Positions 1 through 64,000 of a DNA stretch of 64,000 nt are shown one piece after another (positions within the stretch are counted from its first letter, which is position 1; each line of letters begins with the position of its first letter). Location of the stretch: contig CASDPA010000001.1 in assembly GCA_949282255.1 (NCBI GenBank), positions 1 to 64,000 on the forward strand, written 5' to 3'. A program made the position numbers and the translations under genes. The DNA is from an uncultured Spirochaetales bacterium. Lineage in GTDB: Bacteria > Spirochaetota > Spirochaetia > Sphaerochaetales > Sphaerochaetaceae. The notes beneath the pieces were generated by a model. That model worked only from the letters and a program-made list of their open reading frames with translations, was not told where the DNA came from and did not search any database.

Positions 1-2
1 GC

Positions 3-70
3 ACTGAAACAAGTACAAGTAAACCCTCCAATCAATTTAATTACAAAGAATTATGAGAATTGAAGGGTGT
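3..70. repeat. Motif CTGAAACAAGTACAA with imperfect inverted repeat
   Basis: A 15-base motif (4-18) recurs at 17524-17538 with one mismatch and in the same orientation. In both places an inverted repeat whose arms contain AGGG/CCCT follows at once; here the arms are around 23-36 and 58-69 and are imperfect. The copy lies just past the broken 3' end of the DpnII-like fragment. It could be the end of a small mobile element or a scar; no transposase is visible. Confidence 0.4.
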
Positions 71-400
71 TCATGCTACAGCTTGCGCGAGATTTTGGGA
101 TAGAAAGCTAACTTTGTCAAACCGATATAAATATCCACCATTATCATCCTGACAATATATTTCATCCATCCTTACAGCCAATAATAAAGGAATGCATTTT
201 ATAACTTCGGGATATTTTTTTATTAATGAAATAAAATCAGTCTTAACATTTTTTGAACCTACAAGAGAATTCAAAATATTCAATTCAATTTTAACTTTTT
301 CAATATTGTCATATACCTTTTCAAAACAGATATAATATCCGTAATCAGCTATACTATCCCTAAAACCTTCCATCCATTTATTAAAATCTCTTTTTCCCAT
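71..400 (-). pseudogene. N-terminal fragment of a DpnII/MboI-type restriction endonuclease
   Basis: This 109-residue product matches, from memory, the N-terminal part of DpnII, the GATC-cutting type II enzyme: an N-terminal FNKWM helix, then a core with VKIELNILNSLVGSKN, the FISLIKKYPEVIKCIPLLLAVR region and a YLYRFDK segment. Full-length members have close to 290 residues; here similarity stops at FDK and is followed by about 13 unrelated residues and a stop. The part expected to carry the PD-(D/E)XK catalytic residues is missing, so no activity is expected. The ATG at 400 is preferred over an in-frame GTG at 415. No Dam-type methylase is next to it within the window. The breakpoint lies beside the repeat at 3-70, suggesting decay of a transferred restriction system. 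Confidence 0.7.
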
Positions 401-682
401 AACTGCATTCTCCACATCCTCTGAATAAGCATGTTCAACACAAAAGCATTTGTCTGAATAACCAAAATATAACTTTAACTCTTTTCATCTTCAATTTATT
501 TAACTGGACTCCCTATAATAAAATGATACGGATAACAAGTTTTATATCAACAAATTATGAAAAAGGTTGAGTAATAAATTAGTTTGAACAAAGAAGAAAC
601 ATAGATATATTACAATCCTCAGTTTCTACTACTGTTGAACCTTATCACTTTTAAGTATAAAATCGCCAAACGAGGGTAATAT

Positions 683-1567
683 ATGGAAAACAACACTATT
701 TCTGAAAAGACAATCAAAATACTTACAGCTCTACAAAAAAATGAAGTGACGGAAGCGGAGATTTATAGGCGTATAGCCCGTTTTGTCAAAGACGAACATA
801 ATAAGAAGGTTCTTGAAAACATCGCGTCAGAAGAGGAAAAGCATGCAGTCATCTGGTCAAAATATACAGGAAAAACCATCAAACCAAACATGAGAAAAGT
901 AAGAAGATGGACTTTTCTCGCGCGCCTTTTAGGATTCACATTCGCCCTCAAGAAAATGGAGAGCGGAGAGGACAAGGCTACAAAGAACTATGATTTCCTT
1001 TCCTCCGAAGTACCCGAGGCCAAAGCCATCAGCGAGGATGAGGAGAGGCATGAAAACCAGCTTCTAGCAATGCTTGATGAGGAAAGGCTCCAGTATGTAG
1101 GATCCATGGTGCTGGGACTGTCGGATGCCCTTGTCGAGCTTTCAGGAACCTTGGCAGGACTCACATTTGCTCTGCAAAACACAAGGCTTATTGCACTATC
1201 AGGGCTTATCACGGGAATATCGGCGACACTCTCGATGGCTTCATCCGAATACCTTTCCGCAAAAAGCGACGGGGATGAGAACGCGAAAAAGAGTGCAACC
1301 TATACAGGGATAGCATACCTGTTCACTGTTGCAGCCATGGTGCTTCCATACCTGCTTCTCCCCTCTCATTCATTCCTTCTTGCCCTGATCATAATGCTAT
1401 CTGTTGTCGTCATAATAATAGCCGGCTTCAGCTACTATATTTCGGTTGCAAAGGAGCTGTCGTTCAAGAAAAGATTCTTTGAGATGGCGGGTATATCCCT
1501 ATCGGTTGCGGCAATCTCGTTCGTGATCGGAATACTGGTGAAACAATTTCTTGGGATAGACATCTGA
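683..1567 (+). CDS. Membrane-bound ferritin / VIT1-CCC1 iron transporter (MbfA-like)
   Basis: A two-domain protein of 294 residues. Residues about 1-130 form a ferritin-like (rubrerythrin-type) four-helix domain with metal-ligand motifs such as EAEIYRRIA, EEEKHA and DEERHENQL. Residues about 138-292 form a VIT1/CCC1 membrane domain with around five helices and the typical segment GLSDALVELSGTLAGL. In the family this fusion senses or oxidises ferrous iron and exports it across the inner membrane, protecting against iron and peroxide stress. A GAGG sequence sits about 7 bases before the ATG. TTGAAC (635-640) and TATAAA (656-661) may be a promoter, though the 15-base spacing is short. A strong terminator follows, so the gene is probably monocistronic. 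Iron control is likely but no Fur box was identified. Confidence 0.85.
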   Translation: MENNTISEKTIKILTALQKNEVTEAEIYRRIARFVKDEHNKKVLENIASEEEKHAVIWSKYTGKTIKPNMRKVRRWTFLARLLGFTFALKKMESGEDKATKNYDFLSSEVPEAKAISEDEERHENQLLAMLDEERLQYVGSMVLGLSDALVELSGTLAGLTFALQNTRLIALSGLITGISATLSMASSEYLSAKSDGDENAKKSATYTGIAYLFTVAAMVLPYLLLPSHSFLLALIIMLSVVVIIIAGFSYYISVAKELSFKKRFFEMAGISLSVAAISFVIGILVKQFLGIDI

Positions 1568-1572
1568 AAAAA

Positions 1573-1600
1573 GGAGGAAGGCGCGACCTTCCTCTTTTTT
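1573..1600 (+). terminator. Intrinsic terminator of the ferritin-VIT gene
   Basis: GAGGAAGG (1574-1581) pairs with CCTTCCTC (1587-1594) around a five-base loop and a run of six T follows. It begins a few bases after the stop codon. The convergent gene ending at 1620 could use it only weakly. Confidence 0.85.
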
Positions 1601-1619
1601 AATCAACGGATAATGTATT

Positions 1620-2252
1620 TCAGAATGAATACGATACCCCGGTTCTGATGGTATGCATGAACGACAATCCTTCGCCGCTGTTGAAAGCGAAACTGTCATC
1701 CGTATAAGAAAAGGCGTTCCATCCCATCAAAAGATCGATATACCAACCGAAATGTTCTGCAACATCCAGCTGGTACCTCATGCCTCCGAGGAGGGAAAGC
1801 TCGCCGAAAAGCCCGCTTGGTTTGAAAATCCCCATGCTTCCGATTCCTCCTCCAAGAAGGAAATCACCCTTTTCTCCTCCGTTGAGCCGCCAATAGAACA
1901 TAGTATCCATAAACGGAGCGGGAGCGGCGGTATCCTCGGCAAAAGCGATGGCGCAGCCTGCTGTAGTGCTCAGAGAAAAGCTGTCGGTTATTTCCAAATA
2001 GACATCGACACCTATCGGCATCGTGTTCTCATTTATGACATCGACATCAGGAATAGCTTGTCCAAAGGTAAACGCAGCACCAAATGCGGCCGCAAGGGCT
2101 TTGCCTACTGCGGAAAAAATTGATTCATGAATACCGCTGTAGCCTGTTGCGACTCCAATATAAGTCTTATTCTCACTGGTCTTATGTGTTGCGGCCGATA
2201 CCGGGCAAAGGAAAACAACTACAACCAACAAGAACACCATACCCTTTTTCAT
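1620..2252 (-). CDS. Signal-peptide protein, probable outer-membrane beta-barrel
   Basis: About 210 residues beginning MKKGMVFLLVVVVF, a typical signal peptide likely cleaved after VSA. The rest is rich in glycine and aromatic residues in alternating polar/apolar strands and ends in Phe (VSYSF), the usual C-terminal signature of outer-membrane barrels. The start at 2252 is chosen because GGAGG lies seven bases ahead; the in-frame ATG at 2264 overlaps that ribosome binding site. No enzymatic family is recognised. A second protein of similar build lies at 62432-63427. Function unknown; spirochaete-type surface protein is the best guess. Confidence 0.65.
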   Translation of the reverse strand: MKKGMVFLLVVVVFLCPVSAATHKTSENKTYIGVATGYSGIHESIFSAVGKALAAAFGAAFTFGQAIPDVDVINENTMPIGVDVYLEITDSFSLSTTAGCAIAFAEDTAAPAPFMDTMFYWRLNGGEKGDFLLGGGIGSMGIFKPSGLFGELSLLGGMRYQLDVAEHFGWYIDLLMGWNAFSYTDDSFAFNSGEGLSFMHTIRTGVSYSF

Positions 2253-2368
2253 ATCAACCTCCACTACTCCATTTTATCATGTAAAAGCATGCATATAATG
2301 AAATTCCGGAAAAAATATTTTTTCATACTCCCTGATTGTCAGGATTATCTTACCGCATAAGGGATTAC

Positions 2369-2490
2369 TTGGATTAAAGCAACATGAATGCAACATAATC
2401 AAATAAAAAACTACAAGATGCAACATAAAACCATGTTGAACAATAATCTTCTTTCCGCTATGTTGTATTTATTATTTTTTCTTGCAACAC
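2369..2490 (+). promoter_or_regulatory. Leader of the purine operon with repeated GCAACAT heptamers
   Basis: GCAACAT occurs at 2379-2385, 2390-2396 and 2420-2426, and its complement core ATGTTG at 2433-2438 and 2460-2465. The first two copies are 11 bases apart, one helical turn, and the third is 30 bases on. TTGGAT (2369-2374) and CATAAT (2394-2399) could be promoter boxes (spacing 19), placing two copies inside the promoter. The third copy and the first inverted one can also form a small hairpin. This looks like an operator array, or a structured leader, for control of the pur genes. No purine riboswitch consensus was found. Confidence 0.45.
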
Positions 2491-2504
2491 AACAAGGAGT
2501 ATCA

Positions 2505-2999
2505 ATGAAAAAGGTTGCCGTAATAATGGGAAGCGCATCAGATCTTCCCATAGCAGAGAAAGCCATCGAGCAGCTCGAATCCTTGAACGTACCATATGAA
2601 GTGCATGTATTCAGTGCGCACAGAACACCTTCCGAGGCCATGGGCTTTGCAAGCAAAGCGGACGATAACGGTATTGCAGCCATAATAGCGGTTGCAGGAA
2701 AGGCCGCACATCTTGCGGGGGTGCTCGCATCACATACCTCGGTTCCAGTAATTGGTATTCCGGCTCAAGGAAGCGACCTGGGAGGAATGGACGCGCTTTT
2801 GTCCACAGTCCAGATGCCACCGGGGATCCCTGTTGCCACAATGGCTATAAACGGAGGAAAGAACGCAGCTATTTTTGCAGCCCAGATCCTCTCGCTGTCC
2901 GAGCCAGGATTAAAGGAAAAACTTAAAACATTAAGGTCCGACATGACAAAAAATGTATTGGAGTCTAATAAGGCCATCGAGGAGAAATACAACAAATGA
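2505..2999 (+). CDS. purE: PurE, 5-aminoimidazole ribonucleotide carboxylase/mutase
   Basis: Makes carboxyaminoimidazole ribonucleotide (CAIR) in de novo purine synthesis. The 164 residues hold the family motifs: [12 protein letters not shown] near the N-terminus, SAHRTPSEA, a glycine/alanine stretch with AGKAAHLAG, and [18 protein letters not shown]. The ATG at 2505 follows AAGGAG by six bases; an upstream in-frame reading from 2388 would add about 39 low-complexity residues and is not accepted. The usual class I AGGAAHLPG is AGKAAHLAG here. No purK is present, so whether the substrate is N5-CAIR (class I) or AIR plus CO2 (class II-like) cannot be settled from this window. First gene of the operon, overlapping purC by four bases. 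Confidence 0.9.
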
Positions 3000-3715
3000 C
3001 CAAAGGCGCACAGCTTTACGAGGGCAAGGCCAAAAAGGTTTATGCCACGGAGGATCCGGAAGTCTGCATAGTTTCCTACAAGGATGATGCGACTGCTTTC
3101 AACGGCCTGAAAAAAGGCACCATCAGAGGAAAGGGTGCGATAAACAACAAGCTCACAAACTACCTGATGAAGAAGCTTGAAGCGGAAGCGGGTATTCCAA
3201 CCCACTACATAAACGAGCTTTCAGAAACCGATACGGAAGTGAAAAAAGTTAAGATAATTCCGCTTGAGGTGATTGTGCGCAACGTGATTGCAGGATCCCT
3301 TTCAAAAAGGCTTGGAGAACCGGAAGGAACAGAATTGGGATGTCCTGTGCTTGAATTCTGCTACAAGGATGACGAGCTCGGCGATCCGATGGTCAACGAT
3401 TATCATATCCTTGCAATGGGATGGGCGACAGAGGAAGAGCTTGATGCTATCAAGGACTATGCACTCAGAATCAATACATACCTAATGAATTTCTTCAAAG
3501 GCATAGGAATCGATTTGATCGACTTCAAGCTCGAATTCGGAAAGACAGCTGATGGGACAATAGTGCTCGCCGATGAGATCAGCCCGGATACCTGTCGTTT
3601 CTGGGACTCGAAAACCCACGAAAAACTCGACAAGGACCGCTTCAGAAGGAACCTCGGGGATGTCGAGGGTGCTTACAAGGAAATGCTCAAGAGGGTGTTC
3701 GGAGAAGAGAGATGA
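2996..3715 (+). CDS. purC: SAICAR synthase
   Basis: Phosphoribosylaminoimidazole-succinocarboxamide synthase joins aspartate to CAIR with ATP. The product (239 residues) has the normal length and motifs: [12 protein letters not shown] at the N-terminus (nucleotide-binding loop), [30 protein letters not shown] and the late [12 protein letters not shown]. Its ATG overlaps the purE stop (ATGA) and its own stop overlaps purF in the same way, implying translational coupling along the operon. No purB, needed for the next step, is in this window. Confidence 0.95.
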
Positions 3716-5157
3716 CAGGAAGTCTCCACGAAGAATGCGGCGTATTCGGCGTCGCACTCAACAACAAATGCGATGTGGCTCATCTTGCATATTACGGACT
3801 CTATGCCCTTCAGCACAGGGGTCAGGAGGGGGCTGGAATCGCAGTATGCGACGACGGCGTGATTTCCTGTCACAAGGACGTGGGACTTGTGAACGATGTG
3901 TTTTCCGCACATACACTTTCTTCCCTACCGCATGGCAAGATGGCCATCGGGCATGTCAGATACAGCACCACAGGAAAGGATCCGCGCACCAATGTCCAGC
4001 CCTTGGTGATCAACCACCTCAAAGGAAGGATGGCGATTGCGCACAACGGCAACCTCACGAACGATGCGGTGCTCAGAAGAAGCCTGGAGATGAACGGCTC
4101 CATCTTCCACACCACAAGCGACACGGAAGTGATCGCATACACGGTTACGAAGCACCGCCTGAAGGAAAGCTCCCTGGAATCCGCAGTCTCAAAGACGATG
4201 GACGAGATCAAGGGAGCTTTTTCATTGCTGATAATGTCCCCGCAAAAGCTTATTGCGGCACGCGATCCATGGGGCTTCCGCCCTCTCTCGCTTGCGTCTT
4301 TCAATGACGGGTATGTAATCAGCAGCGAAACCTGCGCATTCGATTCGATCGGCGCCAAATTCATACGCGATATAGAACCTGGGGAGATAATCACCATCAA
4401 GGATGGAAAGATATCAAGCGACAGGAGCCATTGCGGCAAGGAAAAACGAAGCCTCTGCGTATTCGAATTCATATATTTCGCCCGCCCAGATTCGATTATA
4501 GAAGGAGAAAGCGTGCAGATTGCCCGCCAGAGGGCGGGTGTGTTTTTGGCACTTGAGCATCCGGCACAGGCCGATGTCGTAATCGGAGTGCCCGACTCTG
4601 GAATCGATGCGGCGCTCGGATATGCAAAACAGTCCGGCATCCCCTACGGAGTCGGACTGATCAAGAACAAATATATTGGAAGGACATTCATACAGCCGGA
4701 GCAGACGATGAGGGAAACCGGAGTTAGGATAAAACTCAATCCGGTATCATCCACCATCAAAGGCAAAAGAGTCATACTTATAGACGATTCGATCGTACGA
4801 GGCACGACAAGCATGAGGATTGTAAAGCTTTTGAGGGATGCAGGAGCAAAAGAGGTCCATTTCCGCTCAGCAGCTCCGAAGTTCCTCTATCCCTGCTATT
4901 TCGGAACCGATATCGACTCGTCAGAGAACCTTTTTGCATACAAGCATACCGACGAGGAGATGAAGAAGATATTGGATGTGGATTCGCTTGGATTCTTGTC
5001 TGTGGACAACGTCGTAAAACTAACGCAGAACCCTTCATTAGGCTTTTGCACGGCCTGTTTCTCATCGCTATATCCATGCAAACCCGAGAACGGACATGTT
5101 AAAGACAAATATCAGAACCCCATCAAGGAGAAGGATAATGACCAGCAGTTTCTCTGA
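3712..5157 (+). CDS. purF: Amidophosphoribosyltransferase (Fe-S type)
   Basis: Catalyses the first committed step, PRPP plus glutamine to phosphoribosylamine. Of 481 residues, the first eight form a short propeptide and Cys9 (CGVFG) is the glutaminase nucleophile after processing. The phosphoribosyltransferase half carries [13 protein letters not shown], the PRPP loop. Cysteines 249, 395, 446 and 449 (C-x2-C near the end) are at places that match the four ligands of the 4Fe-4S cluster of Bacillus subtilis PurF, so this is the oxygen-labile type, which fits an anaerobe. Overlaps purC by four bases and purM by about 20. Confidence 0.95.
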
Positions 5158-6169
5158 AAGCTATAAGGAAAGCGGTGTTGACATCACAGCAGGATACAAG
5201 GCTGTGGAGCTTATGAAGAAACATGTCGCACGCACAAGAACAAAGAACTCATGCGACGACATCGGAGGCTTCGGAGGTTGCACCGACATCTCCGGCGAAA
5301 GCGGGAACATTCTTGTAAGCGGCACTGACGGAGTCGGGACAAAGCTCAAGCTTGCCTTTCTTATGGACAAACACGACACGGTCGGGATCGATTGTGTGGC
5401 AATGTGCGTCAACGACATAATCTGCACAGGGGCAAAACCCCTGCTCTTTCTTGATTACATCGCTTGCGGCAAGAACAGGCCGGAAAAGATTGCATCGATA
5501 GTCAAAGGGGTCGCCGACGGCTGCGTCGAGGCAGGATGCGCGCTCGTAGGCGGCGAGACAGCGGAGATGCCTGGCTTTTATAAGGAGGAAGAATACGACC
5601 TTGCAGGTTTTTCCACAGGAATAGTTGAAAAGGAAAAGATGCTCGATAAGAGCAAGGTTGAAGATGGGGATATTCTTATCGCCCTTCCTTCAAGCGGCGT
5701 CCACTCGAACGGCTTTTCCCTCATAAGGAAGATATTTGATATAGACAACAATCCCAACGTGCTCTCATCCCCTGTCCCTGGAGAAGAAAAGACGCTTGGA
5801 GAACTGCTTCTTGCACCCACCAGAATCTATGTACGCCCTGTTCTTAAAGCATTAGAAGGCGTAAAAATCAAGAGCATCGCACATATCACAGGCGGCGGCT
5901 TTTATGAAAATATCCCGCGCGCCCTGCCCAATGGGCTCAGCGCCAAAATAGAAAAGGCTTCTGTAAGAATCCTTCCAATCTTCAAGCATATCATGAAAGA
6001 AGGCGGGATAACGGAACACGACATGTTCAATACATTCAACATGGGAATCGGAATGGTGCTTACAGTAAAAAAAGAGGATGAGAACAAAACGCTTAAGTTG
6101 CTTGAAAAAGAAGGTGCGTACAAGCTTGGAGAGGTCGTCGAATCAAACGAGGGTGTGATACTATGGTGA
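5138..6169 (+). CDS. purM: Phosphoribosylformylglycinamidine cyclo-ligase (AIR synthetase)
   Basis: Closes the imidazole ring, turning FGAM into AIR with ATP. The 343-residue product shows the PurM motifs: SYKESGVDITAGYKAVELMK, GGFGGCTDIS, SGTDGVGTKLKLA (nucleotide loop), VGGETAEMPGFY and SSGVHSNGFSLIRK. The ATG at 5138 lies behind AAGGAGAAGG; an in-frame ATG at 5096 has no such site and would overlap purF further. It overlaps the end of purF by 20 bases and purN by seven. Confidence 0.95.
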   Translation: MTSSFSESYKESGVDITAGYKAVELMKKHVARTRTKNSCDDIGGFGGCTDISGESGNILVSGTDGVGTKLKLAFLMDKHDTVGIDCVAMCVNDIICTGAKPLLFLDYIACGKNRPEKIASIVKGVADGCVEAGCALVGGETAEMPGFYKEEEYDLAGFSTGIVEKEKMLDKSKVEDGDILIALPSSGVHSNGFSLIRKIFDIDNNPNVLSSPVPGEEKTLGELLLAPTRIYVRPVLKALEGVKIKSIAHITGGGFYENIPRALPNGLSAKIEKASVRILPIFKHIMKEGGITEHDMFNTFNMGIGMVLTVKKEDENKTLKLLEKEGAYKLGEVVESNEGVILW

Positions 6170-6771
6170 ATGTCGCAGTCCTCGTATCAGGAGGAGGTAC
6201 CAACCTTGAAGCTGTTTTAAGGGCGGAAGAAAATGGTGATATCAAGAATGCGTCAGTCAGGCTTGTCGTTTCAGACCGTGAAGGCGCATACGCCCTGATA
6301 CGTGCAAAAGACCATGGAAGGAAAACTGTCCTGATAAACCGCAGGAAGCTTGGAGGAAAAGCCTTCGAGAAAGAGCTTCTGAAGATTCTAAAGGAAGAGA
6401 AAATCGAGCTTGTGGTGCTCGCAGGCTTTCTTTCAATCTTGTCAGAAGATGTGATAAACGCGTATCCGGACAGAATAATAAACGTACACCCCTCCCTGAT
6501 TCCATCCTTCTGTGGCAAGGGATACTACGGGCTGAAGGTGCACGAGGCTGCTCTTGAAAAAGGGGTCAAGGTCACCGGTGCCACGGTGCACCTTGTCAAC
6601 AGCATCCCCGATGGGGGACGGATACTGCTTCAGAAAGCAGTTTATGTAAAGGACGGCGATGATGCCGAGATGCTGCAAAAAAGGGTCATGGAGGAAGCCG
6701 AATGGGTTCTTCTTCCAAAAGCTCTGGAAATGATGGCCGAAATAATCGACAAGGAGAAGCATGATGCTTGA
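6163..6771 (+). CDS. purN: Phosphoribosylglycinamide formyltransferase
   Basis: Transfers a formyl group from 10-formyltetrahydrofolate to GAR. The 202-residue protein has the N-terminal VLVSGGGTNLEA loop that binds GAR, the catalytic Asn-His pair in INVHPSLIPSF and the catalytic Asp in NSIPDGGRILLQ. Length is normal. The ATG overlaps the last codons of purM, and the last codons overlap the PurO-like gene. The folate-dependent PurN rather than formate-dependent PurT is used. Confidence 0.95.
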   Translation: MVNVAVLVSGGGTNLEAVLRAEENGDIKNASVRLVVSDREGAYALIRAKDHGRKTVLINRRKLGGKAFEKELLKILKEEKIELVVLAGFLSILSEDVINAYPDRIINVHPSLIPSFCGKGYYGLKVHEAALEKGVKVTGATVHLVNSIPDGGRILLQKAVYVKDGDDAEMLQKRVMEEAEWVLLPKALEMMAEIIDKEKHDA

Positions 6772-7441
6772 TTTGAAAGAATATTTAAGGAACAACACCT
6801 ACCCCGGCAGGTTCATCCTCGCAGGGTGCACAAGAGACCATAAGGCTGTGCTCGCATATGCGATAATGGGCAGAAGCGGCAACAGCAGAAACCGCATATT
6901 CACACTTGAAGACGGGGTTCTTGAAACCAAGGCCGCAGACGAGAGCAAGCTTGAAGATCCGTCGCTGATAATCTACAAGGCAAAACTCGAAGAGGGACAT
7001 TTTACGATACTTACAAACGGTGATCATACGGAAACTGTAGAACAAGCGATAAAAGAAGATAAAAGCCTTGAAGAGGCTCTGGCAATAAGAGAGGCGGAAC
7101 CCGACAGCCCGAACTTCACACCGCGCATCGGAGTGGTTTATGACAATGAAAAGATGAGCTATACGCTTTTCATACTTAAAAAGGAAGAAGGAAAAGACGT
7201 GCGCCTTGCATATACCTACCCCGCAATATCGGGATACGCACATGCAATCCACACCTATAAGGAGAATGCATCACCGCTTCCGCCGTTTGAAGGGAACCCT
7301 TTGATGTTTGAAATACCGGATGATGCAGAAAGCCTCAAGAATCTTCTATGGACGTCGCTTAACGAGGAAAATAAGATATCCCTTTATGTAAAGGTCGGAG
7401 ACGACGAGATCATCGTGAACAAATACAAGGAGGAGGAATGA
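6761..7441 (+). CDS. PurO-like IMP cyclohydrolase
   Basis: A 226-residue protein of the archaeal PurO (IMP cyclohydrolase-like) family: the N-terminal YPGRFILAGCT and IMGRSGNSRNRIF segments are its hallmark, followed by a Ntn-type alpha/beta body with the motif NFTPRIGVVY. PurO closes FAICAR to IMP, the last step of the pathway, and is unrelated to the cyclohydrolase half of PurH. The next gene is a transformylase-only PurH, so this protein supplies the missing activity. The start may be the ATG at 6761 or the adjacent one at 6764; GGAG spacing favours the second. Annotated homologues outside archaea are mostly in Clostridia and some gut lineages. Confidence 0.85.
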   Translation: MMLDLKEYLRNNTYPGRFILAGCTRDHKAVLAYAIMGRSGNSRNRIFTLEDGVLETKAADESKLEDPSLIIYKAKLEEGHFTILTNGDHTETVEQAIKEDKSLEEALAIREAEPDSPNFTPRIGVVYDNEKMSYTLFILKKEEGKDVRLAYTYPAISGYAHAIHTYKENASPLPPFEGNPLMFEIPDDAESLKNLLWTSLNEENKISLYVKVGDDEIIVNKYKEEE

Positions 7442-8610
7442 TGGACATCCTTAATCTGAAATACGGCTGCAACCCGAACCAGAAACAGGCTTCAATTTCG
7501 AGACCGGACAAGCTTCCAGTGAGCATACTAAACGGAAAAGCGGGATATATAAACTTCCTCGATGCCTTGAACGGTTACCAGCTTGTCAGGGAGCTAAAGG
7601 AGGCTACCGGATCTGCCGCCGCCACATCCTTCAAACATGTCTCTCCTGCAGGAGCGGCAATCGCCGTACCACTATGCGAGAAAGAAAAGAAAATGTACTT
7701 CGTCACCGACAAGACAGAGCTCTCCGATCTTGCCACCGCCTACATAAGGGCCCGGGGCGCGGACAGGATGTCATCGTTCGGAGATTTCATCGCACTTTCG
7801 GATCCTTGTGACAGAGCGACTGCCAAGATAATCTCAAAGGAGGTATCTGACGGAGTGATTGCTCCCGGATACGATGAAGAGGCGCTCGAGATACTAAAGA
7901 AGAAGAGAAACGGGTCCTACTGCGTGATAAAAATCGATCCTGCATACAGGCCTGAAAAAGAGGAGATCAAAACCGTATACGGCATCTCCTTCCACCAGGA
8001 CCACAACGATTTCATCCCTTCGGATAAAACCTTTAAAAACATTGTCACAAAGAATAAGAATCTGACAGAGGATGCGAAAAGGGACCTCATTGTAGCGCTT
8101 GTAGCATTAAAGTATACCCAATCCAATTCAGTATGCTATTCCTACCGTGGGCAGACAATAGGAGTCGGGGCAGGACAGCAGTCGAGAATCCACTGCACCC
8201 GTCTTGCGGGAGGGAAAGCCGATCTTTGGAACCTGCGCCAAAGCGATAAGGTTCTGGATCTGCCGTTTAAGGAAAAGCTTTCAAGAAACGATAAGGACAA
8301 CTGCATAGAGCAATACCTTTCGGAAGACCCTGAAATAGATGTGCTTGAAAACTGGCAGGATTATTTCTCATCACGCCCCGAGCCCTTTACTAAGGAAGAA
8401 AAGAAAAAATACCTTGAGAGCATCAAAGGCATCTCTTTGGCATCCGATGCGTTCTTCCCATTCAGCGACAATATTGAAAGGGCTTTCAGATCCGGAGTCT
8501 CATTCATAAGCGAGCCGGGAGGCTCCCTCAGGGACGATCTTGTAATCGAGGCGGCAGACAGTCATGATATCGTGATGAGTTTTTCAGGCGTCCGCCTGTT
8601 CCACCACTAA
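7438..8610 (+). CDS. AICAR transformylase, stand-alone (PurH C-terminal domain only)
   Basis: Formylates AICAR with 10-formyltetrahydrofolate. All 390 residues correspond to the transformylase half of PurH: KYGCNPNQKQASI, the catalytic Lys-His pair in FKHVSPAGAAIAV, SSFGDFIALS, KYTQSNSV, GVGAGQQSRIHC and SDAFFPFSDNIERA, closing with GGSLRDD and SFSGVRLFHH. There is no N-terminal MGS-like cyclohydrolase domain. The ATG at 7438 overlaps the stop of the PurO-like gene after a GGAGG site; a second ATG follows at once at 7441. Together these two genes replace bifunctional PurH. Confidence 0.92.
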   Translation: MMDILNLKYGCNPNQKQASISRPDKLPVSILNGKAGYINFLDALNGYQLVRELKEATGSAAATSFKHVSPAGAAIAVPLCEKEKKMYFVTDKTELSDLATAYIRARGADRMSSFGDFIALSDPCDRATAKIISKEVSDGVIAPGYDEEALEILKKKRNGSYCVIKIDPAYRPEKEEIKTVYGISFHQDHNDFIPSDKTFKNIVTKNKNLTEDAKRDLIVALVALKYTQSNSVCYSYRGQTIGVGAGQQSRIHCTRLAGGKADLWNLRQSDKVLDLPFKEKLSRNDKDNCIEQYLSEDPEIDVLENWQDYFSSRPEPFTKEEKKKYLESIKGISLASDAFFPFSDNIERAFRSGVSFISEPGGSLRDDLVIEAADSHDIVMSFSGVRLFHH

Positions 8611-8619
8611 GGAGGAGCC

Positions 8620-9870
8620 ATGAACGTTCTCATACTCGGCTCTGGCGGAAGGGAATGTGCGATTTCAAGCCGTCTTTCAAAAAGCCCTGAAATCGACAAG
8701 CTGTATGTGCTGCCTGGAAACGGAGGCATAAAAAAATACGCCACATGCATCCCGGGCTCGGTCACGGATATCGGATGTGTGAAAAAGGCTGTCGAAGATT
8801 ATGCTATAGACTACTGCGTGGTCACCCCGGACGATCCACTTGCAATCGGCATGGTGGATGCTCTTTCCATCCCCTGCTTTGGGCCCAAGCAAGCTGCGGC
8901 GAGAATTGAATCGAGCAAAGCCTTTGCAAAGGAATTGATGAAGAAATATTCGATTCCGACTGCTGAATATGAAGTGTTCTCCTCTTATGAGGAGGCTCTA
9001 AACTATGTGAAGTGTAGCACATTTCCTGTTGTCATCAAGGCCGACGGGCTTGCCCTCGGCAAAGGCGTCGTGATTGCCGAAACGATCGAGGAAGCGAAAA
9101 ATGCCCTTAAAGAGATGATGCTCGACAAGAAATTCGGACAAAGCGGGTGCAGGGTGGTGATCGAGGAGTTTTTGGAAGGGCCGGAAGTGACGGTGCTTGC
9201 ATTCACCGATGGAAAGACTATAAAGCCTATGATCTCCAGCATGGATCATAAAAGAGCATATGACGGAGATAAAGGACCCAATACGGGCGGCATGGGTTGC
9301 ATAGCGCCAAACCCCTGCTACACCAAGGATATTGAGAAAGAGGCCATGGATAAGATAATCCTGCCGACAATCAAAGCGCTTGAGGATGAGGGATGTCCTT
9401 TTTCAGGATGCCTATACTTCGGGCTCATGGTCACAAAGGACGGCGTCAAGGTGATCGAATACAATTCCCGTTTCGGAGATCCCGAGGCACAGACGGTGCT
9501 TCCTCTTTTAAAAAGCGATCTGTTTGAAATCATGAAAGCCTGCACATACGGATATCTCGATAAAACAGAAATAAAGTGGAGCGAAGGCTCATCCTGCTCG
9601 GTGGTGCTTGCATCTTCCGGCTACCCCGGAAGCTATGAGAAGGGAAAGGAGATAACCATACCCGAAAATCTCGATGCTGAGGTATTCATTGCCGGGGCAG
9701 AGGAAAAGGATGGCAGGCTTTTCACATCTTCAGGAAGAGTGGTTAATGTAACTGCAACTGGAAAGGATCTCAAAGAGGCTGTTGAGAAAGCTTACAAGGC
9801 TTCAGAAATGATTTTTTTCGAAGGAAAGACGATGAGAAAGGATATAGGCAAAAAAGCTCTGGAGGCATAG
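8620..9870 (+). CDS. purD: Phosphoribosylamine-glycine ligase (GAR synthetase)
   Basis: ATP-grasp enzyme joining glycine to phosphoribosylamine. The 416 residues start MNVLILGSGGRECAIS, have VTPDDPLAIGMVD, the ATP-grasp lysines in VVIKADGLALGKGV, NTGGMGCIAPNP and the metal-binding EYNSRFGDPEAQ. A strong GGAGGAG site precedes the ATG, with nine bases after the previous stop. The stop TAG is directly followed by the purL start. Confidence 0.95.
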   Translation: MNVLILGSGGRECAISSRLSKSPEIDKLYVLPGNGGIKKYATCIPGSVTDIGCVKKAVEDYAIDYCVVTPDDPLAIGMVDALSIPCFGPKQAAARIESSKAFAKELMKKYSIPTAEYEVFSSYEEALNYVKCSTFPVVIKADGLALGKGVVIAETIEEAKNALKEMMLDKKFGQSGCRVVIEEFLEGPEVTVLAFTDGKTIKPMISSMDHKRAYDGDKGPNTGGMGCIAPNPCYTKDIEKEAMDKIILPTIKALEDEGCPFSGCLYFGLMVTKDGVKVIEYNSRFGDPEAQTVLPLLKSDLFEIMKACTYGYLDKTEIKWSEGSSCSVVLASSGYPGSYEKGKEITIPENLDAEVFIAGAEEKDGRLFTSSGRVVNVTATGKDLKEAVEKAYKASEMIFFEGKTMRKDIGKKALEA

Positions 9871-12800
9871 ATGGTCCATAGGATTTACGTAGAAAAAAAG
9901 CCCGGATTCAGAGAGGAGGCAAAAGCGCTTGAAAAAGATATCCGCCAATCGCTCGGAATCGGTCTTAAAGAGCTGAGAATAATAAACAGATACGATGTCG
10001 AAGGCATTGATGCAGGTTTATTGGAAAAAGCGGTAAAGCAGGTTTTTTCCGAACCGCAGGTTGACGATGTTCTTACAGAACTTCCAATTGCCGATCATGT
10101 ATTTTGTGTCTCATACCTTCCCGGGCAGTTCGATCAGAGGGCGGAAAGCGCCAAGGAATGCATAAGCTTCATAAGTCCTGAAACCTCATGCAGCGTAAAA
10201 AGCGGAAAGGTATACCTTGTCTCAGGTATTGATGAAGAGAGCCTGATGAGAATCAAGAAATACCTGATAAACCCTGTCGAGGCAAAGGAGACAGGACTTG
10301 GAGAACTCGATACGCTCGAAACCAGCTACGAGGCCCCGAAGATGGTAGAGACGCTCGAAGGCTTCCTTTTGCTTGATGAAGAAGATCTCAGAACCGTCCT
10401 TGAAAAATACGCCCTTGCAATGGATGCGGAAGACCTCAAGGTTTTCCAAGAGCATTTCAAGAGCATAGGAAGAAATCCGACAATCACAGAGCTCAGGGTA
10501 TGCGACACCTACTGGTCGGACCATTGCAGGCACACAACATTCCTTACCGAGCTTGAAAGTGTCGTATCAGAGGATGAGGAAGCTGATGAGATGTTCGCCA
10601 GATACCTTTTGATGAGAAAGGAGCTCGGGATAAAGAAGCCGGTATGCCTCATGGATATCGCAACCATCGGGGCCAAATATCTCAAGAGCATTGGCCTGGC
10701 TGATAAAATCGACCAGTCGGAGGAGATAAACGCATGCTCCATCAACATAGATGCAAAAATCGACGGTAAGTCCGTCCCCTACCTTCTGATGTTCAAGAAC
10801 GAGACGCACAACCATCCGACCGAGATAGAGCCCTTCGGTGGAGCCGCCACATGCATCGGAGGTGCGATCAGGGATCCACTTTCAGGGAGGGCCTATGTTT
10901 ATCAGGCAATGAGAATAACAGGCTCCGGCGATGTCACGATGCCATTTGAAAAGACACTGGAAGGCAAACTGCCCCAGAAGAAGATAGGCATAACATCCGC
11001 ACAAGGAAATTCGAGCTACGGCAACCAGATCGGACTTGCTACCGGGCTTGTGGATGAAATATATCATCCAGGATATGTTGCAAAGCATATGGAGCTCGGA
11101 GCGGTTGTAGCTGCTGTGAAGAAGGAAAACGTCGTACGCAGATCCCCTATTCCTGGAGACCTTGTGATACTTCTAGGAGGAAGGACCGGAAGAGATGGCA
11201 TCGGAGGGGCTACGGGATCCTCAAAAAGCCATAAGAAAAGCTCAATAGAAACCTGTTCTGCAGAAGTGCAGAAAGGAAACGCAACAGAGGAAAGAAAGCT
11301 CCAGAGGCTTTTCAGAAATCCTGAAGCTGCCCGCATGATCAAAAGGTGCAACGACTTCGGAGCAGGAGGAGTTGCAGTTGCGATCGGGGAGCTTGCAGAC
11401 GGGCTTGAGATCGACCTGGATCTCATACCCAAGAAATACCAGGGACTGGATGGAACGGAAATCGCAATCTCTGAAAGCCAGGAGAGGATGGCCATAGTCA
11501 TTGATGAAAAAAACGAGCAGGAATTCTTGAAGCTTGCTGAGACTGAGAACCTCGAAGCGACCAAGGTTGCCAAGGTCACCGAAGATCCGGTGCTCAAGAT
11601 GAATTGGATGGGCAAGACCATAGTCTCCCTATCCAGAGAGTTTTTGAATACAAACGGAGCTTCTAGGAAGGCAAAGGCGCTTATTGGAAAGAAAAAGGAA
11701 ATGAAAGTGGAGAAGATGAGCTTGGAAGAAAAGCTATCAAGCCTTGCCTTCACATCCCGGCAGGGGCTTTCCGAACGCTTCGACTCCACAATCGGAGCTG
11801 CAACTGTGCTGATGCCTTTCGGAGGCATCCACCAGAAAACACCATCAGGCGCCATGTGCGCTCTTATTCCCACCGATGAAGGCTCCTGCAGCACCGCATC
11901 GATCTTCTCTTACGGTTTTGAGCCATACAAAACCGACGCCGATCCTTTTACCGGCTCGTATGAGGCGGTGATAAACTCCATCTGCAAGATAATCGCCGCC
12001 GGTGGAAGCAGGAAGGGCTGCTATCTGAGCCTGCAGGAATTCTTTGCAAAAACAGGAAACGATGAAAGGAGGTGGGGTGCGCCGCTTGCCGCCCTTCTAG
12101 GCGCTCTCAAGGCGCAGCTTGATACGAAGTGCCCAGCAATCGGAGGAAAGGACAGCATGTCCGGCAGCTTCGAAGAGCTTAATGTGCCGAACACCCTCGT
12201 ATCCTTTGCAATAAACACCGCGGATATCGGCAGCATAAAGTCGCCGGAGTTCAAGAGCACCTCTTCCTTCATATATCTTATCGACAAGAAAGCAGAAGAG
12301 GAAATGTGCACCTATCTCGACAGGGCAGAAGGCATCATCAGCCAGGACTGCGTAATCTCCTCGTCCACCGTTGATAAGAAGGATATCGATGTCACGCTCT
12401 TAAAACTCTCGTTCGGCAACATGATCGGGCTGGATACTTTAAAAGAGAATCAAGAAGCAAGTGCATGGGCATTCATCGTTGAAAGCAGCAAACCTATTTT
12501 GGGCTTGAATCTTATTGCAAAAACAAAAGAGGAGAAAAAATTCAACTCAAAACCTCTTGAGCATCTCCTTGCGTATTACGAAAGCGGACTGGAAAGGATT
12601 TATCCTCTGAAAGCGGAGAATAAGGGCGGAGTGAAAACCATAACTTCCATAAAACCGGCAATAATGGCCAGCTCAAGAGTAAAGAAGGCAAAACCAAAGG
12701 TTCTCATTCCAGTCTTTCCCGGTACAAACTGCGAGTACGATTCAAAGCGTGCATGGAAGGATGCCGGCGCGGATCCTATGGTTTATGTGATCAACAACCT

Positions 12801-13488
12801 TGATTCCGAAAACCTAAGAAAAAGCATTGAAGGATTTAGGAAGGAACTCTCTTCTTCAAACATACTATTTATTCCCGGAGGCTTTTCAGGAGCGGACGAA
12901 CCGGACGGATCGGGAAAATTCATCACGGCCTTTTTAAGAAACGGGGATATCATGGAAGAGATCGATAATCTGTTGAAAAATCGCGACGGGCTCATAGGCG
13001 GGATATGCAACGGCTTCCAGGCCCTCATAAAACTCGGACTTGTGCCTTTCGGCGAATTCATGGATGCCGGACCTTCCAGTCCCACCCTTACGTTCAACAC
13101 GATAGCACGCCATGTGTCGCGCCTGGTGCCGACGCGTATCTCCTCAACAATATCACCCTGGCTCAGCTGCTATGAGCCTGGAGAAGTGCAGATGGTCCCT
13201 ATAAGCCACGGAGAAGGAAGGTTCATTGCCACCCCGGCCCTACTTGAGGAGCTTATCAGAAATAATCAGATTGCGACGCAATATGTGGATTTGGACGGAA
13301 ATGCGACCATGGACGGACTTTATAATGTGAACGGGTCTGTCATGGCGGTTGAAGGCATCACAAGCCCCGACGGGAAAGTATTCGGCCGCATGGGGCATAT
13401 CGAGCGATGCAGAAACGGGCTATACAAGAACGTATCATCTTCTTCAGGAATAAAATTCTTCAAGGGAGCTGTAAACTATTTCTCATGA
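9871..13488 (+). CDS. purL: FGAM synthase, long form with glutaminase domain
   Basis: Phosphoribosylformylglycinamidine synthase: FGAR plus glutamine and ATP to FGAM. The 1205-residue chain combines PurS-like, two PurL halves and PurQ. The first AIRS-type half carries DHCRHTTF and ETHNHPTEIEPFGGA, with GGRTGRDGIGGA after it; the second half has the GGKDSMSG segment. The C-terminal glutamine amidotransferase has FIPGGFSGAD, nucleophile Cys1046 in GICNGFQAL and SHGEGRF. It is shorter and differently arranged than the proteobacterial 1290-residue PurL and fits the clostridial type. The ATG directly abuts the purD stop, so translation probably depends on coupling. It ends two bases before the convergent MlrC-family gene, with no terminator between them. 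Confidence 0.95.
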   Translation: MVHRIYVEKKPGFREEAKALEKDIRQSLGIGLKELRIINRYDVEGIDAGLLEKAVKQVFSEPQVDDVLTELPIADHVFCVSYLPGQFDQRAESAKECISFISPETSCSVKSGKVYLVSGIDEESLMRIKKYLINPVEAKETGLGELDTLETSYEAPKMVETLEGFLLLDEEDLRTVLEKYALAMDAEDLKVFQEHFKSIGRNPTITELRVCDTYWSDHCRHTTFLTELESVVSEDEEADEMFARYLLMRKELGIKKPVCLMDIATIGAKYLKSIGLADKIDQSEEINACSINIDAKIDGKSVPYLLMFKNETHNHPTEIEPFGGAATCIGGAIRDPLSGRAYVYQAMRITGSGDVTMPFEKTLEGKLPQKKIGITSAQGNSSYGNQIGLATGLVDEIYHPGYVAKHMELGAVVAAVKKENVVRRSPIPGDLVILLGGRTGRDGIGGATGSSKSHKKSSIETCSAEVQKGNATEERKLQRLFRNPEAARMIKRCNDFGAGGVAVAIGELADGLEIDLDLIPKKYQGLDGTEIAISESQERMAIVIDEKNEQEFLKLAETENLEATKVAKVTEDPVLKMNWMGKTIVSLSREFLNTNGASRKAKALIGKKKEMKVEKMSLEEKLSSLAFTSRQGLSERFDSTIGAATVLMPFGGIHQKTPSGAMCALIPTDEGSCSTASIFSYGFEPYKTDADPFTGSYEAVINSICKIIAAGGSRKGCYLSLQEFFAKTGNDERRWGAPLAALLGALKAQLDTKCPAIGGKDSMSGSFEELNVPNTLVSFAINTADIGSIKSPEFKSTSSFIYLIDKKAEEEMCTYLDRAEGIISQDCVISSSTVDKKDIDVTLLKLSFGNMIGLDTLKENQEASAWAFIVESSKPILGLNLIAKTKEEKKFNSKPLEHLLAYYESGLERIYPLKAENKGGVKTITSIKPAIMASSRVKKAKPKVLIPVFPGTNCEYDSKRAWKDAGADPMVYVINNLDSENLRKSIEGFRKELSSSNILFIPGGFSGADEPDGSGKFITAFLRNGDIMEEIDNLLKNRDGLIGGICNGFQALIKLGLVPFGEFMDAGPSSPTLTFNTIARHVSRLVPTRISSTISPWLSCYEPGEVQMVPISHGEGRFIATPALLEELIRNNQIATQYVDLDGNATMDGLYNVNGSVMAVEGITSPDGKVFGRMGHIERCRNGLYKNVSSSSGIKFFKGAVNYFS

Positions 13489-13489
13489 A

Positions 13490-14971
13490 TCAACGGGAAA
13501 ATAGGATCGACGGCTTGAAAGTGCAATCTCCGTCCAGGGGAAATATAGGCCGTGGAAGGTTTTTGTAGCTCAGGCGTGAAAACACCTCGTTGCTGCTGCC
13601 ATCGGTAAGCGCCATCAAAGATCTTTTTGCTATGGCGCGTATTTCCGGCTCAAGATAGCCGAGTTTGACAATGCACACCTTGAGAAAAGAAGGATCCACC
13701 CCGAGGGCTTCCATCATCTTGGGATCGTAGCAGCCGACATGGCGGTCGGTTACCACCACATCAATGCCTCCGATATCCAGAAGCGCCAGGGATACACCTG
13801 AAAATCCAGGCAAATCCCTTTTAACGGAAATAACTCTTGCCTTCGCTTTTATCGGAGTGCTGGTCTTCTTATCAAAACCGGCACCCAGCGAAACATCCAA
13901 GATATTCCCCTCACCTTTCTCAATCGCCTCAAGAACCACATGAGGATCGTATATCGCCTGATAGCATAGCGGAGGATCGAGGCTGCATAGCTCTTTATCC
14001 TTCAAAATCAGTTTCAGAAAATTCGTGACATCCTGGCTGGAGCCGGCCGTAGGATTATCTCCGCTGTCGGAGATGATAACAGGATACACACCACATTTGA
14101 TGCTCTCCTTAGCCTTTTCAAGGCATTCTGCAGGCTCGTATGTCTCACTATAAAACCTGAAATTGTCCCTATTTGACCAAAAGTCTTCTGCCAAGCGAAT
14201 GGCAAGAGCCTCAGCATGAGACTTTCCGGATGCGACAACAAGAGCCGTCACCCCGTTATCGCCGGAATCGGCCCAGGGAAATCCTAGAAAATAAGAGGCT
14301 GCGATAACACTCTTTTCCTCCATTTCCAGACACTTAAGTTTTTTTACAAGGCTTTTCATGGGTTCCGTATTGGTCTCGGATTGTTCGCCCGCAATGAGCA
14401 TCGGGATGCGGACCGCCGCCATATGGAGCTTTTCTCCGTTCATTGCCCTCAGCGTTATTTTAGCAGCGATGCATCCTGTTTCGTATTCGTCCGTGTGGGG
14501 CGCGCATTTGTATCCGATAAAACCATCAGCATATTCCAGCATGCCTGCAGTGACCGTCGCATGCATGTCCAGCGAACAGATTATTGGAATATCAGGACAG
14601 AGCGATCTTATTCTTGAAAGAAGGTCGCTTTCGCTTTTTCCTATCCCCTTCACTCTCATCGACCCATGAAGGGCCAGGCAGACAGCGTCGATGGGAAAAC
14701 TTTTCTCGAGAGCGGAAACAAGCTCATCACGCAAGACGGTATAGCATTGCTTGTCCCATTCCCCATTTGGAACCGCTCTGGCAAAAAGAGATGGAATAAC
14801 CTCGATACCGGCTTTTTCAAATGTCTTAATGATCCCGGTGATGGAATCATCATTATTCGAGCAAAGAAGATCCTTACCCCGCAATACATGAATATCATCC
14901 ATATTTGTTGTAATCGGATTGAACGTATCAGACTCGTGATGAAGACCACCGACAAAAACTCTTTTTCCCAT
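13490..14971 (-). CDS. M81 family metallopeptidase (MlrC/microcystinase C-like)
   Basis: A 493-residue member of the MlrC family, named for a zinc enzyme that cleaves linear microcystin in Sphingomonas; most members have unknown substrates. The N-terminal domain begins GGLHHESDTFNP, with ALHGSMRVKG, SLDMHATVT and YKCAPHTDEYETG, where the metal-binding Asp and His residues lie; the C-terminal domain has SDSGDNPTAGSSQD. Hydrolysis of small modified peptides or amides is plausible. No ribosome binding site precedes the ATG; TATCAT lies six bases ahead, as at other leaderless starts here. It lies only 39 bases after the phosphoribosyltransferase gene on the same strand and could be cotranscribed with that island. 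Confidence 0.8.
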   Translation of the reverse strand: MGKRVFVGGLHHESDTFNPITTNMDDIHVLRGKDLLCSNNDDSITGIIKTFEKAGIEVIPSLFARAVPNGEWDKQCYTVLRDELVSALEKSFPIDAVCLALHGSMRVKGIGKSESDLLSRIRSLCPDIPIICSLDMHATVTAGMLEYADGFIGYKCAPHTDEYETGCIAAKITLRAMNGEKLHMAAVRIPMLIAGEQSETNTEPMKSLVKKLKCLEMEEKSVIAASYFLGFPWADSGDNGVTALVVASGKSHAEALAIRLAEDFWSNRDNFRFYSETYEPAECLEKAKESIKCGVYPVIISDSGDNPTAGSSQDVTNFLKLILKDKELCSLDPPLCYQAIYDPHVVLEAIEKGEGNILDVSLGAGFDKKTSTPIKAKARVISVKRDLPGFSGVSLALLDIGGIDVVVTDRHVGCYDPKMMEALGVDPSFLKVCIVKLGYLEPEIRAIAKRSLMALTDGSSNEVFSRLSYKNLPRPIFPLDGDCTFKPSILFSR

Positions 14972-14977
14972 GATGAA

Positions 14978-15006
14978 ATGATACCAATAAGCAGATTATT
15001 ATAAAA
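14978..15006 (-). promoter_or_regulatory. Possible leaderless promoter of the MlrC-family gene
   Basis: TATCAT (14978-14983, reverse strand) ends six bases before the start codon. With 17 bases of spacing the -35 would be TTTTAT (15001-15006), which is poor. No Shine-Dalgarno sequence is present. Confidence 0.35.
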
Positions 15007-15010
15007 CAGG

Positions 15011-15583
15011 TCAAAAGCTTTCCAAAGAAAAGGAATCGTCATCATCAAAATCAAGTATTTCCCGATTCATACGACTAAACAATGAACTTACAGCAGCAAC
15101 ATATGCTTCTTTACATTTTCCATAAAAAGGCAGCATTGTCTTTGAATTGAAATTGAGATAATTATTATTTGCAAACTCATAAATATAGGAATCATTTTTC
15201 CAATAACTACAGGAAAACTGATTGATTCCCAACTCAAAAATAAATACTTCCTCAGCTCCCTTGGATTTAAGCACATCCACACATTCCATCAGAGTTGCAC
15301 CCGTAGTGATGATATCATCTATTAAAATGATGTTTTGACCAGAAAGATCTCCGTCATAAGCATAAGCTCCCTTCACATTCTTTCTGCGATCTTCTTCTGA
15401 ATAGAATTTATTATCAGAATATTTTTTTATGCATTTGAAATTCATACTCAAATCATTTAGTTCGAGACTGTTGCAAACAGATGGGGTGATACTCTCAAAT
15501 TTATTTTTTTTACCAGGCTTGTCAGGAACATTAGTAAATCCATGTATTTCAAATCCGGATTTTACAATAAAGTCTTTGACCAT
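15011..15583 (-). CDS. ComF-like phosphoribosyltransferase of the DprA island
   Basis: A 190-residue type I phosphoribosyltransferase. The PRPP-binding signature NIILIDDIITTGATL is clear, with the flexible-loop region KNVKGAYAY ahead of it and TNVPDKPG where the N-terminal strand of ComF-like enzymes ends. The canonical zinc-ribbon start of ComF is missing. In the same frame homologous-looking sequence continues upstream of the ATG (CGKFDFFFSNLFTEM), where it overlaps the next gene in another frame, so the domain start is probably lost or reached by a frameshift. The C-terminus is acidic (DFDDDDS). Base composition looks AT-richer than the pur genes. Substrate unknown; neighbours suggest nucleotide or DNA-linked chemistry, possibly defence. 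Confidence 0.75.
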   Translation of the reverse strand: MVKDFIVKSGFEIHGFTNVPDKPGKKNKFESITPSVCNSLELNDLSMNFKCIKKYSDNKFYSEEDRRKNVKGAYAYDGDLSGQNIILIDDIITTGATLMECVDVLKSKGAEEVFIFELGINQFSCSYWKNDSYIYEFANNNYLNFNSKTMLPFYGKCKEAYVAAVSSLFSRMNREILDFDDDDSFSLESF

Positions 15584-16248
15584 CTCTGTAAAAAGATTTG
15601 AAAAGAAAAAATCAAACTTCCCACATAGCTGGCTGCTTTCTTATTAACGTATAAAGAGCGCGAATATACGTCTATTATGTGCATATAATGGTTAGATCCA
15701 TAGTATCTTCCGGCAGCAACAACAGAGACTGAATATCCATCATGGGAGTATATGCTTTGTATAACTCTGCCTTTCGGATTATCTTTTGTTTCAATAGACT
15801 GTTCCCCAATGAAAAGGGCAACCTTGTCGGCGAGAATCCTATTCAATTCCGAAAGAGACCTGCAGATTACATCTGAACAGAAACCGGCTTCTCTTTCATA
15901 TGACAAATAGCATGTATCTTTTATATGAACAGAAAAGCAAGTATATGACCGGGTGTTTTTCAAGAATTCAAAATCATCTGAGACATACGCAGTCAAATTA
16001 TATAGCAATCCGGTTTTCTCCAATACGGTCTTATGAAGCTTAACATTTGGATATTGGAACTCCCACGGTATGAATTCAACATTGCCGCATCCATATAGAT
16101 CTTCATATATTTCCTTTTTCCTTGTGATGACAAAACACTTGTATTTTTTTGCAAATTCAGAAATCAGGCTAATTTCAGAAAGATTTTTTCCTTTGGAGAA
16201 AAATGAATCGAGATAGAAAACAAATACTCCAATATGGTCAGGATTCAT
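15562..16248 (-). CDS. Rossmann/HAD-like protein of the DprA island
   Basis: About 228 residues starting MNPDHIGVFVFYLDSF. The start at 16248 overlaps the last 11 bases of the DprA gene and has AAGGAAG some 12 bases ahead; the longer frame from 16332 lies wholly inside DprA. The order of elements, a hydrophobic strand with Asp, then CFVITRKKE, AYVSDDFEFLKNT and a final SDVICRSLSELNRIL, resembles a HAD-type fold, but a full DxD motif is not visible, so catalysis is doubtful. The last 20 or so residues are hydrophobic and lie where the other frame encodes phosphoribosyltransferase-like sequence. It may be the first half of a frameshifted HAD-phosphoribosyltransferase fusion. Fold assignment is inference. 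Confidence 0.55.
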   Translation of the reverse strand: MNPDHIGVFVFYLDSFFSKGKNLSEISLISEFAKKYKCFVITRKKEIYEDLYGCGNVEFIPWEFQYPNVKLHKTVLEKTGLLYNLTAYVSDDFEFLKNTRSYTCFSVHIKDTCYLSYEREAGFCSDVICRSLSELNRILADKVALFIGEQSIETKDNPKGRVIQSIYSHDGYSVSVVAAGRYYGSNHYMHIIDVYSRSLYVNKKAASYVGSLIFSFQIFLQRWSKTLL

Positions 16249-17470
16249 TGCCACAGTATTCTTCCTTTTCAGCCACAACGATATCATCCATGCCAGGATC
16301 TTCCAACAAACCAGGGATCTCCGGTTCCACAATCTTTTTATATACGTTCTTCTCTGAGAGCTTTTCTATTATTTCCTTTGGTGTCCTAACAGCATAAGCT
16401 CCCTTCTGGATATATTTTTTAGGCCAGAGCAATGTCGGCTTATTCACAACATTCTGAGGAATAAGGACCACCCTGCCCTGTTTCAGGGCGAATGTCGCCT
16501 GCTTGAGGGCTCCTGATGTCTCTCCCGCCTCCATGATCACGGTAGCTAGAGATATGCCGCTCATAACTCCATTTCTTAAAGGGAAAAACCATCTCTCGGT
16601 TTTCATCGAAGGCGGAAATTGGGAAATAACCAGCCCCTTTTTCTCGATTTCAAGCTGAACTTCCTTATTTTCATTTGGATAATACTGATTGAGATTCGTT
16701 CCTATCACCGCAATTGTATTGAAATTATTATCCAATGCAGTCCTATGTGCTGTAACATCTATGCCTTTCGCTAGTCCGGATACGATGATTATCCCATTCT
16801 TTCCCAAGGTCAAAGCAACACGTTCAGTGTTTTCTTTTGCTTCTTGGGAAGCTTCCCTGCTGCCGACAAGCGCAACAGTACGTCCATCATAAAGCAACGA
16901 CTTGTTGCCTCTGAGATAGAGGAACCTTGGGGCCTCTTCTGTTGCCGCCAAAAGCTTCGGATAATCCGAACCGTTGATCTTGATTATCTCATCATCCGCT
17001 TTCAGCTTCTCAAATTGTACTTTTGCATAAGAATAAGAAGAAGATAGCTTCTCATAGGTAATATTAAAGAAAGATGTCCATGCATCTAAATTGGAAGGTA
17101 TAGGATCTGATATATCGTGTTTTTTTGAAAACTCCTCAAACTCAGGAACAAGTTTCTTCTCTGCAATACCAAGCGCATGCATGAGGGAAGCAAAATTAAG
17201 GGCTTCATGTTTTGTCGGAGTATCGATTATAAACATCTTTTTATCCTCGCTTACATAATCAATCGCATCTTCCGTAAAAATTGCCAATTCTTCTTTTCTC
17301 CGTTTCAATTCATCAATATGGAAAACCGTTCCAGAAGAGTTTTTTTTCAGAGGTGTGATCTTGCCGTTCTGTATCAGCTTGTTAAGCCTCTGAACAGTTA
17401 TGCCAAGATATTCAGCAGCTTCTTTTGAAAACAAAAGCTGGGAAGCCAAACCAGATTCATCGTGATTCAT
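16238..17470 (-). CDS. DprA/Smf-like protein with N-terminal HTH, putative defence protein
   Basis: A 410-residue protein. Residues about 13-62 form an excisionase/MerR-type helix-turn-helix (SKEAAEYLGITVQRLNKLIQNGKI). Residues 63-160 are unassigned. Residues about 164-375 are a DprA Rossmann domain with FLYLRGN, VALVGSRE, SGLAKGID (231-238), NQYYPNEN, FFPLRNGVMSGIS and the late TSGALKQATFALKQGR. Housekeeping DprA protects incoming single-stranded DNA and loads RecA; this form differs by its added HTH and unassigned middle region and by standing with a HAD-like and a phosphoribosyltransferase gene, not with topA or rnhB. It has no ribosome binding site; TTGACA and TACCAT place a transcript start close to the ATG. 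Likely horizontally acquired. Confidence 0.8.
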   Translation of the reverse strand: MNHDESGLASQLLFSKEAAEYLGITVQRLNKLIQNGKITPLKKNSSGTVFHIDELKRRKEELAIFTEDAIDYVSEDKKMFIIDTPTKHEALNFASLMHALGIAEKKLVPEFEEFSKKHDISDPIPSNLDAWTSFFNITYEKLSSSYSYAKVQFEKLKADDEIIKINGSDYPKLLAATEEAPRFLYLRGNKSLLYDGRTVALVGSREASQEAKENTERVALTLGKNGIIIVSGLAKGIDVTAHRTALDNNFNTIAVIGTNLNQYYPNENKEVQLEIEKKGLVISQFPPSMKTERWFFPLRNGVMSGISLATVIMEAGETSGALKQATFALKQGRVVLIPQNVVNKPTLLWPKKYIQKGAYAVRTPKEIIEKLSEKNVYKKIVEPEIPGLLEDPGMDDIVVAEKEEYCGNES

Positions 17471-17476
17471 GAGTAA

Positions 17477-17506
17477 ATGGTAATGTCAAGGGTTTAATAT
17501 TGTCAA
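17477..17506 (-). promoter_or_regulatory. Promoter of the DprA island, leaderless type
   Basis: On the reverse strand TTGACA (17501-17506), an 18-base spacer and TACCAT (17477-17482) end six bases before the DprA start codon. No Shine-Dalgarno sequence lies between, so the mRNA would begin at or next to the ATG. Confidence 0.55.
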
Positions 17507-17523
17507 CTCTTATAATTCAGACG

Positions 17524-17602
17524 CTGGAACAAGTACAAAAAAATAAGGGACATCCTCTAATTTTATTCATGGGGTAGTATGGTGAAATGGATGTCCCTTA
17601 TT
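17524..17602. repeat. CTGGAACAAGTACAA motif with perfect 14-bp inverted repeat
   Basis: AATAAGGGACATCC (17542-17555) and its exact complement (17589-17602) flank a 33-base loop. On the reverse strand the right arm runs into a T-rich stretch, so it might end transcription of the metal ATPase. Immediately to the left is the 15-base motif that also occurs at 4-18. The shared layout suggests a small repeated element at the edge of the DprA island. Confidence 0.5.
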
Positions 17603-17682
17603 GATTTATGTTTTAATGCTATCACCTGATAAAAATTTAATGGTGAAGATTATGTGTTGATTGTTTGTAAAACGCACATATG

Positions 17683-19563
17683 TCATAATCTTTTATTCCA
17701 AGTCAGCAAAAGAGCGGAATCGGCTATTACGAAAACAGAGCCCGCATTATGAACCAAAGCTCCAATCACAGGATCCAATACCCCGGTTATTGCCAAAACT
17801 ATCGCAAAGAAATTGAGGGCCATGGAGAACGTCAGATTAAGGCGTATGGTCTTCATCATCCTTCTTGAAAGCATCAGAAGATGTGGAAGCTGCCCGATCT
17901 GGTCATCCACCAAAGCTATATCCGCGGCTTCCACCGCTATGTCGCTGCCTATGCCGCCCATGGCAATCCCCACATCGGCGGCTTTAAGTGCCGGAGCATC
18001 GTTTATGCCGTCGCCGATCATGCATATGCCAAGCCCGTCCCTTCCACTTTCATCTATCCATGCAAGCTTATCTTCGGGAAGACAGGATGATATGATATTG
18101 CTTATTCCGACACGGCGGCCCACATCGGCAGCAACTTTTTCATTGTCACCCGTAAGAAGCACTGGCTCGAAGCCTAAAGAAACAATGGTGTCGATCATGC
18201 TCTTGCTTTCTGGGCGGATAGTATCGGAAAGTGCCAAAAATCCCAAATATACACCATCTGAAGCGATATTGATCACAGCCTCTCCGGCAAGTATGCATCG
18301 TTCAGCTTCCGTTGCAATATCCTTTGGCAATGTTATACCAAAGGAATCCATCAGCATATCATTGCCTACAAAAACGGTCCTGCCACAAACCCTGGCACAA
18401 ACGCCACGCCCTAAAAGCATCTTGAAATCCTCTGCTTCCGCAAGCGGTTTCTTGTAGCTTTCCTTATATGATTTTGCAACAGCCTTTGCAATCGGATGTT
18501 CGGAAAAAGCTTCAACCGAAGCAGCCAGAAAAAACAGCTCCTCCCCGCTTTCTTTTTCCGCAGAAACAACTTTACAAACCTCCAAAGATCCGTAAGTCAG
18601 AGTACCGGTCTTGTCAAAGGCGATCCGTTTAACCCCTGAAAGGCGCTCAAGCGCATCACCTTGGCGGACCAAAAAACCATGCCTCGTTGCATTTCCTATT
18701 GCCGCCATGATAGCCGTAGGTGTGGCGAGAACCAGCGCGCACGGGCAAAATACAACAAGGATTGTCACAGATCTTATTATCTCTCTAGTAAATATCCAGG
18801 TAATGGCGGCTGCGGACAATGCGATGATGACCACCCATGTCGCCCAACGGTCGGCCAAGCCGACTATTCTTGCTTTGGACGCATCTGCAGACTGTACAAG
18901 ACGTATCATACGCTGTATTGAACTGTCATTACCGACCCTGAGAGCCTTCATGTCAAACGGCCCATACTGGTTTACACTGCCGCTTGAGACCTCATCACCC
19001 ACACTTTTGTCAACAGGCAGGGACTCCCCTGTGATAACAGCCTGATTTATCGATGTGCTGCCATGGATTATAATTCCGTCCACAGGAACCGTTTCTCCTG
19101 CAAGGACCCTTACAACATCTCCAACCTTCACATCGACAGCCGAAATGATACGTTCTCTTCCATCCACCATGATCCGGGCGGTCTGTGGATCAAGCTTGAC
19201 CAGCTTTTCAATCCCAGCCCTGGCCTTTTTAACGGTAAGGTCCTCCAAAAGACTTCCAAGCTGCATTATGAAAGCAACCTCCCCTGCCGCGAACGTCTCT
19301 CCAATCAAAAGAGAAGCGATAAGAGCCAGGGAAACCAATACATCCGCTTTTATATCGAATCTGGTGATCAGGCCGATCACAGCTTCAAGGATTATCGGGA
19401 TACCACATAGGATAACGGCGATCCAAGCCGGATCGAAGCTGAGGGGAAACCATCCCAAAATACTAAAAAGAAGAGCGGCAGCGGAAAAAACAAGTAAAAC
19501 AGCATCCTTGCGTATGCCACCTTTTTCCAATAGGACTTCAAGCCTTTTTATGAACGCATGCAT
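17683..19563 (-). CDS. Heavy-metal P1B-type ATPase
   Basis: A 626-residue metal-exporting ATPase of the inner membrane. It has no N-terminal heavy-metal-associated domain. Visible in order: TGES (178-181) in the actuator, FCPCALVLATPTA with the transport motif CPC at 273-275, the phosphorylated Asp in DKTGT (317-321), HP motif SEHPIAKAV, LTGDN and GDGINDAPALK, then a final membrane pair with LVHNAGSVFVIADS. The CPC motif allows copper, silver, zinc, cadmium or manganese; the last helices do not look like classical CopA, so the metal is open. The ATG at 19563 has GGGGG about seven bases ahead. Expression is under a CsoR-type operator in its promoter, and csoR lies 80 bases upstream on the same strand. 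Confidence 0.88.
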   Translation of the reverse strand: MHAFIKRLEVLLEKGGIRKDAVLLVFSAAALLFSILGWFPLSFDPAWIAVILCGIPIILEAVIGLITRFDIKADVLVSLALIASLLIGETFAAGEVAFIMQLGSLLEDLTVKKARAGIEKLVKLDPQTARIMVDGRERIISAVDVKVGDVVRVLAGETVPVDGIIIHGSTSINQAVITGESLPVDKSVGDEVSSGSVNQYGPFDMKALRVGNDSSIQRMIRLVQSADASKARIVGLADRWATWVVIIALSAAAITWIFTREIIRSVTILVVFCPCALVLATPTAIMAAIGNATRHGFLVRQGDALERLSGVKRIAFDKTGTLTYGSLEVCKVVSAEKESGEELFFLAASVEAFSEHPIAKAVAKSYKESYKKPLAEAEDFKMLLGRGVCARVCGRTVFVGNDMLMDSFGITLPKDIATEAERCILAGEAVINIASDGVYLGFLALSDTIRPESKSMIDTIVSLGFEPVLLTGDNEKVAADVGRRVGISNIISSCLPEDKLAWIDESGRDGLGICMIGDGINDAPALKAADVGIAMGGIGSDIAVEAADIALVDDQIGQLPHLLMLSRRMMKTIRLNLTFSMALNFFAIVLAITGVLDPVIGALVHNAGSVFVIADSALLLTWNKRL

Positions 19564-19589
19564 GAGAGAACCCCCGATATGACACTCTT

Positions 19590-19618
19590 ATTATACCCAT
19601 AGGGGGTATGGGTTTCAA
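19590..19618 (-). promoter_or_regulatory. Promoter of the metal ATPase with CsoR operator in the spacer
   Basis: On the reverse strand TTGAAA (19613-19618), a 17-base spacer and a perfect TATAAT (19590-19595). The spacer and the edge of the -10 box contain ATACCCCCTATGGGTAT (19593-19609), an inverted ATACCC/GGGTAT pair of the kind bound by CsoR-family repressors. Repressor bound here would block RNA polymerase; metal would release it. Confidence 0.8.
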
Positions 19619-19643
19619 CCATAAAAACAAAACATCTTTCAAA

Positions 19644-19919
19644 TCAGTCCAAATTCGCAAAACGCTCTACCGCTTTTGTAAAACTTTCTATGGTCTTTTC
19701 TGCATCGCCATGCTCTATACCATCGCGCACACAATGCTTGATATGTCCCTCCAGGACAATCTGCCCACACTTATGAAGGGCAGATTTGGCTGCATTTATC
19801 TGCAAAAGCACATCCTCGCACGGGACATCCTCATCCACCATGCGGTCGATCGCCTGTACCTGCCCGATAATCTTCTTAAGCCTTCTATGAAGGTTTTCCG
19901 CATCCATGCACTGTCTCAT
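19644..19919 (-). CDS. csoR: CsoR/RcnR-family metal-sensing repressor
   Basis: An all-helical repressor of about 91 residues, normal for CsoR. The start at 19919 (MRQCMDAEN) is chosen because GGAGGGG lies about five bases ahead; a longer frame from 19958 has no such site. The metal site follows the CsoR pattern: Cys in DVPCEDVL, then His and Cys in GHIKHC, matching the C-H-C ligands for Cu(I). A further Cys (HKCG) sits between them. Family members bind GC-rich inverted repeats and let go when metal binds. The adjacent ATPase promoter carries such a site. Copper is the first guess, but other thiophilic metals are possible. Confidence 0.85.
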   Translation of the reverse strand: MRQCMDAENLHRRLKKIIGQVQAIDRMVDEDVPCEDVLLQINAAKSALHKCGQIVLEGHIKHCVRDGIEHGDAEKTIESFTKAVERFANLD

Positions 19920-20003
19920 GAAGCCCCTCCTGTGGATATTCCTATAAAACAATACCATTACCGGCGTTCAAGCTCAATAATACATGTCATGGTAATATTT
20001 ATG

Positions 20004-20024
20004 AAAAAAACCCCCATAAGGGGG
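20004..20024 (-). terminator. Terminator after the first mgtC
   Basis: On the reverse strand CCCCC, a TTAT loop and GGGGG are followed by seven T. It lies about 22 bases past the mgtC stop and closes the long reverse-strand operon. Confidence 0.85.
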
Positions 20025-20046
20025 AATTGAAACCGACAGCATTGAC

Positions 20047-20736
20047 TCAGCCCAAGGATGTGACGTCTATCGAACGGATTTCTCCAATCTTGCCAAGTTT
20101 CGTCATCATATCGCTCAGGGAAAGGTTTTTGCCGAAAAGGATTTTAGCGGTCAGAACAAAATTACCGTTGTCCCCCTGCTCTATATACATGCTTTTAACG
20201 CATAAGCCCTCGTTCCTTATGGCCTCTGAAATTGAGGACGTAGTCCTTTCGGTATTATCAAGCTCAACCGATACCGTACCGATCGTCTGCAAATTGAGAT
20301 GTATCCGTTTGGTATGCAAAAGCCATTGGAAAAACAGGATGAAGATCGTGAATACGCATCCGGTGACATAAAGCCCGGCTCCGATCGTTATACCCATTCC
20401 AACGGTAGCCCAAAGTCCGGCGGCCGTGGTTACTCCTATCGTATTCTCTTTTCTGACAAAAATCACACCGGCTCCAAGAAAACCTATCGCAGTGACAACG
20501 CCTGCGGCGATTCTTGACGCATCAAGCGATATCCCATCCATGCCGACCACATCGAAAAAACCGTATTTGGACACGATCATCATCAATGCGGAAGATATCG
20601 CCACCAACACATGGGTCCTGATGCCTGCGGTTTTTGCCCTCCGCTCACGTTCCAAACCTATGAGGCTGCCGCAAACAGCAGCTAAAAAGAACCTGAGGAT
20701 ATATTCAACCTCAGAAATCACAAAAAAATCTTCCAT
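20047..20736 (-). CDS. MgtC/SapB family membrane protein (first copy)
   Basis: A 229-residue member of the MgtC family. Residues about 8-145 contain the membrane part with LAAVCGSLIGLERERR, GIRTHVLVAISSALMM, DASRIAAGVVTAIGFLGAGVI and GLTTAAG-like GVTTAAGLWAT. Residues from about 155 form a soluble C-terminal domain resembling an ACT-like fold. MgtC helps cells cope with low magnesium and acid stress; in Salmonella it inhibits the F-type ATP synthase, but many family members are uncharacterised. It follows the DeoR gene by 17 bases and so probably is the last gene of that operon. It is clearly paralogous to the protein at 47763-48464. No magnesium riboswitch was found. Confidence 0.85.
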   Translation of the reverse strand: MEDFFVISEVEYILRFFLAAVCGSLIGLERERRAKTAGIRTHVLVAISSALMMIVSKYGFFDVVGMDGISLDASRIAAGVVTAIGFLGAGVIFVRKENTIGVTTAAGLWATVGMGITIGAGLYVTGCVFTIFILFFQWLLHTKRIHLNLQTIGTVSVELDNTERTTSSISEAIRNEGLCVKSMYIEQGDNGNFVLTAKILFGKNLSLSDMMTKLGKIGEIRSIDVTSLG

Positions 20737-20753
20737 AATAAAATACCTTGCAA

Positions 20754-21509
20754 TTATTCTGTTATTACAACCTTGACGCCTTTGCTCTCAAGCTCTTTTC
20801 TCATTTCATCCGAAATACCATCAGAAACGAATATATCGATATCAGACCAGGAGCATATGCTTGCAAATGCCTTTTTACCCGCTTTGGAAGAGTCGGCAAG
20901 CAGACAAACCGTTCCCGCACTTCTTATCATCGCGCGCTTGGTCTCCGCTTCAATGACATTCGAGCAATAAAGATGGGAATCGGTATATCCGGAAGCTCCC
21001 ATGAAAAGTATGTCGGCATTGATCTGTCCAAGCTCGTTACAGGCAAAAGTCCCTATGGATCCTTTTGAATATCTGCGCAACATGCCACCGAGAACCAGAA
21101 CCTCTATGCTCTCGTCGTTCATTACGCTTTCAATTGCAAGAATCGAACCGGTCACCATGGTCACCCCCTTTCCAGAGAGGTGCTTGGCAACATGAAAGAT
21201 GGTGCTTCCCGTATCGACTATGACGGTATTACCCTCTTCGACAAAAGTCGAAGCGAGACGGGATATTGCTTCTTTTTCCTTCTCGAATTCAAAAATCGTC
21301 TTGGATATCAATCTTGACAACGATTTTTTCTCAGCCAGCTTCGCACCGCCATGTGTCCGTCTGAGAACACCTTTCTGCTCCAAAAAAGCGAGATCGGAAC
21401 GGATCGTCACCAGCGAAACGCCCAGTCCGAGAGCAAGCTCCTCAACTGTGATATAATCCTTCTCGTCAAGAAGCTTTGTTATTTCATCCCTTCGTTCCCG
21501 GATATTCAT
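20754..21509 (-). CDS. DeoR/GlpR family transcriptional regulator
   Basis: A 251-residue regulator. The N-terminal winged HTH is typical (EELALGLGVSLVTIRSDLAFLEQKGVLRRTHGGA), and the C-terminal domain is the DeoR-type sugar-phosphate sensor with VDTGSTIFHVAKHL and ADILFMGASGY. Such proteins usually repress sugar or nucleoside catabolic operons and respond to phosphorylated sugars. The start is either ATG 21509 or TTG 21515; AGGAG is ten and four bases ahead of them respectively. It lies between a phosphohexomutase and mgtC in one transcription unit, so the mutase or tct genes may be its targets. Confidence 0.88.
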   Translation of the reverse strand: MNIRERRDEITKLLDEKDYITVEELALGLGVSLVTIRSDLAFLEQKGVLRRTHGGAKLAEKKSLSRLISKTIFEFEKEKEAISRLASTFVEEGNTVIVDTGSTIFHVAKHLSGKGVTMVTGSILAIESVMNDESIEVLVLGGMLRRYSKGSIGTFACNELGQINADILFMGASGYTDSHLYCSNVIEAETKRAMIRSAGTVCLLADSSKAGKKAFASICSWSDIDIFVSDGISDEMRKELESKGVKVVITE

Positions 21510-21522
21510 TGACAAACATCTC

Positions 21523-23064
21523 CTAATAATGGGCGTATCCGTCAGCTACATACCTATCGGTGATTTTCTTAATCAATCCGTTCATCTTTTCGCATCCCTC
21601 ACGGGTATTGGACGCCACCTCCCAACGGACCATGGCATCCTCACTGCGGCTTATACGCTCCGCCACCTGTATCCAATTATCCACCAAAGAAGTGTTTTTA
21701 TCAAATACCTTAGGAAGATTGAACCGCATAAGAACAGCATCCAAATCGGATCCATCGTCCATATCGCGTATGATTTCCGCACCTTCAGCCTTCATTGTGT
21801 TCTCAACTTCATCCATAAGGCCCTGCATTATCTCAGGATGTCCATCGCAATGAAGCGGCCATTCCCTCTCTCTGAAAAGGCTCTTTTCCTTCTCATGCGC
21901 CTGTCTGTAGGCCTCGGGATCAAGCATATGGCATTTCGCAGTCAAAAGGGAGAAGAACAGCGTGGATTCCACAGCCGCACACCCCTTTGAAGGATCTGCC
22001 GGATCATATGGGAAGTTCATATAATAATGGGCCGACTCTTCCTCTGCAGCCAGATACTGCTTTGAAAAATTCTCTCTCAGCTTTGCCTTGATAAACGAAT
22101 GACCGTTTCTGATTATATGGACACCAACACCCTTTGAAGCCATATCCACAAGGGCTGCGGGAATCGCCTTCACATCCGCATAGTACTGCGGATCAAAAGG
22201 ATGGAATGCATCCTTGAAAATGCTGTTTATCTGAGGAATCAGGATGGACATATTGTAGCCCGGTACGATCTGGTTCCCATCTGCATCCATCAGATCAAGC
22301 CGGTCCCCATCACCATCAAAACAGAATCCGAAATCGAAATCACCCTCTTTCATCGCCTTACGGGCCGGGGCTATGCTTTTCTCTATGATCGGATTTGGAT
22401 CTCCCTGAGGGAAAAATCCGTTCGGGACTATGTTCCTGAATACCATATCCGCACCCGCATATTGGAAAGCCTGGGCAACTTCATTACCTGCCGATCCGGA
22501 AAGGAACTCGAAAAGTATTTTCTGCCCATTAAGATCCCCTTCCCTTATTCCTGCGAGCTTGAGCGAATAATCTATATAGGAATCCAAATCGTTTATTATA
22601 TGGAGCTTTCCCCTTGAAAATGAGGACATGCGCTCCCCCTTCTCATAGTATTGCTTGATTTTTGCAATGCCGCCGTCGCGTCCGCAGCCGAAAGCTACGG
22701 GGAAAAGATCGGGCTCCATGAGCTTCATCCCAACATATTCACCGGGATTATGGCTTGCGGTAAGCATAACACCGGCACTCTGCCTGTGCTTCATCATCGT
22801 ATGGTAATATTGACATGTGGAAATCGGCTGAGGATTCAAATACACATCGATCCCATAGGAGAGCAAGGTATTTGCAAGACCCTCTGCAAGCTGCGGAACA
22901 TATAGACGGGCATCCCTGCATATCACAACACTGTTCACGCAAAGCGAATTTTTCATATAGCAGCTTACAGCATGAAACAGCCTTTCCTGCAGTTCCTCGT
23001 CCAACCGCCCGATCTTAGTCCTTATATCATACGCCTTGAATGCGCCCAAATCCAAATCCTTCAT
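21523..23064 (-). CDS. Alpha-D-phosphohexomutase (phosphoglucomutase/phosphomannomutase)
   Basis: About 513 residues. The four-domain phosphohexomutase is evident from KAYDIRTKIGR at the start, the phosphoserine loop TASHNPGEYVGMKL, the magnesium loop FDGDGDRLDLMD and the sugar-binding AEEESAHYYM. It moves phosphate between positions 1 and 6 of glucose or mannose; which sugar cannot be read from sequence. ATG 23064 is chosen since GAGG lies about eight bases ahead; the in-frame ATG at 23076 is less well placed. Its start lies two bases from the end of the preceding gene, so the two are coupled. Confidence 0.85.
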   Translation of the reverse strand: MKDLDLGAFKAYDIRTKIGRLDEELQERLFHAVSCYMKNSLCVNSVVICRDARLYVPQLAEGLANTLLSYGIDVYLNPQPISTCQYYHTMMKHRQSAGVMLTASHNPGEYVGMKLMEPDLFPVAFGCGRDGGIAKIKQYYEKGERMSSFSRGKLHIINDLDSYIDYSLKLAGIREGDLNGQKILFEFLSGSAGNEVAQAFQYAGADMVFRNIVPNGFFPQGDPNPIIEKSIAPARKAMKEGDFDFGFCFDGDGDRLDLMDADGNQIVPGYNMSILIPQINSIFKDAFHPFDPQYYADVKAIPAALVDMASKGVGVHIIRNGHSFIKAKLRENFSKQYLAAEEESAHYYMNFPYDPADPSKGCAAVESTLFFSLLTAKCHMLDPEAYRQAHEKEKSLFREREWPLHCDGHPEIMQGLMDEVENTMKAEGAEIIRDMDDGSDLDAVLMRFNLPKVFDKNTSLVDNWIQVAERISRSEDAMVRWEVASNTREGCEKMNGLIKKITDRYVADGYAHY

Positions 23065-23065
23065 A

Positions 23066-23809
23066 TCATACCTCATAATGCGCAAGAGGGATGGCCACTG
23101 AAGCATGCGGAAATACCCCGCGGGCCTGCGCTTCTATGGCATCTCTCATGTTTTCTTTACAGGGAAGATGGACCAAGAGAAGCCGGCCAGCTTTTGTTTT
23201 AATAGCCAGCTCTGCAGCCTCAGCCCCACCCTGATGCCCTTTTTTTACCAATACTTCTATATCATCCGACAGCCCGGAAGCTTCAGTGATCAGAAGATCC
23301 GCCCCGACAAGGATATGCTGCGGATTTGCAATCGGTCGGGTGTCCGAAGTATACACAACCTTCTTCCCATCCTTACTGAACACAACGCCGATGCTTCCCG
23401 GAGCATGATCCGTACCGAAAAATTCCACCTCAAGGCCCGAAGTAGAAAAAGACGGAGAAAACTTCAAAGCGATATCAAACATCCCCTTCTTTTCACGAAG
23501 ATGGAAGGCATCAAGAAGCGCAGACAACACCTTTTGCGTCTCCGGCTTTGCATACACATCCAAAGCATCCTTCCTGCCTTTCAACCAAAGCTGATGTATC
23601 AGGGAAGGAAAACCATAAAGGTGATCCACATGGCTGTGGGTAAGCACCACAGCCTTAAAATCATCTTTTGCAACAGCCTCCTGGAGATTCGAAGAACAGT
23701 CGACAAGCACCGAAGAGCCCTCGCAGCTTAAGAGAAGTGACGTATTACCTGATAATCCGTCCTGCAGGCTTCCGTTCCTTCCGAGGATGGTGATATCCAT
23801 TACGCTCAT
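23066..23809 (-). CDS. Metallo-beta-lactamase fold hydrolase (RNase Z-like)
   Basis: A 247-residue metal-dependent hydrolase with the signature THSHVDHLYG (two-metal site) and later ligands in FGTDHAPGS, YTSDTRP and a final HLP. The layout resembles short RNase Z/ElaC-like proteins but lacks the long exosite arm, so tRNA processing is not assured. The ATG overlaps the TctA stop (ATGA) and the stop lies two bases before the phosphohexomutase start, making it part of the tct operon. Substrate unknown; it might process what the Tct system imports. Confidence 0.75.
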   Translation of the reverse strand: MSVMDITILGRNGSLQDGLSGNTSLLLSCEGSSVLVDCSSNLQEAVAKDDFKAVVLTHSHVDHLYGFPSLIHQLWLKGRKDALDVYAKPETQKVLSALLDAFHLREKKGMFDIALKFSPSFSTSGLEVEFFGTDHAPGSIGVVFSKDGKKVVYTSDTRPIANPQHILVGADLLITEASGLSDDIEVLVKKGHQGGAEAAELAIKTKAGRLLLVHLPCKENMRDAIEAQARGVFPHASVAIPLAHYEV

Positions 23810-25326
23810 ACGTTCCCCTTTTTCCTTCTTCTTATGACAGGAACAACGATGGTTGCAACTGCAATCAGAATGAAAATCCAGCAGATTGGTTTTGTGAAGA
23901 ATGTAAGGTAATTTCCACCTGCAAGCTTCACAGCCCTTCTGAAGTTCTCTTCAAACATGCTGCCGAGGATAAGCCCAAGAACGATTGGAGCAATCGGATA
24001 TCCATCCTTTTTAAGGAAATAGCCGATTATACCCATGACAAGGGAGATGCCCATGTAATAGATTCCCGAAGTAATAGCCTGTCCTGCAACCGCATAGGAT
24101 CCAATGTATGAAAGCATGAGCACGACCGGAAGCAGGATTCTCTGAGAGATTTTCAGTATTTTCGGATACACCCTTACGCCTGCCAGCTGATAGACAGCCA
24201 TAAAAATATTAGCGAAGAACATTGTGATGAAGATTCCGTACACCAGTGGCATGTTCTGCTGGAACAGCTGGAAACCGGGAGTGACGCCTTTTATCATCAA
24301 AGCTCCTATCAAAACCGCAGTTGCGGCATCACCGGGTATGCCGAGGGCGAGAGCTGGTATCAGGGCTCCACCTGTAACGGCATTGTTGGCGACCTCAGGA
24401 GCAAATACGCCTTCCAGGCATCCCGTTCCCGGCTGCTCGAGCTTTCCTTTGCTGGAAGCGCATATGCCCTCAGCGGCATTACGGGACATGAAAACCGCAA
24501 TGGAAGCACCTGTTCCAGGAATAGCTCCTACTATTGTTCCGATTCCAAGAGAAGAAAGTATTATCTTCCACATCTGCCTTATTTTCTTAAACGGAGGGAA
24601 AATCTTTTCTATCTTAGTTGAAATCACCTGAGCCTGTGGCTTCGAAAGATTCGCAAGCTCGGCAAAGACCTGGCTGACGCCATAAAGACCGATCAAGGTC
24701 GCTGTCAGATCCAAGCCTCGAGAAAGCGGAGTGTGGGCAAGAACGCTGCTGAAAGGTATTCTAAGCTGTCCGCTGAATGGATCGGTGCCTAAAAACGCCA
24801 ATGCCATACCGAAAGCACCCATCAGAAGGCCTTTCAGGATATTTTTTCCACTTACGGAAGCTATGATGACAAGTCCGACAAGTGCCAATGTAGTTTTTTC
24901 CGCAGGACCGAAGGCAAGCGTCAGCTTTGCAATCAGCGGAGAGAAAAATATCAGACATATCAGAGAACCCATGCCACCGATGAAGGAAGCGATAACAGAT
25001 CCACCAAGGGCCTGGCCCGCCAATCCTTTTTTTGTCATGAGAAGACCGTCTTCGACGGTTGCTATTGCATTGGGATTTCCAGGAATTCCCAAAAGAATTG
25101 CTGGAATACTCGCTCCGCAGACCGCGCCGCAATATACTGCAAGAAGCATTCCTATTCCGGTAGCCGCCGGAAGCTGGAAGCTGATCGGCATGACAAGGGC
25201 GATGCCCATCGTAGCCGTAAGACCAGGAAGAGCTCCGAGGATGATTCCAAGAATAGCGCCGAAAGAACACCAAAGTAAAGTTGAAACATTCAGAACCATA
25301 GACAGGCCCTGCATAAACGCATCCAT
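23806..25326 (-). CDS. tctA: Tripartite tricarboxylate transporter, large membrane subunit
   Basis: TctA family, 506 residues with about 11-12 hydrophobic segments. Typical blocks are GALPGLTATMGIALVMP, YCGAVCGASIPAILLGIPG, GAIPGTGASIAVFMS and GIPGDAATAVLIGALM. TctA uses the ion gradient to bring in a carboxylate delivered by the periplasmic TctC. It directly follows tctB with about ten bases between them. Known substrates of the family include citrate, tartrate and other carboxylates; which one applies here is unknown. Confidence 0.92.
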   Translation of the reverse strand: MDAFMQGLSMVLNVSTLLWCSFGAILGIILGALPGLTATMGIALVMPISFQLPAATGIGMLLAVYCGAVCGASIPAILLGIPGNPNAIATVEDGLLMTKKGLAGQALGGSVIASFIGGMGSLICLIFFSPLIAKLTLAFGPAEKTTLALVGLVIIASVSGKNILKGLLMGAFGMALAFLGTDPFSGQLRIPFSSVLAHTPLSRGLDLTATLIGLYGVSQVFAELANLSKPQAQVISTKIEKIFPPFKKIRQMWKIILSSLGIGTIVGAIPGTGASIAVFMSRNAAEGICASSKGKLEQPGTGCLEGVFAPEVANNAVTGGALIPALALGIPGDAATAVLIGALMIKGVTPGFQLFQQNMPLVYGIFITMFFANIFMAVYQLAGVRVYPKILKISQRILLPVVLMLSYIGSYAVAGQAITSGIYYMGISLVMGIIGYFLKKDGYPIAPIVLGLILGSMFEENFRRAVKLAGGNYLTFFTKPICWIFILIAVATIVVPVIRRRKKGNV

Positions 25327-25336
25327 CTGAAACCTC

Positions 25337-26041
25337 CTACCAATTGATCAACCCGGGAGCCAGGGTGACCATGAAGAACTGCTTGAAAACTATGTACAAA
25401 TACATTACGACCGCATAGGATATGATTCCGCTGGCCGCAACCCGCTTTATTTTTGGATTGGCTATCCTTTTATAGATGGCAAAAACAAACAGAAGAAGGA
25501 AAGCTGTGACAATCAGACAGGAAATGAATGCTGTCATATTCGAATTGCCTAAAATCGCAGGAATTGCTCCGGCTCTTCCCAACCTCAGAAGCATCCTTGT
25601 CACATACCTGAAAACGGAATAAATGAGAATGGATCCGACCAGGGTCACCAGACCTCCGCAAACGGATATTTTCCAACCTGTCTTTTCCCCGTTCACCGAC
25701 AGATATGTACAAGTAAGGACATAAAGCAAAAGCAGTGAAGTTATTACGAAACCAAGTGTGCTCTGTAAAGCCACATAAAGTATGGCCGTAACCAAAGTGA
25801 TGATGAAAAGCCTTCTGGTCACAGGGTTCGTGACAGCCCCTTCATCAGGCCTTTCCTTGATCGTTATGTAAAGAAATCCCAAAAACATGAAGATCGAAAG
25901 GATAAGGGGAAGAAGCATTCCGCCCGGATCCCCTCCGACTTCATCACCTATCATCTTGCTGCTGCCATTTGATACGACATAAATGAAATACAATCCGGAG
26001 ACGATTGTCATGACAAAAGGCAGCGGTTTAACCTTTTTCAT
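25337..26041 (-). CDS. tctB: Tripartite tricarboxylate transporter, small membrane subunit
   Basis: TctB family protein of 234 residues. The first part shows the usual four-helix plan, with a GDPGGMLLPLILSIFMFL segment in the region that is normally conserved. Most TctB proteins have about 150 residues; this one carries about 80 more, apparently two further membrane helices (FISCLIVTAFLLLFVF and ISYAVVMYLYIVF). Preceded by a good AGG site, and by an intercistronic hairpin that separates it from tctC. Confidence 0.8.
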   Translation of the reverse strand: MKKVKPLPFVMTIVSGLYFIYVVSNGSSKMIGDEVGGDPGGMLLPLILSIFMFLGFLYITIKERPDEGAVTNPVTRRLFIITLVTAILYVALQSTLGFVITSLLLLYVLTCTYLSVNGEKTGWKISVCGGLVTLVGSILIYSVFRYVTRMLLRLGRAGAIPAILGNSNMTAFISCLIVTAFLLLFVFAIYKRIANPKIKRVAASGIISYAVVMYLYIVFKQFFMVTLAPGLINW

Positions 26042-26067
26042 TTCCTACCTCTGAAAAAATCAAAATA

Positions 26068-26089
26068 TGCCGGCCCATAAGGACCGGCA
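26068..26089 (-). promoter_or_regulatory. Intercistronic hairpin between tctC and tctB
   Basis: TGCCGGTCC pairs with GGGCCGGCA (one G-T pair) around a TTAT loop on the reverse strand, followed by a T-rich stretch. Such hairpins after binding-protein genes either stop some transcripts or protect the upstream mRNA from 3' decay, giving more binding protein than permease. Confidence 0.7.
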
Positions 26090-26096
26090 GACAAAC

Positions 26097-27083
26097 TCAC
26101 ATGTTATAAAGACCAGCTTCCTTGAGAATCGGTTCGTACTGAGCGATGAATTCTTCATGATCGGCCTTGGCTCCATCAAGCTTCGAGAACTGAGGAATGA
26201 TTCCATTAGCGGTCATGAAAGCCTGGAAAGCATCGGAATTGAATGCTTTTTCAGCAACATCAGCAATCCACTGCTCCACTTCAGCAGGAGTTCCGGCTTT
26301 CACCATGATGGAGCGGTAAGAACCTGCAGGCACATGGATATCAGGATAACCTGCCTCTGCGAGGGTGGGAACATCCTTGAGAGCCTCGATCACGCTATGG
26401 GAATCGCCTAAAATCACAAGAGGTCTGAAGCTGTCGATATTGGCAACAACTTCACTCTGGCTGAATACGCCAACATCGCAGTGTCCGCCGAGAACGCTTG
26501 CAATAAGGTCGGCTCCGCCATTGAAAGGAGTTACGTTGAATGTCTTATCAAAAGCAAGGTTGATACCTACGCATGCAACACCTGTCGCACCACCCATTCC
26601 TGCATTTCCAAAGGAAATCTTTCCGGGATTCTCGGCAGCCGCATTCACAAGGTCATCAAATGTATACCAAGGCTTATCGTTTCTTACGGCGATGATGAAC
26701 GGGTCCATATTTAGTCCCACTACATAATCCATTTCATTATATCCAGGAGTAAGTCCCTGCATCGTAGCGGCAATAGTATGCGTTCCTCCGGCAAGAAGGG
26801 TATATCCATCAGCCTCTGCATTGAGAACCTCGTTGGTTCCGGTTGCTGTGCCGGCTCCAGTAACATTCGTCACTATGAAATTCTGTCCACCGGAAGCATT
26901 CTTCATTTCCTCTGCCAATGTGCGGAAAATAAGATCTGTGGAACCGCCGGCGGCCTGAGGACAGACAATTGTGATCGTCTTCTCGGGATCCGGATAAGAA
27001 GCCTCCTCGGCTCCCATTGCGAAAACACCTGATACAGCAAACAACAGAACAAGTGCCAATACCAATAATCTAATCCGTTTCAT
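26097..27083 (-). CDS. tctC: Tripartite tricarboxylate transporter, periplasmic binding protein
   Basis: A 328-residue TctC/Bug-type binding protein. The signal peptide (MKRIRLLVLALVLLFAVSG) is cleaved near VFA; no lipobox Cys, so it is probably free in the periplasm. Family features are YPDPEKTITIVCPQAAGGSTD, ISFGNAGMGGATG and the late WIADVAEKAFNSDAFQAF region. It binds a carboxylate and passes it to TctA/TctB. The start is fixed by AAGGAGGA ahead of the ATG. It lies 23 bases after a PP2C-type phosphatase gene. Confidence 0.92.
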   Translation of the reverse strand: MKRIRLLVLALVLLFAVSGVFAMGAEEASYPDPEKTITIVCPQAAGGSTDLIFRTLAEEMKNASGGQNFIVTNVTGAGTATGTNEVLNAEADGYTLLAGGTHTIAATMQGLTPGYNEMDYVVGLNMDPFIIAVRNDKPWYTFDDLVNAAAENPGKISFGNAGMGGATGVACVGINLAFDKTFNVTPFNGGADLIASVLGGHCDVGVFSQSEVVANIDSFRPLVILGDSHSVIEALKDVPTLAEAGYPDIHVPAGSYRSIMVKAGTPAEVEQWIADVAEKAFNSDAFQAFMTANGIIPQFSKLDGAKADHEEFIAQYEPILKEAGLYNM

Positions 27084-27106
27084 ATTTTCATCCTCCTTGA
27101 AACGTA

Positions 27107-27937
27107 TTAATCTATTCTGATTCGTAGATAACTACGGTCATCGAACGAAACACTTTTGGGCATCACACCCTTTACAGACATGTTTTCCCTGTAGCAAAGC
27201 GGATCACGCCTGAGCATGCCTGCCAATACATCCTCGGTCTCATCCAATGTAGGAAGAACCTTTGTATAGCCATCTGTTGCCAAAACAACCTCATCTGTAC
27301 CATAAGGGACATCCTCAGCCTGCAACATCGGCCCGGAAAGAAAAAAACCATCCAAACAGCTGTAGCCAAAAAGTTCATCGGAGGTATTTTGGAATATAGG
27401 CTGATAATCGCTGATAGCCTTGGCTATAACCCTCAATTCGGCCTGTTTTTTCAAAAGTTCCGATTCCTTAGCCCCTTGAAGCAGTTTAGCCCTGATTATA
27501 AAACTGCGGAACTGTTCATGCAGCTTATCTATTAGCTTCGAATAGGTGATCAAATGGCCTGCAACAAGTGCCTGGCAATCTCCAAGCACCCACACCTGTC
27601 TCCTTTTTTTCGAAAAAATGGCATAATAGCAGGAGCATCTGGCCTGAGGATTATCCTTAACAAAATCGTATATGCCTTTTTTCCTATACCACTCGTTTAT
27701 ATTCCTGTCCAAAAATAATACAGCCTCCGCTGCCGTTGCATTCGGATTAAGAGCCTTTATTGCATTTGAAACAATTTCAGAGGCTATCCTTCCCGGAGTC
27801 TTACCATCATAGGTTATACCGCTTCTGCAGGAACAACCATCGATAACAGCAGCGAAATTCTCAGTGAAGACTATCGCATCTTCATTGCTTTCCAAATCTC
27901 CCTGCTTTCCCATTTCAAATCTTTCGATGATTTTCAT
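27107..27937 (-). CDS. PP2C-family protein phosphatase-like protein
   Basis: A 276-residue protein with the order of motifs of PP2C (PPM) serine/threonine phosphatases: SNEDAIVFTEN, AAVIDGCS (metal-binding Asp-Gly), YYAIFSKKRRQVWVLGDCQ, VVLATDGYTK and SVSFDDRSYLRI at the end. Sequence is divergent, and the Gly-Gly-type loops are altered, so activity needs proof. In bacteria such enzymes reverse Hanks-type kinase signals or control sigma-factor switches. It is the first gene of the tct operon, a setting I do not recall elsewhere. TATAAT ends seven bases before its ATG and there is no ribosome binding site. Confidence 0.7.
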   Translation of the reverse strand: MKIIERFEMGKQGDLESNEDAIVFTENFAAVIDGCSCRSGITYDGKTPGRIASEIVSNAIKALNPNATAAEAVLFLDRNINEWYRKKGIYDFVKDNPQARCSCYYAIFSKKRRQVWVLGDCQALVAGHLITYSKLIDKLHEQFRSFIIRAKLLQGAKESELLKKQAELRVIAKAISDYQPIFQNTSDELFGYSCLDGFFLSGPMLQAEDVPYGTDEVVLATDGYTKVLPTLDETEDVLAGMLRRDPLCYRENMSVKGVMPKSVSFDDRSYLRIRID

Positions 27938-27938
27938 A

Positions 27939-28028
27939 CGAAAAATTATAAGCTTCTATTTTCGATAACGCAAGTTTTTTCTTTTCAAAACGAAAATTTA
28001 TCTATTTTTTCTTTCCTTTTTATTTTCG
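27939..28028. repeat. Cluster of CGAAAAT/ATTTTCG sites before the PP2C gene
   Basis: The six-base core CGAAAA or its complement occurs at 27939-27944, 27959-27964, 27991-27996 and 28023-28028. Two copies straddle the predicted promoter and two lie further upstream. This could be a set of regulator binding sites, although the region is AT-rich and chance copies are possible. Confidence 0.3.
27945..27973 (-). promoter_or_regulatory. Leaderless promoter of the PP2C-tct operon
   Basis: On the reverse strand TTGCGT (27968-27973), 17 bases and a perfect TATAAT (27945-27950), which ends seven bases before the ATG. The transcript should start at or next to the start codon. Confidence 0.65.
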
Positions 28029-28053
28029 AAAGAGTACATTTCTCAAAATACAT

Positions 28054-28077
28054 AAAAAAATCTCCGTTTCCGGAGAT
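28054..28077 (-). terminator. Terminator of the DUF3798 ABC transporter operon
   Basis: On the reverse strand ATCTCCG, a four-base loop and CGGAGAT are followed by seven T. It lies about 70 bases after the last gene of the operon. A further GC-poor stem with arms around 28092-28101 and 28124-28134 lies in between. Confidence 0.8.
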
Positions 28078-28148
28078 CTTATAATTGGATGCCCCTTTTC
28101 CGGCTTCAAAAAAAAGGAAGTACGGAAAAAGGAGCAACGCAGGAATAA

Positions 28149-28622
28149 TCAAAAATCCGCAAATGCGGCTGTTTCGTCGGTAACAACCTCTTCGCTGGCA
28201 CCGGTATCCACAGAGACCGCAAGGCTCTCAAAATGAGTAAGCCATTCCTCTTGTGGAGAATTCTGGTTTGAAACAAGATACGGAATGGAAAGAAGCATCA
28301 TGTTCTCGTCGAGCGGGATATCAAGCTTCTTTTCTATCGTGACCTCGTTCCAGTTCTCATCCACATAAGTAACCTTAAGCGTATGAGACTGTCCCGTAAC
28401 AACAAACTGATCCCTCATACGGCTGTAGAGAACCATTTCCGGCTGCTTATCAATCTGGACATAAACCTCGTCCAGCGCTTTTATGTCACCGGTTTTGTTA
28501 TTATCAATGAGGATGGTATGCTGCTTTCCTATGAAGAACATCCATACACCGATCAGGATCACCACAACAATTGCAGCAATCCTGATATAGAAAGATCTGT
28601 TGATAGTCATCTTCATTCTCAA
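28149..28622 (-). CDS. Small single-pass membrane protein of the ABC operon
   Basis: A 157-residue protein with one N-terminal membrane helix (about residues 12-31, IAAIVVVILIGVWMFFIG) and a soluble domain presumably outside the membrane, rich in beta-strand pattern (GDIKALDEVYVQIDKQPE). It overlaps the last permease gene by four bases and so belongs to this importer. I recall a family of unknown function (DUF6672) in such operons but cannot confirm membership. A role as accessory or assembly factor of the transporter is inference. Confidence 0.6.
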   Translation of the reverse strand: MRMKMTINRSFYIRIAAIVVVILIGVWMFFIGKQHTILIDNNKTGDIKALDEVYVQIDKQPEMVLYSRMRDQFVVTGQSHTLKVTYVDENWNEVTIEKKLDIPLDENMMLLSIPYLVSNQNSPQEEWLTHFESLAVSVDTGASEEVVTDETAAFADF

Positions 28623-29704
28623 GCCTCCTGTTCCAGGGCAAGCCTTGCAGCCCTTCTTCTGCGGACTTCGTAAAGGACCAGGGATACGGTGATGACCCCG
28701 TAGCTGACAAACACCCTGAAGTATTCACCAAGCTGGGCCTGTCCGATCAGGTTACGGCCGACCATCGGCGCAATAGCGAACATCAGATGGAAAAGGATTA
28801 TGCCCAAAAACACGTTGCGGATATTGGCCTTATCAACGGAAGCTCCTCCAACCAGCAAGGCCGCAATGGAGAACATTCCTATCTGCGAATGGCTGTTGTA
28901 GGTGTTCAGGGTTCCTATATTCTGAAGATATATGATCATGCCATAACCGGCGAAAACCGTTGAAAGCACGATTGATATGACCCTTGTCCTCTCCACCTTC
29001 ACACCTGATTCTCTGGCAACATCCATATCCTGTCCCACAGCCCTCATGTCCTGTCCAAGCTTTGATTTCTTGAACCAAAGGATGAAGAGGCAGAAGAGCG
29101 CCACAATGACGAAGGTGGCAACAGGGACAGGAACTCCGAAGAAGGAGAATGAGAGAAGGTTGTCTAGACTTTTCCTCATTGCGATGAGGTTCACGGTATT
29201 CCTTACACCATATCCTCTAGGAAGTATTAATGCACTGCTCATTATAGGTATTACGGAGCCCATCAGATACAGCACCACCAGCTGATACACACCGTTCATG
29301 AAGAATCCGATTATGTAGGATGTGACCATCTCCCTTCCTTTTGCCCTGTTCAGGATGGATCCGCAAAGATATCCAAGAACAATTGAAATGGGCGTGGATA
29401 TTATTGCAGCAAGCACCATACCCGGTATTCCAACGACATTCCAGTCTGAAACGAATATGAGCCCTATCTGTCCGGCCATCGCTCCGAGTGTCATTCCGAA
29501 ATTCAATCCCATTCCCGCCATGATCGGGATAAGAAGGGAAAGGACAAGGAAGGCGTTCCTGCTCAGACGTGTCACAACCTCGTTAAGGATATATGTTCCG
29601 CTATAACCGGAAAAAGGAATACTTACAGCACATATGAGCACGAAAAGGATGGTGACCATATTGTTCATCACAATTTCTTTCGGTCTTACGTTAAGACTTT
29701 TCAT
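28619..29704 (-). CDS. ABC transporter permease, branched-chain/ribose type (second)
   Basis: A 361-residue inner-membrane permease of the BPD_transp_2 family used by ribose, nucleoside and related importers, with about nine hydrophobic segments. Family-like blocks are MAGMGLNFGMTLGAMAGQIGL, a coupling helix region LGQDMRAVGQDMDVARESG and ALLVGGASVDKANIRNVFLG. Paralogous to the next gene. Starts four bases inside the previous permease gene, forming a heterodimeric pore with it. Confidence 0.85.
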   Translation of the reverse strand: MKSLNVRPKEIVMNNMVTILFVLICAVSIPFSGYSGTYILNEVVTRLSRNAFLVLSLLIPIMAGMGLNFGMTLGAMAGQIGLIFVSDWNVVGIPGMVLAAIISTPISIVLGYLCGSILNRAKGREMVTSYIIGFFMNGVYQLVVLYLMGSVIPIMSSALILPRGYGVRNTVNLIAMRKSLDNLLSFSFFGVPVPVATFVIVALFCLFILWFKKSKLGQDMRAVGQDMDVARESGVKVERTRVISIVLSTVFAGYGMIIYLQNIGTLNTYNSHSQIGMFSIAALLVGGASVDKANIRNVFLGIILFHLMFAIAPMVGRNLIGQAQLGEYFRVFVSYGVITVSLVLYEVRRRRAARLALEQEA

Positions 29705-30750
29705 CTTGCCACCTCCTGCTTTCTTGTGAGCGCATAAAGGATCATACCGTTCGAAACGATGATCCTGATGACTTCAGACACATCGGTCTGGATAAGGCCG
29801 TTCATGACACTTGGCGTCATCGTGAGGATGCCTTGAAAAAGGAAGGTGCCGATTATTACATTTGCAATCGACGCCTTATTGACCGTAGCACCGCCGAGCA
29901 AAATCGCAGAAACCGCCGGCATGGCCATGTTGAAGGGGCTCATATAAAGCTGGATGAAGCCGAACGATTGCTCGTATACAAGGATTCCAACAGCACCAAG
30001 CCAAGTGGAAAGGATCACAGAAAGCATTCTCATCTTATCGACATTAACACCGCTGGCGGTTGCAAAAACCGGATTTGATCCGACCGCTGTCATAGCAGTT
30101 CCGGTTTTTGTCCTCAAGAACAGCCAAACAAGGAATGCAAGGAATGCGAAGAACAGGAACATGCCCACAGGTATTTCAAGGCGTCCTAGCCGGATAGCAA
30201 GGAAATCCTGCAACACATGATAATAATATCCATCAAGCGAGATCGTGGTTCTCAGGCCCTGCCCCGCATAGCCCCATACCATAGCAGGATTATCATACGG
30301 GAGCAGAAGCCACATGATGCACATGAATGCAACAGAAGAAAATCCCACATAAGTGGCGATCATCATCTCTCCACCCTTTACCTTGTTAAGAAGCACGCCA
30401 TAGCCCCAGCCGAGTATTATTGCAAACGGTGTGCAAAGCAGGATCGCCATGAAGAACGAACCGGCACCGGCGAAATTGAGCTCCAGGCTCAAAGTGGCTC
30501 CAAGCAGACCGGAAATGATTCCAAGAGGGAGGCCGAAGTTGAGTCCGCATCCGGAGTGAATCATCGGCACCATTGCCAAAACCAACACCGCGTTCATGCC
30601 AAACCTGTTGAAAGTATCGGTGAGTCCCGTCAGGATGTTTATTCCTGCGAACGGAGAGATTATGAACAAAAAGACCAAAAAGAGACCGATGATGATCCTC
30701 GGCAATCCGAAGGCCTTGATAAACGAATCCAATCTTTCTTTCAAATTCAT
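29701..30750 (-). CDS. ABC transporter permease, branched-chain/ribose type (first)
   Basis: A 349-residue permease of the same family as its neighbour. HSGCGLNFGLPLGIISGLLG near the N-terminal third and the coupling segment TGTAMTAVGSNPVFATASGV followed by ILLGGATVNKASIANVIIG are the matching family blocks. It overlaps the ATPase gene by four bases and the next permease by four, so all are translated together. Confidence 0.85.
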   Translation of the reverse strand: MNLKERLDSFIKAFGLPRIIIGLFLVFLFIISPFAGINILTGLTDTFNRFGMNAVLVLAMVPMIHSGCGLNFGLPLGIISGLLGATLSLELNFAGAGSFFMAILLCTPFAIILGWGYGVLLNKVKGGEMMIATYVGFSSVAFMCIMWLLLPYDNPAMVWGYAGQGLRTTISLDGYYYHVLQDFLAIRLGRLEIPVGMFLFFAFLAFLVWLFLRTKTGTAMTAVGSNPVFATASGVNVDKMRMLSVILSTWLGAVGILVYEQSFGFIQLYMSPFNMAMPAVSAILLGGATVNKASIANVIIGTFLFQGILTMTPSVMNGLIQTDVSEVIRIIVSNGMILYALTRKQEVAR

Positions 30751-32369
30751 TTTGTGCCTCCCTGTTTGACATTTCCAACCATCAGCAATCCGAAATCCTC
30801 GCTTGCTGAAGAGGCATCGAGAATACCGTTAATCATGCCATCCTGGACGATGGCGATACGGTCACATACACTTCTGAGCTCTTCAAGCTCGGAAGAAACC
30901 ATCACGATCGTAGTGCCATACTTTTCGTTGTAGTTCCTAAGAGCCTTGAGAACAAGGGCCTTTGCACCGATATCGATACCACGGGTCGGCTCGCTGACAA
31001 ACAGCAGCTTGGGCTCAAGAGCAAAAGCCTTTGCCAAGCACACCTTCTGCTGATTACCTCCCGAAAGCTCCTTGGCTTTCTGTCTGGATGAGGTACATTT
31101 GATTTCTAGCTGTGAAATATATTCTTCAGTGACCTTCTTGATGGCATCTCCATCACGGAATTTTATGAAGCCGATCTTCTTAAGGAACTTATTCTGGATC
31201 TGCATTGCCGAAAAAGCGACATTCCACTCAAGAGATTCATCCAAAAGGAGTCCGACGCCTCTTCTGTCTTCACTTACGAAAGCCATGGAAGCATCCAAAG
31301 GCACGCGGGGAGCGTTGAGCTTGATCTGCTTGCCATCAAACTTCACATCCCCTTTCGCCCCATACAGTCCCATTATTCCATTTGGGATACCGATCTTACC
31401 CTGCCCGGCAAGACCTCCGATACCGAAAATCTCACCCTTCTTGACTGCAAAACTCACATCCTTGACCATCTCGCCAGGCATGTTGACCTTCAGATGGGAT
31501 ACTGTAAGTATATCCTTGTCCTCACGGACATCTGTTCCTCTTTCTATCCTTTCCGTTGAAACGGTACGTCCAACCATCCAGGAAGCGATCTTTGCAACAT
31601 CGGCATCCTTTGCTTCGACCTGCTTGATGATCAAACCGTCCCTCATGACCATGATAGAATCACAAACATCAATGATCTCATGCAAACGATGCGAGATGAA
31701 GATTATTGCAATGCCGGCCTTGCTGAGCATCTTCATAGCCTTAAGCAAAGCTTCAGCCTCATGCTCGGACAAAACCGCAGTGGGCTCATCAAGCACAAGA
31801 AGCCTTATGCCGCTTTCCCCTGCCTTGCCATCATCTTCCTTGCTGAGCTCACGGGCAATTTCAGTAAACTGCTTATGTCCTACAGGCAGATCCTTGATGT
31901 ATTTGGTTTCGTCAAGGGATACCCCAAGCTTCTCAATTGCCTTAAGGGCCCTCTTTTGGAGTTCCTTCCTGTCGATTGTATTAAGTCTTTTTCCAAAAAG
32001 CTCGCTGACAACACTGTATTTCTCAGGTTCGCGATTAAAAAGGATGTTTTCCGCTACTGTAAACTCCGGCAACAGGGAGAATTCCTGATGAACCATTCCT
32101 ATACCGGCCTTGAGGGCGTCCTCGGAGGATTTGAACACGACCTTTTCGCCGTTTATGAGAATATCGCCTCCATAACCGCCCGTGGCATGGATCTCCTCCA
32201 TACCGAACAATATTTTCATCAGCGTGGATTTCCCCGCACCATTTTCACCTACAAGCCCAAGTATTTCCCCGGGATAAAGGGAGAAATTGATATCGGAGAG
32301 GACCTGGTTGCCGAAAAAGTCCTTGCTGATGCCCTTCATTTCAAGAAGTGGCAATCCTTTGTTTTCCAT
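30747..32369 (-). CDS. Double-domain ABC ATPase, sugar/nucleoside type
   Basis: A 540-residue protein with two nucleotide-binding domains as in RbsA or MglA. Domain one has Walker A GENGAGKST, Q-loop region GMVHQEFSLLP, an altered signature LPVGHKQF and Walker B LLVLDEPTA. Domain two has a degenerate Walker A (GLAGQGKIGIP), a good signature LSGGNQQK and Walker B LLFVSEPTRGID, where Ser replaces the usual Asp before Glu. Asymmetry is usual in this family, but the Ser is uncommon. It powers the two permeases encoded next to it. Confidence 0.88.
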   Translation of the reverse strand: MENKGLPLLEMKGISKDFFGNQVLSDINFSLYPGEILGLVGENGAGKSTLMKILFGMEEIHATGGYGGDILINGEKVVFKSSEDALKAGIGMVHQEFSLLPEFTVAENILFNREPEKYSVVSELFGKRLNTIDRKELQKRALKAIEKLGVSLDETKYIKDLPVGHKQFTEIARELSKEDDGKAGESGIRLLVLDEPTAVLSEHEAEALLKAMKMLSKAGIAIIFISHRLHEIIDVCDSIMVMRDGLIIKQVEAKDADVAKIASWMVGRTVSTERIERGTDVREDKDILTVSHLKVNMPGEMVKDVSFAVKKGEIFGIGGLAGQGKIGIPNGIMGLYGAKGDVKFDGKQIKLNAPRVPLDASMAFVSEDRRGVGLLLDESLEWNVAFSAMQIQNKFLKKIGFIKFRDGDAIKKVTEEYISQLEIKCTSSRQKAKELSGGNQQKVCLAKAFALEPKLLFVSEPTRGIDIGAKALVLKALRNYNEKYGTTIVMVSSELEELRSVCDRIAIVQDGMINGILDASSASEDFGLLMVGNVKQGGTK

Positions 32370-32408
32370 TATTTTTCCTGCGTTAATAAAGTTTTATAAG
32401 CAAATACA

Positions 32409-32428
32409 GGGGAGGCATATACCTCCCC
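32409..32428 (-). promoter_or_regulatory. Intercistronic hairpin after the DUF3798 gene
   Basis: GGGGAGG (32409-32415) and CCTCCCC (32422-32428) form a seven-base-pair stem around a six-base loop. It lies about 26 bases after the binding-protein stop and before the ATPase gene, without a T run strong enough for full termination. Probably sets the ratio of binding protein to membrane parts. Confidence 0.7.
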
Positions 32429-32454
32429 CTTTGATCAGATTCTTTCTTAAAGAC

Positions 32455-33699
32455 TTACTTGAGGGTGTAATATTCCTCAGGAATCTCAACCTCGGTAACT
32501 CCCATGTAGCCCTTACCCATGATATATGTATCCTGGTATACGAGGAACATGTTTCTGAGAGCAACTCCGGTATCAACGTTGGTGTAGTTTGCAGCACCCC
32601 ACTTTGCACCTGGGGTATACTTGTTATAAGCCTTCATGACATCTGCCCTGTTAAGAAGCTCGCTCTCGCCGTTGATGACGTTGATGGCATGTGTTCCAAG
32701 TCCAGCAGAAACGGTATAGCCATAGCTGTAAGCCCAAGTTCCAAATCTGCCTGCACCGCCCTTTGCAACCACGGAATCCTCAACCTTCTTCAAAATTGCC
32801 GGGAAATCACCAGCTTCTGCACTGAGATCGATTCCAAGAGCTCCAGGATATCCCATAAGCGGTGACGGAAGGTCCGCTTCGATGAAGTACCCACCATACT
32901 GCATGAGCTGGCGGAGAAGAGGCTCGGTATGAGCATCGTTAGTACAGAAGAATGCTGTATTCTGTCCATACTTCTCAATCCAGGACGGAGTCTGTTCAAG
33001 AACATACTGCTGAGCACCTGCGATTCCAACATCGCTTGTCGGATCCGGAGCGGTCTCCATGACGAATGTCATTCCAAAGGAATCACAAGCGGCCTTCATG
33101 ATAGCGGCTCTTCTGCTCATCGTCTCCATTGAGAGGTGACGCGGGAAGGAAATATGCACGAATGTGTCACAACCAAGATCATGAGCGGTCTTGATGATGA
33201 GATATCCACGGCTTACGAAGTCGTTGTTACACACAAGGTCTGCGACACTTGCGATTACGCCCGGATCCTCATGTGCTTCACCTGCGATACAGATGATGTC
33301 AGGTCTCATTTCCTTGATTCTTCTGAAAGCCTCAGTCGTTCCAGGAACAGCCTGGTTGACGATTACAGCCTTCATCAAAGGATCATCGGCAAGACCGGCA
33401 ATAACGGAGATGGTGGTTTCCTGCTCTTCCATGAAGTTGTCAGGATATGTGAGATGCTGAATCATACCGCCATCAGCAACAGCACCATATTCGGCAATAA
33501 GAGCCTCAGCGCCGCGAAGGTCGTCCTCACTCTGGCTGACTGTGCCTGTTACGATTCCAATATGGAAATTGTTTTTTTCGGGAGCTGCTGCTGTTGCAGG
33601 GGCTGCCGATGTCGATGCTGCGGATGTTTCAGTGCTTCCACCTGCAAAAACAAAAGATGCAGCAAGAAGCATGCAGAGCAAAACCAATGCTTTCTTCAT
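32455..33699 (-). CDS. DUF3798 family periplasmic binding protein
   Basis: A 414-residue exported protein. The signal peptide (MKKALVLLCMLLAASFVFA) is followed by GGSTETSAAS and an Ala/Ser-rich linker to about residue 45. The body resembles a type I periplasmic binding fold: FHIGIVTGTVSQSEDDLRGA, a domain with IKEMRPDIICIAGE and TAFFCTNDAHTEPLLRQLMQYGG. This matches the uncharacterised DUF3798 family, encoded next to ribose-type ABC genes. There is no lipobox Cys after the signal. Substrate unknown; nucleosides, sugars or lipid-like signals are all possible. AGGAGGAA precedes the ATG. Confidence 0.8.
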   Translation of the reverse strand: MKKALVLLCMLLAASFVFAGGSTETSAASTSAAPATAAAPEKNNFHIGIVTGTVSQSEDDLRGAEALIAEYGAVADGGMIQHLTYPDNFMEEQETTISVIAGLADDPLMKAVIVNQAVPGTTEAFRRIKEMRPDIICIAGEAHEDPGVIASVADLVCNNDFVSRGYLIIKTAHDLGCDTFVHISFPRHLSMETMSRRAAIMKAACDSFGMTFVMETAPDPTSDVGIAGAQQYVLEQTPSWIEKYGQNTAFFCTNDAHTEPLLRQLMQYGGYFIEADLPSPLMGYPGALGIDLSAEAGDFPAILKKVEDSVVAKGGAGRFGTWAYSYGYTVSAGLGTHAINVINGESELLNRADVMKAYNKYTPGAKWGAANYTNVDTGVALRNMFLVYQDTYIMGKGYMGVTEVEIPEEYYTLK

Positions 33700-33907
33700 C
33701 TAGATTCCTCCTATTTTTGAATCTTGAGAGGTATTTTACCCCAACTTGGCAAGATGTTCTACACATTGATGCAAAATAATGAATTCATATCCAACAAAAA
33801 TTCGATAATCCTGCGTACAAAAAACAATATCATCCGTTTTCAAAATAAGGAGTCTTACTATATTTAATTCTTAGTTAAGGAAAGGAATAATCTAATGGCT
33901 TTTAAAT

Positions 33908-33931
33908 AAAAAAAACCATCAGGCAGGATGG
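33908..33931 (-). terminator. Terminator after the VOC-family gene
   Basis: On the reverse strand CCATC, a six-base loop and GATGG are followed by eight T. It begins five bases past the stop codon of the gene ending at 33936. Confidence 0.75.
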
Positions 33932-33935
33932 AATC

Positions 33936-34313
33936 TCAATGCTTTACCGGTGGCAGGATCTCAATCCAATATCCATCGGGATCCGTTATGAAATAAATGC
34001 CCATTTTTTCATTTTCCATAGCCACGCACCCCATCTTTCTATGTTTTTCAAGGGATGCCTCATAGTCATCGGTGCGGAGGGCAAGATGAAATTCCTCATC
34101 TCCAAGATCGTATCTATCCTTTTCGAAATCCCTCAGCCAGGTCAGCTCAAGCTTGTGATGACCGTTTCCATCAGAAAGGAAACATATGATATATGAACCA
34201 TCGGACGCACATTTACGGGAAACCTCATATAACCCCAGGGCCTCTTCATAGAAAGCAAGACTGCGTTCCAAATCGATTACGTTGAAATTGTTGTGATCAA
34301 AGCTGTATTTCAT
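33936..34313 (-). CDS. VOC/glyoxalase-fold protein (lactoylglutathione lyase-like)
   Basis: About 125 residues from MKYSFDHNNFNVIDLERS, two beta-alpha-beta-beta-beta modules as in glyoxalase I. Likely metal ligands are His in FDHNNF, Glu in HKLELTW, His in EEFHLALRT and Glu in GYWIEILPP, the full H-E-H-E set. It could detoxify methylglyoxal-thiol adducts. The start at 34313 overlaps the end of the preceding gene by 17 bases; the longer frame to 34475 lies inside that gene and is rejected. Confidence 0.85.
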   Translation of the reverse strand: MKYSFDHNNFNVIDLERSLAFYEEALGLYEVSRKCASDGSYIICFLSDGNGHHKLELTWLRDFEKDRYDLGDEEFHLALRTDDYEASLEKHRKMGCVAMENEKMGIYFITDPDGYWIEILPPVKH

Positions 34314-34881
34314 TTCCAAAGTCCACCTTTTGTCCAAATTTTTCTTTAAGAAGCGGTACCACATCAGCCTCTTTGCCCCACATGTGCATCGGTATGATGA
34401 GATCCGGATCCATAATATCAATAATCTCGGAAAAAGTCCTGCAAGGATCGGGAAGACGTGGATCGGCAGGAGCAATCGCTATATCGACATGCCCTATTTC
34501 CCGCAATATCGAAACATGCTTGAGATCCCTCCACTTCTCTTCCTCATCCCAATACCAGTCACCGTTATCTCCTGCATAATATATCAGCTTATCCTCAAAG
34601 CGCACCGCAAAACATACCCCCTCATCCGTCGAAGGATATGTGCAAAAAGAAAAAAACGGATAAGAATGGTATTCATTTTCCTTAAGATCGAGAAATATCC
34701 TCTCAGCACCCAAAGAGAATATCCTTTTGGAAAAATGATCCGCATGACGGTGTGACACGAAGACATAAAGAGGTTTCGATGTGGATTCGACAGGAAGGTT
34801 TCCGTTCACAAAATCAAACAGCAGATTGCAATAAGATCCCTCCAGCATAAATCCGCTATGAGCCAAATACCGTATCAACAT
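34297..34881 (-). CDS. Metallo-beta-lactamase fold hydrolase (UlaG-like)
   Basis: A 194-residue compact metal hydrolase. SHRHADHFSK supplies the first metal-binding histidines, YYAGDNGDWYW the bridging Asp, and IPMHMWGKE a late His. AHSGFMLEG at the N-terminus is typical of the UlaG-like subgroup. Substrate unknown. AGGTTTTTAG-type spacing with GGAGG before the ATG fixes the start. It forms a two-gene unit with the VOC gene. Confidence 0.8.
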   Translation of the reverse strand: MLIRYLAHSGFMLEGSYCNLLFDFVNGNLPVESTSKPLYVFVSHRHADHFSKRIFSLGAERIFLDLKENEYHSYPFFSFCTYPSTDEGVCFAVRFEDKLIYYAGDNGDWYWDEEEKWRDLKHVSILREIGHVDIAIAPADPRLPDPCRTFSEIIDIMDPDLIIPMHMWGKEADVVPLLKEKFGQKVDFGNEIQL

Positions 34882-35057
34882 CTAAAAACCTCCATATGGA
34901 CATATTAATCCATATATTGCTGGTTTAAAATCATAAAAACGGACGGCGAAGGACACTTTCAAGTGGAAATACTATCTTTCTTGGGTTATGCTATAAGTGG
35001 GGGGAGTAAGCCGATTCCATCCATGCCAGATATGCGAAAAGGGGGGAAATTGATCTT

Positions 35058-36515
35058 ATGAAGAGAATATTGTATGTTGCCAGTGAATGCGTTCCATTTG
35101 TCAAGACGGGTGGACTTGCAGACGTATGCGGAAGCCTGCCAAAGGCTTTCGATAAAAATGAGTACGACATTCGTGTGATCATTCCGAACTACCATGCGAT
35201 AAAGGAGGAATGGCGCAATAAGATGGAAACCGTCTATTATTTCCAGATGGACAACAGGATCTATGTGGGAATAAAGACACTCGAGTTAGATGGGATAAGA
35301 TATTATTTCGTCGATAACGAACAATATTTCGGCGGCCTGGTCCCCTACTACGACATGTTCCAGGATTTGGAGCGGTTCGCATATTTTTCCAAAGCGGTTC
35401 TCTCTGCCCTACCTCTTATCGGCTTCCGCCCGGATATAATCCATTGTCATGACTGGCAGAGCGCACTGGTTCCTGTTTATCTAAACACGGTATTCCAGGG
35501 CGACAGATTCTTCCAAGGGATAAGAACAGTGTTCACAATCCATAATATCCGATTCCAGGGCACATGGGATGTCGGGCATATCCAATGGGTGTCCGGACTT
35601 CCATGGGAATGCTTCGAACCAGGTCTTCTCGTTTCGCCATACCAAGATAGAAGCGTACCCAAAAACAGCTGGAACTGCTCGATGATGAGAGGTGCTCTGG
35701 TATATTCAGATTATATAACAACCGTCAGCAACAGCTATGCAAATGAGATACAGACGCCGAACTTCGGAGATGGCTTGGACGACATCCTCCGTTGGCGCCA
35801 TGAAAGGCTTTGGGGAATAATCAACGGTCTGGACTACACCCAGTGGGATCCTCATACCGATAAGAAGATTTATAAGACATACACCGAAAAATCCCTTAAA
35901 AACGGGAAAAAGGAAAACAAGACAAGCCTGCAAAAAGAACTCGGATTGCCTATCAATCCGGATATCCTGACCCTTGGAATCATATCAAGGCTTACCGACC
36001 AAAAGGGACTGGATCTTGTGAACATCATAATGGACGAGCTATGCTCAAGGGATATAAATCTGATCGTACTTGGAACAGGCGATCCGAATTACGAAAACAT
36101 GTTCCGCTTCTATCAAAGCAAATATCCTCAGAAGGTTGCAGCAAGAATCATGTATTCGGATGATCTGTCACACAAAATATATGCAGGTGTTGATGCCTTC
36201 CTCGTTCCATCGGCTTTTGAGCCCTGCGGTCTGACACAGCTGATTGCCCTGAAGTATGGAACAATTCCAATCGTACATGCCGTCGGAGGCTTGAAAGATA
36301 CCGTCGAGCCATACAACGAATACGAGGAGACAGGAACAGGATTTGCATTCGACGAATATTCCGCATGGGCGCTGATGGACAGGATCAACCATGCATCCTG
36401 GCTTTATTACAACAGACCGGAATCCTGGGCGAAGATGCAGAAAAGGGGAATGGAAAAAGATTTCTCCTGGAACAATTCAAAACGGATTTACGAGGATTTA
36501 TATTCCAGGATGTGA
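35058..36515 (+). CDS. glgA: Glycogen synthase (ADP-glucose type)
   Basis: A 485-residue GT5 glycosyltransferase that lengthens glycogen from ADP-glucose. The N-terminal KTGGLADVCGSLPKAF binds ADP-glucose; HCHDWQSALVP, IHNIRFQGTWD, GIINGLDYTQWDP and the C-terminal VPSAFEPCGLTQLIALKYGT with the catalytic Glu are all present. GGGGGG lies about eleven bases before the ATG. It is alone here, with no glgC or glgB nearby, and is closed by a terminator. Confidence 0.95.
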   Translation: MKRILYVASECVPFVKTGGLADVCGSLPKAFDKNEYDIRVIIPNYHAIKEEWRNKMETVYYFQMDNRIYVGIKTLELDGIRYYFVDNEQYFGGLVPYYDMFQDLERFAYFSKAVLSALPLIGFRPDIIHCHDWQSALVPVYLNTVFQGDRFFQGIRTVFTIHNIRFQGTWDVGHIQWVSGLPWECFEPGLLVSPYQDRSVPKNSWNCSMMRGALVYSDYITTVSNSYANEIQTPNFGDGLDDILRWRHERLWGIINGLDYTQWDPHTDKKIYKTYTEKSLKNGKKENKTSLQKELGLPINPDILTLGIISRLTDQKGLDLVNIIMDELCSRDINLIVLGTGDPNYENMFRFYQSKYPQKVAARIMYSDDLSHKIYAGVDAFLVPSAFEPCGLTQLIALKYGTIPIVHAVGGLKDTVEPYNEYEETGTGFAFDEYSAWALMDRINHASWLYYNRPESWAKMQKRGMEKDFSWNNSKRIYEDLYSRM

Positions 36516-36539
36516 AAAACACTGGATGAAAACTCTCAG

Positions 36540-36580
36540 CCCTCCAAGCTGGCTCAAAACCAATTTGGAGGGTTATCTTT
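36540..36580 (+). terminator. Terminator of glgA, possibly bidirectional
   Basis: CCCTCCAA (36540-36547) pairs with TTGGAGGG (36565-36572), with a T-rich stretch after it. It stands between glgA and the convergent MATE gene and could serve both. Confidence 0.7.
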
Positions 36581-36603
36581 TCATATCTGAAGTCCTACCC
36601 CGA

Positions 36604-37965
36604 TCAGAGCGTCTCCATCCCTTTCAGCTCCGGCATTACGACATGACGCATAGTAAGATATGCAGCAAGGCCTCCGACAACATTGCTTATCGGCTCGGCA
36701 AGCATAACCCCGTTTATACCGAACACATACGGAAGAAGTATCGTCAAGGGAACAACTATCACAACTTTTCTGAACAATGAGAAAAATATTGCATGTTTGG
36801 CCTTCCCTAGAGCTACAAAGGTCTGCTGTCCCGCGGTTTGGAACGACATGAAGAAAAAACCGAAGAAATATATCCTCAATGCACCGGAAGCCGCCTTGAT
36901 CATCAGCGTATCCTGTGTGAAAAGCATTGCCATTCCATGAGAAAAGGCAACAACCACAGCCCATGCGGCCAAAGAATAGACCAAGGTGAAAAGAAGCATC
37001 ACATCACTTGCTTTTCTTACCCGCTTTCCATCTCTGCGACCATAATTATAGCTCAATACAGGGCTGGCTCCGCTTCCAATTCCGCTTATTGGAGTGCTGA
37101 ATATTTCCCTTACCGAATTGAGGATCGTCATGACCCCGACATACAGGTCCCCACCCCAGATATATGCAGCTTTGTTGCAAACCAACTGCACAACCGAATT
37201 GGTTGCTCCCATTGTAAAGCCGCTTAATCCCAGCGATACTATTTTTATGCATCTTGCCTTTTTAAGTTTCATATAACGCAGGCTCAGGCGCAGCTCAACA
37301 TTCTTGCCGGTCAGGAACCACAGGACAAAAACGGCGGAGCAGGTCTGACTGATCACCGTTGCAATCGCAGCCCCTTTCACTCCCATATGAAATGCAAAAA
37401 TCAGGATTGGATCCAAGATTATATTCAAAACCGCACCTATAAGCACCGTGATCATACCGACGGATGCAAAGCCTTGACTGTTGATAAAAGCATTCATTCC
37501 AAGTGTTGTCAAAACAAAAACCGATCCGACAGCGTATATTGAAAGATAGTCCCTTGCATATGGATATGTCAGATCGCTTGCTCCAAAAGCATATAAAAGC
37601 GGCCTGTTGAAAACAAGCGTCAGCAATGTGAGCACTGCACCGGTCAAAAAGCATAACAAGAACGAGTTTCCCATTATGAATCCAGCCTCATCCTCATCCC
37701 CGCGGCCACGGGCCATGGCACAAAGAGGGGCACCTCCGTTCAAACCATAAAGACGGGCAAAGGCACTTATAAGACTGATTATAGGGAAGCATAAGCCAAG
37801 ACCTGTAAGAGCAAGGCTTCCTTCATTCGGAATATGCCCTATATAAATCCTATCGACCATGCTGTAAAGAAGATTGACTATCTCAGCCACAATCAAAGGC
37901 ATGGATACCTTCATTATGCATGAACTCACACTACCCTTTGAAAAATCTGTCTGATGAATCTTCAT
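36604..37965 (-). CDS. MATE family efflux transporter
   Basis: A 453-residue inner-membrane exporter with about 12 helices, coupled to sodium or protons. It starts with the usual pattern IMKVSMPLIVAEIVNLLYSMVDRIYIGHI and has ALTGLGLCFPI, GMITVLIGAVLNIILDPILI and GIGSGASPVLSYNYG. The substrate (drug, cation or metabolite) cannot be inferred. No ribosome binding site is seen; a promoter ends eight bases before the ATG. Confidence 0.9.
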   Translation of the reverse strand: MKIHQTDFSKGSVSSCIMKVSMPLIVAEIVNLLYSMVDRIYIGHIPNEGSLALTGLGLCFPIISLISAFARLYGLNGGAPLCAMARGRGDEDEAGFIMGNSFLLCFLTGAVLTLLTLVFNRPLLYAFGASDLTYPYARDYLSIYAVGSVFVLTTLGMNAFINSQGFASVGMITVLIGAVLNIILDPILIFAFHMGVKGAAIATVISQTCSAVFVLWFLTGKNVELRLSLRYMKLKKARCIKIVSLGLSGFTMGATNSVVQLVCNKAAYIWGGDLYVGVMTILNSVREIFSTPISGIGSGASPVLSYNYGRRDGKRVRKASDVMLLFTLVYSLAAWAVVVAFSHGMAMLFTQDTLMIKAASGALRIYFFGFFFMSFQTAGQQTFVALGKAKHAIFFSLFRKVVIVVPLTILLPYVFGINGVMLAEPISNVVGGLAAYLTMRHVVMPELKGMETL

Positions 37966-37973
37966 ATTCCGCT

Positions 37974-38002
37974 ATTATGTAATCCGATGGGATTTTTTTC
38001 AA
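37974..38002 (-). promoter_or_regulatory. Promoter of the MATE gene, nearly leaderless
   Basis: On the reverse strand TTGAAA (37997-38002), 17 bases, CATAAT (37974-37979), then eight bases to the ATG. It overlaps back-to-back with the region before the divergent oxidoreductase promoter. Confidence 0.65.
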
Positions 38003-38012
38003 CCTTCCTCCA

Positions 38013-38041
38013 TTGTATGAGAAAAACGTTGCCCATATAAT
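38013..38041 (+). promoter_or_regulatory. Leaderless promoter of the Gfo/Idh/MocA gene
   Basis: TTGTAT (38013-38018), 17 bases and a perfect TATAAT (38036-38041). The ATG begins six bases later, so the first transcribed base should be at or beside the A of the start codon. No Shine-Dalgarno sequence. Confidence 0.75.
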
Positions 38042-38047
38042 CATGGT

Positions 38048-39394
38048 ATGAGAAAGATTTCATTTGCCATAATCGGACTAGGTTCCAGGGGCTTGGACAG
38101 CTATGCCCCATATGCGATCGCGCATCCTGAGGAAATGGAAATAAAAGCGGTTGCCGACCCCAAAAAAGAGAAGCGCGATAAGGCTGCAAAGCTTTTTAAT
38201 CTTGATCCATCAATGGTCTTTCATGATGCAGACGAACTATTAGATAGAGAAAAACTTGCTGATGCGGCTATTATTGCAACTCAGGATCAAGAACACGTCA
38301 AGCAAGCGGTCAAGGCCTTGGAAAAAGGATACGACATACTTTTGGAAAAACCGATCTCCCCTAAAAAAGAAGAAGTTGAACTGCTGGAAAAGAAAGCTGC
38401 TGAAGAAGGACATCTTATCGTAATCTGCCACGTATTGCGGTATACCCCGTTTTATAAAACAATAAAATCCCTTCTTGAAAGTGGTGCAATAGGAAAACTC
38501 ATGAGTCTTGATGCCATCGAGCATGTAGGCTATTGGCATCAAGCACATTCCTTCATAAGGGGAAATTGGAGGAACGAAGGCTCATCCTCCCCCATGCTGA
38601 TGCAGAAATCCTGCCATGATATGGATATCATCAGATACTTGGTCGGCAGTCCCTGCAAAAAGATTGCAAGCTACGGGGGGCTGTCGTATTTCAAAGCAGA
38701 AAACGCCCCCTATGGGGCAAGCAAGCGCTGCATGGATGGATGCAAGGCAAAAGACAAATGTCCGTTTGATGCAGAAAAGATCTACATCACAAACAAAAGA
38801 ACAGGAATAAGACATAACCCAGGAGACAACTGGCCCTGCAACATACTCGCAGACAGCCCAAATGAGGAAAAACTGTATGACGCAATCTGCAAAGGCCCCT
38901 ATGGAAGATGTGTTTTCCATTCAGATAACGATGTGGTGGACCATCAGGTCGTATTGATGGAATTCGATTCCAATGTGACAGCGACATTTACAATGACAGG
39001 GTTCACCGCAGATAACCACCGCACAATCAAGCTGTTCGGCACAAAAGGGGAAATCGAAGGCGATATGGAGAAAAACCAATTGGTGCTGCGCAGGTTCGGA
39101 GAAGAAGAAAAAAGCATACCATTGGAAGAAGCCTGCAGCGGACATGGCGGCGGGGATGAGGAAATAGTCAAATCATTCATAATGGAGATGAACGGAATCC
39201 ATAGCGCTTCAAGCACGCTGGAAGCATCTATCGACAGCCATATGATGGTTTTTGCAGCCGAGAAATCGAGGAAGACCGGGCAAGTGGAAACACTAAGCAA
39301 GGACGATGGGATAAAATCACAAGCCTATGATCCTGAAGACGGAATAGTATTCGAATGGGCGGGACGTGCAGAGGGGATAAGCGACGAACAGTAA
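38048..39394 (+). CDS. Gfo/Idh/MocA family oxidoreductase
   Basis: A 448-residue NAD(P)-dependent oxidoreductase. The N-terminal Rossmann domain has FAIIGLGSRGLDSY, AIIATQDQEH and the catalytic-lysine motif LLEKPIS; the C-terminal alpha/beta domain has SCHDMDIIRYLVG with the conserved Asp and His. A short Cys-rich stretch (CMDGCKAKDKC, about residue 225) is inserted in the C-terminal half and could bind a metal. Members act on sugars, inositols or their derivatives. It ends six bases from the convergent MFS gene. Confidence 0.88.
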   Translation: MRKISFAIIGLGSRGLDSYAPYAIAHPEEMEIKAVADPKKEKRDKAAKLFNLDPSMVFHDADELLDREKLADAAIIATQDQEHVKQAVKALEKGYDILLEKPISPKKEEVELLEKKAAEEGHLIVICHVLRYTPFYKTIKSLLESGAIGKLMSLDAIEHVGYWHQAHSFIRGNWRNEGSSSPMLMQKSCHDMDIIRYLVGSPCKKIASYGGLSYFKAENAPYGASKRCMDGCKAKDKCPFDAEKIYITNKRTGIRHNPGDNWPCNILADSPNEEKLYDAICKGPYGRCVFHSDNDVVDHQVVLMEFDSNVTATFTMTGFTADNHRTIKLFGTKGEIEGDMEKNQLVLRRFGEEEKSIPLEEACSGHGGGDEEIVKSFIMEMNGIHSASSTLEASIDSHMMVFAAEKSRKTGQVETLSKDDGIKSQAYDPEDGIVFEWAGRAEGISDEQ

Positions 39395-39399
39395 GAGTA

Positions 39400-40539
39400 T
39401 CACTCACGCAATCCTGCAGGAATAAGAAAAAACAAGGCCAAAACCATACAGAAAGGAAGAAAATACATAGATATCCTGTAGCCCAGGAAGGAAATCGTGT
39501 ATCCGAAGACGAAATTGAACACAACATCGAAAGTGCTTGCGGCGGCGATCACCATGGTCGTTGCCCTTGCGCCCATGAAGGATGGGACGAATCTTCTCAC
39601 AGACGCTGTAACCGTAGGATAAACTATGGCACAGGCCAGTCCGGAAAAAAAGAGCAAAGAGGATATGGCAAAAACATATACCGCAATATAAAAGATTGAA
39701 CAGAAAAAAAGCGAGAGAAGCAGCATTCTTCTCTCCCCGATCCTTGTCATGGCAAGACCGAATACCAGACGGCCCAGCATGATGCCTATCGAGAAAGAGG
39801 CTAAAGCATTCCCTACGCGAGAGGGGCTCAAAGCAAGATACTGCGTCCCATAAATCAAGAAATAGTTTGTCACTCCATGTTCGGCTATCAAATAAAAAGC
39901 AAGAGCAAGAGTGATGAAAACCAATTTCTTCATACATGGCTTTTTTCCATCATTTTCTCCAAAATCCCCTGCAGGATACACGCTTTTTCTTTCAATATCC
40001 CTACACTGCCCGATCAAGACCATCACAGGTATGAGCAGCAAGGCTATTGAGATCAATGTCATATTCCAAGCCCTCCAGGAGGAAGAATATTGGGAAAGGA
40101 TAAACTGAGAGCCGGAGGTACCGATACCTTGCAGGAAAAAAAGCATGTTCAGATATGTTATCGGCTTATCATTGGAAAAATTATCGCTTGTCAGATTGAT
40201 CGTGGTGTTAAGAAGCGTGGACACGCCAAGAGAGATAAAAAACCCAATAACAAGCAGAGGAAACTTATATCCGAAAATAAGTGATATCTCAGAAAAAGCC
40301 ATTATGGAAATAAAGAGTATGAAAGACCGCCTGATCCCAATCTTATCAAGAATGATTCCTCCAGAAAGGAGGCAGATGAGATTGCCAAGGTAGCTTGCGG
40401 ATACTATAAGCCCTACCTGACCTGTTGAAAATCCGAAAGTAGAAAGAAACAGAGGGGTGAAGATCCCTCTTAATGCATCGCTGACGCCTAGAAGTAGCAT
40501 CAAAAACGAGCAGGAAATGAATAACAGCCTGTTTTTCAT
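39400..40539 (-). CDS. MFS transporter
   Basis: A 379-residue carrier with about 12 helices. The loop between helices two and three reads GGIILDKIGIRRSF, the standard MFS signature, and a second copy LAMTRIGERRMLL occurs after helix eight. It is somewhat short for the family. Substrate unknown; the convergent oxidoreductase hints at a sugar but is not cotranscribed. No ribosome binding site or clear promoter was seen before the ATG. Confidence 0.85.
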   Translation of the reverse strand: MKNRLLFISCSFLMLLLGVSDALRGIFTPLFLSTFGFSTGQVGLIVSASYLGNLICLLSGGIILDKIGIRRSFILFISIMAFSEISLIFGYKFPLLVIGFFISLGVSTLLNTTINLTSDNFSNDKPITYLNMLFFLQGIGTSGSQFILSQYSSSWRAWNMTLISIALLLIPVMVLIGQCRDIERKSVYPAGDFGENDGKKPCMKKLVFITLALAFYLIAEHGVTNYFLIYGTQYLALSPSRVGNALASFSIGIMLGRLVFGLAMTRIGERRMLLLSLFFCSIFYIAVYVFAISSLLFFSGLACAIVYPTVTASVRRFVPSFMGARATTMVIAAASTFDVVFNFVFGYTISFLGYRISMYFLPFCMVLALFFLIPAGLRE

Positions 40540-40668
40540 ACTATTTGCATTTTTACCATTACTTTCTTTTTAAATGTTAGCATAAATTGCTTTCTTTGTT
40601 TGATTTTCCACCCGTAAATTGCTAAATCCGAACCAATAAATAAAATACCATTAGTCTTTCTTTGAGGT

Positions 40669-40674
40669 TATAAT
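40669..40674 (+). promoter_or_regulatory. -10 box of the two-component operon, nearly leaderless
   Basis: TATAAT (40669-40674) ends eight bases before the histidine kinase ATG. The -35 region is poor. GAGG lies 15 bases before the ATG, too far for a normal ribosome binding site. Confidence 0.5.
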
Positions 40675-40682
40675 GATTATCC

Positions 40683-42389
40683 ATGAAAAGATTGAGCTCT
40701 TCGCTGTTTGCACGTCTGCTGTTCTATTTTCTTATAGTCATGATAGTGCCTTTTTTTCTTTTCATGGTCTATTATCTGTCATCAAGCGGAACAAATCTGA
40801 AAAATGCACTCCAGGTCCAAGCTGAAAACAGCCTTCAGAAAGACGCAAACCAGATCGGGATGGTTTTAGAGGAGTACAGGCATAAATGCTACCAGATATC
40901 CATAGATCCGACAGTAATCTCCACAGTCGAAAAAGATGCAGGAATTGCGGATACCGAGGAGATAAAAAACATATACAATGTACTTTTTTCCACAATGCGT
41001 TCCGATACATACAGGGCGAGCGCCAACATAGTATCATTATCCGGCAAGGTCAGGATCAGCACACATAATTTTCCTGAAATATATGACTTGAGAACCCATA
41101 GCAACCAATGGGACAGCACAAATATCATATCGATAGCCAACCAGAAGGCAAAGGGTGAGAGGGCTTCAATTATATCGATAGAAGACCACAGGACGGAAGA
41201 AGGAAAACAGATATTCGCATCGATTTTAAGAAGGATATTCTCCGCTGACGGAGAACCTGTGGGTTACGTGATAGTCGACATATACAATTCCGCACTGGGG
41301 CTGCTCAATACCGACAACCTCTTTTCAGAGCTCGTCATAGCTGACAAGGAAACCTATTCCGCATATTCCCTGATACACCAGAACCTTTTCGGATCCTTTG
41401 CAAGCATACCTGAGCTCAGCAATGAGAACTCCACCAGATTTTATACGGACATTGAGGGAACGGATTTTTCATTAATTGCCATAAGCGCCAAAAATGCATA
41501 CACGGAAAATCTGGAGCAATGGACAACCATCCTTATAATCTCGTTGATCGTAGGACTTATGATATCCGTATTTCTTTCACTGGTGTTCTCCCACTCGATA
41601 AGCCGACGTCTCAAAAGCCTTTCATCCTCAATGAAAAAAATCGAGGAAGGAAATCTGGACGCACATCTGGAGACAACCGGCATATCCGATTTCGATACGC
41701 TCTCCAAATCGTTCAACGTAATGGTCAGCCAGATCAAGGAGCTTCTTGAAATAACAAGGGAAGAGGAAGCAAAGCTGTCGGAAGCCGAACGAAAAGCTTT
41801 GGAAAGCCAGATGAACCCCCACTTCCTATTCAATACGCTGAACACCATAAAGGCATTGGCAAAGCTTAATGGCGAAAAGGACATTTATACGATAAGCGTA
41901 AAGCTCGGAAAACTTCTCAGATCCTCGATAGACACCCATGAAAGCACATGCACGCTTTTTGAGACCATAGATCTGGTGGAAAGCTATCTCATGATCCAAA
42001 AAATCCGTTTTGGAGACAAGCTGAATTACGAAATAATGTGCCCGGAAGAATTGAAATCGATCATTACCCCGCGGCTCATGCTGCAGCCGCTTGTCGAAAA
42101 CAGTGTCATTCACGGCCTGGAGCCCAAGAGCGGGGACTGGCATCTGAGAATTGAGATAAAAAGGGATGAAAACTATGTTTTCTTCAGCGTCTGGGATGAC
42201 GGCATAGGTTTTGAGGATGAAAACATAGATCTTGAGAAAATGTTCCACCAAGGCCATGTAGGGATATACAATGTATACAGGAGACTGTTTTTGAAATATG
42301 GTGAGGATCTTCTATTCAAAATCTCTTCCAAACTGAATGAATACACAGAAATCATAATAGGCATTCCCTACCAGGAGGAAAAGATATGA
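40683..42389 (+). CDS. Sensor histidine kinase, YesM/LytS type
   Basis: A 568-residue membrane sensor. Helix one lies at about 12-33, followed by an extracytoplasmic sensing domain of about 240 residues, helix two at about 280-303 (WTTILIISLIVGLMISVFLSLVF), a HAMP domain, the His_kinase box NPHFLFNTLNTIKAL with the phosphorylated His, and an ATPase domain with NSVIHGLEP and WDDGIGFED. YesM-type kinases usually watch sugars or oligosaccharides and control nearby ABC importers. Overlaps the regulator gene by four bases. Confidence 0.93.
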   Translation: MKRLSSSLFARLLFYFLIVMIVPFFLFMVYYLSSSGTNLKNALQVQAENSLQKDANQIGMVLEEYRHKCYQISIDPTVISTVEKDAGIADTEEIKNIYNVLFSTMRSDTYRASANIVSLSGKVRISTHNFPEIYDLRTHSNQWDSTNIISIANQKAKGERASIISIEDHRTEEGKQIFASILRRIFSADGEPVGYVIVDIYNSALGLLNTDNLFSELVIADKETYSAYSLIHQNLFGSFASIPELSNENSTRFYTDIEGTDFSLIAISAKNAYTENLEQWTTILIISLIVGLMISVFLSLVFSHSISRRLKSLSSSMKKIEEGNLDAHLETTGISDFDTLSKSFNVMVSQIKELLEITREEEAKLSEAERKALESQMNPHFLFNTLNTIKALAKLNGEKDIYTISVKLGKLLRSSIDTHESTCTLFETIDLVESYLMIQKIRFGDKLNYEIMCPEELKSIITPRLMLQPLVENSVIHGLEPKSGDWHLRIEIKRDENYVFFSVWDDGIGFEDENIDLEKMFHQGHVGIYNVYRRLFLKYGEDLLFKISSKLNEYTEIIIGIPYQEEKI

Positions 42390-43144
42390 GCATTACGCCG
42401 CTTACTGCGGTAATCGTCGAGGATGAACAGATATTTTTAAAGGAGCTTGTGCTGTCAATCAACTGGAACAAGCTCGGCATCAATCTCATAGGGACTGCGG
42501 ATGACGGAATCAAGGGAGAGGCTCTTATAAAGGAAACAGAGCCGGATATCGTAATAACGGACATACGTCTTCCAGGAAAAAACGGTCTTGAGATGCTCTC
42601 CTCCTGCCCGGTCAACAATGCGATCATATTATCAGGGCATACCGATTTCGAGTATACAAAAAGAGCAATTCGTCTCGGCGTGTTCGACTATCTTAAAAAG
42701 CCCATCGATGACGACGAGCTGGAAGAAACACTGGCACACCTCGCAGAACGGGTACGGGAAGAGAATAATGAACTGGAAATACACAAAAATGCAGACGGTA
42801 TGGAAATAGAGCTTCCGACAACAGTACAGAACCATACGGTCCAAATGGCGATAAACAACATGAAGGAAAACTGTACAAAACAGATAGGGCTTGCCGATGT
42901 GGCTGAAGCAGTAAGGCTTTCCGAAAGCCATCTGTCCACTCTGTTCAAAGAAGTTACCGGAATGAATTTCCTGCAATACATGAACGCACTAAGAATGAAC
43001 CGTGCAGTATACCTGCTCAAGCATTCGAACATGAATATAAGCGAGATAGCCGCAAACAGCGGTTTCCCAACCCCCGGGTATTTCACAAAGCTGTTCAAAC
43101 GCTATTTCAACACCACCCCTACACAATTTCGGGATGGGGGCTAA
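42386..43144 (+). CDS. Response regulator with AraC-type DNA-binding domain (YesN type)
   Basis: A 252-residue regulator. The receiver domain occupies about 1-125 with acidic pocket VEDEQ, phosphorylated Asp in DIVITDIRLPG and the Lys in DYLKKPID. After a short linker the AraC HTH pair covers about 150-250 (IGLADVAEAVRLSESHLSTLFKEVTG and ISEIAANSGFPTPGYFTKLFKRYF). Most YesN proteins are over 350 residues; this one lacks the middle domain. Its stop codon overlaps that of the convergent binding-protein gene. The likely target is the sugar ABC operon at 43-47.6 kb. Confidence 0.93.
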   Translation: MSITPLTAVIVEDEQIFLKELVLSINWNKLGINLIGTADDGIKGEALIKETEPDIVITDIRLPGKNGLEMLSSCPVNNAIILSGHTDFEYTKRAIRLGVFDYLKKPIDDDELEETLAHLAERVREENNELEIHKNADGMEIELPTTVQNHTVQMAINNMKENCTKQIGLADVAEAVRLSESHLSTLFKEVTGMNFLQYMNALRMNRAVYLLKHSNMNISEIAANSGFPTPGYFTKLFKRYFNTTPTQFRDGG

Positions 43145-44463
43145 TTCTCATAAAAAAGCTCCTGTACAGACGATCTGAGAGATATCACCGCCTTTTCGGG
43201 TGATTCGCCTGAAAGCATCACGGATTCCACAGCCTCCCCTATCAGGTCCTGTATCTGTGCGGCATGTCTGCCGGAATATACAGGATGGCTGTATGACATC
43301 TGTTCAAGAAACACGTTGCTGTAAGGTATGTTACTGAAAAGAGGACTGTCGATGAGATCCTTACGCGGTACTATCAGGTTTATCTCCCTCAGATAATCCT
43401 CACCGTGAGAGGCAAAATATCCAATCAGCTTCCAGCATGCGGTCTTCACACTGTCGGAAGAAGAGGAATTGACCAGAAAGAAATGCGGGTACGGTGCGGC
43501 TCCAATCTTCTCTACAGAAGAAGAGAATGTCGGAAACGGCACAACCATCCACTCGTCGCTATCATAGAAAGACGGGTTGTCCGTTTCCATACGGCTCTCC
43601 TGATAAAGCCCGGAAAGGCACATCGCAATCTTTTCATGATTGAAAATCGTCCTGGCATTTATATAGGTCGGAGAACCGAGATTGAGATCCAACGGTCCCC
43701 AGGATGCCATGAACGACAAGGCTTTTTCCCAGGCCTCATCATTGTAAATATAGCTCTTTCCATCCGGACTTATCACAGATCCTCCAAGTTGCTCTACCAT
43801 CGGAACAAAAAACACGAGATAATAGGGATAGCGGAAATCAAAGCCCCTGCGTTCAAGCACCGCACCATCACGCTTTACAAGTTTTTGACAGACTGCAACC
43901 ATCTCCTCCCATGTCTTCGGATAATCATTATCCGGATCGAGTCCTGCCTGCTCAAAGAGGTTCCTGTTTATATATAAACACCAGTTTGTCAGCTCCAAAG
44001 GTATTCCATAGATCCTGCCATCCATCGTGACAGCAGAAAAAACACCGTCCAAATAGGCATCCAACAGACCTTCCTTATTACCAAAACCTGCCGCCTGATA
44101 ATCAACAGGCTCCAATCTTCCTGAATAAAGAAGTTCCGCAATACCTTCTGCGGGGAAATTGAAGAAATCCGGGGCTTGGGATGCATCGAATGCGGTATTC
44201 ACCACATTGAGCATCTCTACCGCCGTATATTCGCTTCTATGCACCACTATGCCGGGATTATCATGCATGAACTCATCAATAAGACGTTCCTCCAGATTAC
44301 TGCGCTGGGCATCCACGTGAGTCCAATATTCAATCACAATCGGCTCTGCAGAACCTGCTCCGCCATCCTCAGGCCTGAACATGATGCGTACACAGGCGGC
44401 GGCAAACGCAAGCAGTGCAACAAGAGCCAAGGTTATAAGAAAATTCCGTACACCTCTTATCAT
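43141..44463 (-). CDS. Second sugar-binding lipoprotein of the ABC operon
   Basis: A 440-residue family 1 extracellular solute-binding protein. The N-terminal helix ends in the lipobox-like LLAFAAAC, so it is probably lipid-anchored. It is a clear paralogue of the protein at 46360-47649: both share IPLELTNW, DPxxDYPKTWEEMV, RRGFDFRYPYYL, VPMVEQLGG and NLGSPTYxNAR. It is the last gene of the operon, four bases after the MalG-like permease. It may be a low-dose anchored binding protein or present ligand to the YesM-type sensor; this is inference. Confidence 0.88.
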   Translation of the reverse strand: MIRGVRNFLITLALVALLAFAAACVRIMFRPEDGGAGSAEPIVIEYWTHVDAQRSNLEERLIDEFMHDNPGIVVHRSEYTAVEMLNVVNTAFDASQAPDFFNFPAEGIAELLYSGRLEPVDYQAAGFGNKEGLLDAYLDGVFSAVTMDGRIYGIPLELTNWCLYINRNLFEQAGLDPDNDYPKTWEEMVAVCQKLVKRDGAVLERRGFDFRYPYYLVFFVPMVEQLGGSVISPDGKSYIYNDEAWEKALSFMASWGPLDLNLGSPTYINARTIFNHEKIAMCLSGLYQESRMETDNPSFYDSDEWMVVPFPTFSSSVEKIGAAPYPHFFLVNSSSSDSVKTACWKLIGYFASHGEDYLREINLIVPRKDLIDSPLFSNIPYSNVFLEQMSYSHPVYSGRHAAQIQDLIGEAVESVMLSGESPEKAVISLRSSVQELFYEN

Positions 44464-44466
44464 CCA

Positions 44467-45342
44467 TCAACCTTTTCTGGAATCATAAACAGCTGCTCCA
44501 CCTAAAAAGTAACGGCTCAAGGTGAAGAAAAGCAAGAACATCGGAATGGAAGCAAGAAGAGCACAAGCCATCATGGCCCCTTCGTCCGTCATCTTCTCCT
44601 CGCTGAATTTGGTTATATAAAGAGGTATGGTTTTCATCTTTTCGCTCTGGGCGACTAGAAGAGGCCACAAAAGATTGTCCCACTGGTTTCTGAAGGAAAG
44701 GATTCCAAGAGTCGCTATAACCGGCTTACAGTTTGGAAGCACTATCCTGGCATATATCCCAGGTTCAGGAAGTCCGTCCACACGAGCCGCATCTATATAC
44801 TCCGATGGGAACGTGAGCAGATACTGCCTCATCTGGAACACTCCGAAGGCAGATACCATGAAGGGGATTATAAGACCTCTGTAGGTGTTTATCATCTTGA
44901 AAGAGGATGCAACCATGTAAAGCGGTATCATGATCGCTTCAAAAGGAATCATCATAGTAGCCATTATGGAGATGAATACGAAATTCCTGCCCCGGAACTT
45001 GAACTTCGCAAGCCCGTATCCACAAAGGGATGCGAGAATAACGGTGGTAAAGCTGTCAGTGATGGCCACCACCAGCGAATTTATTAAATTCCTGAAGAAT
45101 ATCGGATCGGAATTGTTTCCCATTATTGCACGATAGAAGTTTGTGAAGAACGTCCTGTCTGACGATGTGAAATACTCTTTTGAAGGTATCCAATGGAACG
45201 GCATGGCCAATATCTGCTTGCTGTCCATAAATGAGGATACGAACATGAAAAGTATTGGAACAATGGTAAAAAGCAGGACGAGAATCAGGAATATCCAGAT
45301 CAGGACTTCCACAACTGTTATTTTTCCAACAAATTTTGTCAT
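44467..45342 (-). CDS. Carbohydrate ABC permease, MalG type
   Basis: A 291-residue permease with six helices and the coupling motif EYIDAARVDGLPEPGIYARIVLPNCKP compressed in the usual EAA form. The start at 45342 (MTKFVGK) has AGGAGGG ahead; a longer frame to 45390 would run into the MalF-like gene and is not used. Ten bases separate it from that gene. Partner of the following MalF-like permease. Confidence 0.9.
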   Translation of the reverse strand: MTKFVGKITVVEVLIWIFLILVLLFTIVPILFMFVSSFMDSKQILAMPFHWIPSKEYFTSSDRTFFTNFYRAIMGNNSDPIFFRNLINSLVVAITDSFTTVILASLCGYGLAKFKFRGRNFVFISIMATMMIPFEAIMIPLYMVASSFKMINTYRGLIIPFMVSAFGVFQMRQYLLTFPSEYIDAARVDGLPEPGIYARIVLPNCKPVIATLGILSFRNQWDNLLWPLLVAQSEKMKTIPLYITKFSEEKMTDEGAMMACALLASIPMFLLFFTLSRYFLGGAAVYDSRKG

Positions 45343-45352
45343 TCCTGCCCTC

Positions 45353-46282
45353 CTAGTATTCGACATCCTCACTTGAGCGGTTGGCAACAAGCTGCAGATA
45401 AGTGAAGATAAGCATTATCAAGAACAGCACTATGGACATGGCGCTCGCTCTTCCGAGCCTGCCGTTCCTGATACCTGTGAAATAGATGTTCATCGTGATC
45501 ACATCTATTGGAGCCCTTGATGAGCCTCCCTGGAAAAGCATGTACTGTGTGCTGAATGTCTTAAGGCACTGCAGCATCGCCATAATCGAAACCATGGCCG
45601 TCGTCGGCTTCAGCAGAGGCAGAGTGATATGCCAGAATGTATGCCAGCGGGATGAACCATCAACCGTGGCCGCCTCATATATCACGGAAGGAATCGATGC
45701 GAGCCCTGTTATGAAGAGGATTACGAAATATCCTATATATTTCCAGAAATAGATGAGCATGGTTGAAATCTGGAGCATGGTTGAATCAACCAGCCAGTTA
45801 TAATCAACACCGGATGTGTGCATTACAAAATTGGATACCTGGTTCATAAGTCCGCGCGGATCAAAAATGATCATCCAGATCGATGCGGCCACAACCGAGG
45901 AGAGAACAGCAGGCGTATAATATGCCAGCTGGAAAAAACCCCTGTATTTATCCTTTCTGAGCTGCATGAGAAACACTGCGACGATCAGGGAAATTATTAT
46001 CATCGGAATGAATGTGCCTATCGTAAAGATCAATGTAGCTCTGATTGAATTTGAAAGAGGAAATCCTCCGTTATCTTTTGTGAATATGTAGATATAGTTT
46101 TCCAAACCCACGAACTTGCTGGTTCTGGCGATTGCCTGCCTGTTTGTAAGTGATGTCCAGAACGCATTGATAATAGGGTAAAAACTGAAAACAGCAAAGA
46201 AAATAAGACATGGAATTGTAAAAACGAATCCCCAGCGAGCCTGCTTTTTTTCGATGCTGTACACTTTAGCTTTCTTTGCCAC
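45353..46282 (-). CDS. Carbohydrate ABC permease, MalF type
   Basis: A 309-residue permease with about six helices. The N-terminal WGFVFTIPCLIFFAVFSFYP is typical, and the EAA coupling loop reads YEAATVDGSSRWHTFWHITLP. It forms the import channel together with the MalG-type protein. No ATPase gene is in the cluster, so a shared MsmK-like ATPase elsewhere must drive it. Confidence 0.9.
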   Translation of the reverse strand: MAKKAKVYSIEKKQARWGFVFTIPCLIFFAVFSFYPIINAFWTSLTNRQAIARTSKFVGLENYIYIFTKDNGGFPLSNSIRATLIFTIGTFIPMIIISLIVAVFLMQLRKDKYRGFFQLAYYTPAVLSSVVAASIWMIIFDPRGLMNQVSNFVMHTSGVDYNWLVDSTMLQISTMLIYFWKYIGYFVILFITGLASIPSVIYEAATVDGSSRWHTFWHITLPLLKPTTAMVSIMAMLQCLKTFSTQYMLFQGGSSRAPIDVITMNIYFTGIRNGRLGRASAMSIVLFLIMLIFTYLQLVANRSSEDVEY

Positions 46283-46307
46283 TTTACATACTCCTTTTAC
46301 GTTAAAG

Positions 46308-46338
46308 AGGCTTGACCGGACGATTACCGGCCAAGCCT
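46308..46338 (-). promoter_or_regulatory. Intercistronic hairpin after the first sugar-binding protein
   Basis: AGGCTTGGCCGG pairs with CCGGTCAAGCCT on the reverse strand (12 pairs, one G-T) around a seven-base loop. It starts about 21 bases past the stop of the binding-protein gene and precedes the permease genes. Confidence 0.75.
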
Positions 46339-46359
46339 TTTGTTCCGAATCTTGGAAAA

Positions 46360-47649
46360 TCAGCCTTCGTCGATGATTTCCTGTACGTTCTTCTTCAAAT
46401 CCTGATAAGCCTTATATGGATCCACGTTCTGGAGCATGACCGCCTCTACTGCAGTCCTGAGCTGTGCCTGGATTTCTGTGCTGGCGGCTCCGTAGTATAC
46501 GATGTGGCCTCTTTCAAAGTCTTTAGTGAATACATCGGAATACGGCATATTCTTATAAGTATCGCTTTCCATCAATGCCTTTGTAGGCTGGATGATGTTG
46601 ACTTCTGTAAGATATTCCTCTCCGTGGCTGAGCATATAGGCAATGAATTCCCATGCAACCTTCTGGGTTTCCTTATCACTGTCCGCATTGACCATGTAAT
46701 AGTGGCCATAGTAGCATGCCGCAACGTCCTTTACAGCATTTTCGAAAACCGGGAACGGAACAACCATCCACTCTCCGCTATCGTAGAACTCAGGGTTGTC
46801 GGCCTTGATTCTAGCTTCCTGGTAAAGACCGGTGTTTGCCATTGCAATGTCGTTGTTGTCCTTGTTGAAGAGAGAACGGGCATTGGTGTATGTCGGAGAT
46901 CCGAGGTTCAGTCCGTTCGGGCCCCACTGCTGCATGAATGTGAGCCATGTCACCCAAGCATCCTCGCCTACGATGGCTTCGGTGCCGTCATCGCTGAAAA
47001 GGGCTCCACCGAGCTGCTCGACCATCGGCACCATCGCTTCAAGATAGTACGGATAGCGGAAATCGAATCCTCTGCGGACCAGTATATCCCCGTCCCTGAT
47101 CACGATTTTCTGGGATACTTCAACCATCTCTTCCCAAGTCTTCGGGTAATCCTTTTCAGGATCGAGACCGGCGTCTCTGAATACCTTCTTATTGATGAAG
47201 ATGCTCCAGTTGGTCAGCTCGAGAGGAAGTCCGTAAACCTCTCCTTCATATGTTACAGGATCGATCATTCCAGCAAGATATGCATCCTGAACAGCCTGTG
47301 CATCAGCAAAACCTGCTGCCTCATAATCCATCGGTGCAACCCTTCCTGCGACTATGTAGGGATATTCATCATTAATGGAGAGATTGAAAACGTCCGGACC
47401 TTCGCCTGCTGCGAAAGCTGTCTGAATAAGTTCGATAAGCTTCGTCGAGGCCTGGCGTGTGACATTGATCTTCACATTTGGATGAGAGGCTTCGAACTCT
47501 GCAATATATCTGTCCTCGAGAGCCTGGCGGTTAACATCTTCGTGTGTCCAGAACTCGATTGTGATCTGCTTGTTTTCCTTGCCACCCTGTGCAAAAACAA
47601 AGGATACGGAAAGAATCAGCACAAGCAATGCAACCAAAACTTTTTTCAT
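46360..47649 (-). CDS. Sugar-binding protein of the ABC operon
   Basis: A 429-residue family 1 solute-binding protein with signal peptide MKKVLVALLVLILSVSFVFA and then QGGKEN, with no lipobox Cys. ITIEFWTHEDVNR and the domain with LPLELTNWSIFINKKVF are characteristic of sugar-binding members. First gene of its operon, with GGAGG ahead of the ATG and a strong hairpin behind it, so it is likely the most abundant product. The ligand is probably a mono- or oligosaccharide. Control by the facing YesM/YesN-type pair is likely. Confidence 0.92.
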   Translation of the reverse strand: MKKVLVALLVLILSVSFVFAQGGKENKQITIEFWTHEDVNRQALEDRYIAEFEASHPNVKINVTRQASTKLIELIQTAFAAGEGPDVFNLSINDEYPYIVAGRVAPMDYEAAGFADAQAVQDAYLAGMIDPVTYEGEVYGLPLELTNWSIFINKKVFRDAGLDPEKDYPKTWEEMVEVSQKIVIRDGDILVRRGFDFRYPYYLEAMVPMVEQLGGALFSDDGTEAIVGEDAWVTWLTFMQQWGPNGLNLGSPTYTNARSLFNKDNNDIAMANTGLYQEARIKADNPEFYDSGEWMVVPFPVFENAVKDVAACYYGHYYMVNADSDKETQKVAWEFIAYMLSHGEEYLTEVNIIQPTKALMESDTYKNMPYSDVFTKDFERGHIVYYGAASTEIQAQLRTAVEAVMLQNVDPYKAYQDLKKNVQEIIDEG

Positions 47650-47762
47650 TTAAAAACCTCCTGAGTTTTTCCTTTTGTATTCTCAGTCTAAACCCGGAGG
47701 TAAAAAAACAACAATGGACATTTTTTTCGATTATTGGAAGGATTTTTTCCCAAAAAACAGGC

Positions 47763-48464
47763 TCACTGCACGGTACTGACCTCGATGGCCTCGACAAAAC
47801 CGGCATCATCCAAAAGTGTGAAAACATCCCTCAGCTCATACTTTTTAGGAAATGTCACATATGCGGAAAACACAACCCTTCCGTCCTCATCCTTTGAAAG
47901 CTGTGCATTCTTTATCGATATGTTGTTGCTTCTGAAAAAATTCCTCACGCCGTTAAAATCCATTCCATTCTGCCCGATGATGATTTTTACCGATGCGGAA
48001 ATCTGTATTGAAAGCTTGAAGAAATGGCTGTGCAATATGAATTGGATCAGGAGGATGAGAAGAGTGCTGGCAACACCCAGCACATACATTCCCGCGCCAA
48101 GCGCGATCCCGATTCCGACAGTCGCCCACAATCCTGCCGCCGTTGTAAGGCCTATGGTATTTTCCTTGCGCACGTAAATGACCCCTGCTCCAAGAAAGCC
48201 GATCGCAGTCACGACCCCGGCCGCAATACGGGAGGCATCCACGCTTATGCTTTCAAATTCCAGCACATCAAAAAAACCATATTTGGAAACTATCATCATC
48301 AAAGCTGAGGAAATGGCGACAATGATATGTGTCCTTATTCCAGCATTCTTAAGCCGCTTCTCCCTTTCAAGTCCTATAAGGGCGCCACAGATGGAAGCGA
48401 CAACAAGGCGCAAGAAAAACTCCATTTCCTGAAATATGAATGATCCAGCCTCTTCCCAAAACAT
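47763..48464 (-). CDS. MgtC/SapB family membrane protein (second copy)
   Basis: A 233-residue paralogue of the protein at 20047-20736. The membrane part is nearly identical in pattern (GALIGLEREKR, GIRTHIIVAISSALMMIVSKYGFFDV, DASRIAAGVVTAIGFLGAGVIYVRKENTIGLTTAAG split over the helices), while the C-terminal soluble domain has diverged strongly. GGAGG precedes the ATG. It stands alone between the ABC operon and the divergent lnt gene. Confidence 0.85.
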   Translation of the reverse strand: MFWEEAGSFIFQEMEFFLRLVVASICGALIGLEREKRLKNAGIRTHIIVAISSALMMIVSKYGFFDVLEFESISVDASRIAAGVVTAIGFLGAGVIYVRKENTIGLTTAAGLWATVGIGIALGAGMYVLGVASTLLILLIQFILHSHFFKLSIQISASVKIIIGQNGMDFNGVRNFFRSNNISIKNAQLSKDEDGRVVFSAYVTFPKKYELRDVFTLLDDAGFVEAIEVSTVQ

Positions 48465-48587
48465 ACATATCCTCCATTTCTAGGTTAAATATAAAGGCAT
48501 ATTCCACAAATTCAAGAATTATCAGCACCTATCACAAAATCCGACCATAAACAGAAAAATTCTTCAAATATAAGTCTGTCTCCCAGA

Positions 48588-50270
48588 TTGACCAGAGAAC
48601 AGGCCTCTTGGTATTTTTTATCTGTGGAAGGATTCAAAAAATTCATCTCCAACATTTTTTTGACGCTTTGTGCCGCGCTGCTGGCTCCCCTCGCCTTTCC
48701 AAGTCCGATATCCGACAATGGCTGGGGAGTGCTGATATTCATCGCATTCATACCGGCTTATATAGCCATAAACAGATCCAGCTGGTCATACATCTGGCTT
48801 GAAGGCTTCACCTTCGGCTTCGTCTTCTACCTCGTATACAATTTTTGGCTGAAAACATTCCACCCTCTTGCCATTTTGATAGCCCCTATCCTTGAAAGCG
48901 TGCAATATATGCTGCTTTTCCCCATTTTAAAGAGTGCAACCAGCCTTTTCAAGAAAAGAGGATATCTTGTGCAGGCACTTTTCCATCTTGCCTATCTTTA
49001 TATCACCCAGCAAGGCTTTCTGGCCTACCCATACGGCAATCCGGCCGCAGCTTTGTGGAACATGCCATATCTGATCCAGAGCGCCTCCATCTTCGGCATA
49101 TGGGGGATCTGCATTCTGATCCTGCTGCCCCAAACGTTCATAGCAGAATCGGTCACAAGGAAAATAATGTTCAAAAAGAGGAAAAAAGACATATTGGTTT
49201 ATTCAATAATCTTTTTGCTGAACCTGCTTCTGGGTTCAGTCGTATATTCCCATTATCTTGACAAGGAGGCGGGAAAAACAGTCAGGATAGCATCGATCCA
49301 GCACTCCGCCGACAGCTGGCAAGGTGGATATGCCACATATAAAAAGAACTTCGAGACCTTGAGCTCGCTTACAATGGAAGCGATGGAAGAGAAACCTGAA
49401 ATGGTGGTATGGAGTGAAACTGCGTTCGTTCCATCGGTATCCTGGCATATGGCTTATCCTTCGAATGCGCTGACCAGCGCACTTGTGGAGGATTTTGTAA
49501 ATTTCGGTCTCAATCTGGATGTGCCATTGGTTACCGGCAATCCGGAAGGTGTCATAGCGGATGAAAATAAGCCGGCATTACTTGAGAACGGGGAATGGAA
49601 CAGGACCGATTACAACACCGTCATCCACTTTGCAGACGGAGTTGTCAAAAAGACATACAGAAAACAGCATCTCGTTCCTTTCACAGAGCATTTTCCATAT
49701 CAGAAACAGTTTCCGCGCCTGACAGCCCTGCTGATCGCCAACGATTACAACTGGTGGGAGACGGGAACGGAATCGACCGTATTCGAAGCAAGCGGATTCC
49801 GATTCAGCACCCCGATATGCTTTGAAGACACCTTCGGATACCTTTCTGCGGAGTTTGTCCTAAATGGTGCGGATGCTCTTATAAACCTTTCAAACGATTC
49901 CTGGTCAGGATCGGTGGCGGCAGAAATGCAGCATATGCAGCTTTCGGTATTCAGGGCGATCGAAAACAGACGTCCGCTGCTCAGAAGCACAAACAGCGGC
50001 ATCACCTGCCTTATCGACCCCAGCGGAAAGGTTTTGGATATGGTTGAACCTTTCATACAGACTTGGCATATTTTTGAACTTCCGCTTTTTAAAAAGTCAG
50101 GAACGACCTTCTATACCAGACACCCGGACAGCCTTGCAAAAATATCACTGCCGGCATCCGTCATCATCTTCATCTGTGGGCTCGTCCTCAGCAAAAAGGA
50201 AAAACGTAAAATGAAGGAATACAAGCATTTTGAAAAACTTTTTGTGGATGATGACCGTTATTGGAGCTGA
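48588..50270 (+). CDS. lnt: Apolipoprotein N-acyltransferase
   Basis: Adds the third acyl chain to lipoproteins at the outer face of the inner membrane. About 560 residues with six or so N-terminal helices up to about residue 220 and a nitrilase-like domain after it. The catalytic triad is visible: Glu in VVWSETAFVPS, Lys in YRKQHLVPFTEHFPY and Cys in FSTPICFEDTFG. A last helix lies near the C-terminus. The start is uncertain: TTG at 48588 and GTG at 48624 are both in frame, neither has a ribosome binding site, and no ATG fits. TATAAG at 48569-48574 could be a -10 box giving a very short leader to the TTG. Confidence 0.88.
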   Translation: MTREQASWYFLSVEGFKKFISNIFLTLCAALLAPLAFPSPISDNGWGVLIFIAFIPAYIAINRSSWSYIWLEGFTFGFVFYLVYNFWLKTFHPLAILIAPILESVQYMLLFPILKSATSLFKKRGYLVQALFHLAYLYITQQGFLAYPYGNPAAALWNMPYLIQSASIFGIWGICILILLPQTFIAESVTRKIMFKKRKKDILVYSIIFLLNLLLGSVVYSHYLDKEAGKTVRIASIQHSADSWQGGYATYKKNFETLSSLTMEAMEEKPEMVVWSETAFVPSVSWHMAYPSNALTSALVEDFVNFGLNLDVPLVTGNPEGVIADENKPALLENGEWNRTDYNTVIHFADGVVKKTYRKQHLVPFTEHFPYQKQFPRLTALLIANDYNWWETGTESTVFEASGFRFSTPICFEDTFGYLSAEFVLNGADALINLSNDSWSGSVAAEMQHMQLSVFRAIENRRPLLRSTNSGITCLIDPSGKVLDMVEPFIQTWHIFELPLFKKSGTTFYTRHPDSLAKISLPASVIIFICGLVLSKKEKRKMKEYKHFEKLFVDDDRYWS

Positions 50271-50317
50271 AAGCGGATTGAATGGTCTAACAATCAAAGA
50301 AGCTCATAATGGAAACA

Positions 50318-50334
50318 GGCCATCAACGATGGCC
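50318..50334 (-). terminator. Hairpin after ftsH
   Basis: GGCCATC and GATGGCC form a seven-base-pair stem around three bases, starting eight bases past the ftsH stop. The T run on the reverse strand is weak, so termination may be partial. Confidence 0.5.
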
Positions 50335-50341
50335 CGAAGGA

Positions 50342-52201
50342 TCATTTGTTAAGTATTTCCATAAACTCATCGCCCGTTATGGTCTCTTTCTTCAAAAGGT
50401 ATTGCGCCAGTTCATCAAGCTTGTCCCTGTTTTCCTTAAGGATTTTCAAGGCCTTTTCATAAGCGCTCTTCACAATGGTAAACACCTTCTCATCGACCTT
50501 GCCTGCTGTCTCCGCCGAGCACATCAGGCTGGTATCTCCGCCAAGATATTGATTGGATACCGTTTCCAATGCGACCATGCCAAAATCATCACTCATGCCA
50601 TAACGGGTGATCAGGGCACGGGCAAGCTTTGTGGCCTGCTCGATGTCATTGCTCGCTCCGGTTGTGACATTGTCCTTCCCAAGCAGCAGCTCCTCGGCCG
50701 CACGTCCACCGGTGAACGTTGCAATCTTATTGAGAATCTCAGCCTTGCTCATCAGAAGCTTATCATCCTCATCCACCTGCATGGTATAGCCTAATGCGCC
50801 ACTTGTTCTCGGGATTATGGTTATCTTAGTAACCGGCGCACTGTTGCTCTGCTTTGCCGCTACCAAGGCATGTCCTATTTCATGATAGGAAACTATCTCC
50901 TTATCCTTTTCAGAAACCGCAGCATTCTTTCTCTGTGCTCCGGCTATGACGGTCTCCACACTTTCCTCAAGATCCCTTTGGCTGACGCTCATCCGGCCAC
51001 TTCTGACAGCAAGAAGCGCCGCTTCGTTGATTATGTTTGCAAGCTCGGCGCCAGAAGCTCCGGCTGTAGCCCTGGCTATCTTGTCCCAATCTATGGCGCT
51101 TTCAAGCTTCACATCCTTGGCATGGACTTCAAGAATCGCCTTTCTCCCATTGAGATCCGGCAGTTCCACAGGGACCCTCCTATCGAATCTTCCCGGGCGC
51201 AACAGGGCAGGATCGAGAGTTTCGGGACGGTTGGTGGCGGCAAGTATCACAACTCCCTTCTTACCATCAAAACCATCCATTTCGGCCAATAACTGGTTGA
51301 GAGTCTGCTCGCGTTCGTCATTGCCGCCAAGTCCGCCGGAATCCCTTTTCTTTCCGATTGCATCTATCTCATCTATAAATACTATGCAAGGAGCCTTCTC
51401 GTTTGCCTGCTTGAAAAGATCGCGCACCTTGGCCGCACCCATTCCGACGAACATCTCCACAAATTCGGATCCGGAAATGGAAAAGAAAGGAACCTTGGCC
51501 TCGCCAGCAACGGCTTTTGCAAGAAGGGTCTTACCGGTTCCAGGAGGCCCTACGAGCAATACGCCTTTTGGCAACTTGGCTCCTATGGCAGCATATTTAT
51601 CAGGATCATGAAGGAAAGACACCACCTCCTGCAAGGATTCCTTAGCCTCTTCCTGTCCTGCGACATTTTTGAAAGTGACACCGGTCTGGGCATCCTCGAC
51701 ATACACTTTTGCACCTGATTTGCCAAACTGCATCGCATTTCCAAACCCGCCGCCCATTTTTTTCAGCAGCATACGGGAAAGCAGGTTTCCGATTGCAATG
51801 AAAAAAAGTACAGGAACAATCCAGTTCAAAAGGAATGCGAGGATCGGACTTGCCTGGGTCGGGATTGAAGCGCTGAAAACGATATCCGGATTAGACCTAA
51901 GCTGGGTAAGAAGCCGCTCACCATCGCCCGGCCACACTCCTGTCTTGAAGACTGCGGCCTTACCATTCTGTTCAGCAATAAAAACATATTGGCTTTCTTC
52001 CTCGTTGTAAGCCACCTGCCGTACAACGCCTTGGTCAATCATGTCCAAAAAATTATTATAGCCTACTTCCGTAACTCTTCTGCTGTTCATTGCCGGAAAG
52101 AGCAATGCGTTAAGAAGCATCAACACCAATAAACATATCAAGTAATAGAAAATAAGAGGCTTCCGTTGTGGGCTCTTATTAGGCTCTTTGATTTCCTGCA
52201 T
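50342..52201 (-). CDS. ftsH: ATP-dependent zinc metalloprotease FtsH
   Basis: Membrane-bound AAA+ protease of about 619 residues that removes damaged membrane proteins and short-lived regulators. Helix one is at about 15-37, a periplasmic domain follows, helix two at about 120-143, then the AAA domain with Walker A GPPGTGKT (218-225), Walker [13 protein letters not shown], second region LRPGRFDRR, and the zinc motif [10 protein letters not shown]. The start at 52201 has AGGAG about nine bases ahead; the longer frame to 52567 would add over 120 residues and overlap the divergent nitroreductase, so it is rejected. Confidence 0.95.
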
Positions 52202-52466
52202 CTGATATACTCCTAAATAATAAGATATCAATTGCAAACAAATCGACAAGCACATACATGTAAAGAACATAAAACAGAAGATAAACGATACCTGATATCT
52301 TATGGCCAATTCATATATAAGAATGCCAAGCGTTTTGGGCATACCACATGTAAAGCCATACATCAATCCTGATTTTGTTTTAATTTTGTTTTCTTGCAAA
52401 AAAGACTTGCAACGGCCCCCTCTTCCCTGTAGAAAATTATTGTAGGAAATCATAAAGGAAGGATCC

Positions 52467-53246
52467 ATGAACGATACAATCACCACAATTGAAAAGAGAA
52501 GAAGCATAAGGCTTTTCGAGGACAGGAAAGTCGAAAAGGATGTGCTTGATGAACTCAAGAGGCTCACGCTCAGAGCTCCGAGTGCAGGTAACCAGGAATT
52601 CTATTCCGTAATAGAAGTGACCGATGCGGACAAAAAGAAAGTCTTGGCAAAATGCTGCGACAACCAACCGATGATCGAAAGGGCTCCGGTCGTATGGGTT
52701 TTTCTTGCCGATGTGGAAAAATGGTATACTTTCTTCAAGGAAAGCAAAAGCGACGAAAAATCGGGTAAAGCTTTGAGAAAGCCCTCCATAGGGGACTTCC
52801 ATCTCGCCATGCAGGATGCTGTTATCGCCGCACAGAATGCAGTCATTGCAGCTGAAGCTCTCGGGCTCGGCAGTTGCTACATAGGGGATGTCATAGAAAA
52901 CTATGAGACAGTAAAAGAGCTGCTTGACCTTCCAAAATGGGCCGCTCCCGCATGCATGCTCATAATGGGATATCCAAAAGGGACCATCAAGGCTCCGCTT
53001 TCAAAGAGACCCGAAGCAGATGGGATATTTATGGAAAACAGATACAGGAAAATGGGTTTTGACGAGCTCGAAAGGGTATATCATGAGCAGGAGGAGGCCC
53101 TGAGAAAGAACGGGGCGCTCCCCTACGACAACACAGGAACCATCGCAGACCGGTACTACAAGAAATATGCTTCGGATTTCATGGCGGAAATGAACAGATC
53201 CGCTACAGTGTTCCTTAAACGCTGGTGCGAAGGCATCGAACGATAA
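52467..53246 (+). CDS. Nitroreductase family FMN oxidoreductase
   Basis: A 259-residue flavoprotein. FMN-binding features are KRRSIRLFEDRKV at the N-terminus, LRAPSAGNQEFYSVI and the domain with AAEALGLGSCYIGDV and IMGYPKG. Members reduce nitro compounds, quinones or flavins with NAD(P)H. AAGGAAGG precedes the ATG. It is divergent from ftsH, and the last six bases before the convergent GDPD gene hold no terminator beyond a small CTTTCA/TGAAAG stem at 53250-53264. Confidence 0.9.
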   Translation: MNDTITTIEKRRSIRLFEDRKVEKDVLDELKRLTLRAPSAGNQEFYSVIEVTDADKKKVLAKCCDNQPMIERAPVVWVFLADVEKWYTFFKESKSDEKSGKALRKPSIGDFHLAMQDAVIAAQNAVIAAEALGLGSCYIGDVIENYETVKELLDLPKWAAPACMLIMGYPKGTIKAPLSKRPEADGIFMENRYRKMGFDELERVYHEQEEALRKNGALPYDNTGTIADRYYKKYASDFMAEMNRSATVFLKRWCEGIER

Positions 53247-53252
53247 AAACTT

Positions 53253-53972
53253 TCACTCTGAAAGAATTTTAAACACACGGTCGGGATAATTCGATATTAT
53301 CCCGTCCACGCCTAGGGCCTTCACAGCCCGTATATCCTTTTCATCATTGACAGTCCATACATTCAAACCGATGTCGTTTTCATGCATGTCTTCAACTATA
53401 TCCTTGTCGATCAAAGTGAATGAAGGATGATAATACTCATGATGCCTGGCCTTGATTGCGGAGCCAAGATTATGCAGCTTATACCCTTCGACCAAAAGAC
53501 CTGTGGGCATCTTGGGATCCAATGCTTTCATAATCTCGCAGCTGAGCCAGTTGAAGGAAGAGAAAACAACCCTATCTTCAAGGCCGAACCTGTAAACCAG
53601 ATCCAATGTCTTCTCCTCAAGACCCGGATAATACATCGGGATGCTCTTTATCTCTATATTTGTGACGATGCCAGCTCTTTTGGCAAAGGACAGGTATTCC
53701 TCCAAGGACGGTATCGGGGAAAAACCACAATCAGGCTTCAAGAGGGACGCATCGATCTTTTCCAACTCCGATCTTTTGTACTCATAAACGCATCCTTTTT
53801 TGCCCGTGGTCCTTTCAAGGCTCTCGTCATGGATGATCATAACTTCCCCATCCGAGCTCAAATGGACGTCCAATTCGATTCCATCCGCTCCTGCTTCATA
53901 AGCCTTCTCAAATGAAAGCATCGTATTTTCAGGATATATGCCTGAAAAACCCCTATGTCCGTAATTTTTCAT
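53253..53972 (-). CDS. Glycerophosphodiester phosphodiesterase
   Basis: A 239-residue cytoplasmic-type GDPD that splits glycerophosphodiesters into glycerol-3-phosphate and an alcohol. All landmarks are present: GHRGFSGIYPENTMLSF, GADGIELDVHLSSDGEVMIIHD with the metal-binding Glu, Asp and His, and NIEIKS; the C-terminus has LNVWTVNDEKDIR and GVDGIISNYPD. No signal peptide, so it is UgpQ-like. GGAGG before the ATG. Confidence 0.93.
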   Translation of the reverse strand: MKNYGHRGFSGIYPENTMLSFEKAYEAGADGIELDVHLSSDGEVMIIHDESLERTTGKKGCVYEYKRSELEKIDASLLKPDCGFSPIPSLEEYLSFAKRAGIVTNIEIKSIPMYYPGLEEKTLDLVYRFGLEDRVVFSSFNWLSCEIMKALDPKMPTGLLVEGYKLHNLGSAIKARHHEYYHPSFTLIDKDIVEDMHENDIGLNVWTVNDEKDIRAVKALGVDGIISNYPDRVFKILSE

Positions 53973-54011
53973 TTTTCCTCCGTTAAAAAACTATACTCCC
54001 GCCCTCATCAA

Positions 54012-54040
54012 TTGACAATCTCACATTTTATTAAGATATT
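54012..54040 (+). promoter_or_regulatory. Leaderless promoter of the zinc ribbon-DUF5685-DnaJ operon
   Basis: TTGACA (54012-54017), 17 bases and GATATT (54035-54040). The ATG at 54048 starts seven bases later, and there is no Shine-Dalgarno sequence. Confidence 0.6.
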
Positions 54041-54047
54041 TTTTATT

Positions 54048-54389
54048 ATGGACAACAAACGCAATGGACTTGATTCCCTGGCTTTCTTCTTTTTGATCCT
54101 TGCTGTGATATTTGCCGTATTTTCAAGTGTGATGGCACATGATATCTACAGGCTCATTCCTGCAGTAGTGGCCGCATCATGCCTTGCTTATGCGATCTTC
54201 CGCATGCTCAGCACAAACATAGGCAAAAGGCGGTATGAGGCGGAAAAATTCTCCAACATGTTCAAAAGGGATCCCTACAAAAGATTCAAATGCCCGGAAT
54301 GCAAAACCCTCTGCCGCGTACCCAGAAACAAGGGAAAGATAAAAATAACATGCCCCAACTGCAAAAAGCAGTTCATAAGGAAAACCTGA
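54048..54389 (+). CDS. Small membrane protein with zinc ribbon
   Basis: About 113 residues: two close membrane helices at about 9-55 (SLAFFFLILAVIFAVFSSV and LIPAVVAASCLAYAIF) and a cytoplasmic zinc ribbon with CPECKTLCRVP and CPNCKKQF near the C-terminus. The ATG at 54048 is set by the promoter just before it; the longer frame from 53955 would start upstream of that promoter. Zinc ribbons of this sort often bind nucleic acids or proteins. It overlaps the next gene by one base. Likely works with the DUF5685 and DnaJ proteins, role unknown. Confidence 0.75.
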   Translation: MDNKRNGLDSLAFFFLILAVIFAVFSSVMAHDIYRLIPAVVAASCLAYAIFRMLSTNIGKRRYEAEKFSNMFKRDPYKRFKCPECKTLCRVPRNKGKIKITCPNCKKQFIRKT

Positions 54390-55189
54390 TGTTTGGATAC
54401 ATAACACCGACAAAAAGCAACCTGACAAAAGAGGATATAGGAAAATACAGGGCCTATTATTGCGGGCTGTGCCACGAGCTCAAGGAAAAATACGGTAAGG
54501 ACGGCACCTTCAACCTCAGTTATGACATGGTATTCTTATCACTTCTTTTGACCGATCTTTACAACGAAAAGGAAGAAGAAGGAAAAGAGAAGTGCGCAGT
54601 ACGCCCACTAAAGGAACATAGATACATTTCGGGCGCATACACCAGGTATGCGGCGGATATGCAGATGCTCCTATCCTATTATTCAGCCTTGGACCAGCTT
54701 AATGATGAAAAGAAAGGCGAAAAAACTGTTGCAAGGCTTGAAAAATACCTTCCGGATATAAGAAAGCGGTATCCACGGCAATCCGAATGCCTGAAAAAAG
54801 GTCTTGAAATACTTTTAGAAAAGGAAAAACAGGGGTTTGACAGTGCTCCGGAAATGGCTCTCATATTCGGAGACTCCATAAAAGAGATTTTTGCTCCGAG
54901 CGAAGCCGATTTCTTTTCGCCCACGCTGAGGTCGCTTGGGGCTAATCTAGGACGTTTCATTTATCTGATGGATGCCTTCAAGGATAAGAAGCAAGATGAG
55001 AAAAAAGGGTTGTACAATCCTCTGAAAGATATCAATGATAAATCTGTTGTTGAAAACATGCTCCTTAATGCGGCAAGCGATGCAAGCGCAAGCTTTGAGA
55101 AGCTGCCTCTTGATGATAATCTTGCAATACTGAGGAACATCATCTACTCCGGAATCTGGAGAAGCTACGACAAGGATGATAAGAAATGA
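54389..55189 (+). CDS. DUF5685 family protein
   Basis: A 266-residue alpha-helical protein beginning [19 protein letters not shown] and with [14 protein letters not shown], the hallmark of DUF5685, an uncharacterised family. Other features are [23 protein letters not shown] and [18 protein letters not shown], which recall metal-bound all-helical enzymes of the isoprenoid type, though that is only a resemblance. ATG 54389 shares its A with the preceding stop (TGATG). It overlaps the DnaJ gene by four bases, so the three proteins are made together. Confidence 0.75.
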
Positions 55190-55860
55190 TGGACGATCCG
55201 TATAAGATTCTCGGCCTTGAAAAAGGTGCCAGCGACGACGAAATAAAGAAAGCCTATAAAAAAATGGCTAAAAAATACCATCCGGATCTTAACAACAACA
55301 GCCCGGAGGCCGCCGAAATGATGAAAAAGGTCAACGAGGCCTATGACATACTGATCAACCATAAGAGCTATTCCACATCAGGATCTTCCAGCACATACGC
55401 ATCAGGCGGATACGGGAATTCGTCCTACTATCAGAATCAAGGAAATCCGTTCGACTGGTTCTCATCTTTCGGCTATTCGTCATTCGACCAGAGGGATTTC
55501 GATGCCCGATATGGAAGCGGACCTTCGATAGAAAGGGCAAAAGCCCTTTACAACATGAGGCAATTCCAAAGGGCCATGAACGAACTGAGGCGCATGCCAA
55601 GTGCCGACAGGAATGCGGAATGGTTCTTCGTTTCCTTCCTCATCAATAGCGCGCTCGGGAATGTCAGCGAGGCGGAATCCGATATAAGAAGGGCCGAAGC
55701 CATGGATCCGACGAATAGGAAATACAGCCAGTATGCAGAGCAGTTCAGGCAGAGAAGGAACGCATATCAAAGCCAAAGAAGCTATTACGGAGTAACATCA
55801 GGATTCCTTGAATGCTGCCTTTCCCTGCTCTTCTTCCGCTTCTGCTGCTGCATAATCTGA
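55186..55860 (+). CDS. J-domain protein with TPR-like region and Cys-rich hydrophobic tail
   Basis: A 224-residue co-chaperone. Residues about 4-62 are a J domain ([19 protein letters not shown], then the KKYHPDLN loop with HPD), which stimulates DnaK. A Ser/Gly/Tyr-rich linker follows to about residue 105, then a helical TPR-like stretch ([20 protein letters not shown]). It lacks the zinc-finger and C-terminal domains of true DnaJ. The end, [17 protein letters not shown], is hydrophobic with five cysteines and may dip into the membrane or bind metal. The start can be 55186 or the next ATG. Confidence 0.85.
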
Positions 55861-55861
55861 G

Positions 55862-56317
55862 CTATACTACAATCAGTCCATCCGATAGATATATCGCGTA
55901 TGCCATAACAAGCAGAACCGGCAAGAGAATAGCACACTCATCCTCGATGCTCAGTATGGAATAAATGGAATACAGGTTTTTTATTGACCCAATAACAATA
56001 TCCTTATATAAGAATATTTCTCTATTCTTATCATTTTTTACTTCTATTAGGCCATCATTTAACTCTATCTCAGCATATAGGGGCCGGGCCGGACGCAATG
56101 TTTCCACTTCTGCAAAGGTGATGGTGCAATCCTTTTTGCCACCATCCTTGAAATAGTGCCAGAGCTTTTTCCCCCCAGACTGCAAAAAGCCCTTTTCCTT
56201 TCCATCGCCATCATAGACATGGATGCCGTCTTTTCTCATGCGCACCATGTATAATACCGCGCCGCCATCTTCAAGCCTTACCCTGTTTCCTATACGATGC
56301 AACCTGTATCTGATCAT
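55862..56317 (-). CDS. Conserved hypothetical protein downstream of chrA
   Basis: About 151 residues starting MIRYRLHRIGNRV, with a beta-rich N-terminal domain (RLEDGGAVLYMVRMRKDGIHVYDGDG), loosely like LURP-one/tubby-like folds, and a hydrophobic C-terminal stretch (CAILLPVLLVMAYAIYL) that is likely a membrane anchor. The ATG at 56317 overlaps the chromate transporter stop and is preceded by GGAGG; a longer frame to 56383 lies inside that gene. Function not recognised. Confidence 0.6.
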   Translation of the reverse strand: MIRYRLHRIGNRVRLEDGGAVLYMVRMRKDGIHVYDGDGKEKGFLQSGGKKLWHYFKDGGKKDCTITFAEVETLRPARPLYAEIELNDGLIEVKNDKNREIFLYKDIVIGSIKNLYSIYSILSIEDECAILLPVLLVMAYAIYLSDGLIVV

Positions 56318-56886
56318 AATCCAATCACCTCCATAACTCCGTAAACAGCCAAATTCAATAATCCGCATGAAACCATCACCCATATCGGATTGAGTTTCAG
56401 CTTCCCCATAGCAAAAAGTGCAGCAAGAAAAAGAGCGCTTCCAACGTAATTGATGTCTTTCAGATCAAACACGCCGGAATTGAACGCAGAAACAGCCAAT
56501 ATGGAAAGCCCTGCACTGAAAATCAGTGCGATTATGGCAGGGCGCAAGGTATCCATGATGTTTTTCATCACCGACATCTGTCCATATCTTGAATAAAGAT
56601 GAAACAGGATGCTCACGATTATGAGGGAAGGGAAGATGCATCCGAAAGTCGCTGCAACAGCACCCAGCGGGCCTGCGATCCTTGTTCCGACGAAGGTCGC
56701 ACTGTTGACCGCAATCGGTCCTGGAGTCATCTCCGCAATAGTGATGAGATCTGTGAATTCGCTCATAGAAAGCCACGCATGATTCATCACCACCTCGTTT
56801 TGGATGAGCGGTATGGCCGCATATCCACCACCTATGCTGAACAATCCGATCTGAAGGAAGGAAACCATCAGTTCAAGGTAAATCAT
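56314..56886 (-). CDS. Chromate transporter subunit (short-chain CHR, second)
   Basis: A 190-residue half-size CHR protein with about six helices. The family motif FSIGGGYAAIPLIQNEVV is near the N-terminus, with AEMTPGPIAVNSATFVG and a proline-rich GCIFPSLIIVS. Short CHR proteins work in pairs; the partner is the gene just upstream. Start ATG 56886 is placed eight bases behind GGAGG, in preference to GTG 56895. Chromate or sulphate-like anions are exported by characterised pairs, but many family members have unknown substrates. Confidence 0.88.
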   Translation of the reverse strand: MIYLELMVSFLQIGLFSIGGGYAAIPLIQNEVVMNHAWLSMSEFTDLITIAEMTPGPIAVNSATFVGTRIAGPLGAVAATFGCIFPSLIIVSILFHLYSRYGQMSVMKNIMDTLRPAIIALIFSAGLSILAVSAFNSGVFDLKDINYVGSALFLAALFAMGKLKLNPIWVMVSCGLLNLAVYGVMEVIGL

Positions 56887-57466
56887 TTTCCTCACCTCCC
56901 TTTTTCAAGTGCGCGCCTATTGCCTGCGCACCCAATCCAATGAATGCACAGATCAGGATTATGAAGACGACATTGATCTTGAAGAAAAATGTCATAAAAA
57001 AAGCGAGAAGCATTATCATCCCGTGCAAAAGCCCATTTTCTTTCAGCGAGGGAAGGATCATCTTCGCCGCAACGCTTAATATGACGGCAGCCACCCCAGA
57101 CTGCATTCCTTTGAGCACGAGCGAAACATAAACGTTGTTGATGAAAGCCGAATAGAATACGGAAATCACCGAAAGGATCACCATCGGAGGAATTACCGTT
57201 CCAAGCACAGCGACAAGCATCCCTGCAAAACCCGCCACCTTCCAGCCTACAAGTATTGCGGAATTGACAGCGATCGCGCCGGGAGAGGCTTGGGATAGCG
57301 CAGTATAATCCAGCATCTCCTGTTCGCTGATCCAACCAATCTCATCCACGAACTTCTTCTTCATGAATATGATGATCACAAAACCTCCCCCGAACGTGAA
57401 ATCGCTTATGTAGAGCGTCGTCAGGAAGAGCTTCCAAAGAACCTTTGCCTTATTTCCTTTTACCAT
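56873..57466 (-). CDS. Chromate transporter subunit (short-chain CHR, first)
   Basis: A 197-residue CHR half-transporter paralogous to its neighbour: FTFGGGFVIIIFMKKKFVDE near the N-terminus, ALSQASPGAIAVNSAILVG and a following GTVIPPMVILSV. It overlaps the second subunit by 14 bases, so they are translated together. The divergent LysR-type gene is the likely regulator. Confidence 0.88.
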   Translation of the reverse strand: MVKGNKAKVLWKLFLTTLYISDFTFGGGFVIIIFMKKKFVDEIGWISEQEMLDYTALSQASPGAIAVNSAILVGWKVAGFAGMLVAVLGTVIPPMVILSVISVFYSAFINNVYVSLVLKGMQSGVAAVILSVAAKMILPSLKENGLLHGMIMLLAFFMTFFFKINVVFIILICAFIGLGAQAIGAHLKKGGEENDLP

Positions 57467-57551
57467 CTTCTCACTTCCATAACAGAGAGTATCGGATGGT
57501 TAAACATAAGTAAAATACTATATTTTTATGAATTTAATAACGATTTCATTA

Positions 57552-57557
57552 TATAAT
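57552..57557 (+). promoter_or_regulatory. -10 box of the LysR gene, leaderless type
   Basis: A perfect TATAAT ends seven bases before the ATG at 57565, without a Shine-Dalgarno sequence. The -35 region is not clear. The 98-base gap to chrA should also hold the LysR-type operator, but no definite T-N11-A palindrome was singled out. Confidence 0.5.
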
Positions 57558-57564
57558 ATGGCGT

Positions 57565-58443
57565 ATGACACTAAGAAACCTTGAGATTTTCGTCGAAGTA
57601 TATCGAAAAGAAAGCATCACTAAGGCATCAGAAAGCCTTAATATGACACAACCGGCGGTTACGAGGGCAATAAAGGAACTCGAGCAATATTATGACATAT
57701 TGCTTTTTGAAAGATACAAGCGGCATCTTTTCAGAACCAAAGCCGCAGACCAGCTTTATTCCCGGGCTGTACATATAATCGAGTCGTTGAACATGCTGGA
57801 TAAGGAGCTGTTGAACTGGGATGATACCGGAAAAATCAAGATTGGCGCCAGCATCACACTTGGCAACATCATACTTCCCTCCCTGGTGCAAAAATTTCAG
57901 GAAATCAAGCCAAAACTGGACATCAAGGTGAAAATCACAAACGGACAGCAATTGAAAAACGACCTTTACGACAACGTCCTCGATCTTGCGCTGATAGAGG
58001 GGACGTCACACGATGACCAGCTGATAGCCATCCCATTCAGAAAGGATCATCTTGTGCTTGTATTGGGAAAGGATAATCCACTTTCAGAAAAAGAAGATAT
58101 AACTCTCAAAGACATCTTCAAGGAAAAACTGATACTGAGGGAAAAAGGGAGTGTTGGACGGACATTTGTCGATAACATATTCAGCATACATGGCATGATA
58201 ATAGATCCATCATGGGAGAGTACAAGCACCCAGGCGATAATCAAAGCAGTTTCATGCAACATCGGAGTATCCATACTGCCAAAAGAACTTGTACAGATAG
58301 ACAGGAACAGGAAGAATGTGATAACCAAGGAGATTTCAGATGCCGATTTTTCACGTGAAAACCACATAGTATTCCACAAGAACAAGCATCTGAGTCCTGC
58401 CTTACAGCTTTTCATCAATATGTGCAGGACGACATTTCAGTGA
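57565..58443 (+). CDS. LysR family transcriptional regulator
   Basis: A 292-residue regulator with the N-terminal winged HTH (LRNLEIFVEVYRKESITKASESLNMTQPAVTRAIKELEQ read in pieces: SITKASESLNMTQPAVTRAI) and a two-lobed effector domain (IKIGASITLGNIILPSLV onward). LysR genes usually control the divergent neighbour, here the chromate transporter pair. Ends six bases from the convergent TetR gene. Confidence 0.93.
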   Translation: MTLRNLEIFVEVYRKESITKASESLNMTQPAVTRAIKELEQYYDILLFERYKRHLFRTKAADQLYSRAVHIIESLNMLDKELLNWDDTGKIKIGASITLGNIILPSLVQKFQEIKPKLDIKVKITNGQQLKNDLYDNVLDLALIEGTSHDDQLIAIPFRKDHLVLVLGKDNPLSEKEDITLKDIFKEKLILREKGSVGRTFVDNIFSIHGMIIDPSWESTSTQAIIKAVSCNIGVSILPKELVQIDRNRKNVITKEISDADFSRENHIVFHKNKHLSPALQLFINMCRTTFQ

Positions 58444-58447
58444 AATA

Positions 58448-59098
58448 TCAGCCCTGAAGGGACTGGTTCTGGAAAACATCCAGCCAAGAGATGGAGGAAA
58501 GCGACATCATCTTGGAACAAAAATCAGGAAGCTGGTCCAATGTAAGCGGTATGCGTCCCAATATAGAATCGATATACAACGTCAATGTTGCACTGATCCA
58601 GAAATCAAGAATGGCTATGAACTCCGCCCTTTTGCCCACATTGCCCATCATTCCGGCAGCAGAGGACTTCATGAAGTAATCAAACAGCTTTGTCTTGTTC
58701 CGGTTTATGAATTCAGGGGTGTCGCTTATGTTGAAAAGCATTTTGTAATACGTTATGTCCGTCAAAAGAAAATTGGAAGCCGCCTCCAGCACAGGTCTGG
58801 GATTGGAGATTACAAAATCCACAGGAAACGTCTCAAGAGTTCCAAGAAGATCGGTGAACATGTTCTCCTGTATCTTATTGAAAACATCCCTGGGACTTTT
58901 GAAATGCGCATAGAAGGTACCACGGTTTATATCTGCAACACGGACTATGTCGCTTACGGTGATCTTCTCGAATTTCTTTTCCTGCATCAACTCCAGCAAA
59001 GCCCTCTTGATGAGAGCCTTGCTCCTCAAGCTGCTCCTGTACTCAGCCTTCTTCCTTGCTTCCTCCACAAGATCCTCCCAGAACGTGGAATATGGCAT
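58448..59098 (-). CDS. TetR family transcriptional regulator
   Basis: A 216-residue TetR-type regulator. The HTH is at about 45-65 (ITVSDIVRVADINRGTFYAHFKSPRDVF). An unusually long N-terminal helix (WEDLVEEARKKAEYRSS) comes before it. The C-terminal ligand domain is all-helical and has no known signature. The start (59098, or a GTG/ATG at 59110) lies within the 3' end of the HAD gene, an overlap of about 56 bases, so the two may be coupled. Target unknown; ilvA and the HAD gene are candidates. Confidence 0.85.
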   Translation of the reverse strand: MPYSTFWEDLVEEARKKAEYRSSLRSKALIKRALLELMQEKKFEKITVSDIVRVADINRGTFYAHFKSPRDVFNKIQENMFTDLLGTLETFPVDFVISNPRPVLEAASNFLLTDITYYKMLFNISDTPEFINRNKTKLFDYFMKSSAAGMMGNVGKRAEFIAILDFWISATLTLYIDSILGRIPLTLDQLPDFCSKMMSLSSISWLDVFQNQSLQG

Positions 59099-59870
59099 TT
59101 CTGATGCCATCGTCCTCTATATCGCTCGTAACAAAATCAGCCACTTCTTTCAGCTCATCGGAGGCATTGCCCATTGCAATTCCTGTGCCGGCATAAGTTA
59201 TCATTCCGATATCATTTGCACCATCGCCGATGGCAACCCCGTCTTCCCTTGTCAGTCCATAATGATCAAGCACGGCTCTCACACCGTCCGCTTTGTCGAC
59301 ACCAGCCATGACAATCTCCGCCATCAGCTCATAAGGAAGCCCGACCGTATTGGGAACAAGGGTGAATCCAGGCTCTATATCCTGCTTTACCCTACTTACT
59401 CCCCAACCGCCCTCAGGGGACAGGAAAAGAAGCTTCTTAACCTTTGCCCCGGGAGGGACATCGCCTATTATCAGCCCATTCAATGCAACAATGCGCCCGA
59501 TATATTTCATGAAATATTCATAAAAAAGATCACGGGCCTCCTGAGACATGTATGTGCCCTCCGCCGTCTGGACAAGAGTATAGAGTCCGTGCTCCGACAA
59601 ATAACCAGAAAGCTGCGCATAATCCGCATCAGGTATATACAGATCCCGTATGCATTCCCCTTCGACATCCACACTTGCACCCGCAGAGCATATGAAACCG
59701 TCAAAATCCATGAAGGACAAATCCGGAAGCTCGGCCCGGCTTCTTCCAGTTGCGATGAATATCCTGCAGCCGAGGGCATGTGCCGCCTTGAGGGAAATCA
59801 CAGCGCTTCTGGGAGCAGGCTTTCCAAATGGAAGCAAGGTTCCATCGATATCAAGAAAAAAACACTTCAT
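59043..59870 (-). CDS. Cof-type HAD-IIB family hydrolase
   Basis: A 275-residue sugar-phosphate phosphatase of the Cof subgroup. Motif I is FFLDIDGTLLPFG with the nucleophile Asp, motif II IFIATGRSRAE, and motif IV GDGANDIGMITYAGTGIAMGNA; the cap domain lies between. These enzymes act on sugar phosphates or pyridoxal phosphate. The ATG directly follows the ilvA stop, so it is in the same operon. Its 3' end overlaps the TetR gene. Confidence 0.9.
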   Translation of the reverse strand: MKCFFLDIDGTLLPFGKPAPRSAVISLKAAHALGCRIFIATGRSRAELPDLSFMDFDGFICSAGASVDVEGECIRDLYIPDADYAQLSGYLSEHGLYTLVQTAEGTYMSQEARDLFYEYFMKYIGRIVALNGLIIGDVPPGAKVKKLLFLSPEGGWGVSRVKQDIEPGFTLVPNTVGLPYELMAEIVMAGVDKADGVRAVLDHYGLTREDGVAIGDGANDIGMITYAGTGIAMGNASDELKEVADFVTSDIEDDGIRNAIFHVLGGSCGGSKEEG

Positions 59871-61076
59871 CTAAACAAGCTCCGCAACAATCGTATAGCC
59901 GGCGGCGGCAAGCGCTTTCTTTATTTCCCTCACGTGATTATGATCCCTTGTCTCGATGCACACGCGGAGGGTGCAGGAATTGAGATCGGTATCGGATCCG
60001 CCCCTCTCATGATATACCCCGACAACATTTGCGCCATGCTTGGCGATAACGGAAGCCACTTCCACAAGCTGACCGGGTTTATCTGCAAGCGCAACGGTGA
60101 AATCAGCATAACGGCCTTGGCGGAGCAAAGCCCTGTTTATGACTCTCGAAAGGATGGTCACATCTATATTTCCACCTGATACAAGGCATACAACTTTCTT
60201 GCCTTTTATATCAACCTTGCCAAACATGGCAGCCGCTACCGCGACGGCTCCCGCCCCTTCGGCAACAAGCTTCTGACTTTCCATCAGGGACAATATGGCA
60301 CAAGCAACCTCGTCATCCGTGACAGTAACAACCTTGTCCACATATTTTTCAGTATATGAATAAGTGAGGTCGCCTGGACATTTAACCGCTATACCATCGC
60401 TTACAGTCGAAACGCTTTCAAGGCTGTCGACTTTATGCAATTCCAAGGAATGTACCATGGATGCAGCTCCAGCAGCCTGGACACCATAGACCTTGATAGT
60501 AGGCTTCAGTGTTTTCATCGTATATGCAAGACCTGCAATAAGACCGCCTCCGCCGACTGGGACTATCACAGCATCCACATCTGGAAGCTGCTGAAGGATC
60601 TCCAAGCCTATTGTTCCCTGACCTGCGATGACATCCTCATCATTAAACGGGTGTATCATCGTTTTTCCGGTTTCCCTGCAAATGTCCACAGCCCTATTAT
60701 AGGCATCATCATAAACACCCTTTACAAGCTCGACTTCCGCACCAAGGCTTCTCGTTGCCTCAACCTTTGAGATCGGAGCGCCTTCAGGAATGCAGATCAA
60801 TGCATTTATACCCTGCCTCTGCGCAGCAAGAGCAACACCTTGGGCATGGTTTCCGGCAGAGCATGCGACCACACCCTTGCGTTTCTGATCATCTGTAAGC
60901 TTGCTCATCTTGTAATAAGCACCGCGCAATTTAAATGAACCAGTAACCTGCAGGTTTTCTGTCTTAAGGTAAACTTCCTCATCCGGGAACATCCGGGGGG
61001 CTCTTATGAGATCGGTACAACGTGCGACGGCTTTAAGCGCAAAAGCCGCCTGATAAACAGTGTCTAATGTAAGCAT
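59871..61076 (-). CDS. ilvA: Threonine ammonia-lyase with ACT domain
   Basis: A PLP enzyme of about 401 residues that converts threonine to 2-oxobutanoate and ammonia. The PLP Lys lies in TGSFKLRGAYYKM; ACSAGNHAQGVA and VGGGGLIAGLA (phosphate-binding glycines) follow, and one ACT domain fills the C-terminus (LADKPGQLVEVASVIAKHGANV). This one-ACT form of about 400 residues can be biosynthetic (isoleucine) or catabolic. The start is ATG 61076 or TTG 61082; GGGAG is better spaced for the latter. Confidence 0.92.
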   Translation of the reverse strand: MLTLDTVYQAAFALKAVARCTDLIRAPRMFPDEEVYLKTENLQVTGSFKLRGAYYKMSKLTDDQKRKGVVACSAGNHAQGVALAAQRQGINALICIPEGAPISKVEATRSLGAEVELVKGVYDDAYNRAVDICRETGKTMIHPFNDEDVIAGQGTIGLEILQQLPDVDAVIVPVGGGGLIAGLAYTMKTLKPTIKVYGVQAAGAASMVHSLELHKVDSLESVSTVSDGIAVKCPGDLTYSYTEKYVDKVVTVTDDEVACAILSLMESQKLVAEGAGAVAVAAAMFGKVDIKGKKVVCLVSGGNIDVTILSRVINRALLRQGRYADFTVALADKPGQLVEVASVIAKHGANVVGVYHERGGSDTDLNSCTLRVCIETRDHNHVREIKKALAAAGYTIVAELV

Positions 61077-61213
61077 GCACAAATGATACTCCCATGAACG
61101 CAGAAGTTCAATAACGGACGGATGTTTAATTTTGCATTCCAGTCGGGGTTTTTTTCCGATTTTATGGCATATATTGGCAACATCATGCTATGCTGTAGGC
61201 CGAGGAGAAAATC

Positions 61214-62362
61214 ATGGAGAGATTCTTTACTTCAGAATCGGTCACCAAGGGCCACCCTGACAAGGTTTGCGACCAGATTGCAGACGGGATACTGGACGCA
61301 CTGCTTGAGAAAGATGCTTCATCACGCGTAGCTTGTGAGGTTGCGGCAGAACCGGGGGCTGTACACATAATGGGAGAAGTGACCAGCAAAGCAGCTGTCG
61401 ATTATATTGGGATTGCCAGAAACGTTATCCGTGAAATAGGCTACACAAAAAAAGAATATGGTTTCACGGACAAGGCTTCAATAACATGCTCGATACATAA
61501 CCAAAGCCCGGATATAAGTCAAGGTGTCGACAAATCCTATGATGATTCGTCTTCTTCCGGAGCGGGAGATCAGGGAATGATGTTCGGTTATGCCTGCAAC
61601 GAGACAGAAGAGCTCATGCCTCTTGCACACACCCTTGCACGAAGATTGACTGCAAGGCTTACCGAGGTAAGGGAGTCAGGGCTGCTGGGCTATCTGAGGC
61701 CTGATGGAAAAAGCCAGGTGACAGTCGAATACGACGGGAAAAAAGCAAAGCGGATAGAAGCCATAGTCATTTCCGCCCAGCATGATGATTTGGATCTGGA
61801 AAAAATCCGAAAGGACATAATGGACAATGTCATCACGCCTGTCATTGACAAAAAGCTCATGGACGCTGATACAAAAGTCTTCATCAACCCTACAGGCCGT
61901 TTTGTGCTTGGAGGTCCTGCTGCGGATACCGGAGTCACCGGTAGGAAGATCATCGTGGACACATATGGTGGCTATGCACACCACGGGGGCGGAGCCTTCA
62001 GCGGAAAAGACCCTTCGAAAGTCGATAGGTCCGCAGCTTATGCGCTGCGCAATATCGCAAAAACTATTGTAAAGGCAAAACTCGCAGACGAATGCGAACT
62101 GCAGGTATCCTATGCCATCGGAGTGGCAAAACCGTTATCGCTTTATATCAACACCTTCGGCTCTTCAAAAATCGAGGAGCAGCAGATTCTCAACTGCGTT
62201 TTGGCAAACGTGGACCTACGGCCTGATGAAATAATAAGGCATTTCGGGCTTAAAGCACCAATTTATCTGCAAACGGCACGATGCGGCCATTTCGGAATCG
62301 AGAATTATCCTTGGGAAAAGGTTGACGAGAACCTGTTTAAGGAACTTAAGAAGCTTCTTTAA
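61214..62362 (+). CDS. metK: S-adenosylmethionine synthetase
   Basis: Makes S-adenosylmethionine from methionine and ATP. The 382 residues have the expected FTSESVTKGHPDKVCDQIAD (ATP and metal site), GAGDQGMMFGYA, and GGGAFSGKDPSKVDRSAAY. A clear GAGGAG precedes the ATG. No SAM riboswitch was recognised in the 131 bases upstream. Ends in a strong terminator. Confidence 0.97.
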   Translation: MERFFTSESVTKGHPDKVCDQIADGILDALLEKDASSRVACEVAAEPGAVHIMGEVTSKAAVDYIGIARNVIREIGYTKKEYGFTDKASITCSIHNQSPDISQGVDKSYDDSSSSGAGDQGMMFGYACNETEELMPLAHTLARRLTARLTEVRESGLLGYLRPDGKSQVTVEYDGKKAKRIEAIVISAQHDDLDLEKIRKDIMDNVITPVIDKKLMDADTKVFINPTGRFVLGGPAADTGVTGRKIIVDTYGGYAHHGGGAFSGKDPSKVDRSAAYALRNIAKTIVKAKLADECELQVSYAIGVAKPLSLYINTFGSSKIEEQQILNCVLANVDLRPDEIIRHFGLKAPIYLQTARCGHFGIENYPWEKVDENLFKELKKLL

Positions 62363-62367
62363 AACAT

Positions 62368-62396
62368 AAAGCGGGGATGTCCCCGCTTTATTGCTT
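62368..62396 (+). terminator. Terminator of metK, probably bidirectional
   Basis: AAAGCGGGGA (62368-62377) and TCCCCGCTTT (62380-62389) form a ten-base-pair stem with a two-base loop as written, followed by a T-rich ATTGCTTT. The flanking A and T runs allow use from both sides. Confidence 0.8.
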
Positions 62397-62431
62397 TAAA
62401 GTCTATAAAGAGGAAGAAACCTCCTTTTACC

Positions 62432-63427
62432 TCAGAATGTGAAGCCCAGCTTCAAAACCACATCGTGAGTCATTTCACTGTTCTTCAAAATATCTTCCTT
62501 TGCGAAGGTATATTTGAATTTATACCCAAGACCGATATGGAATACCGATCCGATATATTTATCGAGGCTGAAAGAGGCGGCGGCATATGCATTGGCGGAA
62601 TAATCATTGAAAGTGAATAATACCGGGTGGTTCTGGGTCATGAACAAGGCCATTCCACCGCCAAGCGCAATATTGATGTCTGTCGATCCCAGCAGGAAGT
62701 CAAAGCCCAACATCGCATCGGCAGAATATCTCTTGCTGTAAGAATTCCACTTATACCATTCAAGACCAGGCTGAGGATTGATGAACATATCCAATAAATT
62801 TCCGCCTGCAGGTTCCAGATACATATTGACAGAAAGAAGCAGATCTAGACCAAAGACATTTCCAGAACTTGCAATATTTTCAAAATCGAGGTTGACGGCA
62901 GCAAGCAGATTGGCATCCGCCCGTCCTTCATAAGGTATGATTTCAGAACCGAGGCCGATGCCGAAATTGAAATCAAACGACCTTGAAACCTTTACTGGAT
63001 CGGCAAATTCCTCCGGCTCCACGACAACCGGCTCGGCAACTGCATCCTCCTGGATTTCCTCTTCATCAAAAAACAATTCCAATTCATCCTCATCGAGGAT
63101 TAATTCCAGCCCCTCATCATAAACAACGGAAGCGGAAGGAGCCATGAGATTATTGCTCTCAGGCTTGTACATAGCTTTACCTGATGGACTCCAGGATCTT
63201 CCACCATCCAAGGACAACTGCACATAAAGGACCGAATCATCCGGAACATCCAGGGTGACAGAGGTTATCGAGCCGTCCAGATAGGTCCATCTCCCGACCT
63301 CGGAATCCAATTGATAACGATATGTTGTCACATTTTCATATGGGCTGGTCCAATACCAGGTTGCAGCGTAAAGCCCGGTTGCGGCCCAAACAGGAATCAG
63401 CAGCACCAACAAGAACTTTCTTATCAT
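62432..63427 (-). CDS. Exported protein with acidic linker and C-terminal beta-barrel
   Basis: A 331-residue exported protein. Signal peptide MIRKFLLVLLIPVWAATGLYA; an N-terminal beta-domain (WYWTSPYENVTTYRYQLD, LYVQLSLDGGRSWSPSGKA) that resembles exported beta-sandwich repeats; a strongly acidic linker at about 108-140 (LDEDELELFFDEEE); then a barrel-like half with alternating strands ending in LKLGFTF. Likely in the outer membrane, with the acidic part in the periplasm. Family not recognised. Overlaps the next upstream gene by four bases. Confidence 0.65.
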   Translation of the reverse strand: MIRKFLLVLLIPVWAATGLYAATWYWTSPYENVTTYRYQLDSEVGRWTYLDGSITSVTLDVPDDSVLYVQLSLDGGRSWSPSGKAMYKPESNNLMAPSASVVYDEGLELILDEDELELFFDEEEIQEDAVAEPVVVEPEEFADPVKVSRSFDFNFGIGLGSEIIPYEGRADANLLAAVNLDFENIASSGNVFGLDLLLSVNMYLEPAGGNLLDMFINPQPGLEWYKWNSYSKRYSADAMLGFDFLLGSTDINIALGGGMALFMTQNHPVLFTFNDYSANAYAAASFSLDKYIGSVFHIGLGYKFKYTFAKEDILKNSEMTHDVVLKLGFTF

Positions 63428-63999
63428 AACTTCTCCTCTTCTTTCATCCTTGTAGGAATAAACCTTTTTGCAAATTTGCCTTTGGAATTACCTTTGACAT
63501 AGAAATAGCCGAAGGTGGAGAAGACCACAGCACCGACAAAAGAGACCGCCATATCCTTCATTGTATCTATCAATCCGATATCGAGGTATCCGCCCAAACC
63601 GAGATCAACACCGTTCACAACGACGCTGTCTATATCCTTTATGCTCACTACAGTATTAGTCATTGACTTGTCCAATGCAATAGTGTTTATGGTGTGTATG
63701 ACAAAATCCTTTTGCGTATCCATGCCGAAAAACATGTCCAGGGAAAATTCCAGGAATTCCCACATCACAGCAATGGTCATGGAAAAACAGAAGGCTACGA
63801 ACGAAAGATAGAAAGGAGAAAGACTGATGTTCTTCGAATTGCGGTTCAAAACCTCAACCAAAGAAAAGCCCACAGCGGCGGCAAGGAACCCGGTGATGAC
63901 ATGCAGTGCGGTATCCCAGTGTGTATACCTTTGATAATAGGCACTTATCTCGCCTAGTATCTCAGCTGAGAAAACAAAGATGAGTATGATGACCTCAAG
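63424..63999 (-). CDS. Membrane protein, C-terminal part (YjdF/DUF2238-like), cut by window end
   Basis: The reading frame is open to the window edge, so the start is outside; about 191 residues are visible. A first helix (VIILIFVFSAEILGE) leads to YTHWDTALHVITGFLAAAVGF, then FCFSMTIAVMWEFLEFSLDMFFGMDTQKDF, and IDTMKDMAVSFVGAVVFSTFGYF. The order His-Asp...Gly-Phe, Trp-Glu-x2-Glu, Gln-Lys-Asp and Asp-Thr-x2-Asp-Met recalls the YjdF (DUF2238) family of unknown function. A GTG at 63873 could only start a shortened form. Cotranscribed with the exported protein that follows. Confidence 0.6.
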   Translation of the reverse strand, partial: LEVIILIFVFSAEILGEISAYYQRYTHWDTALHVITGFLAAAVGFSLVEVLNRNSKNISLSPFYLSFVAFCFSMTIAVMWEFLEFSLDMFFGMDTQKDFVIHTINTIALDKSMTNTVVSIKDIDSVVVNGVDLGLGGYLDIGLIDTMKDMAVSFVGAVVFSTFGYFYVKGNSKGKFAKRFIPTRMKEEEKL

Positions 64000-64000
64000 C

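What the first reader, a model, noticed from the sequence alone, without database searches (positions are those of the whole stretch)
15011..17506. HTH-DprA, HAD-like and phosphoribosyltransferase island, a candidate defence or DNA-modification system
A DprA-type protein with an added excisionase-like HTH stands in an overlapping operon with a Rossmann/HAD-like protein and a ComF-like phosphoribosyltransferase, under its own promoter. The island lies between the purine operon with its MlrC gene and a metal ATPase, is bordered on one side by a repeat also found beside a broken restriction gene, and looks AT-richer than its surroundings. DprA plus phosphoribosyltransferase suggests recognition of foreign DNA combined with making or attaching a nucleotide-like molecule. 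I do not recall this exact trio as experimentally characterised.
Basis: partly seen in the sequence, partly recalled or inferred. Interest (0 to 1): 0.75.

Follow-up and report, generated by a model that had tools for sequence, protein, structure and literature searches.

The report
ShosTA toxin-antitoxin operon, toxin gene broken
The island is a horizontally acquired copy of ShosTA, a known bacterial anti-phage toxin-antitoxin system, whose antitoxin gene is intact but whose toxin gene is split by a frame change, so the supposed three-gene system is really two genes, one of them damaged.

Summary
The three ORFs exist at the stated place and the stretch is AT-rich, but they are not a new trio. 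The DprA gene is a ShosA antitoxin with an extra N-terminal HTH (PADLOC ShosA E=2e-70). The "HAD-like" and "ComF-like" ORFs are two halves of one ShosT toxin. In eight relatives it is a single ORF of about 415 codons. In the window the frame changes between about 15628 and 15650, inside the phosphoribosyltransferase domain. The model of the intact relative matches solved ShosT structures across both domains. Among 139 genomes of the family, HTH-ShosA occurs in 15 and this ShosT in the same 15. ShosA is open in 15/15, ShosT disrupted in 7/15 by different lesions, including an IS200/IS605 insertion (Fisher p=0.006). A close relative has the empty site: metal ATPase and MlrC genes 198 bp apart. 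The bordering "repeat" is a hairpin also present at that empty site and single-copy in the genome. Mechanism (literature): PRPP-using ShosT disturbs purine pools and damages DNA; ShosA counteracts it; phage infection tips the balance. Here the locus is probably a decaying remnant with an orphan antitoxin. Novel features are modest: the HTH on ShosA and a HAD domain lacking its catalytic aspartate in 13 of 15 copies.

The parts
16238..17470 (-). shosA: HTH-DprA antitoxin, 410 aa, intact
   Evidence: PADLOC ShosA PDLC03961 E=2.1e-70, PF02481 E=3.3e-61; open in all 15 homologues; Foldseek hits DprA 3uqz and E. coli ShosA 8zva
17291..17425 (-). N-terminal HTH_17/excisionase-type helix-turn-helix of ShosA (aa 16-60)
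   Evidence: PF12728 E=4e-5, just under its cut-off; TIGR01764 E=4e-4; invariant residues across 9 homologues
16385..16990 (-). DprA Rossmann domain (aa 161-362)
   Evidence: PF02481 match
15562..16248 (-). first frame of the broken shosT: HAD-like domain plus the N-terminal part of the phosphoribosyltransferase domain; overlaps the shosA stop by 11 nt
   Evidence: 73% identical to part of a single 442-codon frame in G034; homology in this frame ends about 15628; fold from the relative's model: HAD domain 3-147
15628..15650 (-). approximate place of the frame change in shosT, inside the phosphoribosyltransferase domain
   Evidence: profile matches: first frame to 15628, second frame from 15646; phosphoribosyltransferase domain spans model residues 154-347, break near 205-209
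15011..15646 (-). second frame of the broken shosT: remainder of the ComF-like phosphoribosyltransferase, with PRPP motif (ATG-initiated ORF 15583-15011)
   Evidence: PF00156 E=2e-8, PADLOC PsyrT 1.7e-10 and ShosT 9e-9; 80% identical to G034 in one continuous frame
17477..17506 (-). promoter-like site of the operon (TTGACA-18-TACCAT)
   Evidence: same block in G034; consensus match only
17537..17607 (-). hairpin followed by a T run at the end of the metal ATPase gene; not part of the island
   Evidence: conserved in G003 (no island) and G034

Best explanation
The island is a ShosTA-type toxin-antitoxin (abortive-infection) operon inserted between a metal ATPase gene and an MlrC gene. Shown here: the first gene is a ShosA with an added N-terminal HTH; the other two ORFs are fragments of one ShosT (HAD-like domain plus ComF-like PRPP-binding phosphoribosyltransferase) separated by a frame change in the phosphoribosyltransferase domain. 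Inferred from the literature on relatives: intact ShosT uses PRPP, disturbs purine/nucleotide pools and so damages DNA and stops growth; ShosA, a DNA-binding DprA-like protein, counteracts this; a phage factor upsets the balance so that the infected cell stops. Inferred here: the HTH lets this ShosA bind and repress its own promoter. In this genome ShosT is most likely inactive, so what remains is an orphan antitoxin, perhaps only a relic, perhaps one that protects against other incoming ShosT.
For: PADLOC ShosA E=2e-70 and ShosT/PsyrT hits. One continuous toxin frame in 8 relatives. AlphaFold2 model of the intact G034 toxin: Foldseek's top three PDB hits are ShosT 8zvd/8zvc/8zvb (E to 1.2e-9), then H. 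pylori ComF; VIA-align ShosT 8zvc Z=13.7 over 295 residues (rmsd 16.9, so the two domains are oriented differently), ComF 7p0h Z=16.0 for 154-347, HAD enzymes Z about 13 for 3-147. ShosA model hits DprA 3uqz and ShosA 8zva. The same 15 of 139 genomes carry both genes. ShosA is never broken, ShosT broken in 7 of 15 by different lesions (Fisher p=0.006), as expected if ShosT is costly and ShosA protective. Empty site in G003. Phage phiOH2 and filamentous phage PfAC02a carry the pair; the latter is annotated ShosT (HAD/PRTase) and ShosA. Literature: Rousset 2022 PMC9122126, Russell and Mulvey PMC4670107, review PMC12593503 summarising Pu et al. 2025.
Against: Sequence similarity of the toxin to named ShosT proteins is confined to the phosphoribosyltransferase part and the stretch just before it; the HAD link rests on predicted structure. 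Model confidence is moderate (mean pLDDT 76, pTM 0.75, 7-sequence alignment). The HAD nucleophile aspartate is replaced in 13 of 15 copies, so a ShosT pyrophosphatase step may not apply. The original mechanistic paper (Pu 2025) was not in the library and was read only through a review. No toxicity or phage-defence data exist for this subtype. The break could be an assembly error.
Confidence: 0.86

Rival explanations
1. The frame change is an assembly or sequencing error and the organism carries an intact, working two-gene ShosTA.
For: Only one lesion in the gene and fairly low dN/dS on both sides of it (0.20 and 0.26); the genome is a 51-contig draft.
Against: ShosA genes of about the same length in the same kind of drafts show no lesion in 15 of 15, whereas ShosT shows lesions in 7 of 15, including an IS200/IS605 insertion that cannot be a base-calling error.
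Confidence: 0.12
2. The two toxin ORFs are functional as separate proteins, or are joined by programmed frameshifting, giving a real three-component or regulated system.
For: Both pieces keep purifying-looking substitution patterns; ORF3 has its own ATG; in several relatives the lesion also lies in or near the phosphoribosyltransferase part.
Against: The split cuts through the phosphoribosyltransferase domain, leaving ORF3 without its first strands and helix; eight relatives need no frameshift; no canonical X XXY YYZ slippery heptamer in the zero frame around the break (read from the sequence); lesions in relatives differ in kind and place.
Confidence: 0.05
3. It is a housekeeping competence pair (DprA and ComF).
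For: DprA and ComF-like folds; no better ComF elsewhere in the genome.
Against: Present in 15 of 139 family genomes and absent from the same site in a close relative; another DprA exists on contig C19 and in most relatives; best profile is ShosA, and the dprA equivalog cut-off is missed (187.6 against 191.15 bits).
Confidence: 0.01
4. It makes or attaches a nucleotide-like molecule to DNA.
For: A phosphoribosyltransferase next to a DNA-binding protein; Russell and Mulvey speculated on PRPP addition to DNA for RqlH.
Against: No such activity is reported for ShosTA in the papers found; the reported effect is on purine metabolism and DNA integrity.
Confidence: 0.02

Closest known systems
ShosTA (E. 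coli APEC O1 structures 8zva-8zvd; Pf phage PfAC02a; PADLOC ShosA/ShosT)
   Same: DprA-like ShosA adjacent to a HAD-like plus phosphoribosyltransferase ShosT; toxin fold matches ShosT over both domains; carried on mobile or accessory DNA.
   Different: ShosA gains an N-terminal HTH; ShosA comes first and overlaps ShosT by 11 nt (in PfAC02a ShosT comes first); HAD nucleophile lost in most copies; no C-terminal Cys-rich part as in PfAC02a; window copy of ShosT is broken.
P2-type DprA plus phosphoribosyltransferase system (Rousset 2022; Burkholderia phage Mana, E. coli plasmids)
   Same: DprA gene followed by, and overlapping, a phosphoribosyltransferase gene; the 303-aa PADLOC ShosA profile is the best hit of the window protein.
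   Different: Those toxins are about 210-225 aa without a HAD-like part.
PsyrTA / RqlHI
   Same: DprA-like antitoxin and a toxin whose phosphoribosyltransferase domain is the toxic part.
   Different: PsyrT/RqlH has a RecQ-like helicase in place of the HAD-like domain, and RqlI has its HTH at the C-terminus.
Geobacillus/Thermus phage phiOH2 genes 32-31 and phrog_38708/phrog_16932
   Same: Same HTH-DprA architecture (46% identity over 89% of ShosA) followed by a 401-aa toxin relative.
   Different: Phage-borne; the PHROG families have no assigned function.

Membership tests
ShosTA | DprA-like antitoxin of the ShosA family | tested here: met
   PDLC03961 E=2.1e-70, all 9 homologues scanned match; Foldseek 8zva E=5.6e-14
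ShosTA | Adjacent toxin with phosphoribosyltransferase domain and PRPP motif | tested here: met
   PF00156, ShosT and PsyrT profiles; invariant DD..TTG.T motif in A1
ShosTA | ShosT architecture: HAD-like domain fused to the phosphoribosyltransferase in one protein | tested here: met
   Met in 8 intact relatives and in the model of one of them; in the window itself the frame is broken
ShosTA | HAD catalytic DxD motif kept (seen in PfAC02a ShosT; whether it defines the family is not known) | tested here: inconclusive
   Nucleophile position is not Asp in 13 of 15 copies, DxD only in G020 and G021; assigned by motif alignment, and its importance for ShosT is not established here
ShosTA | Toxin harmful alone, neutralised by antitoxin | not testable with these tools
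   Indirect only: toxin broken in 7/15, antitoxin in 0/15
ShosTA | Anti-phage activity | not testable with these tools
   Published for relatives (PMC9122126)
PsyrTA/RqlHI | RecQ-like helicase domain in the toxin | tested here: not met
   PADLOC PsyrT matches only its C-terminal phosphoribosyltransferase part, about 530-685 of 689; no helicase in the Pfam scan
Competence DprA/ComF | Core-genome conservation and DprA equivalog score | tested here: not met
   15 of 139 genomes, empty site in G003; 187.6 against cut-off 191.15 bits

The most novel reading that the evidence does not exclude
A distinct ShosTA subtype in which the antitoxin carries its own DNA-binding HTH for autoregulation and the HAD half of the toxin has become a non-catalytic regulatory domain; toxin genes are repeatedly knocked out while the orphan HTH-ShosA is kept because it protects against incoming ShosTA-bearing elements.
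Probability: 0.2. Interest if true: 0.5.

Novelty: new variant of a known kind. Interest (0 to 1): 0.3.

Why it matters
It removes a supposed new three-gene defence system and replaces it with a known one in a new host group. The repeated, varied inactivation of ShosT beside an always intact ShosA is a natural experiment in favour of toxin-antitoxin behaviour in the HTH subtype, and the loss of the HAD nucleophile lets one ask whether the HAD activity is needed for ShosT toxicity.

Tried and rejected
A three-protein system: rejected because relatives have one toxin ORF. A T run near 15606 as the place of the frame change: rejected, the profile match places it between 15628 and 15650. Programmed frameshifting: no canonical slippery heptamer, and intact relatives do not need it. 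Mobile-element border repeat: the 212-bp spacer and hairpin arm have no further meaningful copies, and the hairpin exists at the empty site. Competence role: rejected by distribution. Searches of plasmids and phages with the HAD-like half alone found nothing; the viral-contig scan with the ShosA alignment found nothing. phmmer of the Pf-phage ShosT returned only HAD enzymes at E up to 1e-5, so the ShosT structures were reached through folds. PADLOC hits of two other window ORFs (mad3/mad8, IetA) look like generic ATPase matches. The G047 toxin match (E=7e-4) was taken as spurious.

Full report
What is there. The minus strand holds three ORFs: 17470-16238 (410 aa), 16248-15562 (228 aa from its ATG) and 15583-15011 (190 aa). 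The first has an HTH_17/excisionase-like N-terminus and a DprA domain (PF02481 E=3e-61); the third has a phosphoribosyltransferase motif; the second matched nothing in Pfam or PADLOC. GC is 41% for the DprA gene and 34% for the rest, against 48% in both neighbours.

Two genes, not three. A search of 197 related genomes with the second ORF found relatives in which the match lies within one open frame of about 415-480 codons that also contains the third ORF's sequence. The closest, G034 (an uncultured Spirochaetales bacterium, L019), has the same neighbours, 85% identity in the DprA protein and one unbroken toxin frame, 73-80% identical to the two window pieces. With a profile of seven intact toxins (A1), the window matches in one frame down to 15628 and in another from 15646. 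The break therefore lies within about twenty bases there. In the predicted structure of the G034 toxin (pLDDT 76, pTM 0.75) this is near residues 205-209, inside the ComF-like phosphoribosyltransferase domain (154-347). Splitting there would leave neither piece with a complete domain. Intact copies exist in G034, G012, G024, G010, G007, G095, G087 and G201.

Which system. PADLOC names the DprA protein ShosA (E=2e-70) and the toxin ShosT/PsyrT. Foldseek of the toxin model ranks the three solved ShosT structures 8zvd, 8zvc and 8zvb first, then H. pylori ComF. VIA-align gives ShosT 8zvc Z=13.7 over 295 residues; the large rmsd (16.9) means the two domains sit differently. Each domain alone matches well: ComF Z=16.0, HAD enzymes Z about 13. 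The ShosA model matches DprA 3uqz and E. coli ShosA 8zva. The filamentous phage PfAC02a carries a HAD/PRTase protein annotated ShosT next to ShosA (PMC11878078). Phage phiOH2 carries the same HTH-DprA plus toxin pair as the window.

Distribution and decay. In 139 genomes of the family, HTH-ShosA (57% identity or more over about 400 aa) is present in 15; the next DprA proteins are at 40% identity or less and match from about residue 64 on, without the HTH. The two-domain toxin is in exactly the same 15. ShosA is open in all 15. ShosT is disrupted in 7: frame changes in the window, G021 and G075; stop codons in G032 (TGA) and G025 (TAA); an IS200/IS605 element with Y1 transposase and TnpB inside the gene in G200; and fragments on two contigs, one beside a transposase gene, in G020. 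Seven of 15 against 0 of 15 gives Fisher p=0.006. Near-identical pairs (G020/G021 and G075/G201, 95% DNA identity) differ in lesion or intactness, so the losses look recent and separate. Base-calling errors should hit both genes alike, which argues that most lesions are real. G020 may in part be an assembly break.

Accessory insertion. G003, whose flanking proteins are closer to the window's (85% and 83%) than G034's are (75% and 76%), has the metal ATPase and MlrC genes 198 bp apart with nothing between. The spacer there keeps the ATPase-side hairpin AAGGGACATCC...GGATGTCCCTT, so that 'repeat' is a terminator-like feature of the old locus (RNA fold z=-4.7), not an island border. In the window the MlrC gene now starts 39 nt after the toxin stop. 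A family-wide profile (phrog_38708) finds the HTH type in two genera of this family only, among 393 genomes of the phylum; the ninth genome found matches only outside the HTH. This is consistent with horizontal arrival.

How it most likely works. From the literature: DprA plus phosphoribosyltransferase protects E. coli from T7 and lambda, with DprA homologues acting as antitoxins in shosTA, syrTA and rqlHI (PMC9122126). The phosphoribosyltransferase domain is the toxic part of RqlH, and a D663A change in its PRPP pocket removes most of the effect (PMC4670107). ShosT is described as a phosphoribosyl transferase and pyrophosphatase that disturbs purine metabolism and damages DNA, ShosA binds DNA and counteracts it, and T7 Gp0.7 is a trigger (Pu et al. 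2025, as summarised in PMC12593503; the original was not held). The same is inferred for intact members of this subtype. In this subtype the HAD nucleophile aspartate is replaced (by Y, F, H, C or N, and so on) in 13 of 15 copies (assignment by motif alignment), so the HAD half may be structural. In the window the toxin is probably dead and ShosA an orphan antitoxin.

Substitution pattern. Window against G034: dN/dS 0.07 for ShosA, 0.20 before and 0.26 after the break in ShosT. ShosA is under stronger constraint; the toxin has not visibly decayed beyond one lesion, so the break is young or an assembly error (about 12%).

Verdict. A real, correctly located feature, wrongly parsed as three genes. 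It is a ShosTA variant with an HTH-bearing antitoxin and, here, a broken toxin. Interest is modest.

Noticed in passing
L114 (G200:C30:12900-17154), about 2350-4100: An IS200/IS605 element with Y1 transposase and TnpB interrupts a relative's ShosT, very near the position of the frame change in the window.
   Followed up: partly
G000:C19:7941-8780 (L002): The genome's second DprA is divergent (PF02481 63-64 bits) and appears to lack the SGLAxGID motif kept by ShosA; the ORF beside it looks like an alanyl-tRNA synthetase.
   Followed up: partly
13490-14971: The MlrC-family gene is patchy (11 of 48 genomes of the genus) and in the window now starts 39 nt downstream of the toxin stop, so it may be co-transcribed with shosTA.
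   Followed up: partly
17537-17607: Long-looped hairpin with T run, conserved at the end of the metal ATPase gene in G000, G003 and G034.
   Followed up: yes
15011-16248: The toxin's synonymous divergence from G034 (dS 0.39-0.71) is lower than ShosA's (1.10), which might reflect composition, or recombination of toxin segments.
   Followed up: no
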